Positions 1 to 64,000 of a stretch of DNA of 64,000 nucleotides are shown here, piece by piece (within the stretch, counting starts at the first letter, position 1; each line of letters starts with the position of its first letter). The DNA is from Azorhizobium doebereinerae UFLA1-100 (GTDB lineage Bacteria; Pseudomonadota; Alphaproteobacteria; Rhizobiales; Xanthobacteraceae): positions 1 to 64,000 of the forward strand of contig NZ_AXBA01000021.1 in the NCBI RefSeq assembly GCF_000473085.1, given 5' to 3'. Made by a program: the position numbers and the translations under genes. The notes beneath the pieces are model-generated. The model was given only the letters and a program-made list of their open reading frames with translations, ran no database searches and was not told the origin of the DNA.

Positions 1-2
1 CC

Positions 3-269
3 CAGGCCGTCATGGCCGATACCGCCTATGACAGCGACGCCCTGCGCGCCACAATCGCGGCAAGGAACGCGCAGGCGGTCATCCCGTCCAATCCATCCCG
101 CGCCAGGAAGCATAGCCTCGACAGGCACCTCTACGCTCAGCGCCACCTGATCGAATGCTGCTTCTCCAAGCTCAAGCAGTTCAGGCGTGTCGCGACCCGC
201 TTCGAGAAGACCGCGCGAAACTACCTCGCCATCGTCACAATCGCTGCCATCGTCCTGTGGATCAGGTAA
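3..269 (+). pseudogene. IS5-family (IS427-like) transposase, C-terminal part cut by window edge
   Basis: The frame is open from the left edge and ends at a TAA, giving about 88 residues that match the C-terminal third of DDE transposases of the IS5 family. The stretch starting at the window edge carries an Asp-Ser-Asp segment near the second catalytic Asp. The [20 protein letters not shown] motif holds the catalytic Glu and the conserved Arg/Lys helix, and is followed by [14 protein letters not shown], typical of the IS427 group. Whether the element is intact cannot be seen because its 5' part lies outside the window. I did not recognise a terminal inverted repeat in the roughly 130 bases between its stop and dapE. 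Confidence 0.8.
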
Positions 270-405
270 CTGTCCACACCACCTAGGGGGCGAAGGCGGC
301 AGCCTCGTGGCGGGCCGGACGCTAAAATGCCCATTGACGCCAGTGCCTGGGCGCGCGAGGCAAGGCTTGCGCGCGGCTCAGGCGCGCCCGCTCCGGACCA
401 GCTCC

Positions 406-1614
406 ATGACCCGTCCCGCTTCCACCACGGCCCCTTCGCAGGAACCGTCCGTGCCGTCCCAAGAGGCACTCGCCCGAGATGCGCTGGCCTATGCCCGGGC
501 GCTGATTCGCGCGCCCTCGGTGACCCCCGACGCCGGCGCCGCGCTCGACATCGTCGCGGACCTGCTGCAGCAGGCGGGCTACCGGGTGGAGCGCATCGTG
601 TCGGCCACCGGCGGGGTGCCGGTGGACAATCTCTACGCCCGCATCGGCACCGAGGCGCCGAACTTGTGCTTCGCCGGCCATGTGGACGTGGTTCCGACCG
701 GCGAGGCGGAGGCCTGGCGCCATCCGCCCTTCTCGGGAGAGGTGGACGGCGGGCTGCTGTACGGGCGCGGCGCGGTGGACATGAAAGGCGCGGTCGGCGC
801 CTTCCTCGCGGCGGCGCTGCGCCATGGCAAGCCCGCGCGCGGCAGCCTGTCCTTCCTGATCACCGGAGACGAGGAAGGCCCGGCTCTGGACGGCACGGTG
901 AAGGTTGTGGAATGGCTCGCCGCAATCGGCGAGACGCTCGATCACTGCATCGTGGGTGAGCCGACCAATCCCAATGCCCTGGGCGACATGGTGAAGATCG
1001 GCCGGCGCGGCAGCCTGTCGGGCATCCTCACCGTGCGCGGCCGCCAGGGGCATGTCGCCTATCCGCACCTGGCCGATAATCCGGTGCCGAGGCTGGTGCG
1101 CCTGCTCACCGCCTTGATGGCGACGCCGCTCGATGCCGGCTCGGCGCATTTCCCGCCGTCCAATCTGGAGGTGGTCAGCGTGGACGTGGGCAATCCAGCC
1201 TTCAATGTCATCCCCGCCGAGGCGACGGCGAAGTTCAACGTGCGCTTCAACGACCTTCACACGCTCGACAGCCTGAAGGCGGAGCTGGAACGCCGGCTCG
1301 GCGACGCGGGCGTGCCCTTCGATCTGGGCTATCGTCCGGGAGCGAGTTCCAGCTTCCTCACCGCGCCCGGCCCCTTCGTCGATATCGTGCTCGACGCGGT
1401 GGCCGACGTCACCGGCAAGAGGCCGGAGATGTCCACCACGGGCGGCACCTCGGACGCGCGCTTCATCAAGGCGCTCTGCCCGGTGGTGGAGTTCGGCCTC
1501 GTCGGCCAGACCATGCATATGGTGGACGAGGCGACGCCGGTCGCCGATCTCGGGGCGCTGGCCGCCATCTATGAGCGCCTGATCGCGCGTTATTTCGCGA
1601 CGTTCGCCGCCTGA
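406..1614 (+). CDS. dapE: Succinyl-diaminopimelate desuccinylase
   Basis: M20-family zinc peptidase of 402 residues that hydrolyses N-succinyl-LL-diaminopimelate in lysine and peptidoglycan synthesis, in the cytoplasm. Visible motifs: [10 protein letters not shown] (metal ligand His92, Asp94), GRGAVDMKG (bridging Asp125), ITGDEEGPA (catalytic Glu156 and metal ligand Glu157), GEPTN, and the C-terminal QTMHMVDE with the last His ligand. DapE is usually 375-390 residues. The ATG at 406 leaves about 20 extra N-terminal residues rich in Thr, Ser and Pro; longer upstream extensions look non-coding. The esterase gene follows 20 bases downstream on the same strand, so the two may be cotranscribed. 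Confidence 0.93.
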
Positions 1615-1634
1615 ATCGCCGCCGGAGGCCGCCC

Positions 1635-2408
1635 ATGACCGAACAGATCCTGACCCTCGCCGTCGATGGCCGCGACATCGCGGTCCGCCGCATCGCCGGC
1701 CGCAGCCCCGGCGTGATCTGGCTGGGCGGCTTCCGCTCGGACATGACCGGCACCAAGGCCCAGGCGCTGGCGGACTGGGCGCAGGCCGGGGGGCAGGCCT
1801 TCGTTCGCTTCGACTATTCCGGCCACGGCGCTTCGGGCGGTGCATTCGAGGACGGCACCATCTCGGCCTGGGCCAGGGAGGCCCGCGCGGTATTCGACGC
1901 CACCGAGGGACCGCAGGTCCTGGTGGGCTCGTCCATGGGCGGCTGGATCGCGCTGCTGCTGGCCCGGGCGCTGGCGGCGGAAGGCCATTCCCGCCTCGCC
2001 GGCCTGGTGCTGATCGCCCCCGCGCCGGACTTCACCCATGATCTGATATGGGAGGGTTTCTCTGAGGCGGTGAAGGCTGAGATCCTGGCCACCGGACGCC
2101 ATGAGCGCCCTTCACCCTATGAGGGCGGGGCCTATGTCATCACCCGCGCGCTGATCGAGGACGGCCGCAACAATCTGGTGCTCGGCGCGCCCTTCGCGGT
2201 GGGCTGCCCGGTGCGCATCCTTCAGGGCGCGCACGACGCCGACGTGCCGTGGCGCCATGCCATGCGTCTCGTCACCTGCCTCGCCGAGGACGACGTGGTG
2301 TTCACCCTCGTCAAGGACGGCGATCACCGCCTGTCGCGTCCGGCGGACATCGATCGCCTGACCGCCGTGCTGGACCGCCTGCTGGCGGAGATCCAGCCCG
2401 GCGCCTGA
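1635..2408 (+). CDS. Alpha/beta hydrolase, ABHD10-like
   Basis: A 257-residue alpha/beta hydrolase. The early IWLGGFRSDMTGTKA segment resembles the start of ABHD10-type esterases. The nucleophile elbow GSSMGGW puts the catalytic Ser at residue 100. GAHDADVPW is the likely acid Asp, and DGDHRLSR near the C-terminus supplies the His. No signal peptide or membrane segment is seen, so it is probably cytosolic. Its spacing of 20 bases from dapE suggests a shared transcript. The substrate (acyl ester, thioester or glucuronide) cannot be told from sequence. Confidence 0.8.
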   Translation: MTEQILTLAVDGRDIAVRRIAGRSPGVIWLGGFRSDMTGTKAQALADWAQAGGQAFVRFDYSGHGASGGAFEDGTISAWAREARAVFDATEGPQVLVGSSMGGWIALLLARALAAEGHSRLAGLVLIAPAPDFTHDLIWEGFSEAVKAEILATGRHERPSPYEGGAYVITRALIEDGRNNLVLGAPFAVGCPVRILQGAHDADVPWRHAMRLVTCLAEDDVVFTLVKDGDHRLSRPADIDRLTAVLDRLLAEIQPGA

Positions 2409-2418
2409 CGCGCCGGGC
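2396..2418. terminator. GC-rich hairpin between convergent genes
   Basis: Perfect 9-bp inverted repeat GCCCGGCGC-CTGAC-GCGCCGGGC that overlaps the stop codon of the esterase gene and faces the end of acuI. There is no T-run, so it is only a weak terminator candidate. Confidence 0.4.
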
Positions 2419-2435
2419 CTCTTCGCGGCGGGCCT

Positions 2436-3422
2436 TCAGATCCGCACGATGGTGCGGCCGCGCACCTTGCCGGCGAGGATGTCGTCGGCGAGGCCGATCA
2501 CGTCCTCCAGCGCCACTTCCTGGGTCAGGCTATCGAGATCCGCCGCCGTCAGTTCGTGGGCGAGGCGGTTCCAGGCTTCCGCGCGCCGCGCCTTGGGCGC
2601 ATCCACCGAATTGATGCCCAGCAGGCAGACGCCGCGCAGGATGAAGGGGAACACGGTGGTCGGCAGGTCGGTGCCGCCGGCCAGCCCGCAGGCGGCGACC
2701 GCCCCTTCCGAGGCGGTGGCGGCCAGTACGTTGGCGAGGATGGTGCCGCCGACCGTGTCCACCGCGCCGGCCCAGCGTTCCGATTGCAGCGGCTTGCCGG
2801 CCGACTGGAGCATGGTCCGGTCCATGATCTCCGACGCGCCGAGGGCGGTAAGAAAGCCCTCCTCCTCCGGCCGCCCGGTCAGCGCCACCACCCGGTAGCC
2901 GAGGCGGGACAGCAGCCGCACGGCGATGCTGCCGACGCCACCCGCCGCACCTGTGACCAGTACCTCCCCGCCCTTGGCGATGCCATGGCGCTCCAGCGCC
3001 ATCACGCACAGCATGGCGGTGAAGCCGGCCGTGCCGATGGCCATGGCCTGACGGGGCGAGAGGGCGGGCGGCAGCTTCACCAGCCACTCGCTTTTCACCC
3101 GCGCCCGTGCCGAGAAGCCGCCGGACCAGTTTTCGCCCACGCCCCAGCCGGTGAGCACCACCGGATCACCGGGGGCGAAATCGGGGCTGTCGCTCGACCG
3201 GACCGTGCCGGCGAAATCGACGCCCGGGGCCATGGGAAAGGTGCGCAGGATGCGGCCCAGCCCTTTGAGGGCAAGGCCGTCCTTATAGTTCAGTGTGGAA
3301 TAGGCCACGTCCACCGTCACGTCGGCGGCGGGAAGGAGGGTGTCGTCCACCTCCTCCAGGCCGATGGTCTGCCCCGTGTCCGTCTTGCGCGCGACGATGG
3401 CCTTGAACGTTCCGCTGCTCAC
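2436..3422 (-). CDS. acuI: Acrylyl-CoA reductase (AcuI/YhdH-type MDR oxidoreductase)
   Basis: Medium-chain reductase of 328 residues, NADPH-dependent, zinc-free. The AcuI/YhdH group reduces acryloyl-CoA to propionyl-CoA. The early DVAYSTLNYKDGLALKG and PMAPGVDFAGTV segments are diagnostic of the group, and VTGAAGGVGSIAVRLL is the nucleotide-binding loop. I chose the GTG at 3422 because a GGGAG Shine-Dalgarno sequence lies about 9 bases upstream and the protein then starts at the family's normal position; the longer frame runs into the upstream aldolase gene. It is the last gene of a probable three-gene minus-strand operon (Bug protein, aldolase, reductase), with a 37-base gap after the aldolase. 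Confidence 0.85.
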   Translation of the reverse strand: MSSGTFKAIVARKTDTGQTIGLEEVDDTLLPAADVTVDVAYSTLNYKDGLALKGLGRILRTFPMAPGVDFAGTVRSSDSPDFAPGDPVVLTGWGVGENWSGGFSARARVKSEWLVKLPPALSPRQAMAIGTAGFTAMLCVMALERHGIAKGGEVLVTGAAGGVGSIAVRLLSRLGYRVVALTGRPEEEGFLTALGASEIMDRTMLQSAGKPLQSERWAGAVDTVGGTILANVLAATASEGAVAACGLAGGTDLPTTVFPFILRGVCLLGINSVDAPKARRAEAWNRLAHELTAADLDSLTQEVALEDVIGLADDILAGKVRGRTIVRI

Positions 3423-3459
3423 GTCTCGATCTCCCGCGTTTCGCTTGTCCATGCCGTTG

Positions 3460-4236
3460 TCATTTGCCGGCAAACGAGACGGCCAGCGCCTCCGCATTCT
3501 GGGTCAGGAGGTGCAGGTCGAGGCCCACGGAGGTGAACAGGCTGCCGGCCGCCATGTAGCGGCGGGCGAGGTCCGGATCGGCGGTGAGGATCCCGGGCCG
3601 GTTGCCGGCGGCGACGATGCGGCGGAGGGTGTCCTCGATCAGGCTCACCATCTCCGGCGCGCCCTGCCGTCCGAGATAGCCAAGGCTCGCCGACAGGTCA
3701 CCGGGGCCGATGAAGACGCCGTCGACGCCTTCCACCGCGCATATGGCTTCCAACTGGTCGAGGGCGGCGGCGGTTTCCACCTGCACCAGCACGCACAATT
3801 CCTCATGGGCATGGGCGTGGTAATCGGCGACGCGGCCGAAGCGTGAGGCGCGGCCGCCGCCGGCGAACCCGCGGATGCCGTGCGGTGGATAGCGGGTGGC
3901 GGCCACCGCCTGCGCCGCCTCCTCGGCGGTCTGCACCATGGGGATCAGCAGGCTCTGCGCCCCGGCATCGAGAAAACGCTTGATGGCGACGGGGTCGTTC
4001 CAGGGCACGCGCACGACAGGGTGGGCCCGTCCCGCCGCTGCCGCCTGGAGTTGGCCATAGATCTGCGGCAGGTCCGCCGGCGTGTGCTCGGTATCGAGCA
4101 ACAGCCAGTCGAAGCCGGCACCGGCAAGCATCTCCACCGTGAAGCTGCTGGGGATGGAGCACCAGATGCCGATCTGCTGCTGGCCGGCATGCAGGGCGCG
4201 ACGAAACGTGTTGAGCGGCAAGGCTTCCTTGGGCAT
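3460..4236 (-). CDS. HpcH/HpaI-family class II aldolase
   Basis: A 258-residue cytosolic aldolase of the HpcH/HpaI family, which cleaves 2-keto-3-deoxy or 4-hydroxy-2-oxo acids to pyruvate or oxaloacetate and an aldehyde using a divalent metal. Family landmarks are in order: GIWCSIPSS, LLLDTEHTP, VRVPWND, GAQSLLIPMVQTAEEA, YPPHGIRGFAGGGRASRFG, VQVETAAALDQLEAI (metal-binding Glu) and GVFIGPGDLSASLG (metal-binding Asp). HpaI, GarL and RhmA cannot be separated by eye, so the substrate is open. Linkage to a Bug-type binding protein upstream and acuI downstream suggests use of an imported acid. Confidence 0.85.
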   Translation of the reverse strand: MPKEALPLNTFRRALHAGQQQIGIWCSIPSSFTVEMLAGAGFDWLLLDTEHTPADLPQIYGQLQAAAAGRAHPVVRVPWNDPVAIKRFLDAGAQSLLIPMVQTAEEAAQAVAATRYPPHGIRGFAGGGRASRFGRVADYHAHAHEELCVLVQVETAAALDQLEAICAVEGVDGVFIGPGDLSASLGYLGRQGAPEMVSLIEDTLRRIVAAGNRPGILTADPDLARRYMAAGSLFTSVGLDLHLLTQNAEALAVSFAGK

Positions 4237-4284
4237 GGCGTTTCCGGATGTTGTTCTGGATTCGGAAGGGTAGGCCGGGTGATC

Positions 4285-5313
4285 CTAGCGGATCTGGTCG
4301 GCGTGGCCATCGGCCTGCATCAGGTCGCGCCACCGCCGCCGCTCGTCCGCGATGACCCGTTGCAACTGCCGGGAACTCGCGGCCACCACCTCCCAGCCGT
4401 TGGCCTGGAGCTGGGTCGTGGCCACCGGGTTGAGCAGCGCCGCGCGCAAGGCATTCTCCAGCACGTGGCGGACATTGGCTGGCAGGCCGGCCGGGGCGGC
4501 GATGGCCTGCCATGTGTAGGCATCCATCTGCGGGATGCCCAGCGCGGTAAAGGTGGGCACGTTCGGCAGCAACGGCGAGGACACCGTGCCGGTGAGGGCG
4601 AGGGTGCGCACCGCGCCGGTGGAGGCGGCGTTGACCACTAGGGCCCCGTCCTGGAACGAGGCTTGGATCTTCCCCGAGACCAAGGCGGGCATGACCGCGC
4701 CGCCGCCTTCGAAATACGCCATATGCCCCCTCGTGCCGGTCTGGCGGAAGAACTCCCCGGCGATGAGATCGTTGATCGATCCCCGGCCGGAGGCGCCGAA
4801 GGCGACCTCGGGATGCTGCTTGAGATAGGCGACGAACTCGGCCACCGAGGTGGCGGGCACGGAGTGGTGGATGGCCAGCACGGTGGGCGAGCGAACCGCC
4901 ATGACGAGCGGGTCGAGATCCTTCTGCGGCGAGAAGCCGACGCTGGGGAGGATATTGGAGTCGAGCAAAAGGAGGGTGCTCGGGGCGACGAGCAGCGTGT
5001 AGCCGTCCGGCGCGGCGCCGGCGACGTAGCGCGCTCCCAGGGCGCCGTTCTCACCCGGCATGTTCTTGCTCTCCACCGGCACGCCGAGCGTCTGGGCGAG
5101 GGCCGGCGCGAGGATGTCGGCGAGCCGCTGGCTCACGCCGCCGGCGGGCAGAGGCACGATCAGCGTGACGGGACGGGCCGGATAGGGCGCCCGCCCGGCC
5201 GCGCTGGTCTGCGCGGCCAGCGGAGCTGTCCAGAGCAGCGCTCCTGCAAGGCCGGCTGCGACCAGGGGGACGGCGGCGCGGCAGGCGGACGCGAGGCGCG
5301 ATAGCCCAGGCAT
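4285..5313 (-). CDS. Bug/TctC-family periplasmic substrate-binding protein
   Basis: A 342-residue solute-binding protein of the tripartite tricarboxylate transporter type. The ATG at 5313 gives a clean Sec signal peptide (SRLASACRAAVPLVAAGLAG, ending near LAAQT). The mature part has the usual YPARPVTLIVPLPAGG start, where the family binds carboxylates with backbone amides, plus GYTLLVAPSTL and GRGSINDLIAGEFF. No TctA or TctB permease gene is adjacent, a common situation for Bug proteins, which may share permeases encoded elsewhere. Next to the HpaI-type aldolase, a dicarboxylate or hydroxy-acid ligand is likely but unproven. Confidence 0.85.
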   Translation of the reverse strand: MPGLSRLASACRAAVPLVAAGLAGALLWTAPLAAQTSAAGRAPYPARPVTLIVPLPAGGVSQRLADILAPALAQTLGVPVESKNMPGENGALGARYVAGAAPDGYTLLVAPSTLLLLDSNILPSVGFSPQKDLDPLVMAVRSPTVLAIHHSVPATSVAEFVAYLKQHPEVAFGASGRGSINDLIAGEFFRQTGTRGHMAYFEGGGAVMPALVSGKIQASFQDGALVVNAASTGAVRTLALTGTVSSPLLPNVPTFTALGIPQMDAYTWQAIAAPAGLPANVRHVLENALRAALLNPVATTQLQANGWEVVAASSRQLQRVIADERRRWRDLMQADGHADQIR

Positions 5314-5469
5314 GTGACACCCCGCATAAGGACCGCACGCGGCAGTCTCCCGGCGGAGACACCACTGGAACAGGACGAGAACTGCAACACTCCGGCACGC
5401 GGAGGTCAAGGCGGGTTGCTGTCGTGGGGTGGCATAGGGCCAAAAATGAACGGCCCGCCCGTGCGGAAT

Positions 5470-5495
5470 ACCTCGGCGAGGTCAGTCGCCGAGGT
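5470..5495. terminator. 10-bp hairpin in an AT-rich gap
   Basis: Perfect inverted repeat ACCTCGGCGA-GGTCAG-TCGCCGAGGT between the end of the PfpI-type gene and the start of the Bug-protein gene, both read on the minus strand. On the minus strand no T-run follows, so it is either a weak terminator or an operator. The adjoining bases 5496-5524 are unusually AT-rich for this genome and contain CTAT-GTA-ATAG. Confidence 0.45.
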
Positions 5496-5531
5496 GTTTA
5501 CTATGTAATAGATACTTTATGAGGCGCTGCC

Positions 5532-6104
5532 TTATTCGGCGGCAGCCTTGGTTCCCCGGTGCCGGCCCTCGGCGAACTCCTCCACCATCTTGCCGTTGAA
5601 GGCGGGGATGTCGTCCGGGTTGCGACTGGTGACGAGGCCCTGGTCTACCACCACGGCCGTGTCGGAAACCTGCGCCCCCGCATTGGCGAGATCCACCTGG
5701 ATGGCCTTGTAGCCGGTCATCCGCCGCCCCTTCACCACGCCCGCGGAGATCAGCAACTGCGGCCCGTGGCAGATAGCGGCCACCGGCTTGCCGGCCTGAA
5801 AGAAGGCCCGGGTAAAGGCGATGGCCTTATCGTTGACGCGCAGGGCATCGGGGTTCAGCACGCCGCCCGGCAGCATCAGCGCATCGAAGTCCGTCGGATT
5901 GGCGCCGTCGAGCGGCACGTCCACGGCGACGGTGTCGGCCTTCCGGTCGTGGTTCACGCCCTGAACCCGGCCCTTTGCCGGGCTGACGATCCGCACTTCA
6001 GCGCCTGCGGCCTTCAGCGCCTTCACCGGCTCGGTGAGTTCCACCTGCTCGAAACCGTCGGCGACCAGAACGGCGACCTTGCGCCCGTCGAGACGATTGG
6101 CCAT
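5532..6104 (-). CDS. DJ-1/PfpI-family glutamine amidotransferase-like protein (YhbO/PfpI type)
   Basis: A 190-residue protein of the type 1 glutamine amidotransferase fold. Glu19 (DGFEQVEL), Cys112 and His113 (AAICHGPQLL) form the nucleophile elbow of the PfpI/YhbO/YajL group, which is linked to deglycase, hydratase or protease activity in stress response. AAAGGAGAG stands just upstream of the ATG at 6104 and makes this start convincing. It is divergent from the aminotransferase gene at 6252 across 147 bases. The C-terminus carries a short Lys/Ala-rich tail. Confidence 0.9.
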   Translation of the reverse strand: MANRLDGRKVAVLVADGFEQVELTEPVKALKAAGAEVRIVSPAKGRVQGVNHDRKADTVAVDVPLDGANPTDFDALMLPGGVLNPDALRVNDKAIAFTRAFFQAGKPVAAICHGPQLLISAGVVKGRRMTGYKAIQVDLANAGAQVSDTAVVVDQGLVTSRNPDDIPAFNGKMVEEFAEGRHRGTKAAAE

Positions 6105-6251
6105 GGGATCTCTCCTTTTTCCATCGTTGGAATGGTATCGGTTCGGGGCGCGCGGCTGCACTGCGCGGCGTGCCCGGAAGCCCCCAGCTCTCCGGACAAC
6201 ACCAAGACAGAGGGAAGGGTTCCGGCACCGACCGGCCCCGGGGAGAACGCC

Positions 6252-7436
6252 ATGCTGACCACCGTTGCCGCCTTCGACCGCATCGGCGAGGAAAATGCCT
6301 TCGCCGTGCTGGCGCGTGCCACAGCCCTTGCCGGCGAGGGCCGCGACATCATCAACCTCGGCATCGGCCAGCCGGATTTCCGCACCCCCGAGCATATCGT
6401 CGAGGCCGCCATCAAGGCGCTGCGCGACGGCCAGCATGGCTATACCCCGTCCGTGGGCATCCAGCCGCTGCGCGAGGCGGTGGCCCGCGATCTCAATCGC
6501 CGCTTCGATGTGGAGGTGGACCCCGGGCTGGTGATGATCGTGCCCGGCGGCAAGGTGACCATGTACGCCGCCATCCTGCTGTTCGGCGAGCCGGGCGCGG
6601 AGATCCTCTATCCGGACCCCGGCTTTCCTATCTACCGCTCCATGATCGAATACACCGGCGCGACCCCGGTGCCGGTGCCGATCCGGGAGGAGAACGGCTT
6701 CGCCTTTTCCGCCGAGGAGACCCTGGCGCTGATCACGCCCAGGACCCGCCTTCTCATCATCAATTCTCCCGCCAATCCCACCGGCGGCGTGACCCCGAAG
6801 GCGGAGATCGACAAGCTGGTGGCGGGCCTCGCCGCCCATCCGCACGTGGCGCTGATGTCGGACGAGATCTACGACCAGTTCCTGTTCGACGGCGAGCGCC
6901 ATCAGACGCTGCTGGCCTATCCGGAGATCCGCGACCGGCTGATCCTGCTCAACGGCTGGTCGAAGACCTATGCCATGACCGGCTGGCGGCTCGGCTATTC
7001 GGTTTGGCCGAAGGATCTGTATGAGAAGGTGCGCAAGCTGTCGGTGAACGCCTGGTCCTGCGTCAACGCCGCCACCCAATATGCCGGCATCGCCGCGCTG
7101 GAGGGCCCGCAGGAGCCGGTGGCGGCCATGCTGGCCGAGTTTGACCGGCGCCGCAAACTGGTGGTGGAGGGGCTGAACGCGCTGCCGGGCGTATCCTGCG
7201 CCACGCCCAAGGGCGCCTTCTACGCCTTCCCGAACGTGTCGCGCACCGGCTGGGCCTCGGCCAAGGCGCTGGCCTCCGCTTTGCTGGAGGATGCCGGCGT
7301 GGCGGTGATCGGCGGGCCGGACTTCGGTGTCCATGGCGAGGGCTATATCCGGCTCTCCTACGCCAACTCGGCCGAGAATATCGCGCGGGCGCTGGAACGC
7401 ATGGCGGCGTTCCTGGCCCAGCGCAAAGCCGCTTGA
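6252..7436 (+). CDS. Class I/II pyridoxal-phosphate aminotransferase
   Basis: A 394-residue fold-type I aminotransferase, cytosolic. Visible landmarks: INLGIGQPDFRTP near the N-terminus, the NSPANPTGG loop, SDEIYDQF (Asp204 pairs with the PLP ring nitrogen) and NGWSKTYAMTGWRLGYS with the Schiff-base Lys238. The GGGGAGA before the ATG fits. Length and motifs suit the aspartate/aromatic or branched-chain aminotransferase subgroup, but the amino donor is not decidable here. The next gene starts 13 bases after its stop. Confidence 0.88.
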   Translation: MLTTVAAFDRIGEENAFAVLARATALAGEGRDIINLGIGQPDFRTPEHIVEAAIKALRDGQHGYTPSVGIQPLREAVARDLNRRFDVEVDPGLVMIVPGGKVTMYAAILLFGEPGAEILYPDPGFPIYRSMIEYTGATPVPVPIREENGFAFSAEETLALITPRTRLLIINSPANPTGGVTPKAEIDKLVAGLAAHPHVALMSDEIYDQFLFDGERHQTLLAYPEIRDRLILLNGWSKTYAMTGWRLGYSVWPKDLYEKVRKLSVNAWSCVNAATQYAGIAALEGPQEPVAAMLAEFDRRRKLVVEGLNALPGVSCATPKGAFYAFPNVSRTGWASAKALASALLEDAGVAVIGGPDFGVHGEGYIRLSYANSAENIARALERMAAFLAQRKAA

Positions 7437-7449
7437 GCACGGCCGGGTG

Positions 7450-7992
7450 GTGCGCCGTAGGCGGAGCTTCCCGGATGGTCCAGCCTGGGGGTGGGCGGCG
7501 CTGCTGGCCTGCTGTCTTCTCAGCGGGCCGGCGGCCGCCCAGCAGGGGCCGTGGCGCGAGCCCAACCCCTGCGCCGCCGGCAAGCTTCCGGCGCCGGACT
7601 ACAGCCGCTGCCTGTTCGAGGCCACCCAGGCCAGCGAGCGGGCGGTGACGGCGGCGTTCGAGGCGGCGATGGCGGTGGTGGAAGGGCGCGCCGACCTGCC
7701 ATCGGTGCAGCGCAACCGCTGGAAGAGCCAGCTCGACGAGGCGCAGACGCGCTTCGTCCTGTTCCGCAACCTGGACTGCCAGAGCGTGGCCCCGTTCGAG
7801 GGGCCGCGGGGCATCGGCAATTTCGAGCAGCGCGCCCTCTGCCTGATCGAGAACAACAGCCGGCGGGAGCGGGATCTGGCGGCCCGTTACCCGCGTCCGA
7901 AGACGCCGGTGGCGGTGGCGGCGCAGGGCGGCGAGACGCTGAGCCCGCATCCCGCCACCTGGACCGTGCCCGGTGGGCCGCGGCTCGACTGA
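7450..7992 (+). CDS. Secreted LprI/DUF1311-like protein
   Basis: About 180 residues with a GTG start chosen so that VRRRR is followed by a hydrophobic stretch and an Ala-Ala-Ala-Gln signal cleavage site. The mature part has the cysteine spacing and helix pattern of the LprI/DUF1311 group: NPCAAGKLPAPDYSRCLFEAT, KSQLDEAQTRFVLFRNLDC and EQRALCLIENNSRRERDL. Some family members inhibit lysozyme, but most are uncharacterised. The GTG at 7447 is an alternative start. No promoter is evident in the 13-base gap after the aminotransferase, so cotranscription is likely. Confidence 0.65.
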   Translation: MRRRRSFPDGPAWGWAALLACCLLSGPAAAQQGPWREPNPCAAGKLPAPDYSRCLFEATQASERAVTAAFEAAMAVVEGRADLPSVQRNRWKSQLDEAQTRFVLFRNLDCQSVAPFEGPRGIGNFEQRALCLIENNSRRERDLAARYPRPKTPVAVAAQGGETLSPHPATWTVPGGPRLD

Positions 7993-8064
7993 TCCGGCCC
8001 CGTTGGCCTTGCGCCGCCGCCGCGCTTGGCCCAAAGGTGCCCGCGTCAGAACAGGGAAACGCAA

Positions 8065-8988
8065 ATGGCCAAGGTGGTTTCTGTCGGCGAAGTGATGGTG
8101 GAACTGGCGCGCGGCAATGACGGGCGCTTCGGCCAGTCGTTCGGTGGCGATACGTTCAACACCGCTGTCTATCTCGCCCGCGCCGGCATCGAGACCGCCT
8201 ACGCCACCGCCCTCGGGGACGACGTGTTTTCCGCCCAGATCCTGGCGCTGGCGGCGAGCGAGGGGCTGGTCACGAACGCTGTCGTCGCGGTGCCGGGGCG
8301 GGTGCCGGGCCTCTATCTCATCACCACCGACGACCGGGGCGAGCGCACCTTCCATTACTGGCGCGACTCGGCGCCGGCCCGTGTCCTGTTCGAGCTGGAG
8401 GGCTGGCAGGCGGTCGCGGAGAAGCTGGTGGAGGCGCAGGCGGTCTATTTCTCCGGCATCACCCTGTCGCTCTATTCCAACACCGGCCTTGGCCGTTTCC
8501 TGGCCACCTTGGAAGTGGCGGCGGAGCGTGGGGCCTGGCGGGTGTTCGACGGCAATTTCCGCCCGCGCGGCTGGCAGAACGACCTGCCGCGCGCCCGCAT
8601 GGTGTTCGCGGAGGCGCTGAAGCGCTCGTCCATGGCGCTGCCCACCTTCGAGGATGAGGCGCTGCTGTGGGGCGATGCTTCGCCGGAAGCCACCATCGCC
8701 CGCATCACCACCTTCGGCGTCAAGGAAGTGGTGGTGAAGAACGGCGCCGGCGGCGCCTTGGTCCATGCGGACGGCCAGACCATCGCCGTGCCGGTGGAGC
8801 GCGAGGTTCTGCCGGTCGATACGACGGGTGCCGGCGACAGTTTCAATGCCGGCTATCTCGCCGCCCGCCTCAAGGGCGAGAGCCCGGAGGCGGCCGCCCG
8901 CGCGGGCCATGCCCTGGCCGGCGCGGTGATCATGCATCGGGGGGCGATCATCCCCCGTGCGGCGCAGGAAGGGGCGGTGTCGCACTGA
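8065..8988 (+). CDS. kdgK: PfkB-family sugar kinase, probable 2-dehydro-3-deoxygluconokinase
   Basis: A ribokinase/PfkB-family kinase of 307 residues. It has the N-terminal GGDTFNTAVYLARAG substrate-binding motif and the C-terminal DTTGAGDSFNAGYLA signature with the catalytic base Asp258. The FHYWRDSAPAR segment is typical of 2-keto-3-deoxygluconate kinases, which feed KDPG to the lower Entner-Doudoroff pathway. A KDPG aldolase gene lies 2 kb away on the other strand, consistent with this role. CAGGGAAA precedes the ATG. Confidence 0.8.
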   Translation: MAKVVSVGEVMVELARGNDGRFGQSFGGDTFNTAVYLARAGIETAYATALGDDVFSAQILALAASEGLVTNAVVAVPGRVPGLYLITTDDRGERTFHYWRDSAPARVLFELEGWQAVAEKLVEAQAVYFSGITLSLYSNTGLGRFLATLEVAAERGAWRVFDGNFRPRGWQNDLPRARMVFAEALKRSSMALPTFEDEALLWGDASPEATIARITTFGVKEVVVKNGAGGALVHADGQTIAVPVEREVLPVDTTGAGDSFNAGYLAARLKGESPEAAARAGHALAGAVIMHRGAIIPRAAQEGAVSH

Positions 8989-9141
8989 CGGTCCATGATA
9001 GTGCTCAAATCGTTTTAGATGTGCGATTCGCAGCGAAAGTCGATCGGGCCGGAATTTCGCGGATAGGCGCCGGCTCTCTCGTTCTTTCCTGAAGCTGTTA
9101 TTTGACAACGCTCCGCATCATCTGCGGGGGACGGGCGGCAT

Positions 9142-9155
9142 TTGATCCAGATCAA
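9142..9155 (+). promoter_or_regulatory. FixK/FNR box ahead of the globin-coupled sensor gene
   Basis: TTGATCCAGATCAA is a perfect FNR/Anr palindrome (TTGAT-N4-ATCAA) and also fits the FixK2 form TTGA-N6-TCAA. A GATGAT hexamer at 9177-9182 lies 31 bases (centre to centre) from it, right for a class II activated promoter with a start near 9189 and translation from the ATG at 9217. Confidence 0.75.
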
Positions 9156-9216
9156 ATGCCATGCCATGAAAATGGGGATGATCCTCCGGGTTGTACCTAT
9201 CTCGGTGACGTCAAAC

Positions 9217-10332
9217 ATGCCGTCGAGTCTCACGCGTTGGACTGATTTTCTCGCCATCGATGCTGAAGTCGTCAGGACCTTGGGGACGTTTCCCGAGATC
9301 ATCGAGCCGCACATGGATGCGATCCTCGATCGCTTCTACGAACGCATCCTGACCGAAGACACGGCGGTACGGCTGTTCCAGGATTCCGCGACACTGACGC
9401 TGGTGCGCCGGGCGCAACGGCGCCACTGGGTCGAGCGTGTGTTTGCCGGCCGGTTCGATGCGGAGTATCGGCGCGTCAGTCGCGCGATGGGGCAAAGCCA
9501 TTTCCGCGCCGGCGTCGATGCGATGCTGTTTACCGCGGCCTATTGCCTGGTGCTCAACGAGGTGGCGGGGGTCATCATCTCCACCTTCCGGAACGATCCG
9601 GCCCAGCAGCAGCGCTACCTCTCGGCGGTCAACCTGGCGGTGTTCCTCGACCTGGGGCTCGCCACGTCGGTCTATTACGAAGACTATCTGGCCGATGTCG
9701 AGGACTGGTCCAGGGACCTCGACCATACGCTGGCGCGCGCCGAGGAATATGGTGAGCAGGGGGCCGGGCTCCACCTTGCCCGGATGAGCGGCATGTGCCG
9801 GGCCCTGGCGATCGCCGCGGGCCAGGAACCGGCATGGGCCGATCTGCTCCTGGCCGCCAGTCCGCTCTATGATCTGATCAAGTCCAGCATTCCCGAGAGC
9901 ATTCTCCTGCGGCCCGGCTCGCTGGATGCCAGCGAGCACGCCTTGATGCGCAAGCGGCCGCAGCTCGGTGCCGATACCCCTCCCAGCCATCGGTCGGCGG
10001 TCATCCGCATGGCGCGGCGGGTGGGGCTCAGCCACCATGAGAGATGGGATGGCAACGGCTATCCCACGGGCCTGCGCGGCGAGGAAATTCCGCTGGAGGG
10101 TCGCATCGTCGCCATCTGCCACACCTACGACGCCCTGCTCAGCGAGCATCCGCATCAAAAGGCCTGGACCTGGGAGCGCACGGTGCGCTTCATGCGCGAG
10201 AACAGCGGGGTCATGTTCGACCCTCGGCTCATGGATGTCTTCCTGGCCATCCTCCCGGAGATCGAGGGGATTCGCACATCCTATGCGGATGTGGATGAGG
10301 CCGCGTCGATCGATCGGGCCTTCCCGGCCTGA
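9217..10332 (+). CDS. Globin-coupled sensor with a degenerate HD-GYP output domain
   Basis: About 371 residues if translated from the ATG at 9217; ATGs at 9166, 9172 and 9178 are alternatives. Residues 10-155 look like a sensor globin: RRHWVERVFAGRFDAEYRRV, then GQSHFRAGV, with His95 as the likely proximal haem ligand. Residues 165-345 align with HD-GYP c-di-GMP phosphodiesterases, keeping LSHHERWDGNGYPTGLRGE (His273, His274, Glu275). The HD dyad is replaced by Tyr218-Asp219, the His of the usual HPE motif by Arg247, and one Asp of the VADxxD loop by His302. Metal-dependent hydrolysis is therefore doubtful; it may bind c-di-GMP or a partner in response to oxygen. No membrane segment is seen. 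Confidence 0.82.
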   Translation: MPSSLTRWTDFLAIDAEVVRTLGTFPEIIEPHMDAILDRFYERILTEDTAVRLFQDSATLTLVRRAQRRHWVERVFAGRFDAEYRRVSRAMGQSHFRAGVDAMLFTAAYCLVLNEVAGVIISTFRNDPAQQQRYLSAVNLAVFLDLGLATSVYYEDYLADVEDWSRDLDHTLARAEEYGEQGAGLHLARMSGMCRALAIAAGQEPAWADLLLAASPLYDLIKSSIPESILLRPGSLDASEHALMRKRPQLGADTPPSHRSAVIRMARRVGLSHHERWDGNGYPTGLRGEEIPLEGRIVAICHTYDALLSEHPHQKAWTWERTVRFMRENSGVMFDPRLMDVFLAILPEIEGIRTSYADVDEAASIDRAFPA

Positions 10333-10344
10333 GGGCCGGCGCAG

Positions 10345-10968
10345 TCAGCTCCGTTCGGCCAATGCCAGCCGAAGGCCGAAGGCCACGAAGACGCAGCCGG
10401 TCAGCCGGTCGAGGCCGAGCACCACGGCGGGGCGGGCGAGGACGCGGCCGAGTGGGACGGTGAGCGCGACCAGCGCCGCGAACCAGGCGAGCGTCAGCAG
10501 CACATGCAGCCCTGCCAGCAGCAGGCAGAACAAGACGGCATCGCCGCCCGGCGGAATGAACTGGGGCAGGAAGGTGATGTAGAACACCCCCACCTTCGGA
10601 TTGAGCAGATTGGTCGTCAGGCCGCGCCGGAACGCCGTCGCAGCCCCGCCGCCGGCCTGCGGGGGCATCGCCGCCACGCGCGGCTTCAGGATGAGCATGA
10701 TGCCGAGATAGAAGAGATAGCCCGCCCCTGCCACCTTCACGACGGCGAAGGCGATGCTGGAGGCCGCGAGCAGCGCGGTGAGCCCCAGAGCCGCTCCCAT
10801 GCCCCAGGCGCACAGCCCGAGCGCGATGCCCAGCGCCGCCGCCGCGCCGCCCCGGGCGCCCGACACGGCCGAAGCGCGCAGGACCATGGCGGTGTCCACG
10901 CCGGGGGTGAGCGTCAGCACGCCGGCCGCCACCGTGAAGGCGAGAAGAAGGGGCAGCATTTCACCCAT
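10345..10968 (-). CDS. LysE/RhtB-family amino-acid exporter
   Basis: A 207-residue inner-membrane protein with about six hydrophobic segments. The LysE-superfamily signature TLTPGVDTAMVLRASAVSGARGG is near the N-terminus and LLNPKVGVFYITFLPQFI is in the central loop. The family exports basic or neutral amino acids; the substrate is not predictable here. The ATG at 10968 or the one at 10959 could start it. It is convergent with the globin-coupled sensor gene and lies 17 bases downstream of the KDPG aldolase gene, so it is probably read from the same transcript. Confidence 0.85.
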   Translation of the reverse strand: MGEMLPLLLAFTVAAGVLTLTPGVDTAMVLRASAVSGARGGAAAALGIALGLCAWGMGAALGLTALLAASSIAFAVVKVAGAGYLFYLGIMLILKPRVAAMPPQAGGGAATAFRRGLTTNLLNPKVGVFYITFLPQFIPPGGDAVLFCLLLAGLHVLLTLAWFAALVALTVPLGRVLARPAVVLGLDRLTGCVFVAFGLRLALAERS

Positions 10969-10985
10969 GTCCGCCCCTTGGTGCC

Positions 10986-11633
10986 TCAGTCGAACTTTGC
11001 CGCGCGCGGCAGCCGGGCGGCGGCTGCCGAAAGCTCGCGCACCTTGTCGAAATTGCCGGCCTTGATGGCGTCGTTCGGTACCACCCAGGAGCCGCCCACC
11101 GCCACCACATTGGGCAACGCCAGATAGTCCGGCGCATTGGCCGGGCCAATGCCGCCGGTGGGACAGAAGCGCAGGCCCGGCAGCGGGCCGGACAGCGATT
11201 TCAGGAACGGCGCGCCGCCCGAGGGCTCTGCGGGGAAGAATTTCAACACCTTGAAGCCCAGGGCGTCGAGCGCCATGGCCTCGCTCGCGGTGGCGCATCC
11301 CGGCAGCACCGGCACCGGCGCCGCGGCGAGGGCCGCGGCGAGATCCGGCGTGGTGCCGGGGGTGACGATATAGGTCGCGCCCGCCTCCACGACGGCCTCG
11401 ATCTGGGACCGCTCGGTCACCGTGCCGGCGCCGACGATGGCGCCGTCCACTTCGGCGGCGATGAGGCTGATGGCGCGCAGCGCCACCGGGGTGCGCAGCG
11501 TCACCTCGATCAGGGGCAGGCCGCCCTCCACCAGCGCGCGGGCCAGCGGCACCGCATCCTCGATACGCTCGATCACCACCACGGGGATCACCGGCGCGCG
11601 GGCGATGAGCGGAAGGGGGTTCGGCTGGCTCAT
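10986..11633 (-). CDS. eda: KDPG/KHG aldolase (2-dehydro-3-deoxyphosphogluconate aldolase)
   Basis: A 215-residue class I aldolase that splits KDPG to pyruvate and glyceraldehyde 3-phosphate in the Entner-Doudoroff pathway. It has IEVTLRTP (Glu43, general acid/base), [19 protein letters not shown] and VLKFFPAE with Schiff-base Lys131, then [20 protein letters not shown] for phosphate binding. GGGAG stands 8 bases before the ATG at 11633. The 349-base region upstream, shared with the divergent metal-transport operon, contains the hairpin and operator-like repeats listed separately. Confidence 0.92.
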
Positions 11634-11771
11634 GGACGCATCTCCCAGAATCGTCCGCGCTGCGCGCGGCATTGCCGACGGGGGCGAGGCCGCCCGAGCC
11701 GTCGCGCCTTTGAAGCCCAGCCGCTGCGCGCTGTCGAGTGCCAAACGCCGGTGCCAGCGCCCAGGGCCTTG

Positions 11772-11807
11772 ACCCGGGCCGCACGCTCGCAGCCCGGGTG
11801 GATTTTT
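11772..11807 (+). terminator. Terminator-like hairpin with T-run, no gene upstream on this strand
   Basis: ACCCGGGC (11772-11779) pairs with GCCCGGGT (11792-11799) around a 12-base loop, followed by GGATTTTT. This is intrinsic-terminator architecture on the plus strand, yet the neighbouring upstream gene (eda) runs the other way. It could end a short unannotated transcript, or form a leader hairpin in the eda message on the minus strand. Confidence 0.4.
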
Positions 11808-11945
11808 CTGCACCGGGCTATCCGGCCGAAGCGGGTCGGTCGGCCTTGGCGGCGCTGCGGAAGGTGCCGGCGTCCGGCGGAAACCAGGGCTGCGGCGGCC
11901 TCTGCCAAGGGTTTGCGGCGAAGCGGAGGGCTGGACAGACTAAAT

Positions 11946-11958
11946 GATACTCTGTATC
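11946..11958. promoter_or_regulatory. Operator-like palindrome upstream of the metal ABC operon
   Basis: GATAC-TCT-GTATC, a perfect 5-3-5 inverted repeat centred about 30 bases before the first ATG of the operon, in an AT-rich patch. Its position suits a repressor. A Zur- or Mur-type regulator is an inference from the operon's function; the motif is not a textbook match I can vouch for. Confidence 0.45.
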
Positions 11959-11982
11959 TATTGCCTCCGAAGCGGAGTTCGC

Positions 11983-12147
11983 ATGACCTCATCCCATCCT
12001 CACGCCCACGCTCATTCCCGCCGCCCACGCCCCACGGCGCCGGTCGGCGGCTCGGCGCTGCGGGCATCGCTGATCGCGCGGCTCTCCGTCGCGGTGATCC
12101 TGTGCGCAGTGATGTGGGTGGGCGTTCTCCTGGTGACCCAGCCATGA
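11983..12147 (+). CDS. Small His-rich single-span membrane protein leading a metal ABC operon
   Basis: A 54-residue open frame. The N-terminal part has His at residues 5, 7, 9 and 11 (SHPHAHAHS), followed by a basic/Pro-rich stretch and one hydrophobic segment at about residues 33-51. Its TGA overlaps the ATG of the ABC ATPase gene by 4 bases (ATGA), a sign of translational coupling and of a real gene. The GGAG Shine-Dalgarno at 11974-11977 sits in the 3' arm of a CTCCG-AAG-CGGAG hairpin. I do not recognise a named family. A periplasmic or cytoplasmic metal-binding tail on a membrane anchor is a reasonable guess. Confidence 0.6.
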   Translation: MTSSHPHAHAHSRRPRPTAPVGGSALRASLIARLSVAVILCAVMWVGVLLVTQP

Positions 12148-12884
12148 ACCCGCAATTGCGCTTCCATGACCTGACGCTCGGCTATGAGCGGCATCCGGCG
12201 GTGCATCATCTCAACGGGGTGGTGGAGACCGGCGCCCTGCTTGCCGTCTGCGGGCCGAACGGGGCTGGCAAGTCCACCTTAATGAAGGCGATCTCGGGTG
12301 CGCTCCGGCCGCTGCACGGCAGCATCGAGCGCGGCGGGCTGGACCCGCGCGACATCGCCTACCTGCCGCAGAGCGCGGAGATCGACCGCTCCTTTCCCAT
12401 AAGCGTCTACGACATGGTGTCCATGGGCCTGTGGCGCCGGGCGGGCCTGTTCGGCGGCATCGGCAAGGCCGACCGGGCCCGCATCGCCGAGGCCATTTCC
12501 GCCGTGGGGCTGGAGGGGTTCGAGAACCGGCCCATCGGCACGCTGTCCGGCGGCCAGATGCAGCGCACCCTGTTCGCGCGCCTGCTGCTCCAGGATGCAC
12601 GGCTGATCCTTCTGGACGAGCCCTTCACCGCGCTCGACGCCAAGACCATGTCCGACCTGCTCGATCTGGTGCGGCGCTGGCACGGCGAGAAGCGCACGGT
12701 GCTCGCCGTGCTGCACGATTTCGATCTGGTGCGCGCGCATTTCCCCGAAACCCTGCTGCTCGCCCGCACGCCGGTGGCCTGGGGCCCGACGGCGGAGGCG
12801 CTGGCGCCGGAGAACCTGCTCAAGGCCCGCCGCATGGGCGAGGCCTGGGACGAGCGCGCCACGGTGTGCGAGGACGCGGCGTGA
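12144..12884 (+). CDS. znuC: Zinc/manganese ABC transporter, ATP-binding protein
   Basis: A 246-residue ABC ATPase of the metal-uptake (ZnuC/MntB/SitB) group. The Walker A motif GPNGAGKS starts at residue 37. The Q-loop lies in IAYLPQSAEIDRSFPISVYDMVSMG, the signature is LSGGQMQR, and Walker B is LILLDEPFTALD, followed by the H-loop LHDFDLV. It pairs with the following permease through a 4-base overlap (GTGA at 12881). The operon order (small protein, ATPase, permease, binding protein) suggests import of Zn2+, though Mn2+ cannot be excluded; the symbol is by analogy. Confidence 0.85.
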   Translation: MNPQLRFHDLTLGYERHPAVHHLNGVVETGALLAVCGPNGAGKSTLMKAISGALRPLHGSIERGGLDPRDIAYLPQSAEIDRSFPISVYDMVSMGLWRRAGLFGGIGKADRARIAEAISAVGLEGFENRPIGTLSGGQMQRTLFARLLLQDARLILLDEPFTALDAKTMSDLLDLVRRWHGEKRTVLAVLHDFDLVRAHFPETLLLARTPVAWGPTAEALAPENLLKARRMGEAWDERATVCEDAA

Positions 12885-13753
12885 CGCCTTACGCGCTGCT
12901 GGTCGCGCCATTCGCGGAATTCGAGTTCATGCGTCGGGCGCTGGTGGGCGTTTTCGCCCTCTCGCTCGGTGCGGGGCCGGTGGGCGTGTTTCTCATGCTG
13001 CGTCGAATGAGCCTGACCGGCGACGCCATGGCACACGCCATTCTGCCGGGAGCCGCCATCGGCTTCCTGGTCGCCGGCCTCGATCTGGCCGCCATGACCA
13101 TCGGCGGTCTCGCGGCCGGGTTGCTGGTCGCGGTGGGGGCGGGCGTGGTGGCGCGCGCCACCGAGATCAAGGAGGACGCCTCCATGGCGGCCTTCTATCT
13201 GGTCTCCCTGGCGCTGGGCGTGATGATCGTGTCGCTGAAGGGCTCGAACGTGGACCTTCTGCATGTGCTCTTCGGCACCGTGCTGGGGCTGGACGATCCG
13301 ACCCTGCTCCTGGTCGCCGGCATCGCCTCGCTGACCCTGGTGACGCTGGCCTTCATCTGGCGCCCGCTGGTGCTGGAATGCGTGGACCCGAGCTTCCTGG
13401 CCTCGGTGAGCCGCTCGGGCGGGCTCAGCCACATCGTCTTCCTGGCGCTGGTGGTGATGAACCTGGTGGGCGGCTTCCACGCGCTCGGCACGCTGTTGTC
13501 CGTGGGCCTGATGATGCTGCCCGCCGCCACCGCTCGCTTCTGGGTGCGCGACCTCACCGCTCTGGTGGTGGTGGCCACCGGCATCGCCTTCGTCGCGGGC
13601 ATCGTCGGCCTGCTGATCTCCTACCACGCGGGCGCCCCGTCGGGGCCTGCGATCATCCTGGTGGCCGGCGCCGGCTATGCCGTCTCGGTCATCTTCGGTC
13701 CGGCGGGGGGCGTCCTGTCCCGCCTGCTGCCCCGCCGTCATCTCGAGGCATAA
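12881..13753 (+). CDS. znuB: Zinc/manganese ABC transporter, ABC-3 family permease
   Basis: A 290-residue permease with a GTG start overlapping the ATPase stop. There are about eight hydrophobic segments. The family motif RRMSLTGDAMAHAILPGAAIGFL lies near the second segment, and LLSVGLMMLPAATARFW lies late in the protein, as in ZnuB and MntC. It forms the membrane channel of the transporter. The gene for the binding protein begins 12 bases downstream. Confidence 0.87.
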   Translation: MTPYALLVAPFAEFEFMRRALVGVFALSLGAGPVGVFLMLRRMSLTGDAMAHAILPGAAIGFLVAGLDLAAMTIGGLAAGLLVAVGAGVVARATEIKEDASMAAFYLVSLALGVMIVSLKGSNVDLLHVLFGTVLGLDDPTLLLVAGIASLTLVTLAFIWRPLVLECVDPSFLASVSRSGGLSHIVFLALVVMNLVGGFHALGTLLSVGLMMLPAATARFWVRDLTALVVVATGIAFVAGIVGLLISYHAGAPSGPAIILVAGAGYAVSVIFGPAGGVLSRLLPRRHLEA

Positions 13754-13765
13754 CGGAGCCTTCCC

Positions 13766-14734
13766 ATGCTGTCCCGTCGTACCCTGCTCGCCGCGGCACT
13801 CGTGCTCGGCGCAACCCCGGCGCTCGCCCAGACGGCAGCGCCCGCCGACGCCAAGCTGCCGGTGGTCGCCTCCTTTTCCATCCTCGGGGATTTCGTGAAG
13901 AACGTGGGCGGCGACCGTATCGCGCTGGCCACCATCGTCGGCCCCAATGCGGACACCCACGTCTACCAGCCGACCCCGAACGACGCGAAGAAGCTCGCCG
14001 TCGCCAAGGTGATCTTCGTCAACGGTCTCGGCTTCGAGGGCTGGATGGACCGCCTGGTGAAGGCGTCCGGCACCAAGGCCACGGTGGTGGTCGCCACCAC
14101 CGGCATCACGCCGCGCGAGCGCACCAAGGACGAGCCGCAGGATGCCGAGGACGCCCCCAAGGGCAAGACGGGGACCGGCAAGGCGGGGGAGGCCCACGAC
14201 CACGGCCATATCGACCCGCACGCCTGGCAGTCGGTGGCCAATGCGAAGATCTACGTGGCCAATATCCGTGACGGCCTGATCGCCGCCGATCCGGCCGGCA
14301 AGGACGTCTACACCGCCAACGCCGCCGCCTATACCGCCAAGCTCGACGCGGTCGAGGCGGAGGTGAAGGCGGCCATCGGCGCCATTCCCGCCGCGCAGCG
14401 CCGTATCATCACCTCGCACGATGCCTTCGGCTATTTCGGCGATGCCTACGGCCTGAAGCTGCTGGCGCCGGAGGGCGTGTCCACCGAAAGCGAGGCCTCG
14501 GCCAAGGACGTCGGCAAGATCATTCGCCAGATCAAGGCGCAGAACATCCCCGCCGTGTTCCTGGAGAATGTCACCAATCCGCGCCTGATGGACCGCATCG
14601 CCAAGGAGAGCAATGCCATCGTCGGCGGAACGCTCTATTCCGACGCCTTGTCCGATGACAAAGGCCAGGCGGCTTCCTACATCGACATGATGCGCTACAA
14701 CATCCGCCAGTTGGCGGGCGCGCTGACCAAGTGA
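13766..14734 (+). CDS. znuA: Zinc/manganese ABC transporter, periplasmic binding protein
   Basis: A 322-residue cluster A-I solute-binding protein with a Sec signal peptide (LSRRTLLAAALVLGATPALA, cleavage after ALAQ or ALA). Metal ligands are visible: His65 in NADTHVY, His in IDPHAW, His in TSHDAFGYF and an Asp in TLYSDALSDD. Between the first two there is a charged loop with only a few His (AHDHGHIDPH), shorter than the long His loop of many ZnuA proteins. Three His plus Asp is compatible with Zn2+ or Mn2+. A CobW GTPase gene follows about 100 bases later. Confidence 0.88.
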   Translation: MLSRRTLLAAALVLGATPALAQTAAPADAKLPVVASFSILGDFVKNVGGDRIALATIVGPNADTHVYQPTPNDAKKLAVAKVIFVNGLGFEGWMDRLVKASGTKATVVVATTGITPRERTKDEPQDAEDAPKGKTGTGKAGEAHDHGHIDPHAWQSVANAKIYVANIRDGLIAADPAGKDVYTANAAAYTAKLDAVEAEVKAAIGAIPAAQRRIITSHDAFGYFGDAYGLKLLAPEGVSTESEASAKDVGKIIRQIKAQNIPAVFLENVTNPRLMDRIAKESNAIVGGTLYSDALSDDKGQAASYIDMMRYNIRQLAGALTK

Positions 14735-14836
14735 CGGCGCGCTCCGGCGCAGACAGTTTTCGACATGCGGCGGTCGCTTCCGGTTCGGGAGCGGCCGTCG
14801 CGGCTTGCGCGGGCGTCCGCCCGCACTGGAGATCCC

Positions 14837-15910
14837 ATGCCTGAGACCGGCTCTGAAAAAATCCCCGTGACTGTCCTCACCGGCTATCTGGGGGCGGGCA
14901 AGACGACGTTGCTCAACCGCATCCTGTCCGAGCCGCACGGGAAGAAATACGCCGTCATCGTCAACGAGTTCGGCGAGATCGGCATCGACAACGACCTCGT
15001 GGTGGGCGCCGACGAGGAAGTGTTCGAGATGAACAACGGCTGCATCTGCTGCACCGTGCGCGGCGACCTCATCCGCATCATCGACGGGCTGATGCGCCGC
15101 AAGGGCCAGTTCGACGGCATCATCGTCGAGACCACGGGCCTGGCCGATCCGGCGCCGGTGGCGCAGACCTTCTTCGTGGACGAGGAGATGGGCGCGCGCA
15201 CCAAGCTCGACGCGGTGGTCACCGTGGCCGACGCCAAGTGGCTGAGCGACCGGCTGAAGGACGCGCCCGAGGCGAAGAACCAGATCGCCTTCGCCGACGT
15301 GATCCTGCTCAACAAGACCGACCTCGTGTCGGCGGAGGAACTGGCCGAGGTGGAAGGCCGCATCCGCGCCATCAATCCCTATGCCAAGCTCTACCGCACC
15401 CAGAAGTCGGCCATCGAGATCGACAAGGTGCTCAACCAGGGGGCCTTCGACCTCGACCGCATCCTCGCCATCGAGCCGGCCTTCCTGGATGAGGACGTGG
15501 AGGAGGGCCATGTGCACGGCCCCGGTTGCGGCCATGAGGGGCACGACCACGCCCATCACGACCATGGGCATGACCATGGTCACAGCCACGGCGGGCTGAA
15601 GCACTATCACGACGAGGACATGCAGTCGGTCTCCTTCTCCACCGACAAGCCGCTGGACGCCGACAAGTTCTTCCCCTGGGTCCAGGACGTGGTGGCCACC
15701 GATGGTGCGAGCATCCTGCGCTCCAAGGGCATCCTGTCGTTCAAGGACGATCCGGATCGCTTCGTCTTCCAGGGCGTGCACATGATCCTGGACGGCGACC
15801 ACCAGCGCGCCTGGAAGGATGACGAGGCGCGGCTCAGCCGCATCGTCTTCATCGGCCGCAATCTCGATACGGCGAAGCTGGAGCGGGGCTTCCTGTCCTG
15901 CGTCGCCTGA
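14837..15910 (+). CDS. CobW/COG0523-family GTP-binding metallochaperone (ZigA/YciC-like)
   Basis: A 357-residue G3E GTPase. Walker [11 protein letters not shown] is at residues 15-24, the metal-binding Cys-x-Cys-Cys is at residues 69-72 (NGCICCTV), and the NKTD guanine-recognition motif is present. A His/Asp-rich linker at about residues 225-260 contains more than a dozen His, and a C-terminal CobW_C domain follows. Members of this group deliver zinc or cobalt to client enzymes under metal limitation. Its place behind the znu-type genes supports a zinc role rather than cobalamin synthesis. Whether it has its own promoter in the 102-base gap is not clear. Confidence 0.87.
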
Positions 15911-15938
15911 GCGCGCCTTTCACCGGTATCTGGATGGC

Positions 15939-15969
15939 AAAAGGGCCGGCGCGTCGCGCCGGCCCTTTT
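15939..15969. terminator. Strong bidirectional intrinsic terminator
   Basis: AAAAGGGCCGGCGCG and its exact reverse complement CGCGCCGGCCCTTTT are separated by a single T. This gives a very stable stem flanked by A and T runs on both sides. It sits between two convergent genes (CobW-type and NhaD-type) and can end transcripts from either direction. Confidence 0.9.
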
Positions 15970-15991
15970 CGCTGCCTGCGTTCAGTCCCCC

Positions 15992-17425
15992 TCAGAGGTA
16001 ATACAGCCAGCTGAGGAGGATGAAGCAGGGTACCAGGAAGATGACGGACCAGCCGATATAGCCGAAGAAGCTCGGCATCTTCACGCCGCGGTGGCGGGCG
16101 ATGGAGAGCACCATGAAGTTCGGCGCGTTGCCGATATAGGTCATGGCGCCCATGAACACCGCCCCGGCCGAGATCGCCTCCAGCGTCACCTCCAGCGGCC
16201 CCATCAGCTGGTGCGCATCGCCGCCCGCCAGGTTGAAGAACACGAGATAGGTGGGGGCGTTGTCGAGGAAGGACGACAGAGCGCCGGTGAGCCAGAAATA
16301 GGCGATGTTCACCGGCTGGCCGGTCTCCGTGGTCACCAGCCGCACCAGCGGCGCGAAGGCGCCGTCGGTGCCCGCCTTCAGGATGGCGATGACCGGGATG
16401 ATGGTGAGGAAGATGGCGGCGAACAGCTTGCCCACTTCCAGGATCGGCTCCCAGTCGAAGCCGTTGCGCTCGCGCAGGAGTTTCGGCGTGACCATCATCG
16501 AGACCACGGCGATGAGCACGAGCAGCACGTCACGGGCGATCCACTGCAGTTCGAGGCGCGTGCCATAGACGTCGAAGAACACGCCGGGCTTCCACAGCGC
16601 GCTCAGCAGGATGGCGCCGATGATGGCGAACAGCAGCGGCACGTTCTGGAGGCCGCGGACGTCGAGCCGGGTTTCGGTGCCGGGCTCGGGCGCGGCCGGG
16701 CGGCTGGGTTCGCGGCCGTAGAAATAGCGCTCCAGCAGGTAGTAGACGACCAGCAGGATGCCGGCGACGACCACCGTGTCGTGAAACAGGTGCGTGGTGG
16801 TCCAGAAGAAGCTGACGCCCTTCAGGAAGCCGAGGAACAGCGGCGGATCGCCCAAAGGCGTCAGCGAACCGCCGATGTTCGACACCAGGAAGATGAAGAA
16901 CACCACGGTGTGGACGTTGTGCTTGCGGCCCTCGTTGGCGCGCAGCAGCGGCCGGATCAGCACCATGGAAGCGCCGGTGGTGCCGATGAGGCTGGCGAGC
17001 ACCGTGCCGAGGGCGAGAATCAGCGTGTTGGTGCCCGGCCCGCCATGGATATGCCCGGCCACCAGGATGCCGCCGGAGACGGTGAACAGCGCGGCCAGCA
17101 GCACGATGAAGGGGATGTATTCCAGCAGCGCCGCGTGGACCACCTCATGGAGCGTCACCGAGGAGCCGAAGTTCAGGCTGAACGGGATGATGAAGGCGAG
17201 ACCCCAGAACAGCGCCACCTTGCCGTAATGGTGGTGCCAGAAGCGGTTGGCGAGCAGCGGGAACAGCGCGATCGACAGCAGCATGCCGGCGAACGGCACG
17301 CCCCACAGCGGGGAGAGGCCCTGGCCGGAGAAGGGCGCCGCGCTGGCGGCATGGGCGCCGGACATTGGAACCAGGAGCGCGGCGCCCGCCGCGGCGATGG
17401 AGCCCCAACGTCCAATCACAGCCAT
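15992..17425 (-). CDS. NhaD-type sodium/proton antiporter, ion transporter superfamily
   Basis: A 477-residue polytopic membrane protein with an N-terminal signal-like segment and about 12 hydrophobic spans. Two inverted halves carry the superfamily signatures GTTGASMVLIRPLLRAN followed by SNIGGSLTPLGDPPLFLGFLKG, and later FLDNAPTYLVFFNLAGG with MTYIGNAPNFMV. These match the NhaD branch and the citrate/arsenite transporter fold. Sodium or lithium/proton exchange is the best guess; transport of an anion is possible. It is divergent from leuS across a 294-base gap in which I see no further gene. Confidence 0.8.
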   Translation of the reverse strand: MAVIGRWGSIAAAGAALLVPMSGAHAASAAPFSGQGLSPLWGVPFAGMLLSIALFPLLANRFWHHHYGKVALFWGLAFIIPFSLNFGSSVTLHEVVHAALLEYIPFIVLLAALFTVSGGILVAGHIHGGPGTNTLILALGTVLASLIGTTGASMVLIRPLLRANEGRKHNVHTVVFFIFLVSNIGGSLTPLGDPPLFLGFLKGVSFFWTTTHLFHDTVVVAGILLVVYYLLERYFYGREPSRPAAPEPGTETRLDVRGLQNVPLLFAIIGAILLSALWKPGVFFDVYGTRLELQWIARDVLLVLIAVVSMMVTPKLLRERNGFDWEPILEVGKLFAAIFLTIIPVIAILKAGTDGAFAPLVRLVTTETGQPVNIAYFWLTGALSSFLDNAPTYLVFFNLAGGDAHQLMGPLEVTLEAISAGAVFMGAMTYIGNAPNFMVLSIARHRGVKMPSFFGYIGWSVIFLVPCFILLSWLYYL

Positions 17426-17719
17426 CCCCCACCTCCTGCTTGAGTGCCGTCTGCCTGGACGCGCTGGCGGGAAGTGCCTGGCGGGACCGTACGGCTCTAT
17501 GCGATGTCACAGTCTGCGCCTGCGCCGCGTGACATGCGGCTGGCTTATGTTTGATGGACGATGCGCCCGGTGCGCGCAAGACCGCGGGACTCAAGTCGTG
17601 CGCCTCGGGTGCGGAAGGCGCCCGAAGGGCCGGGCGGTTCGCTGCAATGCGGGGGCAAGTGTTGACCCGTGAGCCGCTTTCTGTCCTAGTCCGCGCTCGT
17701 TTGAGACAGCATTCCGGAC

Positions 17720-20344
17720 ATGAGCACAGATCGTTATAACGCGCGCGACGCGGAACCCCGTTGGCAGGCCATCTGGAACGAGCGCGGCATCTTCCGCACC
17801 CGCAACGACGATCCGCGCCCGAAATTCTTCGTGATGGAGATGTTCCCCTATCCGTCGGGGCGCATCCACATCGGCCACGGCCGCAACTATGTGATGGGCG
17901 ACGTGCTCGCGCGCTACAAGCGCATGCAGGGCTTCAACGTGCTCCATCCCATGGGCTGGGACGCCTTCGGCCTGCCGGCGGAGAATGCCGCCATCGAGCG
18001 CGGCATCCATCCCAAGAGCTGGACCTACGAGAACATCGCCTCCATGAAGGAGCAGTTGCAGCTGCTCGGCCTCTCGCTGGACTGGAACCGCGAGATCGCC
18101 ACCTGCGACCCCTCCTATTATGTGGAGCAGCAGCGCATCTTCCTCGACTTCCTGGAGAAGGGCCTCGCCTACCGCAAGGAGAGCGAGGTCAACTGGGATC
18201 CGGTCGACAACACCGTGCTCGCCAACGAGCAGGTGATCGACGGCCGCGGCTGGCGCTCCGGCGCCGTGGTGGAACGCCGCAAGCTGTCGCAATGGTTCTT
18301 CCGCATCACCGCCTTCGCCCAGGAACTGCTGGACGCGCTCGACACGCTGGACCGCTGGCCGGACAAGGTGCGCCTGATGCAGCGCAACTGGATCGGCCGC
18401 TCGGAAGGCCTGGAGGTGCTGTTCGAGCTGTCGAAGGGCGCGGTGGCGGCGGCCGGCGTGCCGGCGGTGAAGGTCTATACCACCCGCCCGGACACGCTGT
18501 TCGGCGCTTCCTTCCTGGCCCTGTCGCCGGACCATCCGCTCACCCAGCACCTCGCCGCGACCCGGCCGGAGCTGGCGGCGTTCGTGGCCGACTGCAAGAC
18601 CGGCGGCACCTCGGCGGAAGCCATCGAGACCCAGGAAAAGAAGGGCTTCGACACCGGCCTCACCGTGGTCCATCCGCTGGATCCGGCGCGCACGGTGCCG
18701 GTCTATGTGGCCAATTTCGTGCTGATGGACTACGGCACCGGCGCCATCTTCGGCTGCCCGGCCCACGACCAGCGCGACCTGGACTTCGCCCGCAAGTACG
18801 GCCTCACGGTCACCCCCGTTGTGCTGCCGCCCGGTGCCGACCCGGCCGCCTTCGCGGTGGGCGAGGAGGCCTATGACGGCGAGGGCACGCTCTATAATTC
18901 GCAGTTCCTGGACGGGCTCTCCATCGAGGCCGCCAAGGAGCAGGTGGCCCGGCGCCTGGAACGCTTCCGTGTGGGCGAGCAGCCGCAGGGCATGCGCAAG
19001 GTGAACTTCCGCCTGCGCGACTGGGGCATCTCGCGCCAGCGCTATTGGGGCTGCCCGATCCCGATCATCCATTGCCCGAGCTGCGGCCCGGTGCCGGTGC
19101 CGCGCGACCAGTTGCCGGTCCAACTGCCGGACGACGTGACCTTCGATCGTCCGGGCAACCCGCTCGACCGCGCCAAGGCGTGGCGCGACGTGCCGTGCCC
19201 TAAGTGCGGCGCGCCGGCCAAGCGCGAGACGGACACCATGGACACCTTCGTGGATTCGTCCTGGTATTACCTGCGCTACGCCAGCGACACCGTGGAGAGG
19301 CCGCTGGACAAGGCGGCGGTCGCTCACTGGCTGCCGGTGGACCAGTATATCGGCGGCATCGAGCACGCGATCCTGCACCTGCTCTATTCCCGCTTCTTCA
19401 CTCGGGCGCTGAAGGCGTGCGACCGCGTGAATGTCGCTGAGCCGTTCGCCGGCCTGTTCACCCAGGGCATGATCGTCCACGAGACCTACAAGGACCAGGA
19501 GGGCCGCTGGCTGTTCCCCGAGGAGGTGAAGCACCTCGGCACCGGCAAGGCGGTGAAGATCGACACCGGCGAGGAGGTCGTCGTCGGCCCGCCGGAGAAG
19601 ATGTCCAAGTCCAAGCGCAACGTGGTGCCGCCGGAAGTGGTGGCCGACACCTATGGCGTCGATACCGCGCGCTGGTTCATGCTCTCCGACACGCCGCCCG
19701 AGCGCGACAGTGAATGGACGCAGTCGGGCATCGAGGGCGCGTGGCGCTTCGTGCAGCGGGTGTGGCGGCAGGTGCAGGAGGCCATCGAGCTCGGCGCACC
19801 CAAGGGCGCCGAGAAGCCCGCGAGCTTCGATGCGGCGGCCACCGCCCTGCGCCGGGCCGCCCACGGCCTCTCCCACCAGGTGGCAGACGATGTGGAGCGC
19901 CTGCGCTTCAACGTCGCCGTTGCCCATGTGCACGAGTTCGCCAATGCCTTCGGCCAGGCCATCGCCGCGGCCCGCGCGGCGGCGCAGGTGCCGGCCGATC
20001 TGGCCTTTGCGCTGCGGGAAGCCGCCGAGATCGTGACCCGCGTGGTCGGCCCCATGACCCCGCATCTGGCGGAGGAATGCTGGGCCGCGCTCGGTCACGA
20101 CACGCTGCTGGCCGAGGCGGCGTGGCCGCTGGCCGAGCCGGACCTGCTGGTGGAGAACACCATCACGCTGCCGATCCAGATCAACGGCAAGAAGCGCGAC
20201 GACATCGTGGTGCCGCGCGAGGCGACCGCCGCCGAGGTGGAGGCCGCCGTGCTCGCCATGGACAGCGTGCGCAAGGCCCTCGACGGCAAGCCGCCCAAGC
20301 GTATCATCGTCGTGCCACAGAGGATCGTGAATGTCGTCGCCTGA
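17720..20344 (+). CDS. leuS: Leucyl-tRNA synthetase
   Basis: An 874-residue class I synthetase of normal bacterial length. The HIGH motif lies in [19 protein letters not shown] at about residue 50. The editing domain carries the conserved [11 protein letters not shown], and [10 protein letters not shown] is at about residue 622. A zinc-binding-like CPSCGP...CPKCG segment is inserted before the catalytic core resumes at [11 protein letters not shown]. The C-terminal anticodon-binding and small domains are intact. The end overlaps the start of lptE by 14 bases, so the two are cotranslated. Confidence 0.97.
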
Positions 20345-20966
20345 CGCCCCCCTTTCCGCCCGACGTGCCATTCTCCGCCTCGCCGCCGTGTGCGGCCTGG
20401 CGGCGACGCTGGCCGGCTGCTTCCAGCCCATGTACGGCGAGCAGACCACCACCAAGGGCGGAACCCCGCTGCTTGAGCAGATGCACCAGATCGAGGTGGT
20501 GAAGATCGAGGGCCGGCTCGGCGACGAGCTGCGCAACAAGCTGATCTTCGAGCTGACCGGCGGCGCGGGCAATCCCGTGGGTGCGCCCTACAAGCTGTTC
20601 GTCAGCCTGGTCGCCAGTTCCGCATCCTCCATCGTGGACACCACGTCCGGCCTTGCGCAGAACAAGATCATCAGCGTCAAGGCGCAGTGGCGGCTGGTGC
20701 GGGCGGGCGAGGAGACCAAGCCCCCGGTCGCGCAGGGCAAGGCTTCGGGCAGCGCCTCCATCGACGTGAGCGACCAGCGCTTCGCCAATTATCGCGCGAC
20801 CCGCGACGCGGAAGACCGCGCCGCCCGCGTGGTGGTGGACCAGATGCGCGCGCAGCTGATCGCCTTCTTCGTCAATCCGCCGCCGCCGCCCGCTCCGGCT
20901 GCCCCGGCCCCCGCGGCCGGTGCCGCGCCGGCGGGGACGCCGCCGGCCAAGCCGCCGGGAAGCTGA
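20331..20966 (+). CDS. lptE: LPS-assembly lipoprotein LptE
   Basis: A 211-residue outer-membrane lipoprotein that plugs and assists LptD in lipopolysaccharide export. The signal peptide ends in the lipobox LAGC, followed by FQPMYG as in other alphaproteobacterial LptE proteins. The rest has the expected alpha/beta pattern ending at [10 protein letters not shown] and a low-complexity Ala/Pro tail. The leuS-lptE-holA order is conserved across Proteobacteria and supports the call. Confidence 0.88.
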
Positions 20967-20971
20967 CACGC

Positions 20972-21994
20972 ATGGTCGCGGTGCGTGCCGGCGATGCCGA
21001 AACGGCGCTGGCGCGCCGGGATTCCAAGCACGCCGTCGTCCTGATCTTCGGGCCGGACCTCGGCCTCGTGCGCGAGCGCGCGGCGGGGCTGGTGAAGCGG
21101 ACCGTGCCGGACGTGTCCGACCCCTTCGCCGTGGTGCGGCTGGAGGGGGACGAACTGGCGGCTGATCCGCGTCGGCTGATCGACGAAACGCAGACGGTGG
21201 GACTGTTCGGCGGCGAACGCGTCGTCTGGGTCCGCGCCGGCGGACGCAATTTCGTGCCGGCCCTGGAGCCGGTGCTGGCGGAGGCCGCCGGCACGCTGGT
21301 GGTGGTGGAAGCCGGGGACCTGAAGAAGGGCGCGCCGCTGCGTTCCCTGTGCGAGAACTCGCCCAAGGCCCTCGCCATCCCCTGCTATGCGGACGGCGAC
21401 CGCGACCTCGCCCGCCTTGTGGACACCATGCTGTCCGAGGCCGGCCTCGCCATCGACCGCGATGCCCGCGAACTGCTGGTCTCCCTGATCGGCGGCGACC
21501 GCCTCGCCTCGCGCGGCGAGATCGCCAAGCTCGCGCTCTATGCCCAGGGGCAGGGGCGGGTGACGCTGGACGATGTCCGCATCATCGTCGGCGATGCCTC
21601 CGCGCTGGCGCTGGACGACGTGGTGGATTCCGCCCTCGCCGGCCAGGCGGTGGAGGCTACGGCCGCGCTCACCAAGGCATGGGGCGCCGCCACGCGGCCG
21701 GATGCCATTCTCGGCGCATTGCTGCGGGCGCTGACCAGCCTGCACCAGATGGCGCTCCAGGTGCAGGGCGGCACGCCGGTCGACCGGGTGATCGACCAGG
21801 CGCGCCCGATGGTCCACTTTTCGCGCAAGCCCAAGCTGGAACGGGCATTGCGCAACATGTCGGCGGACCGCTGCCTGCGGGCCATGCTGCTGGTGGACGA
21901 GGCCATTCTCGCCGGTCGCCGCAACGCGCCGCTGGCGGAAGCCATCACCGAGCGCGTGGTGCTGCAACTGGCCGCACGCCGGCAGGCGGCCTGA
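20972..21994 (+). CDS. holA: DNA polymerase III subunit delta
   Basis: A 340-residue clamp-loader subunit that opens the beta sliding clamp. N-terminal VLIFGPDLGLVRERAAGL is the degenerate AAA+ start typical of HolA. LIGGDRLASRGEIAKLALYAQG is the family's strongest motif, and the C-terminal collar helices run from about residue 215. It starts 5 bases after the lptE stop, within the housekeeping operon. Confidence 0.9.
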   Translation: MVAVRAGDAETALARRDSKHAVVLIFGPDLGLVRERAAGLVKRTVPDVSDPFAVVRLEGDELAADPRRLIDETQTVGLFGGERVVWVRAGGRNFVPALEPVLAEAAGTLVVVEAGDLKKGAPLRSLCENSPKALAIPCYADGDRDLARLVDTMLSEAGLAIDRDARELLVSLIGGDRLASRGEIAKLALYAQGQGRVTLDDVRIIVGDASALALDDVVDSALAGQAVEATAALTKAWGAATRPDAILGALLRALTSLHQMALQVQGGTPVDRVIDQARPMVHFSRKPKLERALRNMSADRCLRAMLLVDEAILAGRRNAPLAEAITERVVLQLAARRQAA

Positions 21995-21998
21995 AGGC

Positions 21999-23384
21999 TC
22001 AGCCCCTGGCTAGCGCCAGTTCCCGGAAGTGCCCGCGCGCCTGGAGCCACAGCAGCAGCGCGAGGCCGGGCAGGCCGGCGATGACGGTGATGACGAAGAA
22101 CCAGGCCCAGCCGGTCACGTCGTAGATATAGCCGCCGCCCGAGGCGAGAACAGTGCGGCCCACGGCGGTCAGGGCGGTCAGCAGCGCATACTGGGTCGCC
22201 GTATGGGCCCTGACCCCGCACAAAGACGAGAGATAGGCGACGAAGATCACCGTGCCGATGGCGCCGGTGAAATTCTCCACCACCATGGCGAAGGTCAGGA
22301 AGCCCACGTCCGGCCCGATCATCGCCTGGGCGGAGAAGGCGAGGTTGGAGGCCATTTGCAGGATGCCGCCGATCCAGAGGCACCAGACCAGCGAGCGCCC
22401 GCGCGCCAGCATGCCGCCGGCAAAGCCGCCGGCGAGGGCGGCGATGAGCCCGACGCCCTTCACGATGGCCGCGTAGGTGGCCTTGTCGAAGCCGATGGAG
22501 ATGACGAAGGAGGCGGTAAGCCCGCCGGCCAGCGCGTCCGAGAACTTATAGAGCGTGACGAAGGCGAGGACCGCGATCGCATCCCGCCGGGTGAGGAATT
22601 CGGAGAAGGCACTGAGGGCGGTTACGGCCACACGCTTGAGGCTGGCGAGCGCTCCGCCCTCGTGTGCCACGCGCGGTGCGCCGTCCGGCTCGCGCGCGAC
22701 GAGGGTGGCGAGGATGCCGAGCGCCATGCAGGCGGCGGCGACCCCATAGCCCCAGGCCCACACCCGGTCGTGCGGCAGGCCCTTCAGCTCGAACCACGCC
22801 ACCAGGGCGATGATGCCGGCGCCGGACACCAGCATGCCGATGCGGTAGGCGGCCACATAGCCCGCCATGCCGGCGGCCTGCTCGGAAGTGTCGAGTTTCT
22901 CCACGCGATAGGCGTCCACCACGATGTCCTGCGTGGCGGAGAGGAAGGCCACGGCGACGGCGCCGATGATGAGCCCAAGGGAAGCGACGGACTTGGTGCC
23001 GTCGGCCGAGGTGGTGAAGCCGAGATCCTGGAAGCCGAGGAACAGGATGGCGGCGGCCAGCGCCAGCTGGGTGGCGAGCAGCCAGCCGCGCCGCCGCCCG
23101 AGCCAGCGGGAGAGCAGCGGCACGTCGAGGGCGTCCACCAAGGGGGCCCAGAGGAATTTCAGCGTGTAGGGCAGGCCGACCAAGTGGAACAGGCCGATGG
23201 TGGCGATGTCCACCTTGCGCTCGGTCATCCAGACCGCGAGCGTGGTTCCGGTCAGCGCCAGCGGCAGGCCGGAGGAAAAGCCGAGCAGGATCACCACCAG
23301 CACGCTCGGGCGCAGATAGACCTTCAGCGCGTCGAGCGCGGAGGTCCGCGCGGGGACGGTGGACTCCAGTGTCTTGTCGCTCAT
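21999..23384 (-). CDS. ampG: AmpG-family muropeptide MFS permease
   Basis: A 461-residue major-facilitator protein with about 12-14 hydrophobic segments. The AmpG landmarks LGFSSGLPLALTGTTLAVWM, GLPYTLKFLWAPLVDALDVP and ATQDIVVDAYRVE are present. AmpG carries GlcNAc-anhydroMurNAc peptides from the periplasm into the cytoplasm for cell-wall recycling. The gene is convergent with holA, with only 4 bases between the stops. Confidence 0.85.
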   Translation of the reverse strand: MSDKTLESTVPARTSALDALKVYLRPSVLVVILLGFSSGLPLALTGTTLAVWMTERKVDIATIGLFHLVGLPYTLKFLWAPLVDALDVPLLSRWLGRRRGWLLATQLALAAAILFLGFQDLGFTTSADGTKSVASLGLIIGAVAVAFLSATQDIVVDAYRVEKLDTSEQAAGMAGYVAAYRIGMLVSGAGIIALVAWFELKGLPHDRVWAWGYGVAAACMALGILATLVAREPDGAPRVAHEGGALASLKRVAVTALSAFSEFLTRRDAIAVLAFVTLYKFSDALAGGLTASFVISIGFDKATYAAIVKGVGLIAALAGGFAGGMLARGRSLVWCLWIGGILQMASNLAFSAQAMIGPDVGFLTFAMVVENFTGAIGTVIFVAYLSSLCGVRAHTATQYALLTALTAVGRTVLASGGGYIYDVTGWAWFFVITVIAGLPGLALLLWLQARGHFRELALARG

Positions 23385-23425
23385 GCGGTCTCAAATCCGA
23401 TCGCCGGGTCGTCCGGGCGGGGCCT

Positions 23426-24097
23426 TCAGGCCTGGTTGGTGCTCCAGAGGCCGGCTTCCACCTTGGAGACCGCGATCACCGCCTGGGTGCGGCTCTCCAC
23501 CCCGAGCTTCTGCAGGATGGCGGAGACATGAGCCTTCACCGTCGCCTCCGAGACGCCCAGCTCATAGGCGATCTGCTTGTTCAGCCGGCCCTCGGCCAGC
23601 ATCATGAGCACGCGCACTTGTTGCGGCGTTAACGTGGCGAGGCGGGAGATGATGGCGTCGGTCTCGCTGTCCCGCCCGCTGCCGAGGTCGATGTCGGGCG
23701 GGGTCGCGGTGCCCCCGGCGAGCACGGTGGCGACCGCCTCGCGCATGGCGGCTGTGCCCATGGTCTTGGGGATGAAGCCGGAGGCGCCGAGATCGAGGCA
23801 GCGGCGGATGACGGCAGGCTCCTCATTGCCGGAGACCACGACCACCGGCACGCCGGCATATTGTGCGCGCAGGTAGATCAGGCCGGAGAAGCCCCTGGCG
23901 CCGGGCATGGTCAGGTCGAGCAGGATCAGGTCGAAGTCCGGCTCGCGTTCGAGCAGCGCGTGGAGATCGTCGAAGGTGCCGACCTCGGCGATTTCGGCCG
24001 CGGGAAATTGACCGGCGACCGCTTCGCGCAGCGCGCCCCGGAACAGCGGGTGATCGTCGGCGATGACCAGCCGGAACGCGGCCTCCGCATCTCCCAA
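23426..24097 (-). CDS. Orphan NarL/FixJ-type response regulator
   Basis: A 223-residue two-domain regulator. The receiver has the acidic pair at Asp14-Asp15, phospho-acceptor Asp61 in LILLDLTMPGARG, and Lys in FIPKTMG. The C-terminal LuxR-type helix-turn-helix reads LTPQQVRVLMMLAEGRLNKQIAYELGVSEATVKAHVSAIL. The only sensible start is a TTG at 24097, preceded by GGGGGAG. No histidine kinase gene is adjacent. The large divergent region toward the chemoreceptor gene holds a palindrome that might be its target, which is inference. Confidence 0.88.
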   Translation of the reverse strand: MGDAEAAFRLVIADDHPLFRGALREAVAGQFPAAEIAEVGTFDDLHALLEREPDFDLILLDLTMPGARGFSGLIYLRAQYAGVPVVVVSGNEEPAVIRRCLDLGASGFIPKTMGTAAMREAVATVLAGGTATPPDIDLGSGRDSETDAIISRLATLTPQQVRVLMMLAEGRLNKQIAYELGVSEATVKAHVSAILQKLGVESRTQAVIAVSKVEAGLWSTNQA

Positions 24098-24384
24098 AAG
24101 GCATCTCCCCCGCTATTCCGAAATGTGGCGCATGTCCCCCAAAGCGGAAACCGACGAATCGGTCAAGGGATCATCGACGCGGGGTCGTGGTGTGGCAAGG
24201 CCGCGATTGCGGCAGGGAAGCCGCCTTTCGCGCGGCCTGACGCACACGGCCTGGCAAGGCGGCCCGTCGGCGCCCGGCAGCCGTTCTACCCGCCGGGGCG
24301 GGGCGGACAGGAGGGAGACTGTTCCGAAACGGACGAGTGATCCATTCCTAAAACGGGAGCGTAAAACATTTCACGCATCAATAC

Positions 24385-24401
24385 TGACGCCTGAAGCGTC
24401 A
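24385..24401. promoter_or_regulatory. Palindrome TGACGC-N5-GCGTCA
   Basis: Perfect 6-5-6 inverted repeat TGACGCCTGAAGCGTCA, seven bases upstream of the FixK/FNR box. It may be a second regulator's operator at the same promoter. Confidence 0.5.
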
Positions 24402-24407
24402 CATCGG

Positions 24408-24421
24408 TTGATTTGGATCAA
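24408..24421 (+). promoter_or_regulatory. FixK/FNR box with a fitting -10 hexamer
   Basis: TTGATTTGGATCAA is a perfect TTGAT-N4-ATCAA site. TAAAAT at 24442-24447 lies 30 bases away (centre to centre), suiting a class II promoter with a start near 24454. The first recognisable gene downstream is the chemoreceptor at 24757. Confidence 0.75.
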
Positions 24422-24756
24422 GTCCGAACCCGCGGTTGCATTAAAATGATACCGTTTAGCGCAAGCCTCAGGCAAGCCCCGGCACATAGCTCTCCTGTCC
24501 GTCGCGAGACCTTTGCCAAGGGGGCGAGGTCCCGCCGTGCCGCGAGGGCGGCGTGTCACCCGGGGGCGAGGGCGGCGGCCGCATTGCCGTGCGCCGATGA
24601 GCGCAGCGGTTCGACGGAGGCAGACCACGCCTGCATCCGTCCGCATGGGGGCAAAACGCCGCGGTTCCAATCGCGCGGGGCGGCGGTGTCGGCTCGTGCA
24701 ACGCCGCTCGCGCGGCGCGGATCGGCATCGTTGCCGAGCAATGAGCGAGACGTGTG

Positions 24757-26238
24757 ATGTTCGGTGTCGGAAGTCAGTCTGAAGTGCTGTTGAAGCTGGC
24801 GGCCCTTGATCGGGCTCAGGCCGTGATCGAGTTCACGCCGGACGGCGTGATCGTCGATGCCAATGAGAATTTCCTCAAGCTGGTCGGCTACACGCTGCCG
24901 GAGATCCGCGGCAAGCATCACCGCATCTTCGTCGATCCCGCCGTCGCCGACACGGCGGCCTATCGCGAGTTCTGGCGCAGCCTCGGCACCGGCGCGTACC
25001 AGACCGCCGAATACAGGCGCATCGGCAAGGGCGGCAGGGAGGTCTGGATCCAGGCCACCTACAGCCCGCTCATCGACAGGAGCGGCAAGGTCATCAAGGT
25101 GGTGAAGTTCGCCTCCGACATCACCGCCGCGAAGCTCCGCAGCGCGGAATTCGAGGGACAGGTGGAGGCGATCTCCAAGTCGCAGGCGGTGATCCATTTC
25201 GATCTCGATGGCAACATCCTGGCGGCCAACGAGAATTTCCTGGCGACGCTGGGCTATCGCCTGGATGAGATCGTCGGGCGGCACCATTCGATGTTCGTGG
25301 TGCCGGAGGAGCGCAAGTCGCCGGACTATGCCGGCTTCTGGAGCCGCCTGCGCAAGGGCGAATACCAGACCGCCGAATACAGGCGCATCGGCAAGGGTGG
25401 AAAGGAAGTCTGGATCCAGGCCAGCTACAACCCGATCCTGGACGCGGCGGGACGCCCCTTCAAGGTGGTGAAGTTCGCCACCGACGTCACCGGCATGGTG
25501 CTGGACCGCGAGAAGCGGGTCACCGCGCAGAAGGAGATCGACGCCGACCTGTCGCGGATTTCCACCGAACTGGCGGAAACCAACCTGCAGGCGGCATCAG
25601 CATCCGCTGCGACCGACGCGGCGGCCAGCAACATGCAGACGGTCGCGGCGGGCGCCCAGCAACTGGCCGCCTCGGTGGGGGCGATCAGCCGCCAGGTCCA
25701 GCAGTCGAGCGAACTGTCCGCCGCCGCCGTGGAGCAGGGCAACCGCACCAACGACATCGTGGCCAGCCTCAGCGGTGCGGCTCAGAAGATCGGCCATGTG
25801 GTCGAACTCATCAATTCCATCGCCGCCCAGACCAACCTGCTGGCGCTGAACGCCACCATCGAGGCGGCCCGGGCCGGGGAGGCGGGGCGGGGGTTCTCCG
25901 TGGTGGCGCAGGAGGTCAAGAGCCTCGCCGGCCAGACCTCGAAGGCGACGGGCGACATCGCCACCCAGGTGACGGAGGTTCAGGCCGCGACCGACGAGGC
26001 GGTGAATGCCCTCGGCGCGGTGACGGACTTCATCTCCCAGCTCAACACGATCGCGTCCAGCATCGCCGCCGCCGTGGAACAGCAGGCCGCGGTGACGCGG
26101 GACGTGTCCTCCTCCATGCAGACCGCGGCGAGCGGCATCGAGGTGGTGAAGCAGAATATGGGCGTCATCGCCGCCTCCACCAACCATGTGGAAGTGTCCG
26201 CCCGCCGGGTGCGGGAAGCCTCGGCCGCCATCGCCTGA
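24757..26238 (+). CDS. Soluble PAS-PAS methyl-accepting chemotaxis protein (BdlA-like)
   Basis: A 493-residue cytoplasmic chemoreceptor without membrane segments or HAMP domain. Two PAS domains (about residues 5-125 and 127-248) repeat each other at a 122-residue period, both containing [13 protein letters not shown] and EVWIQA. The C-terminal coiled coil carries the conserved hairpin tip [20 protein letters not shown] (CheA/CheW contact). No C-terminal CheR-binding pentapeptide is seen. The layout matches BdlA and other soluble PAS receptors that sense oxygen or redox state. A GTG one codon earlier (24754) could also start it. The FixK/FNR box upstream suggests induction at low oxygen. Confidence 0.88.
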
Positions 26239-26250
26239 TCCGGGCCGGGA

Positions 26251-27159
26251 TCAGGATGTGCCGAGGAAGCGGGCCTTGGCCCGCGCCACCTCGGCGGCGA
26301 TGAAATCTGCCGCGACGCGTACGCGCGCGAGGTCGCGCATGTCGGTGTGGGTGACGAGATAGAAGGCGCGTGTCAGCGACACTTCCGCCGGCAGCACCGG
26401 CACGAGGTCCGGCTCCGCGTCACCCATGAAGCAGGGCAGCACGCAGACCCCGGCGCCGGCCCGCGTCGCCTGCATCTGCGCCACCAGGTTCGAGCTTTTC
26501 ACCTTGGGCTTCAGTTCGCGCGAGACTAGCGGCACATAGTCCAGCTCCGGTGCGTAGATCAGGTCGTCGATATAGCCGACGAAGGCGTGGCGGACGAGCG
26601 CGGCGCGGGTGGCGATCGGGCCGTGCCGCTCCAGATAGCTGCGCCCGGCATAGAGACCGAGGCGATAGTCCGTGAGCTTGCGGGCATGCAGCCGGCCTTC
26701 CTGCGGGCGGCTCACCGAAATGGCGACGTCCGCCTCGCGCTTCGACAGGCTGAACACCCGCGGCATCGCCAGCAGCTGGATCTCCAGCCCCGGATGCAGG
26801 CTGGAGAAGGCGCCCAGCCGTGGGGCGAGGAAACAGGTGCCGAACCCGTCCGGCGCGCCGATCCGCACCGTGCCGGAGACGCCGAGGTCGGCGCCGCCGA
26901 TCTCCCCCTGCACCGCCAGCGCCAGCGTCTCCATGCCCTCCGCCGCCGCCGTCAGCCGCTCGCCCTGGGCGGTCAGCGCGATGCCGCCGGGGCGGCGGTC
27001 GAGCAGCTTCGTCCCGAGGGCGGCCTCCAGCGCGGCGATGCGGCGGCTGGCGGTGGAATGCTCCACGCCGAGCTGGCGGGCGGCGCCCGTGAGCGAGCCG
27101 GCCCGCGCCACCGCCAGCAGGAAGCGCAGGTCCGACCACTCGAAATCGCGCTCCGCCAT
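26251..27159 (-). CDS. LysR-family regulator divergent from mmsA
   Basis: A 302-residue LysR-type regulator. The winged helix at residues 8-66 includes FLLAVARAGSLTGAARQLGVEHSTASRRIAALE. The periplasmic-binding-protein-like effector domain follows. The divergent position 145 bases from mmsA makes it the probable regulator of valine degradation, with an intermediate such as 3-hydroxyisobutyrate or a CoA ester as a possible effector; this is inference from context. An inverted repeat in the intergenic region is listed separately. Confidence 0.87.
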   Translation of the reverse strand: MAERDFEWSDLRFLLAVARAGSLTGAARQLGVEHSTASRRIAALEAALGTKLLDRRPGGIALTAQGERLTAAAEGMETLALAVQGEIGGADLGVSGTVRIGAPDGFGTCFLAPRLGAFSSLHPGLEIQLLAMPRVFSLSKREADVAISVSRPQEGRLHARKLTDYRLGLYAGRSYLERHGPIATRAALVRHAFVGYIDDLIYAPELDYVPLVSRELKPKVKSSNLVAQMQATRAGAGVCVLPCFMGDAEPDLVPVLPAEVSLTRAFYLVTHTDMRDLARVRVAADFIAAEVARAKARFLGTS

Positions 27160-27202
27160 GATCTTGCCCCCGCGTCGATGCCCATGCCGGTGCGTCGATT
27201 AA

Positions 27203-27219
27203 TGCACGGAGCAGGTGCA
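27203..27219. promoter_or_regulatory. Inverted repeat in the LysR-mmsA intergenic region
   Basis: TGCAC-GGAGCAG-GTGCA, with a further half-site TGTGCA at 27234-27239. It is a candidate operator for the divergent LysR protein. Confidence 0.5.
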
Positions 27220-27304
27220 AAAATAGCGATGGATGTGCAGAAAAAGCTAGGGCATCGTAGCGCCAACAAAAACACACGGAAACGCTTGGGAGAGGACCCG
27301 CATC

Positions 27305-28801
<1,497 letters not shown>

Positions 28802-28808
28802 TCGCTGC

Positions 28809-28838
28809 CCCGGACGCCGGCCCGCCCGCGCGTCCGGG
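28809..28838 (+). terminator. Hairpin directly after mmsA
   Basis: CCCGGACGC pairs with GCGTCCGGG across a 12-base loop, 8 bases after the mmsA stop. There is no T-run, so termination would be partial or Rho-assisted. Confidence 0.45.
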
Positions 28839-28922
28839 ATCGCTCCCCCGGGTTCAAATCCGCCGCCCACGTGCTTATGGTCCCGCGCGTGGGGAAGGAG
28901 TTGGTCCGGTTGGGAGGACGTA

Positions 28923-29597
28923 TTGCTGATCAGTCATAGGCACCGCTTCATCTATACGAAGACCATGAAGACCGCCGGTACATCGGTAGAGATCTATTTC
29001 GAGGAAGCTGCACTGCCGTTGAGGCACGATTTCGAGCGCGGGCACCGGACGGAGGAGATCGAGAGCCTTTCGGGCGTCGTCGGGGTGAGGGGGCCCACGC
29101 CACCCGATGCGCGCTGGTATCACCATATGCCGGCCGCGGTCATCCGGGCGCAGGTGGGCCCGGAGGTCTGGGCGAGCTATTACAAGTTCTGCGTCATCCG
29201 CAATCCGTTCGACAAGGCGGTGTCATTCTGGTGGCACCAGATCCCCGCGGCGGAACGCAGGTCGATGGTGGGGGCGGATTTTTCCGTCATCCGCGACAGC
29301 TTCCGGGAGTGGATCCGGCCGTATGCCGCCGGGCTTGTCGACCGGCACACCTACATGATCGACGGCAAGGTCGCGATGGACGATTTCCTGCGCTACGAGA
29401 GCTTGGTGGCCGATCTTGCCCGTGTCTGCGCGCGGGTCGGCTTTGCCTACACGCCCGAGCGGCTCGGGCAATACAAGGGCGGCTTCCGGCTCCACCGTGC
29501 GCCGTTCCAGGACTATTACGACGCCGCCTCGGCACGGGCGGTGCGGGATGCGTTCGGTTTCGAGCTGGAGTATTTCGGCTATCAATTGACGGCATGA
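28923..29597 (+). CDS. Sulfotransferase-family protein
   Basis: About 224 residues starting at a TTG with GGGAGG 6 bases upstream. The N-terminal FIYTKTMKTAGTSVEIYF is the 5'-phosphosulfate-binding loop of PAPS-dependent sulfotransferases, and FCVIRNPFDKAVSFWWHQIP is the 3'-phosphate-binding motif. No signal peptide or membrane span is evident. Length fits bacterial sulfotransferases of the carbohydrate/lipid-modifying type; the acceptor is unknown. It stands between mmsA and the acyl-CoA dehydrogenase gene although it has no role in valine breakdown, and it looks like an insertion into that cluster. Confidence 0.78.
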   Translation: MLISHRHRFIYTKTMKTAGTSVEIYFEEAALPLRHDFERGHRTEEIESLSGVVGVRGPTPPDARWYHHMPAAVIRAQVGPEVWASYYKFCVIRNPFDKAVSFWWHQIPAAERRSMVGADFSVIRDSFREWIRPYAAGLVDRHTYMIDGKVAMDDFLRYESLVADLARVCARVGFAYTPERLGQYKGGFRLHRAPFQDYYDAASARAVRDAFGFELEYFGYQLTA

Positions 29598-29687
29598 TCA
29601 ATCCCGCCCCGCGCGGCCGGACAAGGGCAAAAGCCGCCGGTGGATGCGCGCGAGAGGCTGGGTGATCCGCGTTGGGAGGCGCGAGGG

Positions 29688-30830
29688 ATGTTCGAACTCA
29701 CCGAAGACCAGATCGCCATCCGCGACATGGCGCAGACCTTCGCCCGCGAGGAGATCGCGCCGCATGCCCTGGAATGGGACGCGGCGGAGCATTTCCCCAT
29801 TCCCACGCTGAAGGCCGCCGCCGCGCTCGGCATGGCGGGCATCTATGTGCGCGACGACGTGGGCGGGTCCGGCCTGTCGCGGCTCGATGCCACCCTCATC
29901 TTCGAGGCGCTGGCCACCGGCTGCCCGGCCACCTCCGCCTATCTCTCCATCCACAACATGGTCGCCTGGATGATCGACCGCTTCGGCGCGCCGGAGCAGC
30001 GGGCGAAATGGCTGCCCAAGCTGTGCGCCATGGATCTCGTCGCCAGCTACTGCCTGACCGAGCCGGGCTCGGGCTCGGACGCGGCGGCGTTGAAGACCCG
30101 CGCGGTGCGCGAGGGCGACCATTACGTGCTCCATGGCGAGAAGCAGTTCATCTCCGGCGCCGGCGCGTCCGACCTCTATGCGGTGATGGTGCGCACCGGC
30201 GGCGAGGGGCCGTCCGGCGTCTCCACCGTGCTGGTGGAGGCGGGAACGCCCGGCCTGTCCTTCGGCGCCAACGAGAAGAAGATGGGCTGGAAGGTGCAGC
30301 CCACCCGCGCGGTCATCTTCGACGGCGTGTGCGTGCCGGTGGCGAACCTCCTGGGCGCGGAAGGCGAGGGCTTCAAGTTCGCCATGGCCGGGCTTGATGG
30401 CGGACGGCTCAACATCGCCGCCTGCTCGCTGGGCGGGGCGCAGTCGGCTTTTGACAAGGCGCTCAACTATTCCGGCGAGCGCAAGGCGTTCGGCAAGGCG
30501 ATCAACCAGTTCCAGGCGCTGCAATTCCGGCTCGCCGACATGGAGACGCAGCTGGAGGTGGCGCGCACTTTCCTGTGGCGGGCGGCGGCCGCGCTCGACC
30601 GGGCGGACCCCAAAGCCACACGCCTGTGCGCCATGGCCAAGCGCTTCGTCACCGACGCCGGCTTCGAGGTCGCCAACGAGGCGCTGCAGCTGCACGGCGG
30701 CTACGGCTATCTGGCCGACTACGGGGTGGAGAAGATCGTGCGCGACCTGCGCGTCCACCAGATCCTGGAAGGCACCAACGAGATCATGCGCGTCATCATC
30801 GCGCGCGCCTTGGTCCAGCGCGGCAACTGA
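29688..30830 (+). CDS. Isobutyryl-CoA dehydrogenase (acyl-CoA dehydrogenase family)
   Basis: A 380-residue FAD-dependent acyl-CoA dehydrogenase. SYCLTEPGSGSDAAALKT and EKQFISGAGASDLYAVMVRT are the family's flavin/substrate signatures. RKAFGKAINQFQALQFRLADM and the C-terminal QILEGTNEIMRVIIARAL follow. With mmsA and mmsB on either side the likely step is isobutyryl-CoA to methacrylyl-CoA in valine catabolism. The ATG at 29688 is preceded by GGGAGG; an upstream start would add 16 unconserved residues. Electrons pass to ETF in the cytoplasm. Confidence 0.88.
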   Translation: MFELTEDQIAIRDMAQTFAREEIAPHALEWDAAEHFPIPTLKAAAALGMAGIYVRDDVGGSGLSRLDATLIFEALATGCPATSAYLSIHNMVAWMIDRFGAPEQRAKWLPKLCAMDLVASYCLTEPGSGSDAAALKTRAVREGDHYVLHGEKQFISGAGASDLYAVMVRTGGEGPSGVSTVLVEAGTPGLSFGANEKKMGWKVQPTRAVIFDGVCVPVANLLGAEGEGFKFAMAGLDGGRLNIAACSLGGAQSAFDKALNYSGERKAFGKAINQFQALQFRLADMETQLEVARTFLWRAAAALDRADPKATRLCAMAKRFVTDAGFEVANEALQLHGGYGYLADYGVEKIVRDLRVHQILEGTNEIMRVIIARALVQRGN

Positions 30831-30863
30831 CGCTTCAACGACAGATCCTTAAGGGAGGACACA

Positions 30864-31754
30864 ATGGCCGTCATCGCCTTCATCGGGCTGGGCAACATGG
30901 GCGGGCCGATGGCCGCCAACCTTGTCAAGGCCGGGCACATGGTCAAGGGGTTCGACCTCGTTCCGGCGGCGCTGGACGCGGCTGCCGCGCGGGGCGTGAC
31001 GCTGGCGGAAAGCGCGGCCGCGGCGGTGGCCGGCGCGGACGTGGTGGTGACCATGCTGCCCTCCGGCCGCCACGTGCTGGCCGCGGTCTCGGGGGAGGGC
31101 GGCCTGTTCGCCGCCGCCGAGCCGGGCGCGCTGTTCATCGACAGTTCCACCATCGACGTCGCCTCGGCCCATGCCTTCCACGAAGGCGCGGCGGCGGCGG
31201 GCCTGCCGAGCCTGGATGCGCCGGTTTCCGGCGGTGTCGGCGGCGCCGAGGCGGGCACCCTGACCTTCATGGCCGGCGGGTCGCCGGCGGCCTTTGCGGC
31301 GGCCCAGCCGATCCTGGCGCTGATGGGCAAGAAGATCGTCCATTGCGGCGCCGCGGGCGCGGGGCAGGCGGCGAAGATCTGCAACAACATGATCCTCGGC
31401 ATCTCGATGATCGCGGTCAGCGAGGCCTTCGTGCTGGGCGAGAAGCTCGGCCTCACGCACCAGGCCTTGTTCGACGTGGCGTCCACCTCGTCCGGCCAGT
31501 GCTGGTCGCTCACCACCTATTGCCCGGTGCCCGGCCCGGTGCCGACCAGCCCCGCCAACCGCGACTACCAGCCGGGGTTCGCGGCGGCGCTGATGCTGAA
31601 GGACCTGAAACTCTCGCAGGAGGCCGCCGGCCACGCCGGCGCCGCCACCACGCTCGGCGCGGCGGCGGCGGAGCTCTATGCCGCCTTCGAGGCGGAGGGC
31701 AATGCCGGGCGCGATTTCTCCGGCATCATCGAGTGGATCCGCGCCCGGAGCTGA
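30864..31754 (+). CDS. mmsB: 3-Hydroxyisobutyrate dehydrogenase
   Basis: A 296-residue NAD-dependent beta-hydroxyacid dehydrogenase producing methylmalonate semialdehyde, the MmsA substrate. FIGLGNMGGPMAANLVKAGH is the Rossmann and signature motif. DAPVSGGVGGAEAGTLTFMAGG is the substrate-binding loop, and Lys171 in GAGQAAKICNN is catalytic. It follows the dehydrogenase gene by 33 bases with AAGGGAGG as ribosome-binding site. No enoyl-CoA hydratase or 3-hydroxyisobutyryl-CoA hydrolase gene is in this block; one enoyl-CoA hydratase gene lies 10 kb downstream. Confidence 0.93.
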   Translation: MAVIAFIGLGNMGGPMAANLVKAGHMVKGFDLVPAALDAAAARGVTLAESAAAAVAGADVVVTMLPSGRHVLAAVSGEGGLFAAAEPGALFIDSSTIDVASAHAFHEGAAAAGLPSLDAPVSGGVGGAEAGTLTFMAGGSPAAFAAAQPILALMGKKIVHCGAAGAGQAAKICNNMILGISMIAVSEAFVLGEKLGLTHQALFDVASTSSGQCWSLTTYCPVPGPVPTSPANRDYQPGFAAALMLKDLKLSQEAAGHAGAATTLGAAAAELYAAFEAEGNAGRDFSGIIEWIRARS

Positions 31755-31758
31755 GCGG

Positions 31759-32709
31759 TCAGGCGCTGGCGGCGTCCAGCGCGGCGATGTCCTCCGCCGT
31801 CAGCGCCAGATGGACGGCGCGGACGAGGCCCGTCATCTGCTCCAGGCTGGTGGCGCTGGCGATAGGGGCGGTGACGCCCGGCCGGGCGATGAGCCAGGCC
31901 AGCGCCACTTCGCCGGGCGTCGCTCCCCGGGCGGCCGCCACCGCGTCGAGAGCGGCGAGGATCTTCAGGCCGCGCGGGTTGAGATAGTTGGCCATCTTGC
32001 CGCCACGCGGGCTTTTGCCGAAATCGGCCTCGGAGCGGTACTTTCCGGTCAGGAAGCCGGCGGCGAGGCCGTAGAAGGGAATGACGCCGATATCCTCGCG
32101 CAGGCAGAGATCGCGCAGCGGGCCATCATAGGTGGCGCGGTCATAGAGATTGTACTGTGGCTGCAGCGTCTCGTAGCGGGGCAGGCCGGTCTCGGATGCG
32201 GCCTTGAGCGCGTCCGCCAATTGTTCGACCGAATAGTTGGAGGCGCCGATGGCGCGGATCTTCCCGGCCGTCATCAGCTCGGCATAGGCGCCCAGCGTTT
32301 CGGCATGCGGCGTGGCCGGGTCCGGCTGGTGCGATTGATAGAGGTCGATCCGCTCCACCCTGAGGCGCTTCAGCGACTCGTCCACCGACTGCCGGATCCA
32401 GCGCGGCGAGAGGCCGATGCGCTCTGGGCCATGGTCCATGCCCACCTTGGTGAACAGCAGCACCTTGTCGCGCTTGGCGGGATTGGCCGCCAGCCATTTG
32501 CCGATGATCGTCTCCGATTCGCCGCCGCTGTGCCCCGGCACCCAGCGCGAATAGATGTCGGCGGTATCGATGGCATTGAGGCCGGCGTCCACGAAGGCGT
32601 CGAGCAGGCGGAAGCTCTGGGCTTCGTCCACGGTCCAGCCGAACACGTTGCCGCCGAGCACCAGCGGGGCGATGGACAGGCCGGAGCGGCCGAGGGGGCG
32701 GTACTGCAT
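31759..32709 (-). CDS. Aldo/keto reductase
   Basis: A 316-residue NAD(P)H-dependent reductase of the AKR TIM-barrel superfamily. The catalytic set is visible: Asp and Tyr in AIDTADIYSRW, Lys in VLLFTKVGMD, His in YQSHQPDPATP. The MQYRPLGRSGLSIAPLVLGGNVF start resembles bacterial tas/YajO-like reductases. The ATG at 32709 is chosen because GGAG stands 7 bases upstream; a GTG at 32721 is possible. It is convergent with mmsB (4 bases apart) and divergent from the TetR gene, so it may be that regulator's target. Substrate unknown. Confidence 0.85.
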   Translation of the reverse strand: MQYRPLGRSGLSIAPLVLGGNVFGWTVDEAQSFRLLDAFVDAGLNAIDTADIYSRWVPGHSGGESETIIGKWLAANPAKRDKVLLFTKVGMDHGPERIGLSPRWIRQSVDESLKRLRVERIDLYQSHQPDPATPHAETLGAYAELMTAGKIRAIGASNYSVEQLADALKAASETGLPRYETLQPQYNLYDRATYDGPLRDLCLREDIGVIPFYGLAAGFLTGKYRSEADFGKSPRGGKMANYLNPRGLKILAALDAVAAARGATPGEVALAWLIARPGVTAPIASATSLEQMTGLVRAVHLALTAEDIAALDAASA

Positions 32710-32859
32710 CTGAAACTCCACGCACGAACGGGTGGGCCAAGCTTATCCCGTTTCGCGTCATCAACAGGGCAGGCCCGTGGTTTTTGCACCCGCACCGTTG
32801 CTCACCACACGTCATCCTGCTTAAGTCAATGGCGCACCCCTGGGAGGCCGAGGATCCGG

Positions 32860-33654
32860 ATGACTTCGTTCCGCAAGGCGGGCGAGACGGCGGCAAAGCC
32901 GCGCCGCGCGGCCGCCGCCGTGGCGGAGCGCGACGGCGAGCCACGGCGGCGCATCCTGGCCGCCGCCGAGCTGGTGTTCGCCACGCGCGGCTTCGATGCC
33001 GCCACCCTGCGCGAGATCACGGTGGCCGCGGGGGTGAACATCGCGGCGGTGAACTATTATTTCAGCTCCAAGGACGAACTGGTCCGCCAGGTGCTGGACC
33101 GGCGCATGACGCCCTACACCGCCGCCCGCCTCGCGGCGCTGGAGGCACGGCTCGCGGCGGCCGGCGGGGCGGCCCTCTCCATCGCCGAGATCGTGGAGGT
33201 GATGGTGCGCCCCATCGTCGAGCTGAGCCGCGACGAGACCGGCGGGCGCTCGCTCATCCGCCTGCTGCTCCAGGTGCGCGCGCGGCCGAGCGAGGACACC
33301 ATCCGCGTGTTCATCGACCGCGTCGACCCGCTGGTGCAGCGCTTCGTGGACGCGTTGCAGGGGGCGGCGCCGCACCTGTCGCGGGCGGACATCTACTGGC
33401 GTTACAATTTCTCCATCGGCGCGGTGATGCAGGTGCTCACCGATGCCGATCCCACCTCGCAGCGCCTGAAGCGCCAGTCCGGCGGGCTGTGCGAGACGCA
33501 GGACGACGAGGCCATCGTGCGCCAGCTGGTGGCGTTCATCGCCGCGGGCTTCGCCGGCCCGGCGGCCGCGGCTCCCGCCACGCCCGAGGATGACAGGTCG
33601 CCGGAGCGCCGGCGGGCGCGCCGCAAGGCCTCGCCCGCCCTTCCCATCGCCTGA
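32860..33654 (+). CDS. TetR/AcrR-family regulator
   Basis: A 264-residue regulator. The helix-turn-helix is at about residues 28-75: RRRILAAAELVFATRGFDAATLREITVAAGVNIAAVNYYFSSKDEL in outline. The C-terminal ligand domain is of the larger CecR/YbiH-like type, followed by a basic tail (RRRARRKAS). GGGAGG precedes the ATG. It is divergent from the aldo/keto reductase gene (150 bases apart) and convergent with the ABC importer operon. Effector unknown. Confidence 0.85.
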   Translation: MTSFRKAGETAAKPRRAAAAVAERDGEPRRRILAAAELVFATRGFDAATLREITVAAGVNIAAVNYYFSSKDELVRQVLDRRMTPYTAARLAALEARLAAAGGAALSIAEIVEVMVRPIVELSRDETGGRSLIRLLLQVRARPSEDTIRVFIDRVDPLVQRFVDALQGAAPHLSRADIYWRYNFSIGAVMQVLTDADPTSQRLKRQSGGLCETQDDEAIVRQLVAFIAAGFAGPAAAAPATPEDDRSPERRRARRKASPALPIA

Positions 33655-33672
33655 GCGGTTCGGGCTCCCGCG

Positions 33673-35310
33673 TCAGGCGGACAGCCACACGTCGGCGAAG
33701 CTGCCGCGAATGCCTTCGGGCATGGCCATCAGATCGTGCACGCGCTTGCTGAGGATGCAGGTGTAGTCCAGGTCGAGCAGCGGCAGGATCGGCAGATCGG
33801 TCATGGCGAGCTTCTGGAAGTCGTGGAACAGCGCCTTGCGCTTGGCCGGGTCGATCTCGGTCGCCGCCTCTTCCAGGATCTTGTCCATCGCGGGGCTGGC
33901 GTAGCCGGAAGCGTTGACGAACGGCGAGCCGGGCCGGGCCGCCTTCGACCAGTAGAAGCGCTGCAGGCCCATGGAGGGATCGAAGATCGGCGCGTAGAGG
34001 AACAGGTTCAGGTCGTAGTCATAGTCGGTGTAGATCAGCTTCAGATAGGTGGGCAGGTCCGACGAGCGGATGGTGACGTCGATGCCCACGCGCTGGAGCG
34101 ACTGCTTGACGAACTCCGCGCCGCGCAGATTGGCCTCGCCAAGGGGCACCCAGTCGAGGCGCAGCTTCATGCGCATCTTGTCCGCCCCGCGCGGATAGCC
34201 GGCGGCGTCGAGCAGCGCCTCGGCCTTCTTGGGGTCGTAGGGATAGGCCGGGGGATTGGCGAGGCGGATGTCGCCGGCCTGGTAGGGGATCGGGCCCGTG
34301 GCGGGCTTGCCGCTCTGGTACCAGACCGCGCGCGCCATGGCCTCGCGATTGACGGCCTGGAGGATGGCCTGGCGCACCTCCAGCTTGGCCAGGTCCGGAT
34401 TGCGCAGGTTCACCTGGATGGCCTGGGCGTGCTGCAGCAGTTCCTCGCCGCGGGTCTCCACCTCGAACTTCGGGTTGGAGCGGAAGCGGGCCAGTTCGCT
34501 GTAGGGCACGGGGTTCGGGCCGGCGAGCAGGATCTCGCCGGTCTCCAGCGCCGCGGCGCGCGAGCCGGCATCGTTGATGACGCGCATCACGATACGGTCA
34601 AGATAGGGCTTCTGCTCGGCCCAGTAGCCGGGGAAGCGCTCCAGCGTGATGTGGCTGCCACGGTTCCATTCCACGAACTTGAACGGGCCGGTGCCAATGG
34701 GGGCGTTGTTGGCCGGGTTCCGCAGCGGGTCGCCCTGCTCGTAGACGTGCTTGGGCAGGATCGGGCTCTCGAAGGCGGAAAGCGCGTTCATCACCATGGG
34801 CGAGGGCTTGGAGAAGCGCAGCACCGCCGTGTGAGCGTCCGGCGTGTCCACGGCGGTCAGGTTGGCGAAGGTGCCGCGTCCGCGCGGATGGTTGGGCTTC
34901 AAGAGCTGCATGAAGGAGAAGGCGACGTCGGCGGAGGTGAAGTCCGCGCCGTCGTGCCATTTCACGCCCTTGCGCAGGGTGAAGGTGGCGGACAGGCCGT
35001 CGGGGGCCAGCGTCCAGGCGGTGGCGAGGCGCGGCTGGGGCTGGAAGTCGTAGCCATAGGCCACCAGCCCCTCGGTCATCTTGGAGGAGGCCAGCAGCAC
35101 CTGGTCGGAGGTGGTGAAGGCGCAGACCAGGGCGGTCGGGTCCGGCCAGATGGCCATGGTGAGCGTGCCGCCCTTCTGCGGCGTCTCGGCGGCGAAGGCC
35201 TCCCCTGTGCGGCCGATCAGCAGCGTGGCCGCCGCCGCGCCGGATGTGCCGAGGAAGGTGCGCCGGGACACGGGGCCGAAGCGCAGCGGGGACGGGCTGT
35301 CAGAAGTCAT
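33673..35310 (-). CDS. Family 5 (peptide/nickel-type) ABC substrate-binding protein with Tat signal
   Basis: A 545-residue solute-binding protein. The N-terminus has a twin-arginine signal (SRRTFLGTSGAAAATLLIG, then EAFAAE), so it is probably exported folded. Mature-part landmarks of the DppA/OppA family include TFTLRKGVKWHDGADFTSADVAF, GTGPFKFVEWNRGSHITLERF and VNREAMARAVW. It is the last gene of the importer operon, behind both ATPases, an unusual place since binding-protein genes normally lead. The ligand could be a peptide or another organic solute. Confidence 0.87.
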   Translation of the reverse strand: MTSDSPSPLRFGPVSRRTFLGTSGAAAATLLIGRTGEAFAAETPQKGGTLTMAIWPDPTALVCAFTTSDQVLLASSKMTEGLVAYGYDFQPQPRLATAWTLAPDGLSATFTLRKGVKWHDGADFTSADVAFSFMQLLKPNHPRGRGTFANLTAVDTPDAHTAVLRFSKPSPMVMNALSAFESPILPKHVYEQGDPLRNPANNAPIGTGPFKFVEWNRGSHITLERFPGYWAEQKPYLDRIVMRVINDAGSRAAALETGEILLAGPNPVPYSELARFRSNPKFEVETRGEELLQHAQAIQVNLRNPDLAKLEVRQAILQAVNREAMARAVWYQSGKPATGPIPYQAGDIRLANPPAYPYDPKKAEALLDAAGYPRGADKMRMKLRLDWVPLGEANLRGAEFVKQSLQRVGIDVTIRSSDLPTYLKLIYTDYDYDLNLFLYAPIFDPSMGLQRFYWSKAARPGSPFVNASGYASPAMDKILEEAATEIDPAKRKALFHDFQKLAMTDLPILPLLDLDYTCILSKRVHDLMAMPEGIRGSFADVWLSA

Positions 35311-35322
35311 GGCAGGGCTCGC

Positions 35323-36378
35323 TCAAGAGGGCGACAGAGGCAAGGCGGGTTCGGCGGATCGGATCGGCGCGGCGGTCCGCTCGGTGGGGGCATGGGCGAT
35401 GCCGTCGGCGGACACCTCCACCAGATGGCAGGCGACGGAGCGGCCGTCGTTGAGCGCGCGCAAGGCCGGCTCCTCGCTGGCGCAGCGCTCCACCTTGAAC
35501 GGGCAGCGGGTGTGGAAGCGGCAGCCGGGGGGCGGCGCCGTCGGGCTCGGCATGTCGCCCTCGATCCGCAGGTGCGGGCGATGGGCGCCGGCGGGGTCCG
35601 GCGAGGGATGGGCGGCCAGCAGGCCGGCCGTATAGGGATGCAGCGGCTGCTTCCACACCCGCGCCCGGTCGGACACTTCGACGATCTTGCCCAGGTACAT
35701 CACCAGGATGCGGTCGGCGATGTAATGCACCACCGCCAGGTCGTGGGAGATGAAGAGGTAGGAGAGACCCATCTCCTGCTGCAGGCGGACCATCAGGTTG
35801 ACGACCTGCGCCTGCACCGAGACGTCGAGCGCGGAGACCGGCTCGTCGGCGACGATCAACGCCGGGGACAGCGCGAGGGCGCGGGCGATGCCGACGCGCT
35901 GGCGCTGGCCGCCGGAGAATTCGTGCGGGAAGCGCCCCGCCGCATCCGCCGGCAGGCCGACGCGGGCCATCAGCTCGATCACCTGCGCCCGGCGCGCCTT
36001 GGCGGAGCCGAGGCCGTGCACCTTCAGCGGTTCCTCGATGATCTGGCCCACCCGGCGGCGCGGGTTCAGAGAGGCATAGGGGTCCTGGAACACCATCTGC
36101 ATGCGTTTGCGCAGCGGGCGCACCTGGGCATAGGGCAGGCCGGAGATCACCGCGCCGTCGAGGCGCACCTCGCCGCTCGTGAGCGGCGCGAGGCCCATGA
36201 TCGCCCGCCCGAGCGTGGACTTGCCGCAGCCGCTCTCGCCCACCAGCCCCACCGTCTCGCCCGCGCGGATGTGGAAACTCACGCCATCCACCGCCCGCAC
36301 CTGGCCGTGGTGCTTGACGAGGTCGCGCACCTCCAGCAAGGGCGCCGCGGTCTCCGGCATCGGCGTCTGGAGGGTCAT
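35323..36378 (-). CDS. Peptide-type ABC importer, ATP-binding protein (DppF/OppF-like)
   Basis: A 351-residue ABC ATPase with Walker [11 protein letters not shown]-loop [14 protein letters not shown], signature [15 protein letters not shown] and Walker [13 protein letters not shown]. The C-terminal oligopeptide extension has Cys-x-x-x-x-C-containing [15 protein letters not shown], which in this family can bind an iron-sulfur cluster. It overlaps the preceding ATPase gene by 4 bases and is followed 12 bases later by the binding-protein gene. Confidence 0.9.
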
Positions 36379-37400
36379 GCCAGGGCCTCCGCCGGGGTCA
36401 CGAGGAGGCAGGCGGCGCTGCCGCGGCCGACCGGCCGCAGCTCCGGCCGGGTCTCAGCGCAGGCGGGAAGGGCCACCGGGCAGCGCGGGCCGAAGGCGCA
36501 GCCCTTCGGCAAAGCGGAGAGCGCGGGCACGATGCCGGGAATCTCCATCAGCGGCACGCGCGGGCCGGCGTCCGCGGCGTCGGGATTGGGCAAAGCGCGC
36601 AGCAGGCCGCGCGTATAGGGGTGGCGCGGGGCGGCGAACAGCTCGGCCACCGGCGCCTCCTCCACCTTGCGGCCGGCATACATCACCAGCACCCGATGGG
36701 CATTCTCCGCCACCACGCCGAGATTGTGGGTGATGAGCACGATGGCGAGCCCGAGTTCGGCCTGGAGCGCGCGCAGCAGGTCGAGGATCTGCGCCTGCAC
36801 GGTGGCGTCGAGCGCGGTGGTCGGCTCGTCGGCGATCAGCAGCTTGGGATCGCAGGCCAGCGCCATGGCGATCATCACCCGCTGGCGCATGCCGCCGGAC
36901 AGGCGGTGGGGCAGTTCGTCCAGCACCCGCTCGGGATCGGGAATGCGCACCAGCTTCAGGAGGTCGGCGGCGCGGGCGCGGCGCTGCGCGCGGCTGAGCT
37001 CGGGCTTGTGCTCCTCGAACACCTCCTCCAGCTGCCGGCCGATGCGCATCACCGGGTTCAGCGAGGTCATCGGCTCCTGGAAGATCATGGAGATATCGGC
37101 GCCGCGCAGGCCGCGCATCTCGCGCTCCGACACCGCCAGCAGGTCGCGTCCGTTCAGCAGCGCGCTCCCGCCGGCGTTGAAGGCGACGGCCTCGGGCAGG
37201 AGGCGCATGAGCGAGAGCGCGGTCATCGACTTGCCGCTGCCGGATTCGCCGACGATGGCCAGAGTCTCGCCCGCATGGACGGTGAAGTCGAGCCCGTCCA
37301 CCACGGTCACCTCCCCGGCGCGGGTCTTCAGGCGGGTGGTCAGCCCGCGCACCGCCAGCACGGGCGGCGCGCCGGTGTGGGGGAGGGCGCCGGTCGTCAT
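36375..37400 (-). CDS. Peptide-type ABC importer, ATP-binding protein (DppD/OppD-like)
   Basis: A 341-residue ABC ATPase that pairs with the OppF-like partner. Walker A is GESGSGKSM, where the usual Ser/Thr is followed by Met as in many OppD proteins. Q-loop [17 protein letters not shown], signature [15 protein letters not shown], Walker [13 protein letters not shown]. The C-terminus ends with the [15 protein letters not shown] oligopeptide extension. It starts 1 base after the permease stop. Confidence 0.9.
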
Positions 37401-37401
37401 C

Positions 37402-38244
37402 TCAGCGCAGCTTCAGCTTGGGGTTCAGGGCATCGTTCAGCCCCTCGCCCACGAGGTTTAGCGACAGCACCACCAGGATGATGGCAAGGCCCGGCTCGGC
37501 CACCAGGAACCAGGCCGAGCGCAGGCTCTCGCGCCCGGCGCCGATCATGGCGCCCCAGGTGAGCACGTTGGGATCGCCGAGGCCGAGGAAGGAGAGGCCG
37601 GCCTCGGTGAGGATGGCGCTCGCCACCATGATGGAGGCGGTGACGATGATGGGGGTGAGGCAGTTGGGCAGGATCTGGCCGAAGATGATGCCGCGTTCGC
37701 TCATGCCGATGACGTAGCAGGACTGCACGAACTCGCGTTCCCGCAGGCTCATGACCTCGGCGCGCACCAGCCGGGCCACCGGCGGCCAGGAGACCAGCGC
37801 CAGCGCGGTGATGATGGAGGTGAGCGCCGGCCCGAAAATGGCCACCAGCACCACCGCCAGGATGAATTGCGGCATGGTCTGGAACATCTCGGTGACGCGC
37901 ATCAGCACGTCGTTGACCCAGCCGCCGTAATAGCCCGACAGCGCGCCCACGGTAATGCCGATGGCCAGCGCCACCAGGGTCGAGATGCCGCCGATCATCA
38001 GCGCGCTGCGCGCGCCGTGCATGATGCCGGCGGCGATGTCGCGGCCGAGCGTGTCGGTGCCGAGCGGATAGGCCATGTCCTCGCCCGGCCACAGCAGCGG
38101 CGGGGCCACCATGTCGGCGGGGTCGTCCGGATAGAGCACCGGCGCCAGCAGGGCGGCCGCGACGATGGCGAGGAAGATGGCGAGGCCGAGCACGGCGGTG
38201 CGCTTGCGGCGGAACAGGCGCCAGAGGTCGAGGAGGCCGGTCAT
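37402..38244 (-). CDS. Peptide-type ABC importer permease (DppC-like)
   Basis: A 280-residue inner-membrane permease with an N-terminal OppC-type segment (KRTAVLGLAIFLAIVAAALLAP) and six hydrophobic segments in all. The PLGTDTLGRDIAAGIMHGARSAL motif is shared by DppC, OppC and NikC. The EAA loop for ATPase coupling lies near EREFVQSCYVIGMSERGIIFGQILPN. It overlaps the upstream permease gene by 4 bases. Confidence 0.9.
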   Translation of the reverse strand: MTGLLDLWRLFRRKRTAVLGLAIFLAIVAAALLAPVLYPDDPADMVAPPLLWPGEDMAYPLGTDTLGRDIAAGIMHGARSALMIGGISTLVALAIGITVGALSGYYGGWVNDVLMRVTEMFQTMPQFILAVVLVAIFGPALTSIITALALVSWPPVARLVRAEVMSLREREFVQSCYVIGMSERGIIFGQILPNCLTPIIVTASIMVASAILTEAGLSFLGLGDPNVLTWGAMIGAGRESLRSAWFLVAEPGLAIILVVLSLNLVGEGLNDALNPKLKLR

Positions 38245-39248
38245 CGCGCCACGATCCGCGGGTCGAGCCAGGAATAGGCCAGGTCTACCAGCATGTTGAT
38301 GATGATGACCAGGATCGAGCTCATGAGCAGGATGCCGATGAGCAGGGAATAGTCGCGCTGGAACACCGCGTCATAGGTGAGGCGCCCGAGGCCGGGCCAG
38401 TTGAACACCGTCTCCACCACCACCGCGCCGCCGAGCAGCGAGGCCGTCTGCATGCCGAGCATGGTGACGATGGGCAACAGCGCGTTCCGCACCACGTGGC
38501 GGATGGTGACCTTGGCGGCGCCCAGCCCCTTGGCGCGGGCGGTGCGGATATAGTCGAGGCCCATCACCTCCAGCATGGAGGCGCGCATGAGGCGGGTGTA
38601 GATGGCGAAATAGAACAGCGAGAGCGTGAGCGCGGGCAGCACCAGATGCCGGCCGACGTCCAGGCCGCGCGCCAGCGGGCCAACGTCCTGCCGCACCACG
38701 TCGTAGAAGCCGCCGGACGGTAGGACGCCGAGGGTGACGGAGAATAGGATGATGAACATGAGACCGATCCAGAAGATCGGCATGGCATAGGCCAGCAGCG
38801 CCACCAGCGAGATCAGGTCGTCGATGAGCGTGTTGCGCCGGATCGCCGCCACCGCCCCGAACAGCACGCCCATGGCCACGGAGAGCACGATGCTGACGCC
38901 CATGAGCAGCAGGGTCGGTCCGACGCGTTGGAGGATGAGGTCGCGTACCGGGGCGTTGTTGCGGATGGAATAGCCGAGGTCGAGCTGGGCGATCTGCGTG
39001 CCGTAGCGCAGCAGCTGGATGTGGAGCGGCTGGTCGAGGCCGTATTTCTCGCGCAGCTGGGCCATGTAGGCGGCATCGCCCGTGCCGGCCTCGCCGGCCA
39101 TGACGTCGATGGCGTCACCGGGGGCCAGATGCAGGATGACGAAGCTGAAAAGGACGATGCCAAGGAGAACGGGAACAGCCTGGATCAGGCGTCGCGTGAA
39201 GAAGGTGGCGAGCCCGCCGTGTGGTTTCCCGGTCTTCGCTTTGGCCAT
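38241..39248 (-). CDS. Peptide-type ABC importer permease (DppB-like)
   Basis: A 335-residue permease with six hydrophobic segments. RRLIQAVPVLLGIVLFSFVILHLAPGD is the DppB-type N-terminus, and YIRTARAKGLGAAKVTIRHVVRNALLP is the EAA loop. The ATG at 39248 skips 28 unconserved residues of the longer frame. It is the first gene of the importer operon. The upstream 275 bases include the CAAACAAGTGTTTGAA palindrome at 39454-39469. Confidence 0.9.
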   Translation of the reverse strand: MAKAKTGKPHGGLATFFTRRLIQAVPVLLGIVLFSFVILHLAPGDAIDVMAGEAGTGDAAYMAQLREKYGLDQPLHIQLLRYGTQIAQLDLGYSIRNNAPVRDLILQRVGPTLLLMGVSIVLSVAMGVLFGAVAAIRRNTLIDDLISLVALLAYAMPIFWIGLMFIILFSVTLGVLPSGGFYDVVRQDVGPLARGLDVGRHLVLPALTLSLFYFAIYTRLMRASMLEVMGLDYIRTARAKGLGAAKVTIRHVVRNALLPIVTMLGMQTASLLGGAVVVETVFNWPGLGRLTYDAVFQRDYSLLIGILLMSSILVIIINMLVDLAYSWLDPRIVAR

Positions 39249-39453
39249 GCCGATCCGTCCGCTTGTGTTCGAAGACGCAATCCAAACGAACTCCCGGAGA
39301 TCCCGCTCTGCTCTTTTCGCCGCATTATTCACTGCTCTGCGGCGTATATAGTGGCGGCGCGCAAGAAGAACACGGCTCTTGCGCCGCTGTGCCGGACATT
39401 AGCCTGACATGAAGAATGGACAACACTTGAATGACGATTGCAAGCGAGTTCTG

Positions 39454-39469
39454 CAAACAAGTGTTTGAA
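39454..39469. promoter_or_regulatory. CAAAyAAGTGTTTGAA palindrome, copy 1 (importer operon)
   Basis: CAAACAAGTGTTTGAA contains the perfect repeat CAAAC-AAGT-GTTTG, about 205 bases upstream of the first permease gene. It differs at one position from the site at 45955-45970. A partial reverse copy (AACACTTGAA) lies at 39422-39431. Confidence 0.65.
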
Positions 39470-39492
39470 TTTTAGGCCCGCCCACATGTTGG

Positions 39493-39515
39493 GCCGCGCC
39501 TCCCGCGGGCGCGGC
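39493..39515 (-). terminator. Hairpin after the acyl-CoA ligase gene
   Basis: GCCGCGCC-N7-GGCGCGGC, 8 bases beyond the ligase stop on the minus strand. No T-run follows. It may separate the ligase transcript from the importer operon. Confidence 0.4.
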
Positions 39516-39523
39516 GGCGCGGG

Positions 39524-41074
39524 TCAGCGCACGGCTTCCCGCTGCCCAGTGGCGGTGGCGCCGAGGCTGGCGATCAGTTCCTGGCGCAGCACCTTGCCAT
39601 AGTGCGAGCGCGGCAGCTCGCGCCGCAGATGCACGCTCTTGGGCCGCTTCGGCCCGGCCAGCGCGCAGCGGCAGAAGGCCACGAGTTCCTCGGTGCTGGC
39701 GAGGCCCTCCTCCTTCAGGACGATGAAGGCGGTGACCGCCTCGCCCCATTCCAGGTCCGGCACGCCGATCACCGCCACTTCGCGCACCGCCGGGTGGCGG
39801 GCGATGGCGTCCTCCACTTCCTTGGTAACGACGGAGGTGCTGCCGGTGCGGATCACGTCCTTGATGCGCCCCACGATGGAGAGGTCGCCGCGCTCCGTGA
39901 ACTGGCCCACGTCGCCGGTATGCAGCCAGCCGTCCACCAGCGTGGCGGCGGTGGCCTCGCGGTCGTTCCAGTAGCCGGCCATGACGTGGGGGCCGCGGAC
40001 CAGCACCTCGCCGCTTCCCCCGTGCGTTGCGTCCGGATCGACGCCCGCCAGCTTCACTTCGTAGCTGAAGAACGGCTTGCCCACGGTGTCGCGCAGTTCG
40101 CACCGCAGGGCCTTCTTTCCGGCGAGGCGCTCGGGCTGGAGATAGCAGGTGACCGGCGCCTCGGTGAGGCCGTAGAGCGTGCCGATGCGCGGGCCCATCA
40201 GGTCCATGGCCCGGTCGAACACCACCTCCGGAATGCGCGAGCCGCCCACGTGCAAGGCTTCCATGGCGTTCAACGCCACGTCGTCGGGCGCCAGATGGTC
40301 GAGCGCGCGCATCAATTGGGTGGGCACCAGCGAGGTGCGGGTGGCGGAGAAGCGCGCCATCTGGAACGGGAAGCGCTCCGGGTCGAAGCGTCCGCCCAGC
40401 ACCACGCGCGCGCCCGCCAACAAGTAGGACAGCGAGATCACCTGGGCGATCGGCCAGAGCGGGCGCACGTTGAGGAACACGCTGTCCGCGTGGATGTTGA
40501 AGCCCGATACGACGTGCTGCACCACCGCGGCGAGATTGTCGTGGCGCAGCATGATGGCCTTGGGCCGGCCGGTGGTGCCGCCGCTGAAGTTCAGCGAGGC
40601 GAGGTCGCTGCCGTGTCCGGGCGGCAGGAAGCGGTCGGCGGCGCGGGAGAGAAGGCCCTCATAGTCATGGGCGCCGGGCAGGGTACCGCGCACGGCCACC
40701 ACGTGGTCGAGGGTGGCCACCTCCTGGTCGAGCCCCTCCACCACGGGCGCGAGGCTGGCGTCGGCGACCAGCAGGCGCGCACCCACATGACGAAGCTGGG
40801 CAAGGATCTCGGCGCGGCTGGCCTTGGGGTCCATGGGCACACGGACGAAGCCGCCGGCCATGGCGCCGTAATCGGCCTCCAGATATTCCCGGATGTCGGG
40901 CATGAGCAGGGCGATCCGGTCGCCGCGGGCGAGCCCCAGCCCGTCCATGGCCCGGCCGAAACGGGCGATGCGGCCGAGGAACGCCTCGAATGTCCAGGGG
41001 CCCGCCTCGTCGACGATGGCGATGCGTGGGCCGTGCCAGATGCGGGTCCGATGAAACAGGGATCCGAGGTGCAT
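39524..41074 (-). CDS. AMP-dependent acyl-CoA synthetase/ligase
   Basis: A 516-residue adenylate-forming enzyme. It has the P-loop-like LNFSGGTTGRPKAIMLRHDN (A3), YGLTEAPVTCYL (A5), GDVGQFTERGDLSIVGRIKDVIRTG (A7-A8) and the C-terminal catalytic Lys in SHYGKVLRQEL (A10). It activates a carboxylic acid as its CoA thioester via an acyl-adenylate. The acid is unknown. The downstream alcohol dehydrogenase and hydratase genes are separated by 1 and 14 bases, so all three form one transcription unit likely to degrade the acid. Confidence 0.88.
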   Translation of the reverse strand: MHLGSLFHRTRIWHGPRIAIVDEAGPWTFEAFLGRIARFGRAMDGLGLARGDRIALLMPDIREYLEADYGAMAGGFVRVPMDPKASRAEILAQLRHVGARLLVADASLAPVVEGLDQEVATLDHVVAVRGTLPGAHDYEGLLSRAADRFLPPGHGSDLASLNFSGGTTGRPKAIMLRHDNLAAVVQHVVSGFNIHADSVFLNVRPLWPIAQVISLSYLLAGARVVLGGRFDPERFPFQMARFSATRTSLVPTQLMRALDHLAPDDVALNAMEALHVGGSRIPEVVFDRAMDLMGPRIGTLYGLTEAPVTCYLQPERLAGKKALRCELRDTVGKPFFSYEVKLAGVDPDATHGGSGEVLVRGPHVMAGYWNDREATAATLVDGWLHTGDVGQFTERGDLSIVGRIKDVIRTGSTSVVTKEVEDAIARHPAVREVAVIGVPDLEWGEAVTAFIVLKEEGLASTEELVAFCRCALAGPKRPKSVHLRRELPRSHYGKVLRQELIASLGATATGQREAVR

Positions 41075-41075
41075 C

Positions 41076-42113
41076 CTACCAGCCCTTCAGAAGAACGCGG
41101 CCGATGGTCTTGCGGCTTTCCATCAGCCTGTGCCCTTCACCCACGTCCCGAAAAGGCAAAGCCGCATGAATGAACGGCTTCACCGCGCCCGTGGCCATCA
41201 GATGCAACGCCAGGCGCACGTCACCATAGGTGGCGTTGCCGGAGCCGCAGATCCTCAGGCGCCGCCCGATGACGAGGCCAGGGTCGAGGCTGACGGGTCG
41301 CGCCTCCACATTGCCTAGGATCACCACCGCCGCCCGCGCCGCGCAAGAGCGCAGGCTTTCTCCGAGCGTGGTCGAGACCACATTCTCAAGCACGACGTTA
41401 ACGCCCTCCTTGCCGGTGAGCCGCCAGACCTCTGCGCTGAAGGCGCCGTCCGTGCTCACCACCACCTCGTGTGCGCCGGCGGCGCGGATCGCTTCCACCT
41501 TCTCCGGCGACGAGGTGACGGCGATCACCCGCATGTGCAGCGCGCGGGCGAGCTGGATCTGGTGCAGGCCGAGCCCGCCGCCCGCGCCGGTGACGAGCAC
41601 GGTGTCGCCCGCCTTGCCTTCCGCGACGCCCACGAGGGCCCGGATGCTGGTACCCACCGGGCACACGGCCAGCGCCGCGCTGTCGAGATCGACAACGTCC
41701 GGCACGGTGATGAGGTTGCGCTCCGGCACGCAGCAATATTCCGCATAGCCACCGCCGCCCTGCTCGCCGAGCACGCGGCTGTTGCGGCACAGGTCCTGCC
41801 GGCCGGCGAGGCAGTTCGCGCAGCGGCCGCAATACAGCCGCTGGTAGATGACGACGCGCTCGCCCACCCGCCCGGCGGGCACGTCGACGCCCACGGCCTC
41901 GACCACGCCGGAAATCTCATGGCCGAGGATCTGGCCCGGCCGGTCGCGGGGGATGCGTCCGGCGCGGGACAGCACGTCATGGTAGCAGATGCCGGCGGCA
42001 TGGATGCGCACCAGCGCCTCGCCGGGGCCTGGCTCCGGACGGTCCACCCGCACCGCGCGAAAGACGTCCGGCGGGCCGAATGCGGGAAAGACGACGGCAT
42101 TCATCAAGGTCAT
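41076..42113 (-). CDS. Zinc-containing alcohol dehydrogenase (MDR superfamily)
   Basis: A 345-residue medium-chain dehydrogenase. GICYHDVLSRAGRIP and GHEISGVVEAVG belong to the catalytic domain. CGRCANCLAGRQDLC supplies four Cys for a structural zinc. VTGAGGGLGLHQIQLARAL is the Rossmann nucleotide loop. The catalytic-zinc Cys of the first motif is replaced by Tyr-His (ICYHD), as in some quinone-reductase-like members, so zinc catalysis is not certain. It is located between the hydratase and ligase genes and probably oxidises an alcohol intermediate of the same pathway. Confidence 0.83.
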   Translation of the reverse strand: MTLMNAVVFPAFGPPDVFRAVRVDRPEPGPGEALVRIHAAGICYHDVLSRAGRIPRDRPGQILGHEISGVVEAVGVDVPAGRVGERVVIYQRLYCGRCANCLAGRQDLCRNSRVLGEQGGGGYAEYCCVPERNLITVPDVVDLDSAALAVCPVGTSIRALVGVAEGKAGDTVLVTGAGGGLGLHQIQLARALHMRVIAVTSSPEKVEAIRAAGAHEVVVSTDGAFSAEVWRLTGKEGVNVVLENVVSTTLGESLRSCAARAAVVILGNVEARPVSLDPGLVIGRRLRICGSGNATYGDVRLALHLMATGAVKPFIHAALPFRDVGEGHRLMESRKTIGRVLLKGW

Positions 42114-42127
42114 GGCAGGTCCAGGGC

Positions 42128-42865
42128 TCAGCTGCGCCGGTCGTGGGCGGCTGCGGCGGCCCGGTAATCGTCGTGGGCTTCCACGAAGGCCCGGGCGGCG
42201 GCGGCCTCGGCGCGTGCCGCCTCGGCGGTGGCGCGGCGGCCGAAGGTGGCGAGCCGCTTGGTGGCCTGCACCCCCACCGGCGGAAACGAGGCGATTCGCG
42301 CCGCATATTCGGCGGCGGCGGCGTGGACATCGTCCACCACGGCATTGAGGAGGCCGAGCCTCAGGGCCTCTTCAGCGTTGATATTCCGGGCCATAAGCAG
42401 CAGTTCCATCGCATGCGCCTGCGGGATCACCTCCCCCAGGCGGATGGCGCTCATGGCGGAGATCATGCCGTGGCGCACCTCCGGATACCCTATGATCGCG
42501 TTGCGCGCCGCCAATCGCAGGTCGCAATGCAACGCGAGGGTCATCCCCATGCCGATGCAATAGCCGTGCATGGCGGCGATCACCGGCTTGTCCAGCGGCA
42601 CGCCGACGCCGGGAATGGCGTCCAGCAGCACCTCGGTCGTCACCATGCGGCCGGTGCGGTTGATTTCCTTGATGTCGGAGCCGGCGCAGAAGGCGCGATC
42701 GCCGGCGCCGGTCAGCACCACCACCCGGACGGCGTCGTCCGCCGCCACCGCCCGCCAGATCTCGCCGAGCCGTTCCTTGGCCGGCACGTCCAGGGCATTC
42801 ATCACTTCCGGCCGACGGATGGTCACCGTCGCGACGCCCTCGGCGATATCGAGCGTAATCGCCAT
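42128..42865 (-). CDS. Enoyl-CoA hydratase/isomerase family protein
   Basis: About 245 residues from the ATG at 42865 (a GTG at 42892 would add 9). Crotonase fold: ITLDIAEGVATVTIRRPEVMNALD start, oxyanion-hole CAGSDIKEINR, and GYCIGMGMTLALHCDLRLAARNA. The acidic residues of authentic hydratases are not obvious in the EVRHGMISAMS segment, so isomerase, hydrolase or lyase activity is possible. It is the first gene of the hydratase-dehydrogenase-ligase unit and lies 220 bases downstream of the LysR gene, transcribed in the same direction. Confidence 0.85.
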   Translation of the reverse strand: MAITLDIAEGVATVTIRRPEVMNALDVPAKERLGEIWRAVAADDAVRVVVLTGAGDRAFCAGSDIKEINRTGRMVTTEVLLDAIPGVGVPLDKPVIAAMHGYCIGMGMTLALHCDLRLAARNAIIGYPEVRHGMISAMSAIRLGEVIPQAHAMELLLMARNINAEEALRLGLLNAVVDDVHAAAAEYAARIASFPPVGVQATKRLATFGRRATAEAARAEAAAARAFVEAHDDYRAAAAAHDRRS

Positions 42866-43085
42866 CCCGTCCAAGCCCCCGCTTGTCGTCACCTTTTCCG
42901 ATACATGTCATCGGAAAAGTTCCGCACCTATGAACCGACACGCAACGTTTTCAGATTTCGGGGGAAAACCCGTCCCTGAAAGCGCTCTAAACAGGCTCAG
43001 GGGTAATGCAGCACAACCTGCGCTAAAGGCTCCAATGCTGTTTTGTGCGCTGTTCATGCGCGTGGGGCATAACGACGCTGGTCGT

Positions 43086-44048
43086 CTACCGCGCCACTCT
43101 CGGGTCCGCGGCGATGTGCGCGGTGAGGATGTCCACGAGCGATCGGACCGAGCGCGAGGCCACCCGGCCTTCGGGCCGCAGGATGCGGAAGGTGAAGTCG
43201 AGCGTCGGCGTGAACGGGCGGGCCACGATCTTGCCGTCGGCGAAGCTGCTGGCGGTGAACGGGTCCACCAGCGAGATGCCGGCGCCCGCGGCCACCAGCG
43301 CGCAGGCGGCCATGGAGGTGAGCGTCTCGGCGCGCGGGGTCACCGGGCCGAGGGCTTCGAGCCTGGCGAGGAGAGCATGCCCCACCTCGGTGTCGGGCGG
43401 CAGGCAGATGAGGGGATAGGCGGCGAGGTCGGCCAGCGTGACCACCTTGCGCTCCGTCAGCGGGTGGCCTTCCGGCATCACGCACAGGCAGGGCGCGCGG
43501 AAGGTGTGCTCCACGGTGAGGCCGGAATAGGCGCCGGGCACCTGCGTCACCCCCACGTCCAGCAGGCCGGCGGCCAGCGCATCGAGGATGCGGGCGGAGG
43601 CGTGCACCTCGAAGGTCATCTTGATCTGCGGGTGCTGGTCCATGAAGGCCGCGACCGCCCGCGGCACCGGGCCGAAGCACAAGGCGGGGATCGCGGCGAG
43701 GCGCAGATGGCCGCGCCGGAGCTCGCGGATGTCCCGCGCCACCTTGGCCAGGCGCTCAAGGCCGACATAGCTCACCGTCAGCTCGTCATGGAAGGCGGTC
43801 CCCTCGGGGGTGATGATGAGGCGCTTGCCCTCGCGCAGGAACAGGGCGAAGCCGAGCGTCCGCTCCAGGTCGGCGAGGCGCCGGCTCACCGCCGGCTGGG
43901 ACAGGTTGAGGCGGCGGCTGGCGGCGGTGACGCTCCCGGTGGCGACCACCGCATGGAAGATGTCGAGCTGCACGGCATTCAGCCGTGGCGGCGCATCGGC
44001 CTGCCGCGGCGCCGGAAGGTCGTCATCCTCGTCCGTCACGATGCCCAT
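43086..44048 (-). CDS. LysR-family regulator of the catabolic cluster
   Basis: A 320-residue LysR-type regulator. An N-terminal tail of about 25 residues precedes the helix-turn-helix LDIFHAVVATGSVTAASRRLNLSQPAVSRRLADLE. The effector domain follows (LRLAAIPALCFGPVPRAVAAF, SMAACALVAAGAGISLVDPFTA). The latter segments resemble regulators of aromatic- or amino-acid-linked genes. GGAGG precedes the ATG. It has the same orientation as the genes before and after it and is a candidate to act on the palindromes at 39454 and 45955, though this is not demonstrated. Confidence 0.87.
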   Translation of the reverse strand: MGIVTDEDDDLPAPRQADAPPRLNAVQLDIFHAVVATGSVTAASRRLNLSQPAVSRRLADLERTLGFALFLREGKRLIITPEGTAFHDELTVSYVGLERLAKVARDIRELRRGHLRLAAIPALCFGPVPRAVAAFMDQHPQIKMTFEVHASARILDALAAGLLDVGVTQVPGAYSGLTVEHTFRAPCLCVMPEGHPLTERKVVTLADLAAYPLICLPPDTEVGHALLARLEALGPVTPRAETLTSMAACALVAAGAGISLVDPFTASSFADGKIVARPFTPTLDFTFRILRPEGRVASRSVRSLVDILTAHIAADPRVAR

Positions 44049-44119
44049 CTGTCCTCCGCGCACCCGGCCGCAGTGTTGCAGCATTCGCGGGCGGGCGCAC
44101 GGGGGAGTTGCGGTGCGCG

Positions 44120-44899
44120 TCAGTAGGTCCCGGGATATTGTCCGCCGTCCACCAGCAGGCTCTGGCCGGTGATGAAGCCGGCGGGCGCCGAGCACAGGAA
44201 TGCGACGCAGGCGCCGATTTCGGCGGGCTCGCCGTAGCGGCCGGCGGGATTCTGCGCGGCCCGCTCCGCCCAGATGTCCTCGAACGGCCGGCCGGTCATG
44301 GCCACGAGGCTCTCGACATGGTGGCGCTGGGCGTCCGAGGCGACGATGCCGGGCAGCACGTTGTTGATGGTGACATTGTGCTTGATCGTCTGCCGCGACA
44401 GGCCGGCGACGAAGCCCACCAGGCCGGAACGGGCGCCGTTGGACAGTGCCATCTCCAGTTGCGGCGTCTTCACGCTGCGCGAGACGATGTTGACCACCCG
44501 GCCGAAGCCGCGCGCCATCATGCCGTCCACGGTCAGGCGCATCATCTCGATGGGCGCCAGCATCATCCGGTCCAGCGCCCGGATCCAGTCGGCGCGCGAA
44601 TAGTCGCGATAGTCGCCGGGCGGCTCGCCGTCGCCGTTGTTGATGAGGATGTCCGGCTCGGGGCAGGCCTTGAGGGCAGCGGCGCGGCCCGCATCCGTCG
44701 TCAGGTCGGCCACCACGAAGCCGACCGGCGCGCCGGTGGCGGCGGTGATCTCCGCCGCCGCCTGTTCCAGGGTCGCCAGGGTGCGGGCCGCGATGGTGAC
44801 CTTCACCCCGTCGCGGGCGAGCGCTTCGGCGCAGGCGCGCCCCATGCCCCGGCTGCCGCCGGTGACGAGGGCGCGGCGGCCGGAAATGCCGAGATCCAT
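44120..44899 (-). CDS. Short-chain dehydrogenase/reductase lacking the YxxxK motif
   Basis: A 259-residue SDR-fold protein with the TGGSRGMG cofactor loop (residues 13-20), INNGDGEPP where NNAG is usual, and the C-terminal FITGQSLLVDGGQ. The expected active-site pair is absent. Counting 13 residues from Ser140 leads to Ser153, and the position four further is Arg157 (SNGAR instead of YxxxK). Related SDRs with this SNGAR motif exist, but their chemistry is unclear to me. The start codon lies 5 bases beyond the DapA-type gene, so both are in one operon. Confidence 0.82.
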   Translation of the reverse strand: MDLGISGRRALVTGGSRGMGRACAEALARDGVKVTIAARTLATLEQAAAEITAATGAPVGFVVADLTTDAGRAAALKACPEPDILINNGDGEPPGDYRDYSRADWIRALDRMMLAPIEMMRLTVDGMMARGFGRVVNIVSRSVKTPQLEMALSNGARSGLVGFVAGLSRQTIKHNVTINNVLPGIVASDAQRHHVESLVAMTGRPFEDIWAERAAQNPAGRYGEPAEIGACVAFLCSAPAGFITGQSLLVDGGQYPGTY

Positions 44900-44904
44900 G
44901 ATGC

Positions 44905-45840
44905 TCAGGCCGCGATGGCGGAGAGCGGGGCGATCTTGAAGCCGTACTTCCGGTCCAGCTCCAGCTCCTGGATGATGCGGATGCCCTTGGCGAGCGCATC
45001 GCCCTGGAGCCCGGTCAGCGGCTTGCGCAGGTCGCCGACCGGCAGGCCCACCGCCTTCATCAGCGACTTCACCGCCACCGGGTTGATGGCCGAATAGGTG
45101 TAGTGCAGCAGGGGCAGGAGGCCGAGATAGGCGTCCTTGAACGCTTCCGCGCCGAGATCGCCAACCCACGGGGTGGAGATGGCGGCGAGTTCCGCCGGGG
45201 CGAGGTTGCCGGTCATGTTGGCGGTGCCGTGGCCGCCCAGGCTCATGGTGGGCACCACCAGGCCGAGGTTCGGGCTGTCGCAGCACATCACCGACACGTC
45301 GGGGCGCGCCGCCAGCACCTGCGCCACCTGGCCGACGCGGGTGGTGGATTCCTTATGGATCACGTAGTTCGGGTGCTTGAAGATGCGCAGCAGATTGTCC
45401 CAGTGCAGGTCGCTCTTCACGCGGGGCGGGTTGTTGTAGATGCCGAGCGGCAGGCTGGTGGCGTCCGCCACGTCGAGGAAGAAGGTCTCGATGTCCGCTT
45501 CCGGCGCGCAGATATAGGCCGGCGCGGCGAGGATGGCGCCGTCGGCGCCGTTGGCCTTCGCGAAGCGCACGTTCTCGATCGTGCTCTCGGTATTGTTGCC
45601 GGTGCAGCCGTAGAACAGCGGCATGGCCGCCGTCTTCATCTTCGCCGTCTCGACGATGACCTCTTTCTTCTCCTCGGCGGAGAGCATGGAGGTCTCGCCG
45701 GTGGAGCCCATGATGAGGATGGCGGCGGTGCCGTTGTCCTGCTGGAACTTCAGAAGCTCGCGGAAGGCGCCGAAGTCCACCGAGCCGTCGGTGTTGAAGG
45801 GCGTGACGATGGCGACGAAAGAACCCGTGATCTTGTCCAT
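44905..45840 (-). CDS. DapA-family (dihydrodipicolinate synthase/N-acetylneuraminate lyase) aldolase
   Basis: A 311-residue class I aldolase-type TIM barrel. ILIMGSTGETSMLSAEE carries the pyruvate carboxylate-binding GSTGE, Tyr135 lies in GIYNNPPR, and the Schiff-base Lys163 lies in VIHKESTT. Arg140 matches the Arg that binds aspartate semialdehyde in true DapA. However, the setting (SDR, CoA enzymes, BisC) suggests a catabolic aldolase or hydro-lyase rather than the lysine enzyme. The first gene of its operon, it is divergent from bisC; the 210-base gap holds the second copy of the CAAAyAAGTGTTTGAA palindrome. Confidence 0.85.
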   Translation of the reverse strand: MDKITGSFVAIVTPFNTDGSVDFGAFRELLKFQQDNGTAAILIMGSTGETSMLSAEEKKEVIVETAKMKTAAMPLFYGCTGNNTESTIENVRFAKANGADGAILAAPAYICAPEADIETFFLDVADATSLPLGIYNNPPRVKSDLHWDNLLRIFKHPNYVIHKESTTRVGQVAQVLAARPDVSVMCCDSPNLGLVVPTMSLGGHGTANMTGNLAPAELAAISTPWVGDLGAEAFKDAYLGLLPLLHYTYSAINPVAVKSLMKAVGLPVGDLRKPLTGLQGDALAKGIRIIQELELDRKYGFKIAPLSAIAA

Positions 45841-45954
45841 GGTGGCCTCGTGCCGTAAGCGGGCGCATGGGCCCGCAGGTGCCGGATTATGCGGAGATAA
45901 TGGCCGTCTGGCGGGCTGGCGCAACCGGCGGAAGCCGGGACGGGAGCTGCCTTT

Positions 45955-45970
45955 CAAATAAGTGTTTGAA
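45955..45970. promoter_or_regulatory. CAAAyAAGTGTTTGAA palindrome, copy 2 (dapA-type gene/bisC gap)
   Basis: CAAATAAGTGTTTGAA sits inside the longer perfect repeat TTTCAAA-TAAGTG-TTTGAAA (45952-45971). It lies 115 bases from the DapA-type start and about 80 bases from the bisC-type start, so one regulator bound here could control both. Confidence 0.7.
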
Positions 45971-46050
45971 ATTTGCCGCGCACCCGTCACCCTGTCAATA
46001 GCGGCGGCGGTTTTCGCCGGAAGGCGATGCGGAGCGGGAGGACGGCGACC

Positions 46051-48306
46051 ATGGGGATCGAGCGCAGGCCGCATCTTGCTCATTGGGGGGCCTTCACCGC
46101 CCTGGTGGAGGATGGCCGCCTGGTGGGCTGCGCGCCGTTCGCGGCCGACCCCGCGCCGTCCCGCCTCCTGGAGAGCATCGTCCCGGCGGTCTATTCGGAC
46201 CGGCGCATCCGCCGGCCGGCGGTGCGCGAGAGCTTCCTGCGGCACGGCCATCGGGCCGGCGGCGCCGGGCGCGGCCGCGAGCCCATGGTGGAGGTGGACT
46301 GGGAGGTGGCGCTCGACCTCGCGGCGCGCGAGATCGCCCGGGTCGAGGCCGAGCATGGGCGCGGCGCTCTGTTCGCCGGCTCTTACGGCTGGTCCTCCGC
46401 CGGCCGCTTCCATCATGCCCGCTCGCTGGTCCGGCGCTTCTATTTCAGCGGCGGCGGCGCCGTGGACCAGGTGGGCAATTACAGCTGGGGCACGGCGCAA
46501 TTCCTGCTGCCGCACATCATCGGCACCTACCAGCCGCTGACCGGCCGGGTGACCGCCTGGCCGAGCATCATCCAGCATGCGCAGATCTTCCTGGCCTTCG
46601 GCGGGCTGGCGCTGAAGAACGGGCAGGTGGCCTCCGGCGGGGCGGCCGAGCACACCCAGGAGAAATGGCTGCGCGCCCTCGCCGCCGCCGGCATCCCGGT
46701 GGTCAACGTCTCGCCGACGCGGGGCGATTGCCCGGATTTCCTCAACGCCGAATGGGTGCCGATCCGCCCCAATACGGACGCCGCCTTCATGCTGGCGCTG
46801 GCGTTCGAGATCCTCCGCCTCGGCGGGGCGGACGACGATTTCCTCGCCAGCCATACGGTCGGCTTCGCGCCCTTCGCCGCCTATGTGCGCGGCGAGAGCG
46901 ACGGCGTGGCGAAGACGCCGGACTGGGCCGAGGCCATCTGCGGCGTGCCGGCGGCGCGCATCGCGGCGCTGGCGGCCCGGCTCGTGGGTGTGCGCTCCTA
47001 CATCACCTGCGCCTTCGCCGTGCAGCGGGCGGAGCATGGCGAGCAGCCTTATTGGCTCGCGGTGGCGCTGGCCGCCCTGCTGGGGCAGGTGGGCCTGCCG
47101 GGCGGCGGCTTCGGCTTCGGCCACGGCTCCATGAACGGGGTCGGCAATCCGCGCCCCGCCACGCCCGGCCCGGAGATGGCGGTGGGCGCCAATCCGTTGA
47201 AGCGCGCCATCCCCGCCGCCCGCATCACCGAGATGCTGGAGGCGCCGGGCACGCCCTACGCCTTCAACGGCCGCACCGAGACCTATCCCGACGCGCGCCT
47301 GATCCATTGGGCGGGCGGCAATCCCTTCCACCACCACCAGGACCTCAACCGCTCCTCCCGCGCATGGGCGAAGCCGGAGACGGTGATCGTCAACGAGATC
47401 TGGTGGACGCCCACCGCCCGGCGGGCGGACATCGTGCTGCCGGTGACGACGACGCTGGAGCGCAACGACATCGGCGGCTCGTCCCGTGACCGCTACGTCA
47501 TCGCCATGCGGCAGGCCATCGCGCCGCTGCATGCCGCGCGCTCGGACTATGACATCTTCGCCGATCTCGCCGAGCGCCTCGGCCACGGCCCGGCCTTCAC
47601 GCAGGGGCGGGACGAGATGGGCTGGATCCGCGCCATCTACGACCAGTGCGCGGCGGCGAACCGGGCTGCGGGCATCGCCTTTCCGGAGTTCGCGGCCTTC
47701 TGGGCCGAGGGCGCGGTGGAATTGCCGGAGCCGGAACACGACTTCGTGCTGTTCGCCGATTTCCGGGCCGACCCGCAGGCCCATCCGCTCAAGACGCCGA
47801 GCGGACGGATCGAACTTTATAGCGCTGCCATCGCCGGCTTCGCGCTGGAAGATTGCCCGCCCCACCCGGTGTGGCGCGCGCCGCGGGAATGGGCCGGCGC
47901 GGCGCAGGCGGAGCGCTTTCCCCTGCACCTGCTCACCGTGCAGCCGGCGGATCGCCTGCACAGCCAGATGGACTTTGCCCCCCTGCCGCAGGGCAACAAG
48001 GTGGCGGGCCGCGAGGCGCTGGCCATGCACCCGCAGGACGCGGCCGCACGCGGCTGCGCGGCCGGCGACACGGTGCGGGTGTTCAACGACCGGGGGGCGC
48101 TGCTCGCCGGGCTGGTCCTGGACGCGGGCATCCACCCCGGCGTGGTGGTGATGTCCACGGGCGCCTGGTTTGACCCCGATCCCGACGATCCGGATGCGCC
48201 GGAGCGGGGCGGCACCGCCAATGTGCTCACCCGCGACGTGGGCACGTCCCGCCTGACGCAAGGGCCCAATGCCATGAGCTGCCTGGTGGAGGTGGCGCTG
48301 GCCTGA
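46051..48306 (+). CDS. Molybdopterin oxidoreductase, BisC/TorA-like
   Basis: A 751-residue DMSO-reductase-family enzyme with bis-MGD cofactor. The GSYGWSSAGRFHHARSL motif puts a Ser (115 or 116) as molybdenum ligand, as in biotin sulfoxide, TMAO and DMSO reductases. No N-terminal iron-sulfur Cys motif and no twin-arginine signal are present, which points to a cytoplasmic BisC-type enzyme acting on S- or N-oxides. IVLPVTTTLERNDIGG and the C-terminal MGD-binding QGNKVAGREALAMHP are intact. The ATG at 46051 has GGAGG upstream; 46027 is an alternative. It is divergent from the DapA-type operon. Confidence 0.88.
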   Translation: MGIERRPHLAHWGAFTALVEDGRLVGCAPFAADPAPSRLLESIVPAVYSDRRIRRPAVRESFLRHGHRAGGAGRGREPMVEVDWEVALDLAAREIARVEAEHGRGALFAGSYGWSSAGRFHHARSLVRRFYFSGGGAVDQVGNYSWGTAQFLLPHIIGTYQPLTGRVTAWPSIIQHAQIFLAFGGLALKNGQVASGGAAEHTQEKWLRALAAAGIPVVNVSPTRGDCPDFLNAEWVPIRPNTDAAFMLALAFEILRLGGADDDFLASHTVGFAPFAAYVRGESDGVAKTPDWAEAICGVPAARIAALAARLVGVRSYITCAFAVQRAEHGEQPYWLAVALAALLGQVGLPGGGFGFGHGSMNGVGNPRPATPGPEMAVGANPLKRAIPAARITEMLEAPGTPYAFNGRTETYPDARLIHWAGGNPFHHHQDLNRSSRAWAKPETVIVNEIWWTPTARRADIVLPVTTTLERNDIGGSSRDRYVIAMRQAIAPLHAARSDYDIFADLAERLGHGPAFTQGRDEMGWIRAIYDQCAAANRAAGIAFPEFAAFWAEGAVELPEPEHDFVLFADFRADPQAHPLKTPSGRIELYSAAIAGFALEDCPPHPVWRAPREWAGAAQAERFPLHLLTVQPADRLHSQMDFAPLPQGNKVAGREALAMHPQDAAARGCAAGDTVRVFNDRGALLAGLVLDAGIHPGVVVMSTGAWFDPDPDDPDAPERGGTANVLTRDVGTSRLTQGPNAMSCLVEVALA

Positions 48307-48382
48307 GGCGTGACGCGGCGTCGTGCGGACGGCTGCCGCCCCGTGCGGATACGGGCGCGTCTCCCAGGCAGTTCACGGCAGG

Positions 48383-48396
48383 TTGCGACGGATCAA
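48383..48396 (+). promoter_or_regulatory. FixK-type box ahead of the cyd operon
   Basis: TTGCGACGGATCAA fits the FixK2 form TTG(A/C)-N6-(T/G)CAA. The right half ATCAA is perfect for FNR and the left half TTGCG is poorer. It is centred about 45 bases before the regulator's ATG. Confidence 0.55.
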
Positions 48397-48400
48397 TTCG

Positions 48401-48418
48401 TTTCAGTTGTTTCTGAAA
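48401..48418. promoter_or_regulatory. Palindrome TTTCAG-N6-CTGAAA at the cyd promoter
   Basis: Perfect 6-6-6 inverted repeat ending 16 bases before the regulator's start codon, where it would cover the promoter core. It is a likely autoregulatory operator for the GbsR/MarR-type protein. Confidence 0.6.
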
Positions 48419-48434
48419 TAGCTGTTGTCGGATC

Positions 48435-49010
48435 ATGATGACGCTATCGCCCCTGGTCCAGGACTTCGTATTGCATTTCGGTGAAATGGGCGGTCGCTGG
48501 GGCATGAACCGCACGGTGGGGCAGATCTATGCGCTGCTGTTCGTGTCGCCCGCGCCGCTCTGCGCCGATGAGATGGTGGCCGCGCTCGGTATTTCGCGCT
48601 CCAACGTCTCCATGAGCTTGCGTGAGTTGCAGTCCTGGAACCTTGTTTTGCTCAAGCACCGGGCTGATGATCGGCGCGATTTCTACACCACGCCGGAGGA
48701 CGTCTGGCAGATCCTGCGCACCCTGGCCGAGGAGCGCAAGAAACGAGAGATTGACCCAACGTCAGCTGTGCTGGACGATCTCATCGCCCGCCGCGCCGCC
48801 GATGCGGGGGACCGCCACGCCCAGGCGCGGATGCGGCAGATGCAGGGCCTGATCGGCCAGCTTGCCGGCTGGTACGACGAGGTGAAGGCCTTGGACAATA
48901 CGCGCCTTGCCGGGCTGCTCCGGCTGGGAGCAAAGGTCACTCGATTGTTGGACGCCACCGATAAGTTCCGGCCGAGCCGTCGTGCCTTGCGGGGGAAATC
49001 TACGCAATGA
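48435..49010 (+). CDS. GbsR/MarR-type regulator coupled to cydDC
   Basis: A 191-residue winged-helix regulator of the GbsR branch of MarR proteins. WGMNRTVGQIYALLFVSPAPLCADEMVAALGISRSNVSMSLRELQSWNLV is the helix-turn-helix region in outline. The C-terminal half is helical and dimer-forming (GLIGQLAGWYDEVKALDNTR). It overlaps cydD by 4 bases (ATGA at 49007), so it is translated with the bd-oxidase assembly genes and very likely regulates them. Two adjacent ATGs (48435 and 48438) could start it. Confidence 0.8.
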   Translation: MMTLSPLVQDFVLHFGEMGGRWGMNRTVGQIYALLFVSPAPLCADEMVAALGISRSNVSMSLRELQSWNLVLLKHRADDRRDFYTTPEDVWQILRTLAEERKKREIDPTSAVLDDLIARRAADAGDRHAQARMRQMQGLIGQLAGWYDEVKALDNTRLAGLLRLGAKVTRLLDATDKFRPSRRALRGKSTQ

Positions 49011-50815
49011 CCCGTCATTCCCAGACACCGGCGGCGACGCCAGCGGACTTCCGCATGGTCGTGGAGACCGCGCCCGCGGTCCGTCGCCCGCGTCCCAAGG
49101 GCGGCGAGGGCGTTGCCCCGCACGGCCGGCTGCGGCCGGCTCCCGCGCGGGCCTCCGAGCCGGAGGCGTCGGACCCGCGCGCCATCGGCAAGCGCCAGGC
49201 GTCCATCGGCGCGGCGCTCCAGGCAGCGGGCGCCCTGCTGTTCATCGGCCAGGCGGCGTTGATCGCCTATGGCATCGACGCCATTGCCGCTGGCGCGGGC
49301 GTCGCCGCTCTGCTTCTGCCCGCCGGTATCGTGCTCGCCCTCGGCGTGTTGCGCGCGGGGCTGGAAGCGGCGGGCGGGCGGCTGTGCCACCATGCCGCCC
49401 GGGCCGCGCTCACCGCATTGCGTGGGCGCGTCGGCCTGGCGCTCGCGGTGCGCTCGCCGCTCGACCGCGAGCGGCCGGCGGCGGGCCTTGCCGCCAGCGC
49501 CATCGCCGAACAGGCGGAAGCGGTGGTGCCCTATCTGTCCCGCTTCCGCCCGGCGCGGATGCGCGCCACCTTCGTGCCGCTGGTCATCTTCGCCGTGGTG
49601 CTGCCGCTCTCCTGGGCGGCGGCGCTGGTGCTGCTGGTGGCGCTGCCGCTCATTCCCCTCTTCATGGCGCTGATCGGCATGCGGGCGCAGGCGGCGAGCG
49701 AGGCCCAGCTGGCGCAGATGGGCGACATGAACGGCTTTCTGCTGGACCGGCTGCGCGGCCTTTCCACCATCCGCGCGCTCGACGCGGTGGACCTCACCGC
49801 CGCCCGGCTGCGGGCGAGCGCGGAAGACCTGCGGGCGCGCACCATGGCGGTGCTGCGCATCGCCTTCCTGTCCTCCGCCGTGCTGGAGCTGTTTTCCGCC
49901 CTCGGCGTGGCCATGGTGGCGGTCTATGTGGGCTTCCATCTGCTCGGCACCATGGAGTTCGGCACCTGGGGCGGACGCCTGTCGCTGGGCGAGGGGCTGT
50001 TCATCCTCATGCTCGCGCCGGCCTTCTTCGAGCCCATGCGCGACCTTTCCGCGGTGTGGCACGACCGCGCCGCCGGCGAGGCCGCCTTCGCCACGCTCGA
50101 CCGGCTGAGCATGCCGGGCCTGCCGCTGCCCGGCGCCGACGTGGTGGGGCCAGAGCCCCGTGCCGCCGCCCCCGCGCCCGGCGTGGAGCTGCGCGCCGTC
50201 TCCTTCCGGCACGCCGGCGGGACGGCGCCGTTCGACGCCTTTTCCCTCGCCGTTCGCCCCGGCGAGCGGGTGGCCCTGCTGGGGCCGAGCGGCACGGGCA
50301 AGTCCACCTTGCTGGCGCTGGTGGCAGGGCTCGCGCCGGTGGCGGCGGGCGAAGTGCGGATCGGCGGCGTCGCGCTGGCGCCGGAGACCGCCGCGGACCT
50401 GCGCGCCGGCATGGCCTGGATCGGCCAGAGGCCGCATTTCTTCGCCGGTTCGCTGCGTGCCAACGTGGCGCTCGGCCGGCCGGAGATCAGCGCCGAGGCG
50501 GTGGACGAGGCGCTCACCTTCTCCGTGCTCGGCGGCGTGACGGCGGGCCGGCATGGCATCGGTGTCGGCGAGGACGGGGCCGGTCTCTCCGGCGGCGAGG
50601 CCCTGCGCCTTGCGGTCGCCCGCGCGGCGGTGGATCCGCGCGTGCAACTGGTGCTGGCCGACGAGCCCACCGCGCATCTCGACGCCGCCACCGCCGCCGA
50701 GATGACCGAGGCATTGCTCACGCTGGCGTCCGGGCGCACGCTCATCGTCGCCACCCATGATCCGGTGCTCGCCGCCCGCATGGACCGGATCGTCCGGCTG
50801 GAGGCGCGCGCATGA
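49007..50815 (+). CDS. cydD: Cytochrome bd assembly ABC exporter, CydD subunit
   Basis: A 602-residue fused membrane/ATPase half-transporter. The first 60 residues form a basic, non-membrane tail. Six transmembrane helices follow to about residue 335. The nucleotide domain has Walker A GPSGTGKST, signature LSGGEALRLAVARA and Walker B LVLADEPTAHLD. With CydC it exports glutathione and cysteine or binds haem to allow cytochrome bd assembly. It overlaps the regulator upstream and cydC downstream by 4 bases each. Confidence 0.92.
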   Translation: MTRHSQTPAATPADFRMVVETAPAVRRPRPKGGEGVAPHGRLRPAPARASEPEASDPRAIGKRQASIGAALQAAGALLFIGQAALIAYGIDAIAAGAGVAALLLPAGIVLALGVLRAGLEAAGGRLCHHAARAALTALRGRVGLALAVRSPLDRERPAAGLAASAIAEQAEAVVPYLSRFRPARMRATFVPLVIFAVVLPLSWAAALVLLVALPLIPLFMALIGMRAQAASEAQLAQMGDMNGFLLDRLRGLSTIRALDAVDLTAARLRASAEDLRARTMAVLRIAFLSSAVLELFSALGVAMVAVYVGFHLLGTMEFGTWGGRLSLGEGLFILMLAPAFFEPMRDLSAVWHDRAAGEAAFATLDRLSMPGLPLPGADVVGPEPRAAAPAPGVELRAVSFRHAGGTAPFDAFSLAVRPGERVALLGPSGTGKSTLLALVAGLAPVAAGEVRIGGVALAPETAADLRAGMAWIGQRPHFFAGSLRANVALGRPEISAEAVDEALTFSVLGGVTAGRHGIGVGEDGAGLSGGEALRLAVARAAVDPRVQLVLADEPTAHLDAATAAEMTEALLTLASGRTLIVATHDPVLAARMDRIVRLEARA

Positions 50816-52551
50816 CCCCCCGCCAATCCCCGCCCGCCGCCACGGCGCGCCCCCGCGTCCACCTGCCCTGGGCGGCGCTGAAGCCGGTGCTGGCGCTGTT
50901 CCTGGCCGAGCGCTGGCCGGCCCTGGCGGGCGGCGCGCTGCTCGCCGCACTGACCGTCCTGGCGGGCATGACCCTGCTGAGCCTCTCCGGCTGGTTCATC
51001 GCCGCCACCGCCATCGCCGGCTTTTCCGCCGGCACCGCGCTGGCCTTCGACGTCTTCGGCCCCGCCGCCGCGATCCGCTTCCTGGCGCTGGCGCGCACCG
51101 GCGCGCGCTATGGCGAGCGGCTCGTCACCCACGAGGCGACGCTCGGCGTGCTCGCCGGCCTGCGCGAGCAATTGTTCCGGGGTTGGGCGGCGCCCGGGGC
51201 CGCCCGCGCGCTGCTTGCCCGGCCGGCCCGTGTCCTGTTCCGCCTGACCGAGGACATCGACGCCCTCGGCCAGCTCTATCTGCGGGTGCTGGTGCCGGCA
51301 GGCGCGGCGGTGGTCGCCGCGCTCGCCGCCGGCATCGCGCTGGCCTGCGTCACCGGGCCGCTCGCCGGCGCCGCCCTGGGCGGCGGTCTGCTGCTGCTCG
51401 GCCTCGGCTTGCCCTATGCGGGCGCCCGCGCCGCCTATGCCGCCAACCGCCGGCGCATCCACGCCATGGAGGCGCTGCGGGCGCGCACCATCGACCTCGT
51501 GGCGGGCCAGACCGAGCTGGCCATGGCCGGCCGCCTGCCGGCGCAGCGCCGGCGGCTGATCGCCGCCGATGCGGCGCTCGCCCAGGCCGATCACGCGCTG
51601 AACCGCACCGAGACCCTGGTGGGTGCCGGCTTCGGCATCGGCGGCGCGGCGCTGCTCGCCGGCGCGCTGCTGCTGGCCGGCTGGCTGGCCCAGTCCGGCG
51701 AGATCGGCGCGCCGGTGGCCGCCGCCGTGGTGCTGGGCACGCTTGCCGCGCTGGAGCCGTTCGCCGCCCTGCGCCGCGGGGCGCTCGAGCTCGGCCGCAC
51801 CCTGCTCGCCTCGCGCCGCCTGGCGCCGCGCCTCGCGCCGCAGCCGGCCGGCGTGATGCCCCTGGCTCCGCCCGCCGGCCTCGCCGTGCGGCTGTCGCGG
51901 GTCGATTTCCGCCATGCCGACGCCGCTCGCCCGGCGGTGGACGATGTGTCCGTGGTCATCGAGGCCGGCGCGCGCGTCGCCGTGGTGGGCGCGAGCGGGG
52001 CCGGCAAGTCGAGCCTCATGGCCCTGATCGCCGGCGAGGCCGTGCCCGGAGAGGGCACGGTGGAGGCGGTGGCGGCCTCGACGCTGACCCAGCGCACCGA
52101 ACTGTTCCAGGACAGCCTGCGGGACAATCTGCGCCTCGCCGCGCCGGCCGCGGACGATGCCGCGCTCTGGGCCGCGCTCGCCGCCGCGGGGCTGGCGGAC
52201 GACGTGCGGGCCATGCCCGGCGGCCTCGACGCGCGGCTCGGCGAGGGCGGGCTCGGCCTGTCCGGCGGGCAGGCGCGGCGCCTGGCCGTGGCCCGGCTGC
52301 TGCTGCGCGACACCGCGCTCTGGCTGCTGGACGAGCCGACCGAGGGGCTCGACGCGCAGACCGCCGAGGGCGTGCTGTCGAGCCTGGCCGAGCGCGCCGG
52401 CGGCCGCACGCTGGTGGTCGCCACCCATATCCGCCGCGAGGCCGCATTGTGCGATCGCCTGCTGGTGATGGCGCAGGGCCGGGTGATCGCCCGGCCGGTG
52501 CGCGGGGAGCCGGGGTTCGACGCGGCGCTCGCCGGGCTCAGGCCCGACTGA
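50812..52551 (+). CDS. cydC: Cytochrome bd assembly ABC exporter, CydC subunit
   Basis: A 579-residue partner of CydD. LAALTVLAGMTLLSLSGWFIAATA at the start of the membrane domain is a CydC hallmark. The nucleotide domain has GASGAGKSS, LSGGQARRLAVARLL and LWLLDEPTEGLD. It is needed to assemble cytochrome bd. The next gene, cydA, begins 86 bases downstream with a GGAG ribosome-binding site, so it may also have its own promoter. Confidence 0.92.
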   Translation: MTPRQSPPAATARPRVHLPWAALKPVLALFLAERWPALAGGALLAALTVLAGMTLLSLSGWFIAATAIAGFSAGTALAFDVFGPAAAIRFLALARTGARYGERLVTHEATLGVLAGLREQLFRGWAAPGAARALLARPARVLFRLTEDIDALGQLYLRVLVPAGAAVVAALAAGIALACVTGPLAGAALGGGLLLLGLGLPYAGARAAYAANRRRIHAMEALRARTIDLVAGQTELAMAGRLPAQRRRLIAADAALAQADHALNRTETLVGAGFGIGGAALLAGALLLAGWLAQSGEIGAPVAAAVVLGTLAALEPFAALRRGALELGRTLLASRRLAPRLAPQPAGVMPLAPPAGLAVRLSRVDFRHADAARPAVDDVSVVIEAGARVAVVGASGAGKSSLMALIAGEAVPGEGTVEAVAASTLTQRTELFQDSLRDNLRLAAPAADDAALWAALAAAGLADDVRAMPGGLDARLGEGGLGLSGGQARRLAVARLLLRDTALWLLDEPTEGLDAQTAEGVLSSLAERAGGRTLVVATHIRREAALCDRLLVMAQGRVIARPVRGEPGFDAALAGLRPD

Positions 52552-52637
52552 GGGCGGGCAATTTACCCACTTGCGGGCGCGGGGCACCGCCGTAGAGAGA
52601 CGTAACAGGGGACAGGGCGACCCCGAGGAGAGACAGG

Positions 52638-54212
52638 ATGGAATTCGATATCGTTTCCCTATCGCGGTTCCAGTTCGCGATGACGGCGCTCTACCACTTC
52701 CTGTTCGTGCCGCTGACGCTGGGCCTGTCCGTCATCCTCGCCATCATGGAGACGGTGTATGTGATGACCGGCCGGCGCATCTGGCGGCAGATGACCAAGT
52801 TCTGGGGCACGCTGTTCGGCATCAACTTCGCCATCGGCGTCGCCACCGGCCTCGTCATGGAGTTCCAGTTCGGGATGAACTGGAGCTACTACAGCCATTA
52901 TGTGGGCGACATCTTCGGCGCCCCGCTGGCGATCGAGGGCCTGATGGCCTTCTTCCTTGAAGCCACCTTCGTCGGCCTGTTCTTCTTCGGCTGGGACCGC
53001 ATGTCCAAGGTGGGGCACCTCACCGCCACCTGGGCGGTGGCGTTCGGCTCCAACTTCTCGGCGCTGTGGATCCTCATCGCCAACGGCTGGATGCAGAATC
53101 CGGTGGGCGCCGCCTTCAACCCGCAGACCATGCGCATGGAGGTGACCGACTTCTACGCCGTGCTGTTCAACCCGGTGGCGCAGGCCAAGTTCGTGCACAC
53201 CGTCTCGGCCGGCTACACCGTCGCCTCGGTGTTCGTGCTCGGCGTCTCGGCCTGGTACCTGCTGAAGGGCCGGCACGTGGAGCTGGCCAAGCGCTCGATG
53301 ACCGTCGCCGCCTCCTTCGGCCTCGCCGCCTCGCTCTCCGTGGTGGTGCTGGGCGACGAGAGCGGCTACCTCACCACCGAGCACCAGAAGATGAAGCTGG
53401 CGGCGATGGAGGCCACCTGGCGCACCGAGCCGGCGCCGGCTCCCTTCACCGTGGTGGGCTTCCCCGACCAGAAGGCGCGCGAGACCCATTATGCGGTGGA
53501 GATCCCGTGGGTCGGCGGGCTCATCGACACCCGCTCGCTGACCACCCCGGTGGAGGGCATCGAGCAATTGGTGGAGCGCGCCAAGGTCAACATCAAGCTC
53601 GGTGTCACCGCCTTCGACGCCTTGCAGAAGATCCGCGCCGCCGGCAGCGGCGCGGTGGCGCCAGACGTGAAGCAGGCGTTCGAGGACAATGGCAACCTGC
53701 TCGGCTACGCCCTGCTGCTGAAGCGCTATGTGGACGACCCGCGCAAGGCGACGCCCGAGCAGGTGTCGCAGGCGGCGTGGGATACGGTGCCGCAGGTGGC
53801 GCCGCTGTTCTGGACCTTCCGCGTCATGGTGGGCCTCGGCTTCTACTTCATCCTGCTGATGGTCACCTTCTTCGTGCTCTCCGCGCGCCGCATGCTCGAC
53901 CGCTACCCGCTGCTGCTGCGCCTCGCGGTGATCTCGATCCCGCTGCCCTGGATCGCCGCCGAGAGCGGCTGGTTCGTCGCCGAGTTCGGCCGCCAGCCGT
54001 GGATCATCGAGGGCATCCTGCCCACCGCATCGGCGGTGTCCAGCCTCGGGGCGGCGACGGTGCTGCTCACCATCGTCGGCTTCGCCCTGCTCTACAGCGT
54101 CCTGTTCGTGATCGAGATGGCATTGATGCTGCGGGCCGTCCGCAAGGGGCCGTCACCGGACGACGCGCCGGACGCCGTGCTCATCCCCGCCACCGTCGTG
54201 CCTGCGGAGTGA
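52638..54212 (+). CDS. cydA: Cytochrome bd ubiquinol oxidase subunit I
   Basis: A 524-residue inner-membrane subunit holding haems b558, b595 and d. His20 ([17 protein letters not shown]) corresponds to the haem b595 ligand. [14 protein letters not shown] holds the Lys and Glu of the quinol site, and a long Q-loop follows, close in size to the E. coli type. [18 protein letters not shown] is the conserved segment after the Q-loop. It reduces O2 at very low concentration without pumping protons. cydB follows 4 bases later. Confidence 0.96.
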
Positions 54213-54216
54213 TCCC

Positions 54217-55371
54217 ATGATCCTGCATGAATTGATCGACTATCAGGTTCTGCGCCTGATCTGGTGGCTGCTGCTGGGCGTGCTGCTCGTCGGCTTCGCC
54301 GTCACCGACGGCTTCGACCTCGGGGTGGGCGCGCTGCTGCCGTTCGTCGCCCGCACCGACCTGGAACGCCGGGTGGCCATCAACAGCATCGGCCCGGTGT
54401 GGGAAGGCAACCAGGTGTGGCTGATCCTCGGCGGCGGCGCCATCTTCGCCGCCTGGCCGCCGCTCTATGCGGTGTCCTTCTCGGGCTTCTATCTCGCCAT
54501 GTTCGCCATCCTGGCGGCGCTGATCGTGCGGCCCGTGGGCTTCAAGTATCGCTCCAAGCGCGACAGCGCGGCGTGGCGCAGGGGCTGGGACTGCGCGCTG
54601 TTCCTCGGCGGGTTCGTGCCGGCGCTGATCTTCGGCGTGGCGGTGGGCAACACCCTCCAGGGCGTGCCGTTCCGCTTCGACGAGGACCTGCGGATCTTCT
54701 ACGAAGGCAGCTTCTTCGGCCTGCTCAACCCGTTCGCCCTGCTGTGCGGGCTGCTCTCCGTCGCCATGGTGGTGATGCACGGCGCCACCTGGCTGGTGCT
54801 GAAGACCGAAGGGCCGGTGGCGGCGCGGGCACGCAGCTACGGCAGCCTCGCCGCGCTCGCCACCGTGGCGCTGTTCGCGCTCGGCGGCGTGGCGCTGTTC
54901 CTGTTCGTCGGCGGCTACAAGATCACCGGCGTCATCAACCCGCTCGGCCCCTCCAACCCGCTGATGAAGAGCGTGGAGACCGCGCGCGCGGCCTGGTTCG
55001 CCAATTATGCCGCCTATCCCTGGCTGCTGGCGGTGCCGGGGCTGGGCTTCCTTGGCGCTGCGGGGGCGGGCCTGGCGCTCCGGGCGCGGCTGGAGGTGGG
55101 CGCGCTGCTGCTGAGCGGGCTCAGCATCGCCGGCATCATCGCCACCGTGGGCGTGTCCATGTTCCCGTTCATCCTGCCGTCCTCGCTCGACCCGCGGGCG
55201 AGCCTGACGGTGTGGGATGCCTCATCGAGCCATCTCACGCTGTTCATCATGCTGGTGTGCACGGTGATCTTCATGCCGATCATCCTGGCCTACACCACCT
55301 GGGTCTACCGGGTGCTGTGGGGCAAGGTCGACGCCAAGTCCATCGCCGACGGGCAGGGCCACGCCTACTGA
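54217..55371 (+). CDS. cydB: Cytochrome bd ubiquinol oxidase subunit II
   Basis: A 384-residue membrane subunit with about eight or nine helices. [25 protein letters not shown] and [27 protein letters not shown] are the conserved opening, and the C-terminal [29 protein letters not shown] is typical. It binds a structural quinone and completes the oxidase with CydA and CydX. Confidence 0.95.
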
Positions 55372-55387
55372 ACGAGGAGACAGTATC

Positions 55388-55507
55388 ATGTGGTATTTCG
55401 CCTGGATCCTCGGCCTGCCGCTGGCCGCCGCCTTCGCGGTGCTCAACGCCATGTGGTACGAGCTGATGAGCGATGAAGCCGAGCGCCGCAAGGCGGCGGG
55501 AAAATAG
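55388..55507 (+). CDS. cydX: Cytochrome bd small subunit CydX
   Basis: A 39-residue protein too short for routine gene calling. It starts MWYFAWILGLPLAAAFAVLN, the Trp-Tyr-x-x-Trp-x-Leu-Gly motif of CydX/YbgT, forms one membrane helix, and ends in a charged tail (DEAERRKAAGK). GAGGAGA precedes the ATG, 16 bases after cydB. CydX stabilises the haems of the oxidase. The sequence, spacing and order leave little doubt. Confidence 0.93.
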   Translation: MWYFAWILGLPLAAAFAVLNAMWYELMSDEAERRKAAGK

Positions 55508-55637
55508 GACCGGGGGCCGCGCCGCAGCAGGCCTGGGCGCGGCCTCATCATCCGGACGTCCCCACCACGCGAGCCCCTGGCCGGCGCTCGCGCGGCGCGG
55601 TGCCGGACGCGACGCAAGGTCCGTCCGGCGCAGCCGA

Positions 55638-55669
55638 CCGACCGCTCAGCCCTTGGGCTGGGCGGTTGG
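55638..55669. terminator. Hairpin between cydX and the phnA-like gene
   Basis: CCGACCGCTCAGCCC pairs with GGGCTGGGCGGTTGG (two G-U type mismatches) around TT, followed by CGTTTC. It is a plausible terminator for the cyd operon; the convergent phnA-like gene ends 38 bases further on. Confidence 0.6.
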
Positions 55670-55707
55670 CGTTTCAGGGGCGCGTGGTGCCCAAGGACCT
55701 CGCGCCC

Positions 55708-55932
55708 TCAGGCCTTCTTCAGGAACTCGGTGCGCAGCACGAGGCCCTTCACCTGCTTGGTGTTGCATTCCACCTCGGCCGGGTCGCCGGTGAGGCGGAT
55801 GTTCTTGACCAGGGTGCCGCGCTTCAGCGTCTCCGAGGTGCCCTTGACCTTGAGGTCCTTGATCAACGTCACGGAATCGCCGTCGGCGAGCTTGGTGCCG
55901 TTGCTGTCCTTCACGATGATCTCGTCGCTCAC
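55708..55932 (-). CDS. PhnA/YjdM C-terminal-domain protein
   Basis: A 74-residue protein, from a GTG at 55932 preceded by AAGGA; an ATG at 55959 would add 9 residues. It contains the whole PhnA domain (VKDSNGTKLADGDSVTLIKDLKVKG, then KNIRL and TEFLKK) but lacks the N-terminal zinc ribbon present in E. coli YjdM. Despite the old PhnA name, the family has no proven role in phosphonate use. Function unknown. Confidence 0.85.
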   Translation of the reverse strand: MSDEIIVKDSNGTKLADGDSVTLIKDLKVKGTSETLKRGTLVKNIRLTGDPAEVECNTKQVKGLVLRTEFLKKA

Positions 55933-56022
55933 GTCCCGGTCCTTTCGCCAGCGCGGCATGCGCTGTGGCGTCTTATACGGGATCGGCGGGGGTAATCCAC
56001 CGCGGGGCGTTGCGAAGGCCGG

Positions 56023-56817
56023 TCAGCCTGCCAGCGCGAGCAGGCCGCGGGCGATGACATAGAGCCCGACGGCGGCGACCACCACCCCGAACACCCGCGC
56101 CAGCAGGCCCTTGCGCGCCGCCATGCGGCCGGCGAGCCGGCGCCCGGCGAACCCGCCGAGCACGCCGCCGGCGATGAAGACGGCGACCATCCGCCAGTCG
56201 ACGAAGCCGGAGATGGCGTAGTTCACGGCCGTGGTGACGCCGAAGGCGGTCACCGCCACCAGCGACGAGCCGATGGCGAAGATCAGCGGCATGCCGGTGG
56301 CGGCCAGCAGCCCGGGAACCACGAGGAAGCCGCCGCCGATGCCGAAGAAGCCGGACAGCGCACCGACGCCGACGCCATAGGCCAGCAGCCGGGGCAGCAG
56401 GCGCGGGGCGGAAGCGGGGGAGAGCCGCACGCCGGCATCCTCCCGCGCTCCGGTGCGCCGGAACATGGTGATGGCGATGACCACCATCAGGCCGCCGAAC
56501 AGCAGCAGGAGCTTCTGCCCGTCCATGGCCTTGCCCAGCGTCGAGCCGATCGCGGCCCCGGCGATGCCGGCGGCGGCGAACACCGTGGCGCAGGGCCATT
56601 TCACATGGCCGGCGCGGGCGTGGCCGGCGAGGTTGACCGTGGCGCTGACCGCCACGGCGATGGCGCTGGTGCCGATGGCCACGTGCGGGGACGGAACGCC
56701 CACCAGATAGACCAGGAGCGGCACCGCCAGCACCGAGCCGCCGCCGCCGATGAGGCCGAGCACCAGCCCGACGAGGGTGCCGGACCCCAGGGTCAGGATA
56801 TCGGTGAGAGCGGGCAC
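56023..56817 (-). CDS. TauE/SafE-family sulfite/organosulfonate exporter
   Basis: A 264-residue membrane protein with about eight hydrophobic segments in two repeated halves. LGLIGGGGSVLAVPLLVYLVGV and GFFGIGGGFLVVPGLLAATG are the paired TauE/SafE motifs. It is the last gene of a minus-strand set with a Blh-type dioxygenase and YeeE/YedE proteins, where it probably removes sulfite or thiosulfate formed by persulfide oxidation. Confidence 0.87.
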   Translation of the reverse strand: MPALTDILTLGSGTLVGLVLGLIGGGGSVLAVPLLVYLVGVPSPHVAIGTSAIAVAVSATVNLAGHARAGHVKWPCATVFAAAGIAGAAIGSTLGKAMDGQKLLLLFGGLMVVIAITMFRRTGAREDAGVRLSPASAPRLLPRLLAYGVGVGALSGFFGIGGGFLVVPGLLAATGMPLIFAIGSSLVAVTAFGVTTAVNYAISGFVDWRMVAVFIAGGVLGGFAGRRLAGRMAARKGLLARVFGVVVAAVGLYVIARGLLALAG

Positions 56818-56947
56818 GCGGGTGTCTCCGAGGGAAGGCCATGGCTCCGCCGACGCCGGTCGCAGCGGATCGGCGGGCGGGCAGGGGAAAGTGGAAGGAA
56901 CCCCCGGCGCTCAGGGGCCGGAGCGGCCGGGGGCAGGCAAGGCCGCG

Positions 56948-57871
56948 TCAGAGCCCGTTGATGGGCACCTTCAGGAAGCGCTTGCCATCCGCATCGGGCG
57001 GCGGCAGCTCGCCGGCCCGCATGTTCACCTGGATGGAGGGGATGATGAGGCGCGGCATGTCCAGCGTGGCGTCGCGGGCCGAACGCATGGCGACGAATTC
57101 CTCCTCCGTGATGTCGTCGCGCACGTGCACATTGTGCGCCCGCTCATCGGCAACGGTGGTCTCCCACTGGATCTGCCGGCCGTTCGGGCCGTAGTCGTGG
57201 CACATGAACAGGCGGGTCTGCGGCGGCAGCGCCAGCACGCGCCGGATGGAGCGGTAGAGCACATGGGGATCGCCGCCGGGGAAATCCGCCCGCGCGGTGC
57301 CGCCGTCCGGCATGAACAGCGTGTCGCCGACGAAGGCGGCGTCGCCGATCACATGGGTCATGCAGGCCGGGGTGTGGCCGGGGGTGTGCATGGCGAAGGC
57401 CGTCATGGTGCCGATGGCGTAGGTGTCGCCGTCCGCGAACAGCCGGTCGAACTGGCTGCCGTCGCGCTGGAATTCGGTGCCCTCGTTGAAGATCTTGCCG
57501 AAGGTGTCCTGCACCACGGTGATCTTCTCGCCGATGCCCAGCTTGCCGCCGAGCTTGCCCTGGATATAGGGCGCCGCGGACAGATGGTCCGCGTGCACAT
57601 GGGTCTCGATCAGCCATTCCAGCGTCAGGCCATGGTCGCGGATGAAGGCGATGATCGCGTCGGCGGACTGGTAGGCGATGCGTCCCGCCGCGTAGTCGAT
57701 GTCCATGACGCTGTCGATGACCGCGCAGGCGGAGGACGCGGGGTCCTTCACCACGTAGCTCACCGTATTGGTCGGCGCGTCGAAGAAGGCGGTGACCTGC
57801 GGCTTCACGTCGAGCGCCACGGCATGGGGGACCGGAGGCGTCGGGCTGGTGGGCGTCATGCTGGCGGACAT
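56948..57871 (-). CDS. blh: Blh-type persulfide dioxygenase (metallo-beta-lactamase fold)
   Basis: A 307-residue metallo-beta-lactamase-fold enzyme. THVHADHLSAAPYIQ provides His91, His93, Asp95 and His96, MHTPGHTPACM another His, GDTLFM the Asp, and FMCHDYG a late His. These match ETHE1/Blh persulfide dioxygenases, which oxidise glutathione persulfide to sulfite with mononuclear iron. The company of a BigR-type repressor and YeeE/TauE genes repeats the known bigR operon. Confidence 0.87.
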   Translation of the reverse strand: MSASMTPTSPTPPVPHAVALDVKPQVTAFFDAPTNTVSYVVKDPASSACAVIDSVMDIDYAAGRIAYQSADAIIAFIRDHGLTLEWLIETHVHADHLSAAPYIQGKLGGKLGIGEKITVVQDTFGKIFNEGTEFQRDGSQFDRLFADGDTYAIGTMTAFAMHTPGHTPACMTHVIGDAAFVGDTLFMPDGGTARADFPGGDPHVLYRSIRRVLALPPQTRLFMCHDYGPNGRQIQWETTVADERAHNVHVRDDITEEEFVAMRSARDATLDMPRLIIPSIQVNMRAGELPPPDADGKRFLKVPINGL

Positions 57872-57883
57872 AAGCGGCTCCTT

Positions 57884-58321
57884 TCAGCGGGAAGGGGAGG
57901 GGATGGCGGGCGCGCGGGTCGCGAGCCAGCGGGCGGCGGCCATGCCGGCGAGCATGGCCGGCATGAAGACGAGCGCGCCGGGCGCGGCGAGGGCAAGGGC
58001 GGTGAAGGCCGGCCCGGGGCACAGGCCCGACAGGCCCCAGCCGATGCCGAAGATCGCCGGGCCGACGATCAGGCGCGGTTCGAGATCGCGCCGCGTCGGC
58101 ACCTGGAAGGCGGCGGCGAACAGCGGGCGCGGCCGGGCGAGCACGAGGCGGAAGCCGATGAAGGTCACGGCCACGGCGCCGGCCATGACGAAGGCGAGGC
58201 TCGGGTCCCAGGTGCCGGCCACGTCGAGGAAGTTCAGCACCTTGGCGGGGTTCGCCATGCCGGAGATCACCAGGCCGAGGCCGAAGACGAGGCCGGCGAG
58301 GAGTTGCGCGAGGATGCCCAT
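57884..58321 (-). CDS. YeeE/YedE-family sulfur transport protein, half 2 (DUF6691)
   Basis: A 145-residue protein with about four hydrophobic segments. GLVFGLGLVISGMANPAKVLNFLD and FGIGWGLSGLCPGPAFTALAL are the family signatures; the Cys in GLCPG is thought to handle thiosulfate or persulfide sulfur. It begins 1 base after the partner YeeE half ends, a split arrangement also known as PmpA/PmpB. Confidence 0.85.
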   Translation of the reverse strand: MGILAQLLAGLVFGLGLVISGMANPAKVLNFLDVAGTWDPSLAFVMAGAVAVTFIGFRLVLARPRPLFAAAFQVPTRRDLEPRLIVGPAIFGIGWGLSGLCPGPAFTALALAAPGALVFMPAMLAGMAAARWLATRAPAIPSPSR

Positions 58322-58322
58322 G

Positions 58323-58754
58323 TCAGCCTCCAAGGCCGTGGCGGACCACCAGGACGGTGAGCCCGGCGGCCAGCATGAAGACGGCGGTGGCGACCAGCGA
58401 GCGCGGCGAGAGCCGGGCGAGGCCGCAGACGCCGTGGCCGCTGGTGCAGCCATAGCCCCACACCGAGCCGAAGCCGACCAGCAGGCCGGCGGCGGCCATC
58501 AGCGGCAGGTTGCCGGAGACGGTCTGGATGATCGGCGCGCCGGTGGCGGCCATGACCAGGACGGGGGCCAGCACAAGGCCGGCGAGGAAGGCGATGCGGC
58601 CGGCAAGGCCGCTGTCCTCATAGGGTGGGAACAGGCGCGAGGCGATGCCGCTGATGCCGGCGATGCGCCCGCTGGTGGCCAGCAGCAGCACCGCCGCAAG
58701 GCCGATGAGCGCGCCGCCGACGAGCGAGGCGAAGGGGGTGAAGACCGTGATCAT
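58323..58754 (-). CDS. YeeE/YedE-family sulfur transport protein, half 1
   Basis: A 143-residue protein with about four hydrophobic segments. GALIGLAAVLLLATSGRIAGISGI and GFGSVWGYGCTSGHGVCGLARLS carry the conserved Cys-Thr-Ser-Gly-His-Gly motif of the first YeeE half. Together with the downstream partner it should form a membrane sulfur-compound transporter. It lies 15 bases after the DUF2892 gene. Confidence 0.86.
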   Translation of the reverse strand: MITVFTPFASLVGGALIGLAAVLLLATSGRIAGISGIASRLFPPYEDSGLAGRIAFLAGLVLAPVLVMAATGAPIIQTVSGNLPLMAAAGLLVGFGSVWGYGCTSGHGVCGLARLSPRSLVATAVFMLAAGLTVLVVRHGLGG

Positions 58755-58769
58755 GATTGAAATGCCATC

Positions 58770-58988
58770 TCACTTCAGCGGGCAGGTGCGGATGCCGAGC
58801 AGGACGTAGGCCGGGCAGAAGCGGAACAGCCCGGTGAGGACGAGGACGGCGCCCACCGCCGGCAGCACCCAGATCCAGCCGCCGAGCCCGGCGAGGGCCG
58901 CGGCGGCGGCCGGCACGAAGGGAAGGGCGATGAGGACGAGGCCGGCGATGAGGCGCGCAGCGCGATCGAAAGAACCGACATTGACCAT
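58770..58988 (-). CDS. DUF2892/YgaP-like small membrane protein
   Basis: A 72-residue protein with two hydrophobic segments. NVGSFDRAARLIAGLVLIALPF starts the domain, and GLFRFCPAYVLLGIRTC carries the Cys residues typical of the DUF2892 part of YgaP. GGAGG precedes the ATG at 58988, which I prefer to the one at 59000. It leads the persulfide operon and is divergent from the BigR-type gene 50 bases away. A role as sulfur carrier is likely but unproven. Confidence 0.82.
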   Translation of the reverse strand: MVNVGSFDRAARLIAGLVLIALPFVPAAAAALAGLGGWIWVLPAVGAVLVLTGLFRFCPAYVLLGIRTCPLK

Positions 58989-59009
58989 GGGATCCTCCAT
59001 GAGTAAATT

Positions 59010-59039
59010 CTAATAAACAAATATTAGGTTCTTCTAATA
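59010..59039. promoter_or_regulatory. Three CTAATA half-sites at 12-bp spacing (BigR-type operator)
   Basis: CTAATA (59010-59015), TATTAG (59022-59027) and CTAATA (59034-59039) form two overlapping 6-6-6 palindromes in the AT-rich divergent region. The last half-site touches the ATG of the repressor gene. This suits cooperative binding by an ArsR-type dimer that silences both genes. Confidence 0.75.
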
Positions 59040-59386
59040 TGTCAAGCGTCACCTTGTCCCACGCCGGCCCCGCGCCGGACACGCCGCTGTCCATCCTCGA
59101 ACCGCGCGCGGAGGAGGCCGCCGCTCTGCTCGCCTCCATGGCCAATGCCAAGCGCCTGCTGGTGCTCTGCCATCTGGTGGAGCGCGAGCGCTCGGTGGGC
59201 GAGCTGGCGGCCTTCGCCGGGCTCAGCCAGTCGGCTTTGTCGCAGCATCTGGCCAAGATGCGCCTCCAGGGCCTCGTCGCCACCCGGCGCGAGGGGCAGA
59301 CCATCCACTACCGCCTCGCCAGCCGCGAGGTGCGGGCGGTGCTGGAGACCCTGTACGGCCTGTTCTGCGCCCCGGCGGAGGGCTGA
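59039..59386 (+). CDS. bigR: BigR/SqrR-type persulfide-sensing ArsR-family repressor
   Basis: A 115-residue ArsR-fold protein. The recognition helix is LSQSALSQHLAKMRLQGLV with the wing RREGQTIHYRLAS. Cys44 (LLVLCHL) and Cys110 (YGLFCAP) are 66 residues apart, the spacing of the sensing pair in SqrR (41 and 107) and BigR. A polysulfide bridge between them releases DNA and derepresses the persulfide operon. No good Shine-Dalgarno is visible ahead of the ATG, because the operator occupies that space. Confidence 0.88.
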   Translation: MSSVTLSHAGPAPDTPLSILEPRAEEAAALLASMANAKRLLVLCHLVERERSVGELAAFAGLSQSALSQHLAKMRLQGLVATRREGQTIHYRLASREVRAVLETLYGLFCAPAEG

Positions 59387-59447
59387 GTTGTCGTCCGGCC
59401 CGGCGGGGGCGTAGCATGGGCTGATCGCCACCCGCGGGTTCGTCCTC

Positions 59448-60815
59448 ATGTCCCCCACGCGCAGCACCGGCCCCGCGCCGCCCGCCTCCCCCGGTCCCGG
59501 GGAGGAGATCGGCGTGCTCGGCGCGGAGGCGGAGCAGGCGTGGATCTCGGTCATCCAGAAGATGGACGAGACCTATGCCGAGCTGCTCTCCCAGCAGGTG
59601 GAGCTGGAGGCGAAGAACGACGCGCTGGAGGAGGCGCACGCCTTCATCGCCGGCGTGATGGCCTCCATGACCGACGTGCTCATCGCCTGCGACCTCACCG
59701 GCCGCATCGAGCAGGTGAACGTCGCCGCCGAGCGATTGTTCGGCCGCACCGCATCGGCGCTGCTGGAACTGAAGCTGGCCGACCTGCTGGCGCCGGGCTC
59801 GCCCGCGAGCTTCGCCGACGTGCTGGCCGTGGTCGCCCGCCGCCAGCGCATCGTCGACCAGGACTTCGCCTTCGCCACGCCGGAGGGGCCGCTGCCGGTC
59901 TCGGTCAACGGCGCCATCCGCTTCGATCCGCGCGGGCGGGCGGTGGGCATCGTGCTCATGGGCCGGCCCATGGGCGAATTGCGCAAGGCCTATAGCGACC
60001 TCGCCGCCGCCCACGAGCGGCTGAAGGAGACCCAGCAGCAGCTGATCCAGGCGGAGAAGATGGCCTCGCTCGGCCGGCTGGTGGCCGGGGTGGCGCATGA
60101 GCTGAACAACCCGATCTCCTTCGTCTATGGCAACGCCCACACCCTGAAGCGCTACAGCGAGCGCCTCGCCGCCTATCTCGGTGCCGTGCACGGCACGCCG
60201 AACCCCGCCTTGGCGCCGCTGCGCGCGGAGCTGAAGATCGACCGCACCCTGGCCGAGCTCGGCCCGACGCTGGCCGGCATGCTGGAGGGCGCCGAGCGGG
60301 TGCGCGACATCGTCGCCGACCTGCGCCGCTTCTCCTCCGACCGGCGGCAGGCGTGCGAGCCGGTGGACATGGCGGGCCTCGTGCGCTCGGCGCTGGACTG
60401 GGTGGCGAAGGCGCAGAGCCCCGAGGTGGCGGTGGCGACCGACCTCGCCGAGGGGCTGGACGTCTCCGGCCATCCGGGGCAATTGCACCAGGTGATGATG
60501 AACCTGATCCAGAACGCCCTCGACGCCATGGAGGGCCGCGCGGAACGGCGGCTGGAGATCACCGGCCGCCGGGAGGCAAGCCGGGTGGTGATCCGCGTGC
60601 GCGACACCGGCCCGGGCTTCGCGCCGGACATCCTCTCGCGGGTGTTCGATCCCTTCTTCACCACCAAGCCGGTGGGCAAGGGCACCGGGCTCGGCCTTTC
60701 CATCAGCTATCGCAGCGTGCAGGAGCACGAGGGCACGCTTCAAGCCGCCAACCATCCGGCCGGCGGCGCGGTGATGACCCTGTCCCTGCCCGCCGCCGGG
60801 AGTACCCCGTCATGA
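59448..60815 (+). CDS. hupT: Hydrogen-responsive sensor histidine kinase HupT/HoxJ
   Basis: A 455-residue soluble kinase. A coiled N-terminal segment and a PAS domain (about residues 60-175) precede a second coiled coil. The phospho-acceptor is His217 in VAGVAHELNNPISFVYGNAH. The ATPase part has MMNLIQNALDAM, DTGPGF and GTGLGLSIS. HupT forms a complex with the HupUV H2 sensor and phosphorylates the regulator HupR when H2 is absent. It has no transmembrane region. The stop overlaps the hupU start (ATGA). Confidence 0.92.
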   Translation: MSPTRSTGPAPPASPGPGEEIGVLGAEAEQAWISVIQKMDETYAELLSQQVELEAKNDALEEAHAFIAGVMASMTDVLIACDLTGRIEQVNVAAERLFGRTASALLELKLADLLAPGSPASFADVLAVVARRQRIVDQDFAFATPEGPLPVSVNGAIRFDPRGRAVGIVLMGRPMGELRKAYSDLAAAHERLKETQQQLIQAEKMASLGRLVAGVAHELNNPISFVYGNAHTLKRYSERLAAYLGAVHGTPNPALAPLRAELKIDRTLAELGPTLAGMLEGAERVRDIVADLRRFSSDRRQACEPVDMAGLVRSALDWVAKAQSPEVAVATDLAEGLDVSGHPGQLHQVMMNLIQNALDAMEGRAERRLEITGRREASRVVIRVRDTGPGFAPDILSRVFDPFFTTKPVGKGTGLGLSISYRSVQEHEGTLQAANHPAGGAVMTLSLPAAGSTPS

Positions 60816-61834
60816 TGGACCTCGCGCGGCGCGCGCCGTTCACCATCCTCTGGCTGCAATCGGGCGGCTGCGGCGGCTGCACCATGTCGCTGCTCTGCGC
60901 CGAGGCGCCGGACCTGATGACCACGCTGGAGACCGCCGGCATCCATATGCTCTGGCACCCCAGCCTGTCGGAGGAGACCGGCGCGGAGGCGGTGGCGTTG
61001 CTGGAGCGGGTGGCGGCGGGCGAGATCCGCCTCGATGCGCTGTGCGTGGAGGGCGCGCTGCTGCGCGGACCGAACAATACCGGCCGCTTCCATGTGCTCG
61101 CCGGCACCGGCCGGCCGACCATCGACTGGGTGCGCGACCTGGCGGGCGTGGCGGAGCATGTGGTGGCCATCGGCACCTGCGCCGCCTATGGCGGGGTGAC
61201 GGCGGCGGGCAGCAACCCCACCGACGCCTGCGGCCTGCAATATGACGGCCGCCGCGCCGGCGGCGCCCTGGGCGCGGGGTTCCGTTCGCGCGCCGGCCTG
61301 CCGGTGATCAACGTGGCGGGCTGCCCGACCCATCCCAACTGGATCACCGAGACCTTGATGCTGCTCGCCGCCGGGCTGATGGGCGCGGGCGATCTGGATT
61401 CCTACGGCCGCCCGCGCTTCTATGCGGACCATCTCGTCCACCACGGCTGCCCGCGCAACGAATATTACGAGTACAAGGCGAGCGCGGAGAAGCTCTCCGA
61501 CCTCGGCTGCATGATGGAGCACCTGGGGTGCCTGGGCACGCAGGCCCATGCGGACTGCAACACGCGGCCCTGGAACGGGGAAGGCTCCTGCACCCGCGGC
61601 GGCTATGCCTGCATCAACTGCACCGCGCCCGAGTTCGAGGAGCCGGGCCACCCCTATCTCCAGACGCCGAAGATCGCCGGCATTCCCGTGGGCCTGCCCA
61701 CCGACATGCCCAAGGCCTGGTTCATCGCCTTGTCCTCGCTGGCCAAGGCGGCGACGCCGGAGCGGCTGCGGCGCAACGCGGTGTCGGACCATGTGGTGAT
61801 GCCGCCCACCGTGCGGGACATCAAGCGGCGATGA
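60812..61834 (+). CDS. hupU: Regulatory [NiFe] hydrogenase small subunit HupU/HoxB
   Basis: A 340-residue small subunit carrying three iron-sulfur clusters. The proximal-cluster motif SGGCGGCTMSLL puts Cys20 and Cys23 close to the N-terminus. IGTCAAYGG and GCPTHPNW follow, and later HHGCPRNEYYE, GCLG and CTRGGYACINC supply the remaining ligands. No twin-arginine leader is present, as expected for the cytoplasmic H2-sensing enzyme rather than the membrane-bound uptake enzyme. The stop overlaps hupV by 4 bases. Confidence 0.93.
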   Translation: MMDLARRAPFTILWLQSGGCGGCTMSLLCAEAPDLMTTLETAGIHMLWHPSLSEETGAEAVALLERVAAGEIRLDALCVEGALLRGPNNTGRFHVLAGTGRPTIDWVRDLAGVAEHVVAIGTCAAYGGVTAAGSNPTDACGLQYDGRRAGGALGAGFRSRAGLPVINVAGCPTHPNWITETLMLLAAGLMGAGDLDSYGRPRFYADHLVHHGCPRNEYYEYKASAEKLSDLGCMMEHLGCLGTQAHADCNTRPWNGEGSCTRGGYACINCTAPEFEEPGHPYLQTPKIAGIPVGLPTDMPKAWFIALSSLAKAATPERLRRNAVSDHVVMPPTVRDIKRR

Positions 61835-63303
61835 ACACCCCCTCCGGGGCCGAGGGCGCGCGCCGCCTGATCGTCGGCCCGTTCAACCGCGTGGAAGGCG
61901 ACCTGGAAGTGCGCCTGGAGGTGGCGGACGGCGCGGTGCGCGCGGCCTTCGTCAACTCGCCCTTGTTCCGCGGCTTCGAGCGCATCCTGGAGGGGCGCGA
62001 CCCGGCGGACGCGCTGGTGATCGCGCCGCGCATCTGCGGCATCTGCTCGGTGTCGCAGTCGCAGGCGGCGGCGCTGGCCCTGGCCGGGCTCCAGGGCATC
62101 GGGCCGACGCAGAACGGGCGCATCGCCACCAACCTCCTGGTGGCCACCGAGAACGTGGCCGACCACCTGACCCATTTCCACCTCTTCTTCATGCCGGATT
62201 TCGCCCGCGCCGCTTATGCGGGCCGGCCCTGGTTCGCCGAGGCCGAGGCGCGCTTCAAGGCCGGCAAAGGCACCAGCGCGCGGCGGCTGATGGCGGCGCG
62301 GGCCACCCTCATGCACATCCTCGGCCTGCTGGCCGGGCGCTGGCCGCACACGCTCGCCATCCAGCCGGGCGGGGTGACGCGCCGGGCCGAGCCGCGCGAC
62401 CAGATGCGGCTGCTGGCGACGCTGGGCGCGGTGCGCGCGGCGCTGGAGGCGCATCTCTACGGCGCCCCGCTGGAGCGGGTGGCGGAACTGGCCGCCCGCG
62501 AGGAACTGGAGGCGTGGCGCGCCACGGGGCCGGCGGGCGACTTCCGCCTGTTCCTGGAGATCGCCGCCGACCTCGGGCTGGAGCGCATCGGCCGGGCCTA
62601 TGACCGCTTCCTGAGCTTCGGCGCCTATCCCGGCGACGACGGGCCGCTCTATCCCGCCGGCACCTATGCGGAGCGCCGGCCGGGCCGTCTCGACCCCGCC
62701 GCCATCGCCGAGGACCACACCTTCGCCCGCATGGAGGACCGCGCGGTCCCGCACCATCCCTTCGCCGGCTCCACCATTCCCGATGGCCTGGACGAGACCG
62801 GCTACACCTGGTGCAAGGCGCCGCGCCTCGCCGGCCTGCCGTTCGAGACCGGGGCGCTGGCCCGGCAGGTGATCGACGGCCAGCCCTTGCTGCGGGCGAT
62901 GGTCGGCGCGGGCGGCGGCAGCGTGTTCGCCCGCGTGGTGGCGCGGCTGGTGGAGACCGCGCGCACCCTGATCGCCATGGAGGGCTGGGTGCGGGCGCTG
63001 GAGCCCAACGCTCCCTGGTGCACGCCCGGCACCCATCCGCAGGCGGGCCGCGCGGTGGGGCTGACGGAAGCCGCGCGCGGCGCGCTCGGCCATTGGGTGG
63101 AGATCGCGGGCGGGCGCATTTCCCGCTACCAGATCATCGCCCCCACCACCTGGAACTTCTCGCCGCGCGACGCGGCGGGCGTGCCCGGCCCGCTGGAGGC
63201 GGCGCTGGTGGGCGCGGCGGTCCTGCCCGGCGAGACCACGCCGCTCAGCGTGCAGCACATCGTGCGCTCGTTCGATCCCTGCATGGTCTGCACGGTGCAT
63301 TGA
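61831..63303 (+). CDS. hupV: Regulatory [NiFe] hydrogenase large subunit HupV/HoxC
   Basis: A 490-residue large subunit with both nickel-binding Cys pairs: RICGICSVSQ (Cys69, Cys72) and DPCMVCTVH (Cys484, Cys487). The protein ends at the final His with no C-terminal peptide, as known for H2 sensors, which need no protease. Ile71 and Phe119, 48 residues apart, match the bulky gas-channel pair that protects regulatory hydrogenases from O2. It forms the sensor with HupU. Confidence 0.94.
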   Translation: MNTPSGAEGARRLIVGPFNRVEGDLEVRLEVADGAVRAAFVNSPLFRGFERILEGRDPADALVIAPRICGICSVSQSQAAALALAGLQGIGPTQNGRIATNLLVATENVADHLTHFHLFFMPDFARAAYAGRPWFAEAEARFKAGKGTSARRLMAARATLMHILGLLAGRWPHTLAIQPGGVTRRAEPRDQMRLLATLGAVRAALEAHLYGAPLERVAELAAREELEAWRATGPAGDFRLFLEIAADLGLERIGRAYDRFLSFGAYPGDDGPLYPAGTYAERRPGRLDPAAIAEDHTFARMEDRAVPHHPFAGSTIPDGLDETGYTWCKAPRLAGLPFETGALARQVIDGQPLLRAMVGAGGGSVFARVVARLVETARTLIAMEGWVRALEPNAPWCTPGTHPQAGRAVGLTEAARGALGHWVEIAGGRISRYQIIAPTTWNFSPRDAAGVPGPLEAALVGAAVLPGETTPLSVQHIVRSFDPCMVCTVH

Positions 63304-63311
63304 GGCGCGCC

Positions 63312-64000
63312 ATGGAGCCGGAGGGCGAGGGGCAGGAGAGCTTGGGGCAGGAGAGCCTGGGGCAGGACGGCGCGGGAGAACAGATCACGGTGCGCGGCAT
63401 CGTGCAGGGCGTCGGCTTCCGCCCCTTCGTCTGGCGCCTCGCCCAAAGGCTGGCGCTTTCCGGCAGCGTGCGCAATGCGGGCGACGCGGTGGTGATCCAT
63501 CTGGGCGGGCCGCAGGCTGCCCGCGCCGCCTTCCGCGCCGCGCTGGCCCGCGAGGCCCCGCCGCTGGCGCGGGTGGAGCACGTCGAGAGCCGCCCCGCCG
63601 CGCCGCCGGAGTACGGGGATTTCCGCATCCTGGAGAGCGGTGCGGGCGCGGTGTCGGTGGGCATCGTGCCGGACATCGCCACCTGCCCGGCCTGCCGGGC
63701 GGAGATCGCCGAGCCCGCCGCCCGGCGCTTCCGCTACCCCTTCACCAACTGCACCGATTGCGGCCCGCGCTTCTCCATCGTGGAGGGCCTGCCCTACGAC
63801 CGGCCCCGCACCACCATGCGCGGCTTCCCGCTCTGCCCCGACTGCCGGGCGGAATACGAGAATCCCGCCGACCGGCGCTTTCATGCCCAGCCCATCGCCT
63901 GCCCGGCCTGCGGCCCGCGCCTGTCGTTCCTGACGCCGGACGGCGCGGCGGCCGTCTCCGGCGACGCGGCGCTGGAAGCCGCCGCCGCCGCGCTCCGGGC
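63312..64000 (+). CDS. hypF: Carbamoyltransferase HypF, N-terminal part cut by window edge
   Basis: The frame is open to the end of the window (about 229 residues of the usual 750-770). It shows the acylphosphatase domain (VRGIVQGVGFRPFVWRLA) and the two zinc fingers (CPACRAE...NCTDCGP and LCPDCRAEY...ACPACGP). HypF makes the carbamoyl adenylate that becomes the cyanide ligands of the hydrogenase iron. A short tandem GQESL repeat precedes the domain. The hupTUV-hypF order matches Rhodobacter capsulatus, so hupSL genes may follow outside the window. Confidence 0.92.
   Translation, partial: MEPEGEGQESLGQESLGQDGAGEQITVRGIVQGVGFRPFVWRLAQRLALSGSVRNAGDAVVIHLGGPQAARAAFRAALAREAPPLARVEHVESRPAAPPEYGDFRILESGAGAVSVGIVPDIATCPACRAEIAEPAARRFRYPFTNCTDCGPRFSIVEGLPYDRPRTTMRGFPLCPDCRAEYENPADRRFHAQPIACPACGPRLSFLTPDGAAAVSGDAALEAAAAALR

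Follow-up and report, generated by a model that had tools for sequence, protein, structure and literature searches.

A globin-coupled HD-GYP protein of Azorhizobium doebereinerae with a degenerate metal site

Active globin-HD-GYP proteins and dead HD-GYP regulators have both been published. The GCS-HD-GYP protein of V. fluvialis reportedly hydrolyses c-di-GMP when O2 is bound, and keeps all its metal ligands and the Rxx(R/K) pair (PMC10882959). PA2572 of P. aeruginosa, a YN-GYP protein with the motif YNIGK, is enzymatically inactive and still regulates (PMC3749722, PMC3411652). DvhD of Desulfovibrio vulgaris (9rbz, 9rc0), in which the HD and HH residues are lost, holds no metal, does not hydrolyse c-di-GMP and binds it (PMC13090378). 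For NosR of B. pseudomallei, an HG-GTP variant, an action on other c-di-GMP enzymes was proposed (PMC12570481). RpfG depends on its GYP motif both to bind GGDEF proteins and to control motility, separately from c-di-GMP turnover (PMC3749722).

Here we describe a globin-HD-GYP fusion gene in a window of 64,000 nucleotides, the whole stretch of A. doebereinerae DNA that was analysed. Its product resembles V. fluvialis GCS-HD-GYP in having an N-terminal globin with distal Tyr and proximal His and a C-terminal HD-GYP domain but, judged against the description of that protein, it is without four metal ligands and the Rxx(R/K) pair. As in PA2572, whose motif is taken from the literature, the His of the HD pair is replaced by Tyr and GYP is kept, and the inactivity reported for PA2572 is predicted here. 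The two proteins differ in their input, a receiver domain in PA2572 and a globin in the window protein, and in the second residue of the pair, which is Asn in PA2572 whereas Asp219 is kept here. DvhD likewise has an HD-GYP fold without a usable metal centre (a prediction from sequence for the window protein) that is helix-linked to a sensory domain; however, DvhD has lost HH and binds c-di-GMP, whereas the window protein keeps HH and is without five of the seven mapped DvhD contacts. NosR too has a degenerate HD-GYP output tied to gas sensing, with a proposed effect on c-di-GMP that does not involve hydrolysis of its own, but NosR belongs to the response regulators and relies on a separate protein, NosP, to sense the gas. 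Membership of the window protein in the NosR family was rejected, as its NF053512 score of 74 bits falls short of the cut-off of 400.

What is new here is a degenerate HD-GYP domain within a globin-coupled sensor, seen once. The original prediction had called an inactive domain in such a role unusual. This is too broad, inactive HD-GYP regulators being known (PA2572, NosR, DvhD), and it keeps its point for the globin-coupled version: no globin-coupled HD-GYP protein with a lost metal centre was found in the titles, abstract openings and passages of the literature searched, which took in few subscription papers and no bioRxiv preprints.

The gene and its domains

The gene and the elements of its two halves are as follows.

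9217..10332, + strand: globin-HD-GYP fusion gene (ATG at 9217; 371 aa and stop; from translation)
9217..9687, + strand: protoglobin sensor domain, residues 1-157 (Pfam PF11563, E 7.2e-27, 94.8 bits, cut-off 25)
9337..9339, + strand: Tyr41, distal (B10) Tyr position, aligned with the Tyr of FYD in 2w31 and 5ohe
9499..9501, + strand: His95, proximal (F8) His, aligned with the conserved His of 2w31 and 5ohe
9703..10290, + strand: HD-GYP domain, residues 163-358 (Pfam PF13487, HD_5, 76.4 bits, cut-off 27.2)

The ATG at 9217 matches the equivalent ATG starts of relatives. The TTG at 9142, where the longest mechanical reading frame begins, was not preferred; it falls within the FNR-type box described below. 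At an E limit of 1, Pfam detected only protoglobin and HD families in the product.

The protoglobin match spans residues 3-157, and the globin half also matched the solved globin-coupled sensors 2w31, 5ohe, 1or4 and 4uiq by sequence. In 2w31 and 5ohe, the residues aligned with His95 and Tyr41 presumably have the roles of proximal His and distal Tyr. The roles of these two residues across globin-coupled sensors are described in PMC10882959. The window protein thus has what defines a globin-coupled sensor, namely an N-terminal protoglobin domain above the curated cut-off, a proximal His and a distal Tyr, and its globin half appears to be an intact O2 sensor, with the heme-pocket residues kept. 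The sensor-globin N-terminus with His95 as proximal ligand, as originally proposed, is borne out by the Pfam score and by the alignment to 2w31 and 5ohe. Because only HD-GYP relatives were supplied for structure prediction, the model is poor in this half (pLDDT below 50 at residues 1-27, 39-41, 43-92 and 94-97), and the globin fold therefore rests on sequence; weak structural matches of the modelled globin half (1or4, Z 8.0; 2w31, Z 7.4) were left out of the evidence.

Among the seven full-length globin-HD-GYP proteins, including this one, the proximal His is present in all and the distal Tyr in five. The other two, L089 and L090, have Leu at the distal position and an intact HD-GYP site, the reverse of the pattern in the window protein, and their gas preference may differ. 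The A. doebereinerae genome encodes two more protoglobin proteins (L002 and L003, on contigs 25 and 10), whose C-terminal parts look by eye like chemotaxis transducers.

In the HD-GYP half, the HD_5 match covers residues 186-338. By VIA-align, the predicted model matched 4r8z (Z 25.8), 4mcw (Z 25.3) and 9rbz (Z 21.7). Against PmGH (4mcw), residues 163..357 fell on 166..360, with 194 of 195 residues aligned and an rmsd of 2.1, and the phmmer alignment of the two proteins was gap-free across 163-358, with an offset of +3. The fold, the GYP loop, the HHE residues and the bridging Asp are common to the window protein, PmGH (4mcw, 4mdz, 4me4) and PA4781 (4r8z). The latter two are metal-bound, whereas four PmGH ligands, H221, H250, D305 and E185, are replaced in the window protein. 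The following elements of the site were mapped.

9760..9762, + strand: Gly182 in place of metal ligand E185 (sequence and structural alignment)
9868..9882, + strand: YDLIK (218-222) in place of HDxGK (H221Y; Gly to Ile at 221; Asp and Lys kept)
9955..9957, + strand: Arg247 in place of metal ligand H250 (sequence and structural alignment)
10033..10065, + strand: HHERWDGNGYP (273-283), an intact HHExxDGxGYP motif (translation and alignment)
10120..10122, + strand: His302 in place of metal ligand D305 (sequence and structural alignment)
10147..10158, + strand: HPHQ (311-314) in place of the guanine-recognition motif RxxK (His311 on R314, Gln314 on K317)

The eight metal ligands of PmGH, E185, H189, H221, D222, H250, H276, H277 and D305 (PMC4159591), correspond to Gly182, His186, Tyr218, Asp219, Arg247, His273, His274 and His302. 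Four of the eight are thus lost (E185G, H221Y, H250R, D305H), including three of the six core ligands, and four are kept, the bridging Asp included. The domain therefore retains the fold and HHExxDGxGYP, and has neither HDxGK nor a full ligand set. In addition, PmGH D183 is replaced by Glu180. The altered HD motif region was modelled with middling confidence (84, 66 and 83 for the blocks of residues 211-230 and 241-250).

The original prediction had placed Tyr218, Arg247 and His302 at ligand positions, and these residues do fall on PmGH H221, H250 and D305; HHE (273-275) and GYP (281-283), which it held to be kept, are confirmed by translation. An alignment in which shifted residues supplied the ligands would have spoken against it. 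The alignment to PmGH has a single offset throughout, and no such residues were found. Further changes come on top of those first listed and make the case somewhat stronger than originally put: Gly182 on E185, the loss of both residues of Rxx(R/K), and the replacement of the HDxGK Gly by Ile at 221.

Mutagenesis of PmGH allows the effect of these changes to be judged. Activity was essentially abolished by H221A or H250A and markedly reduced, with some kept, by E185A or D305A; D183A behaved like the loss of a ligand, whereas R314A, K317A or Ala in GYP did not substantially lower catalysis (PMC4159591). Because both H221 and H250 are replaced here, the loss of hydrolysis is strongly indicated, and the prediction that the window protein has lost its metal centre and c-di-GMP hydrolysis is well supported by its sequence. 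Loss of nucleotide binding may be proposed less firmly.

Conservation in relatives and an FNR-type box

Relatives were collected by protein and profile searches amounting to 1,727 genome searches (3, 296, 397, 385, 398 and 248; some genomes were searched more than once), at E limits between 1e-20 and 1e-50. Loci were taken for the best matches; the other matches listed start no earlier than position 131 of the query or profile. At least seven full-length globin-HD-GYP proteins were found, the window protein included, a lower bound because fusions with divergent globins could escape. Two of the relatives belong to another genus of the same family (L089, 45% identity; L090, 42%) and four to a different family of the class (L145, 49%; L202, 48%; L203, 49%; L204, 42%). 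All six have the eight ligands and RxxK, and in each of them both domains clear their Pfam cut-offs; the HD_5 scores range from 106.4 to 124.9 bits, versus 76.4 in the window protein. The degenerate state is known from one genome, and a second degenerate globin-HD-GYP sequence was not found among these relatives. From a contig scan, 80 of 589 relatives were taken, and the frames of at least 150 aa at those 80 loci showed no globin. Among plasmids, 129 records matched, none with a place covering 80% of the query.

To place the replacements in a wider set, 227 HD-GYP frames from these loci were reduced to 212 unique ones covering the domain, the window protein included. The six core ligands (H221, D222, H250, H276, H277, D305) are invariant in all 211 other domains, a set that was collected by similarity to the window protein and under-samples other degenerate domains. 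For the 80 contig-scan loci in it, recruited by short peptide patterns including HHERWDGN, conservation of HH is inflated; H221, H250 and D305 lie outside all recruiting patterns. Counting Asp as Glu at E185, 178 of the 211 keep the eight ligands, 31 are without one and two without two, the missing ligand always being E185 or H189. The Rxx(R/K) pair, lost in the window protein, is nearly constant elsewhere (R in 209/211, K or R in 209/211). Over the 33 positions conserved at 95% or more, the window protein has nine changes (H218Y, G221I, D227E, K232R, H247R, D302H, R311H, Y313H, K314Q) and keeps 24, those of the GYP loop included.

Upstream of the gene lies a box of the FNR/FixK type, a consensus that we take to be TTGATN4ATCAA or similar.

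9142..9155, no strand assigned: palindromic FNR/FixK-type box, TTGATCCAGATCAA, a perfect palindrome beginning 75 bp upstream of the ATG

This pattern was seen twice in the window, where 0.01 was expected, and at 11 places (L237-L247) in the 5.8 Mb genome, versus none for the reversed control. The second occurrence in the window, also a perfect palindrome (24408-24421), lies approximately 330 bp upstream of a PAS-PAS methyl-accepting chemotaxis gene starting near 24754. Some of the genomic boxes precede genes for a Crp-type regulator, COX2, a GAF-sigma54 activator, a PAS-PAS chemoreceptor and an HpaB-family protein, and could form a small oxygen regulon; several of the 11 fall inside reading frames, and not every box need be functional.

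The loci of both same-family relatives (L263, L264) contain one TTGA-N6-TCAA each per 14 kb, where 0.01 and 0.04 were expected. These boxes stand at -71 and -74 from the start codon, compared with -75 for the window gene, and have nine of ten consensus bases, the upstream sequences being otherwise dissimilar by eye. As far as the assumed consensus holds, a promoter-region box is therefore kept in the same-family relatives, which belong to a single genus and are not mutually independent. No box was found upstream of the four relatives from the other family. The retention of the box before a degenerate gene argues that expression still matters; it could also be that the HD-GYP loss is recent and has not yet reached the promoter.

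Proposed signalling without catalysis and its rivals

We put at about even the chance that this protein is a globin-coupled O2 sensor whose HD-GYP output is a pseudo-phosphodiesterase, signalling through its GYP surface by protein contact. Transcription would take place when an FNR/FixK-type regulator is active, under low oxygen or nitrosative conditions. Binding of O2 by the globin dimer would shift the exit helix and change the HD-GYP dimer surface. The dead domain might then dock onto other proteins through the GYP loop, by analogy with RpfG and with GGDEF or GGDEF-EAL proteins as the likeliest partners, and c-di-GMP signalling would be gated by contact, without hydrolysis. We hold more tentatively, at somewhat under an even chance, to the full version in which the FNR-controlled, O2-binding globin drives the dead HD-GYP domain through the GYP surface only, diguanylate cyclases or another target being contacted and the nucleotide neither cut nor bound.

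Signalling by contact is favoured because the heme pocket, HHExxDGxGYP, the open frame, the codon bias and the FNR-type box are kept while ligands are lost, and because PA2572 regulates although inactive, RpfG binds its partners in a GYP-dependent manner, and GGDEF-EAL proteins are possible partners. We counted against it the occurrence in one genome, the fast HD-GYP half, the low HD_5 score, the genus mates that are without the gene, the active-site replacements (most of them probably within reach of a single base change), the lack of an obvious neighbouring partner and the several boxes inside frames. As to partners, no obvious gene was found among the window neighbours. Deducing one from synteny was rejected, since neighbours differ among the lineages examined; by eye, neighbours are common to G246 and G150, and likewise to G716 and G1600. 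Of the two roles originally suggested for an inactive domain, that of a protein-interaction module fits better than that of a c-di-GMP receptor, the GYP motif being intact; the argument is one of analogy with RpfG. On such analogies, and given the DvhD contacts described below, we favour protein contact over nucleotide reception, and decay is the main rival.

Decay we consider possible, on the unlikely side. The gene would be the relic of a once-active globin phosphodiesterase, acquired or inherited, redundant beside 13 EAL domains and with its HD-GYP half drifting; the globin would perhaps still be made, without signalling. Evolutionary tempo bears on this directly. In a tree of the seven proteins, the branch to the window protein makes up 0.645 of 4.096 for the globin and 0.676 of 2.442 for the HD-GYP half, so that, relative to the other branches, its HD-GYP half evolved 2.04 times faster than its own globin (1.19-4.23 over 100 bootstraps with fixed topology). 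The same ratio was 0.75, 0.40 and 0.80 in three control taxa. This acceleration speaks for a relic, as do the changes at nine of the 33 most conserved positions and an HD_5 score below those of all six relatives. However, with 19 active-site columns removed, the ratio fell to 1.53 (0.87-2.85), which is not clearly above 1; much of the acceleration therefore sits in the active site. Relaxed constraint and a change of function would both fit this acceleration. Judging from the codons, most active-site replacements would be reachable at the amino-acid level by a single base change, as drift would give.

The genomic setting also bears on decay. The gene lies between the following two neighbours.

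8065..8988, + strand: PfkB-family kinase, upstream neighbour (Pfam PF00294; 87% identical in both same-genus genomes)
10345..10980, - strand: LysE-type translocator, downstream and convergent neighbour (Pfam PF01810)

A KDPG-type aldolase gene comes after the translocator, and from it the name kdgK may be guessed for the kinase. The interval between kinase and aldolase varies within the genus (8989-10984 in the window, 6108-7055 in L261, 5390-5431 in L262). In one genus mate, G001, the aldolase gene directly follows the kinase gene with nothing between, and in the other, G002, the slot holds a methyltransferase and a LysE gene. The globin-HD-GYP gene is absent from both of these genomes, the only two others of the genus examined: at E 1e-20, nothing matched in G001 and the sole match in G002 was an HD-GYP one starting at residue 183, and tblastn at the locus returned nothing for L261 and one piece, at E 0.059, for L262. 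The gene is therefore dispensable there, and its absence, the slot being empty or occupied by a methyltransferase, counts for a relic. In its own genome, the window protein is the only HD_5 match (E 0.001), beside 13 EAL domains. Pfam found GGDEF in nine of ten EAL-locus frames (10 of the 13 EAL loci; the frame of L251 was the wrong one). If these EAL domains are active, phosphodiesterase capacity would be independent of the window protein.

Against decay, the HD-GYP half has an open frame with no stop and a normal codon bias: its third-position GC of 0.825 is close to the 0.80 of the globin half, both somewhat under the adjoining kinase (0.87) and translocator (0.89) genes. Moreover, 24 of the 33 most conserved positions are kept, GYP loop ones among them, the FNR-type box is intact, and the rate excess becomes compatible with none once the active site is set aside.

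We judge it improbable that the protein is an O2-gated receptor for c-di-GMP or another nucleotide, binding without cutting, with oxygen and nucleotide jointly setting the conformation. DvhD provides a published precedent of a metal-free HD-GYP c-di-GMP receptor (PMC13090378), to which the model aligns (9rbz above). Arg247 and His311/His313 would place positive or aromatic side chains near the site, and PmGH catalysis was not substantially lowered by R314A or K317A. Of the eight canonical c-di-GMP contacts of DvhD, seven could be mapped (Y523 lies outside the alignment), and two of these, L577 and Y621, are kept, as Leu236 and Tyr282. The other five are changed, R650, Y652 and K582 to His, E668 to Asn and M646 to Leu; at the bridging site, P567 is also Pro and R569 is Ser. 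Nucleotide reception is disfavoured because only two of the seven mapped contacts are identical and because the Rxx(R/K) pair, so well kept elsewhere, is lost. The original prediction of an inactive domain thus holds as regards the metal centre and hydrolysis, while its c-di-GMP receptor role is weakened.

A metal-dependent hydrolase with a rebuilt centre, in which His186, Asp219, His273, His274 and His302, together with Tyr218, would bind one or two metals, perhaps for a changed substrate, seems very improbable. His can stand in for Asp as a metal ligand, which counts for such a centre, as do the four original ligands kept (the bridging Asp included) together with Lys222, and the activity that remains in PmGH E185A and D305A. 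However, H221 and H250, essential in PmGH, have become Tyr and Arg, Ile takes the place of Gly221 and Glu that of D183, and an Arg at the metal site should disfavour metal. Finally, that this is an ordinary active globin-HD-GYP phosphodiesterase, misread through an alignment or assembly error, is scarcely credible: the six relatives that share its domain order are canonical, but the alignment to PmGH is gap-free, and six separate replacements lie within one open frame whose codon use is normal. The codon bias itself makes an assembly or frame error unlikely.

Significance

The FNR-type box common to this gene and two relatives makes the degenerate globin-HD-GYP protein easy to test. If the gene is decaying, it would show an O2-regulated phosphodiesterase in the course of being lost, the active site going first, then the sensor and the fold. 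If instead the protein signals without catalysis, it would be a natural split of the two jobs proposed for HD-GYP domains, cutting c-di-GMP and docking GGDEF proteins, under a switchable input. A globin sensor would then be able to drive a non-enzymatic HD-GYP output.
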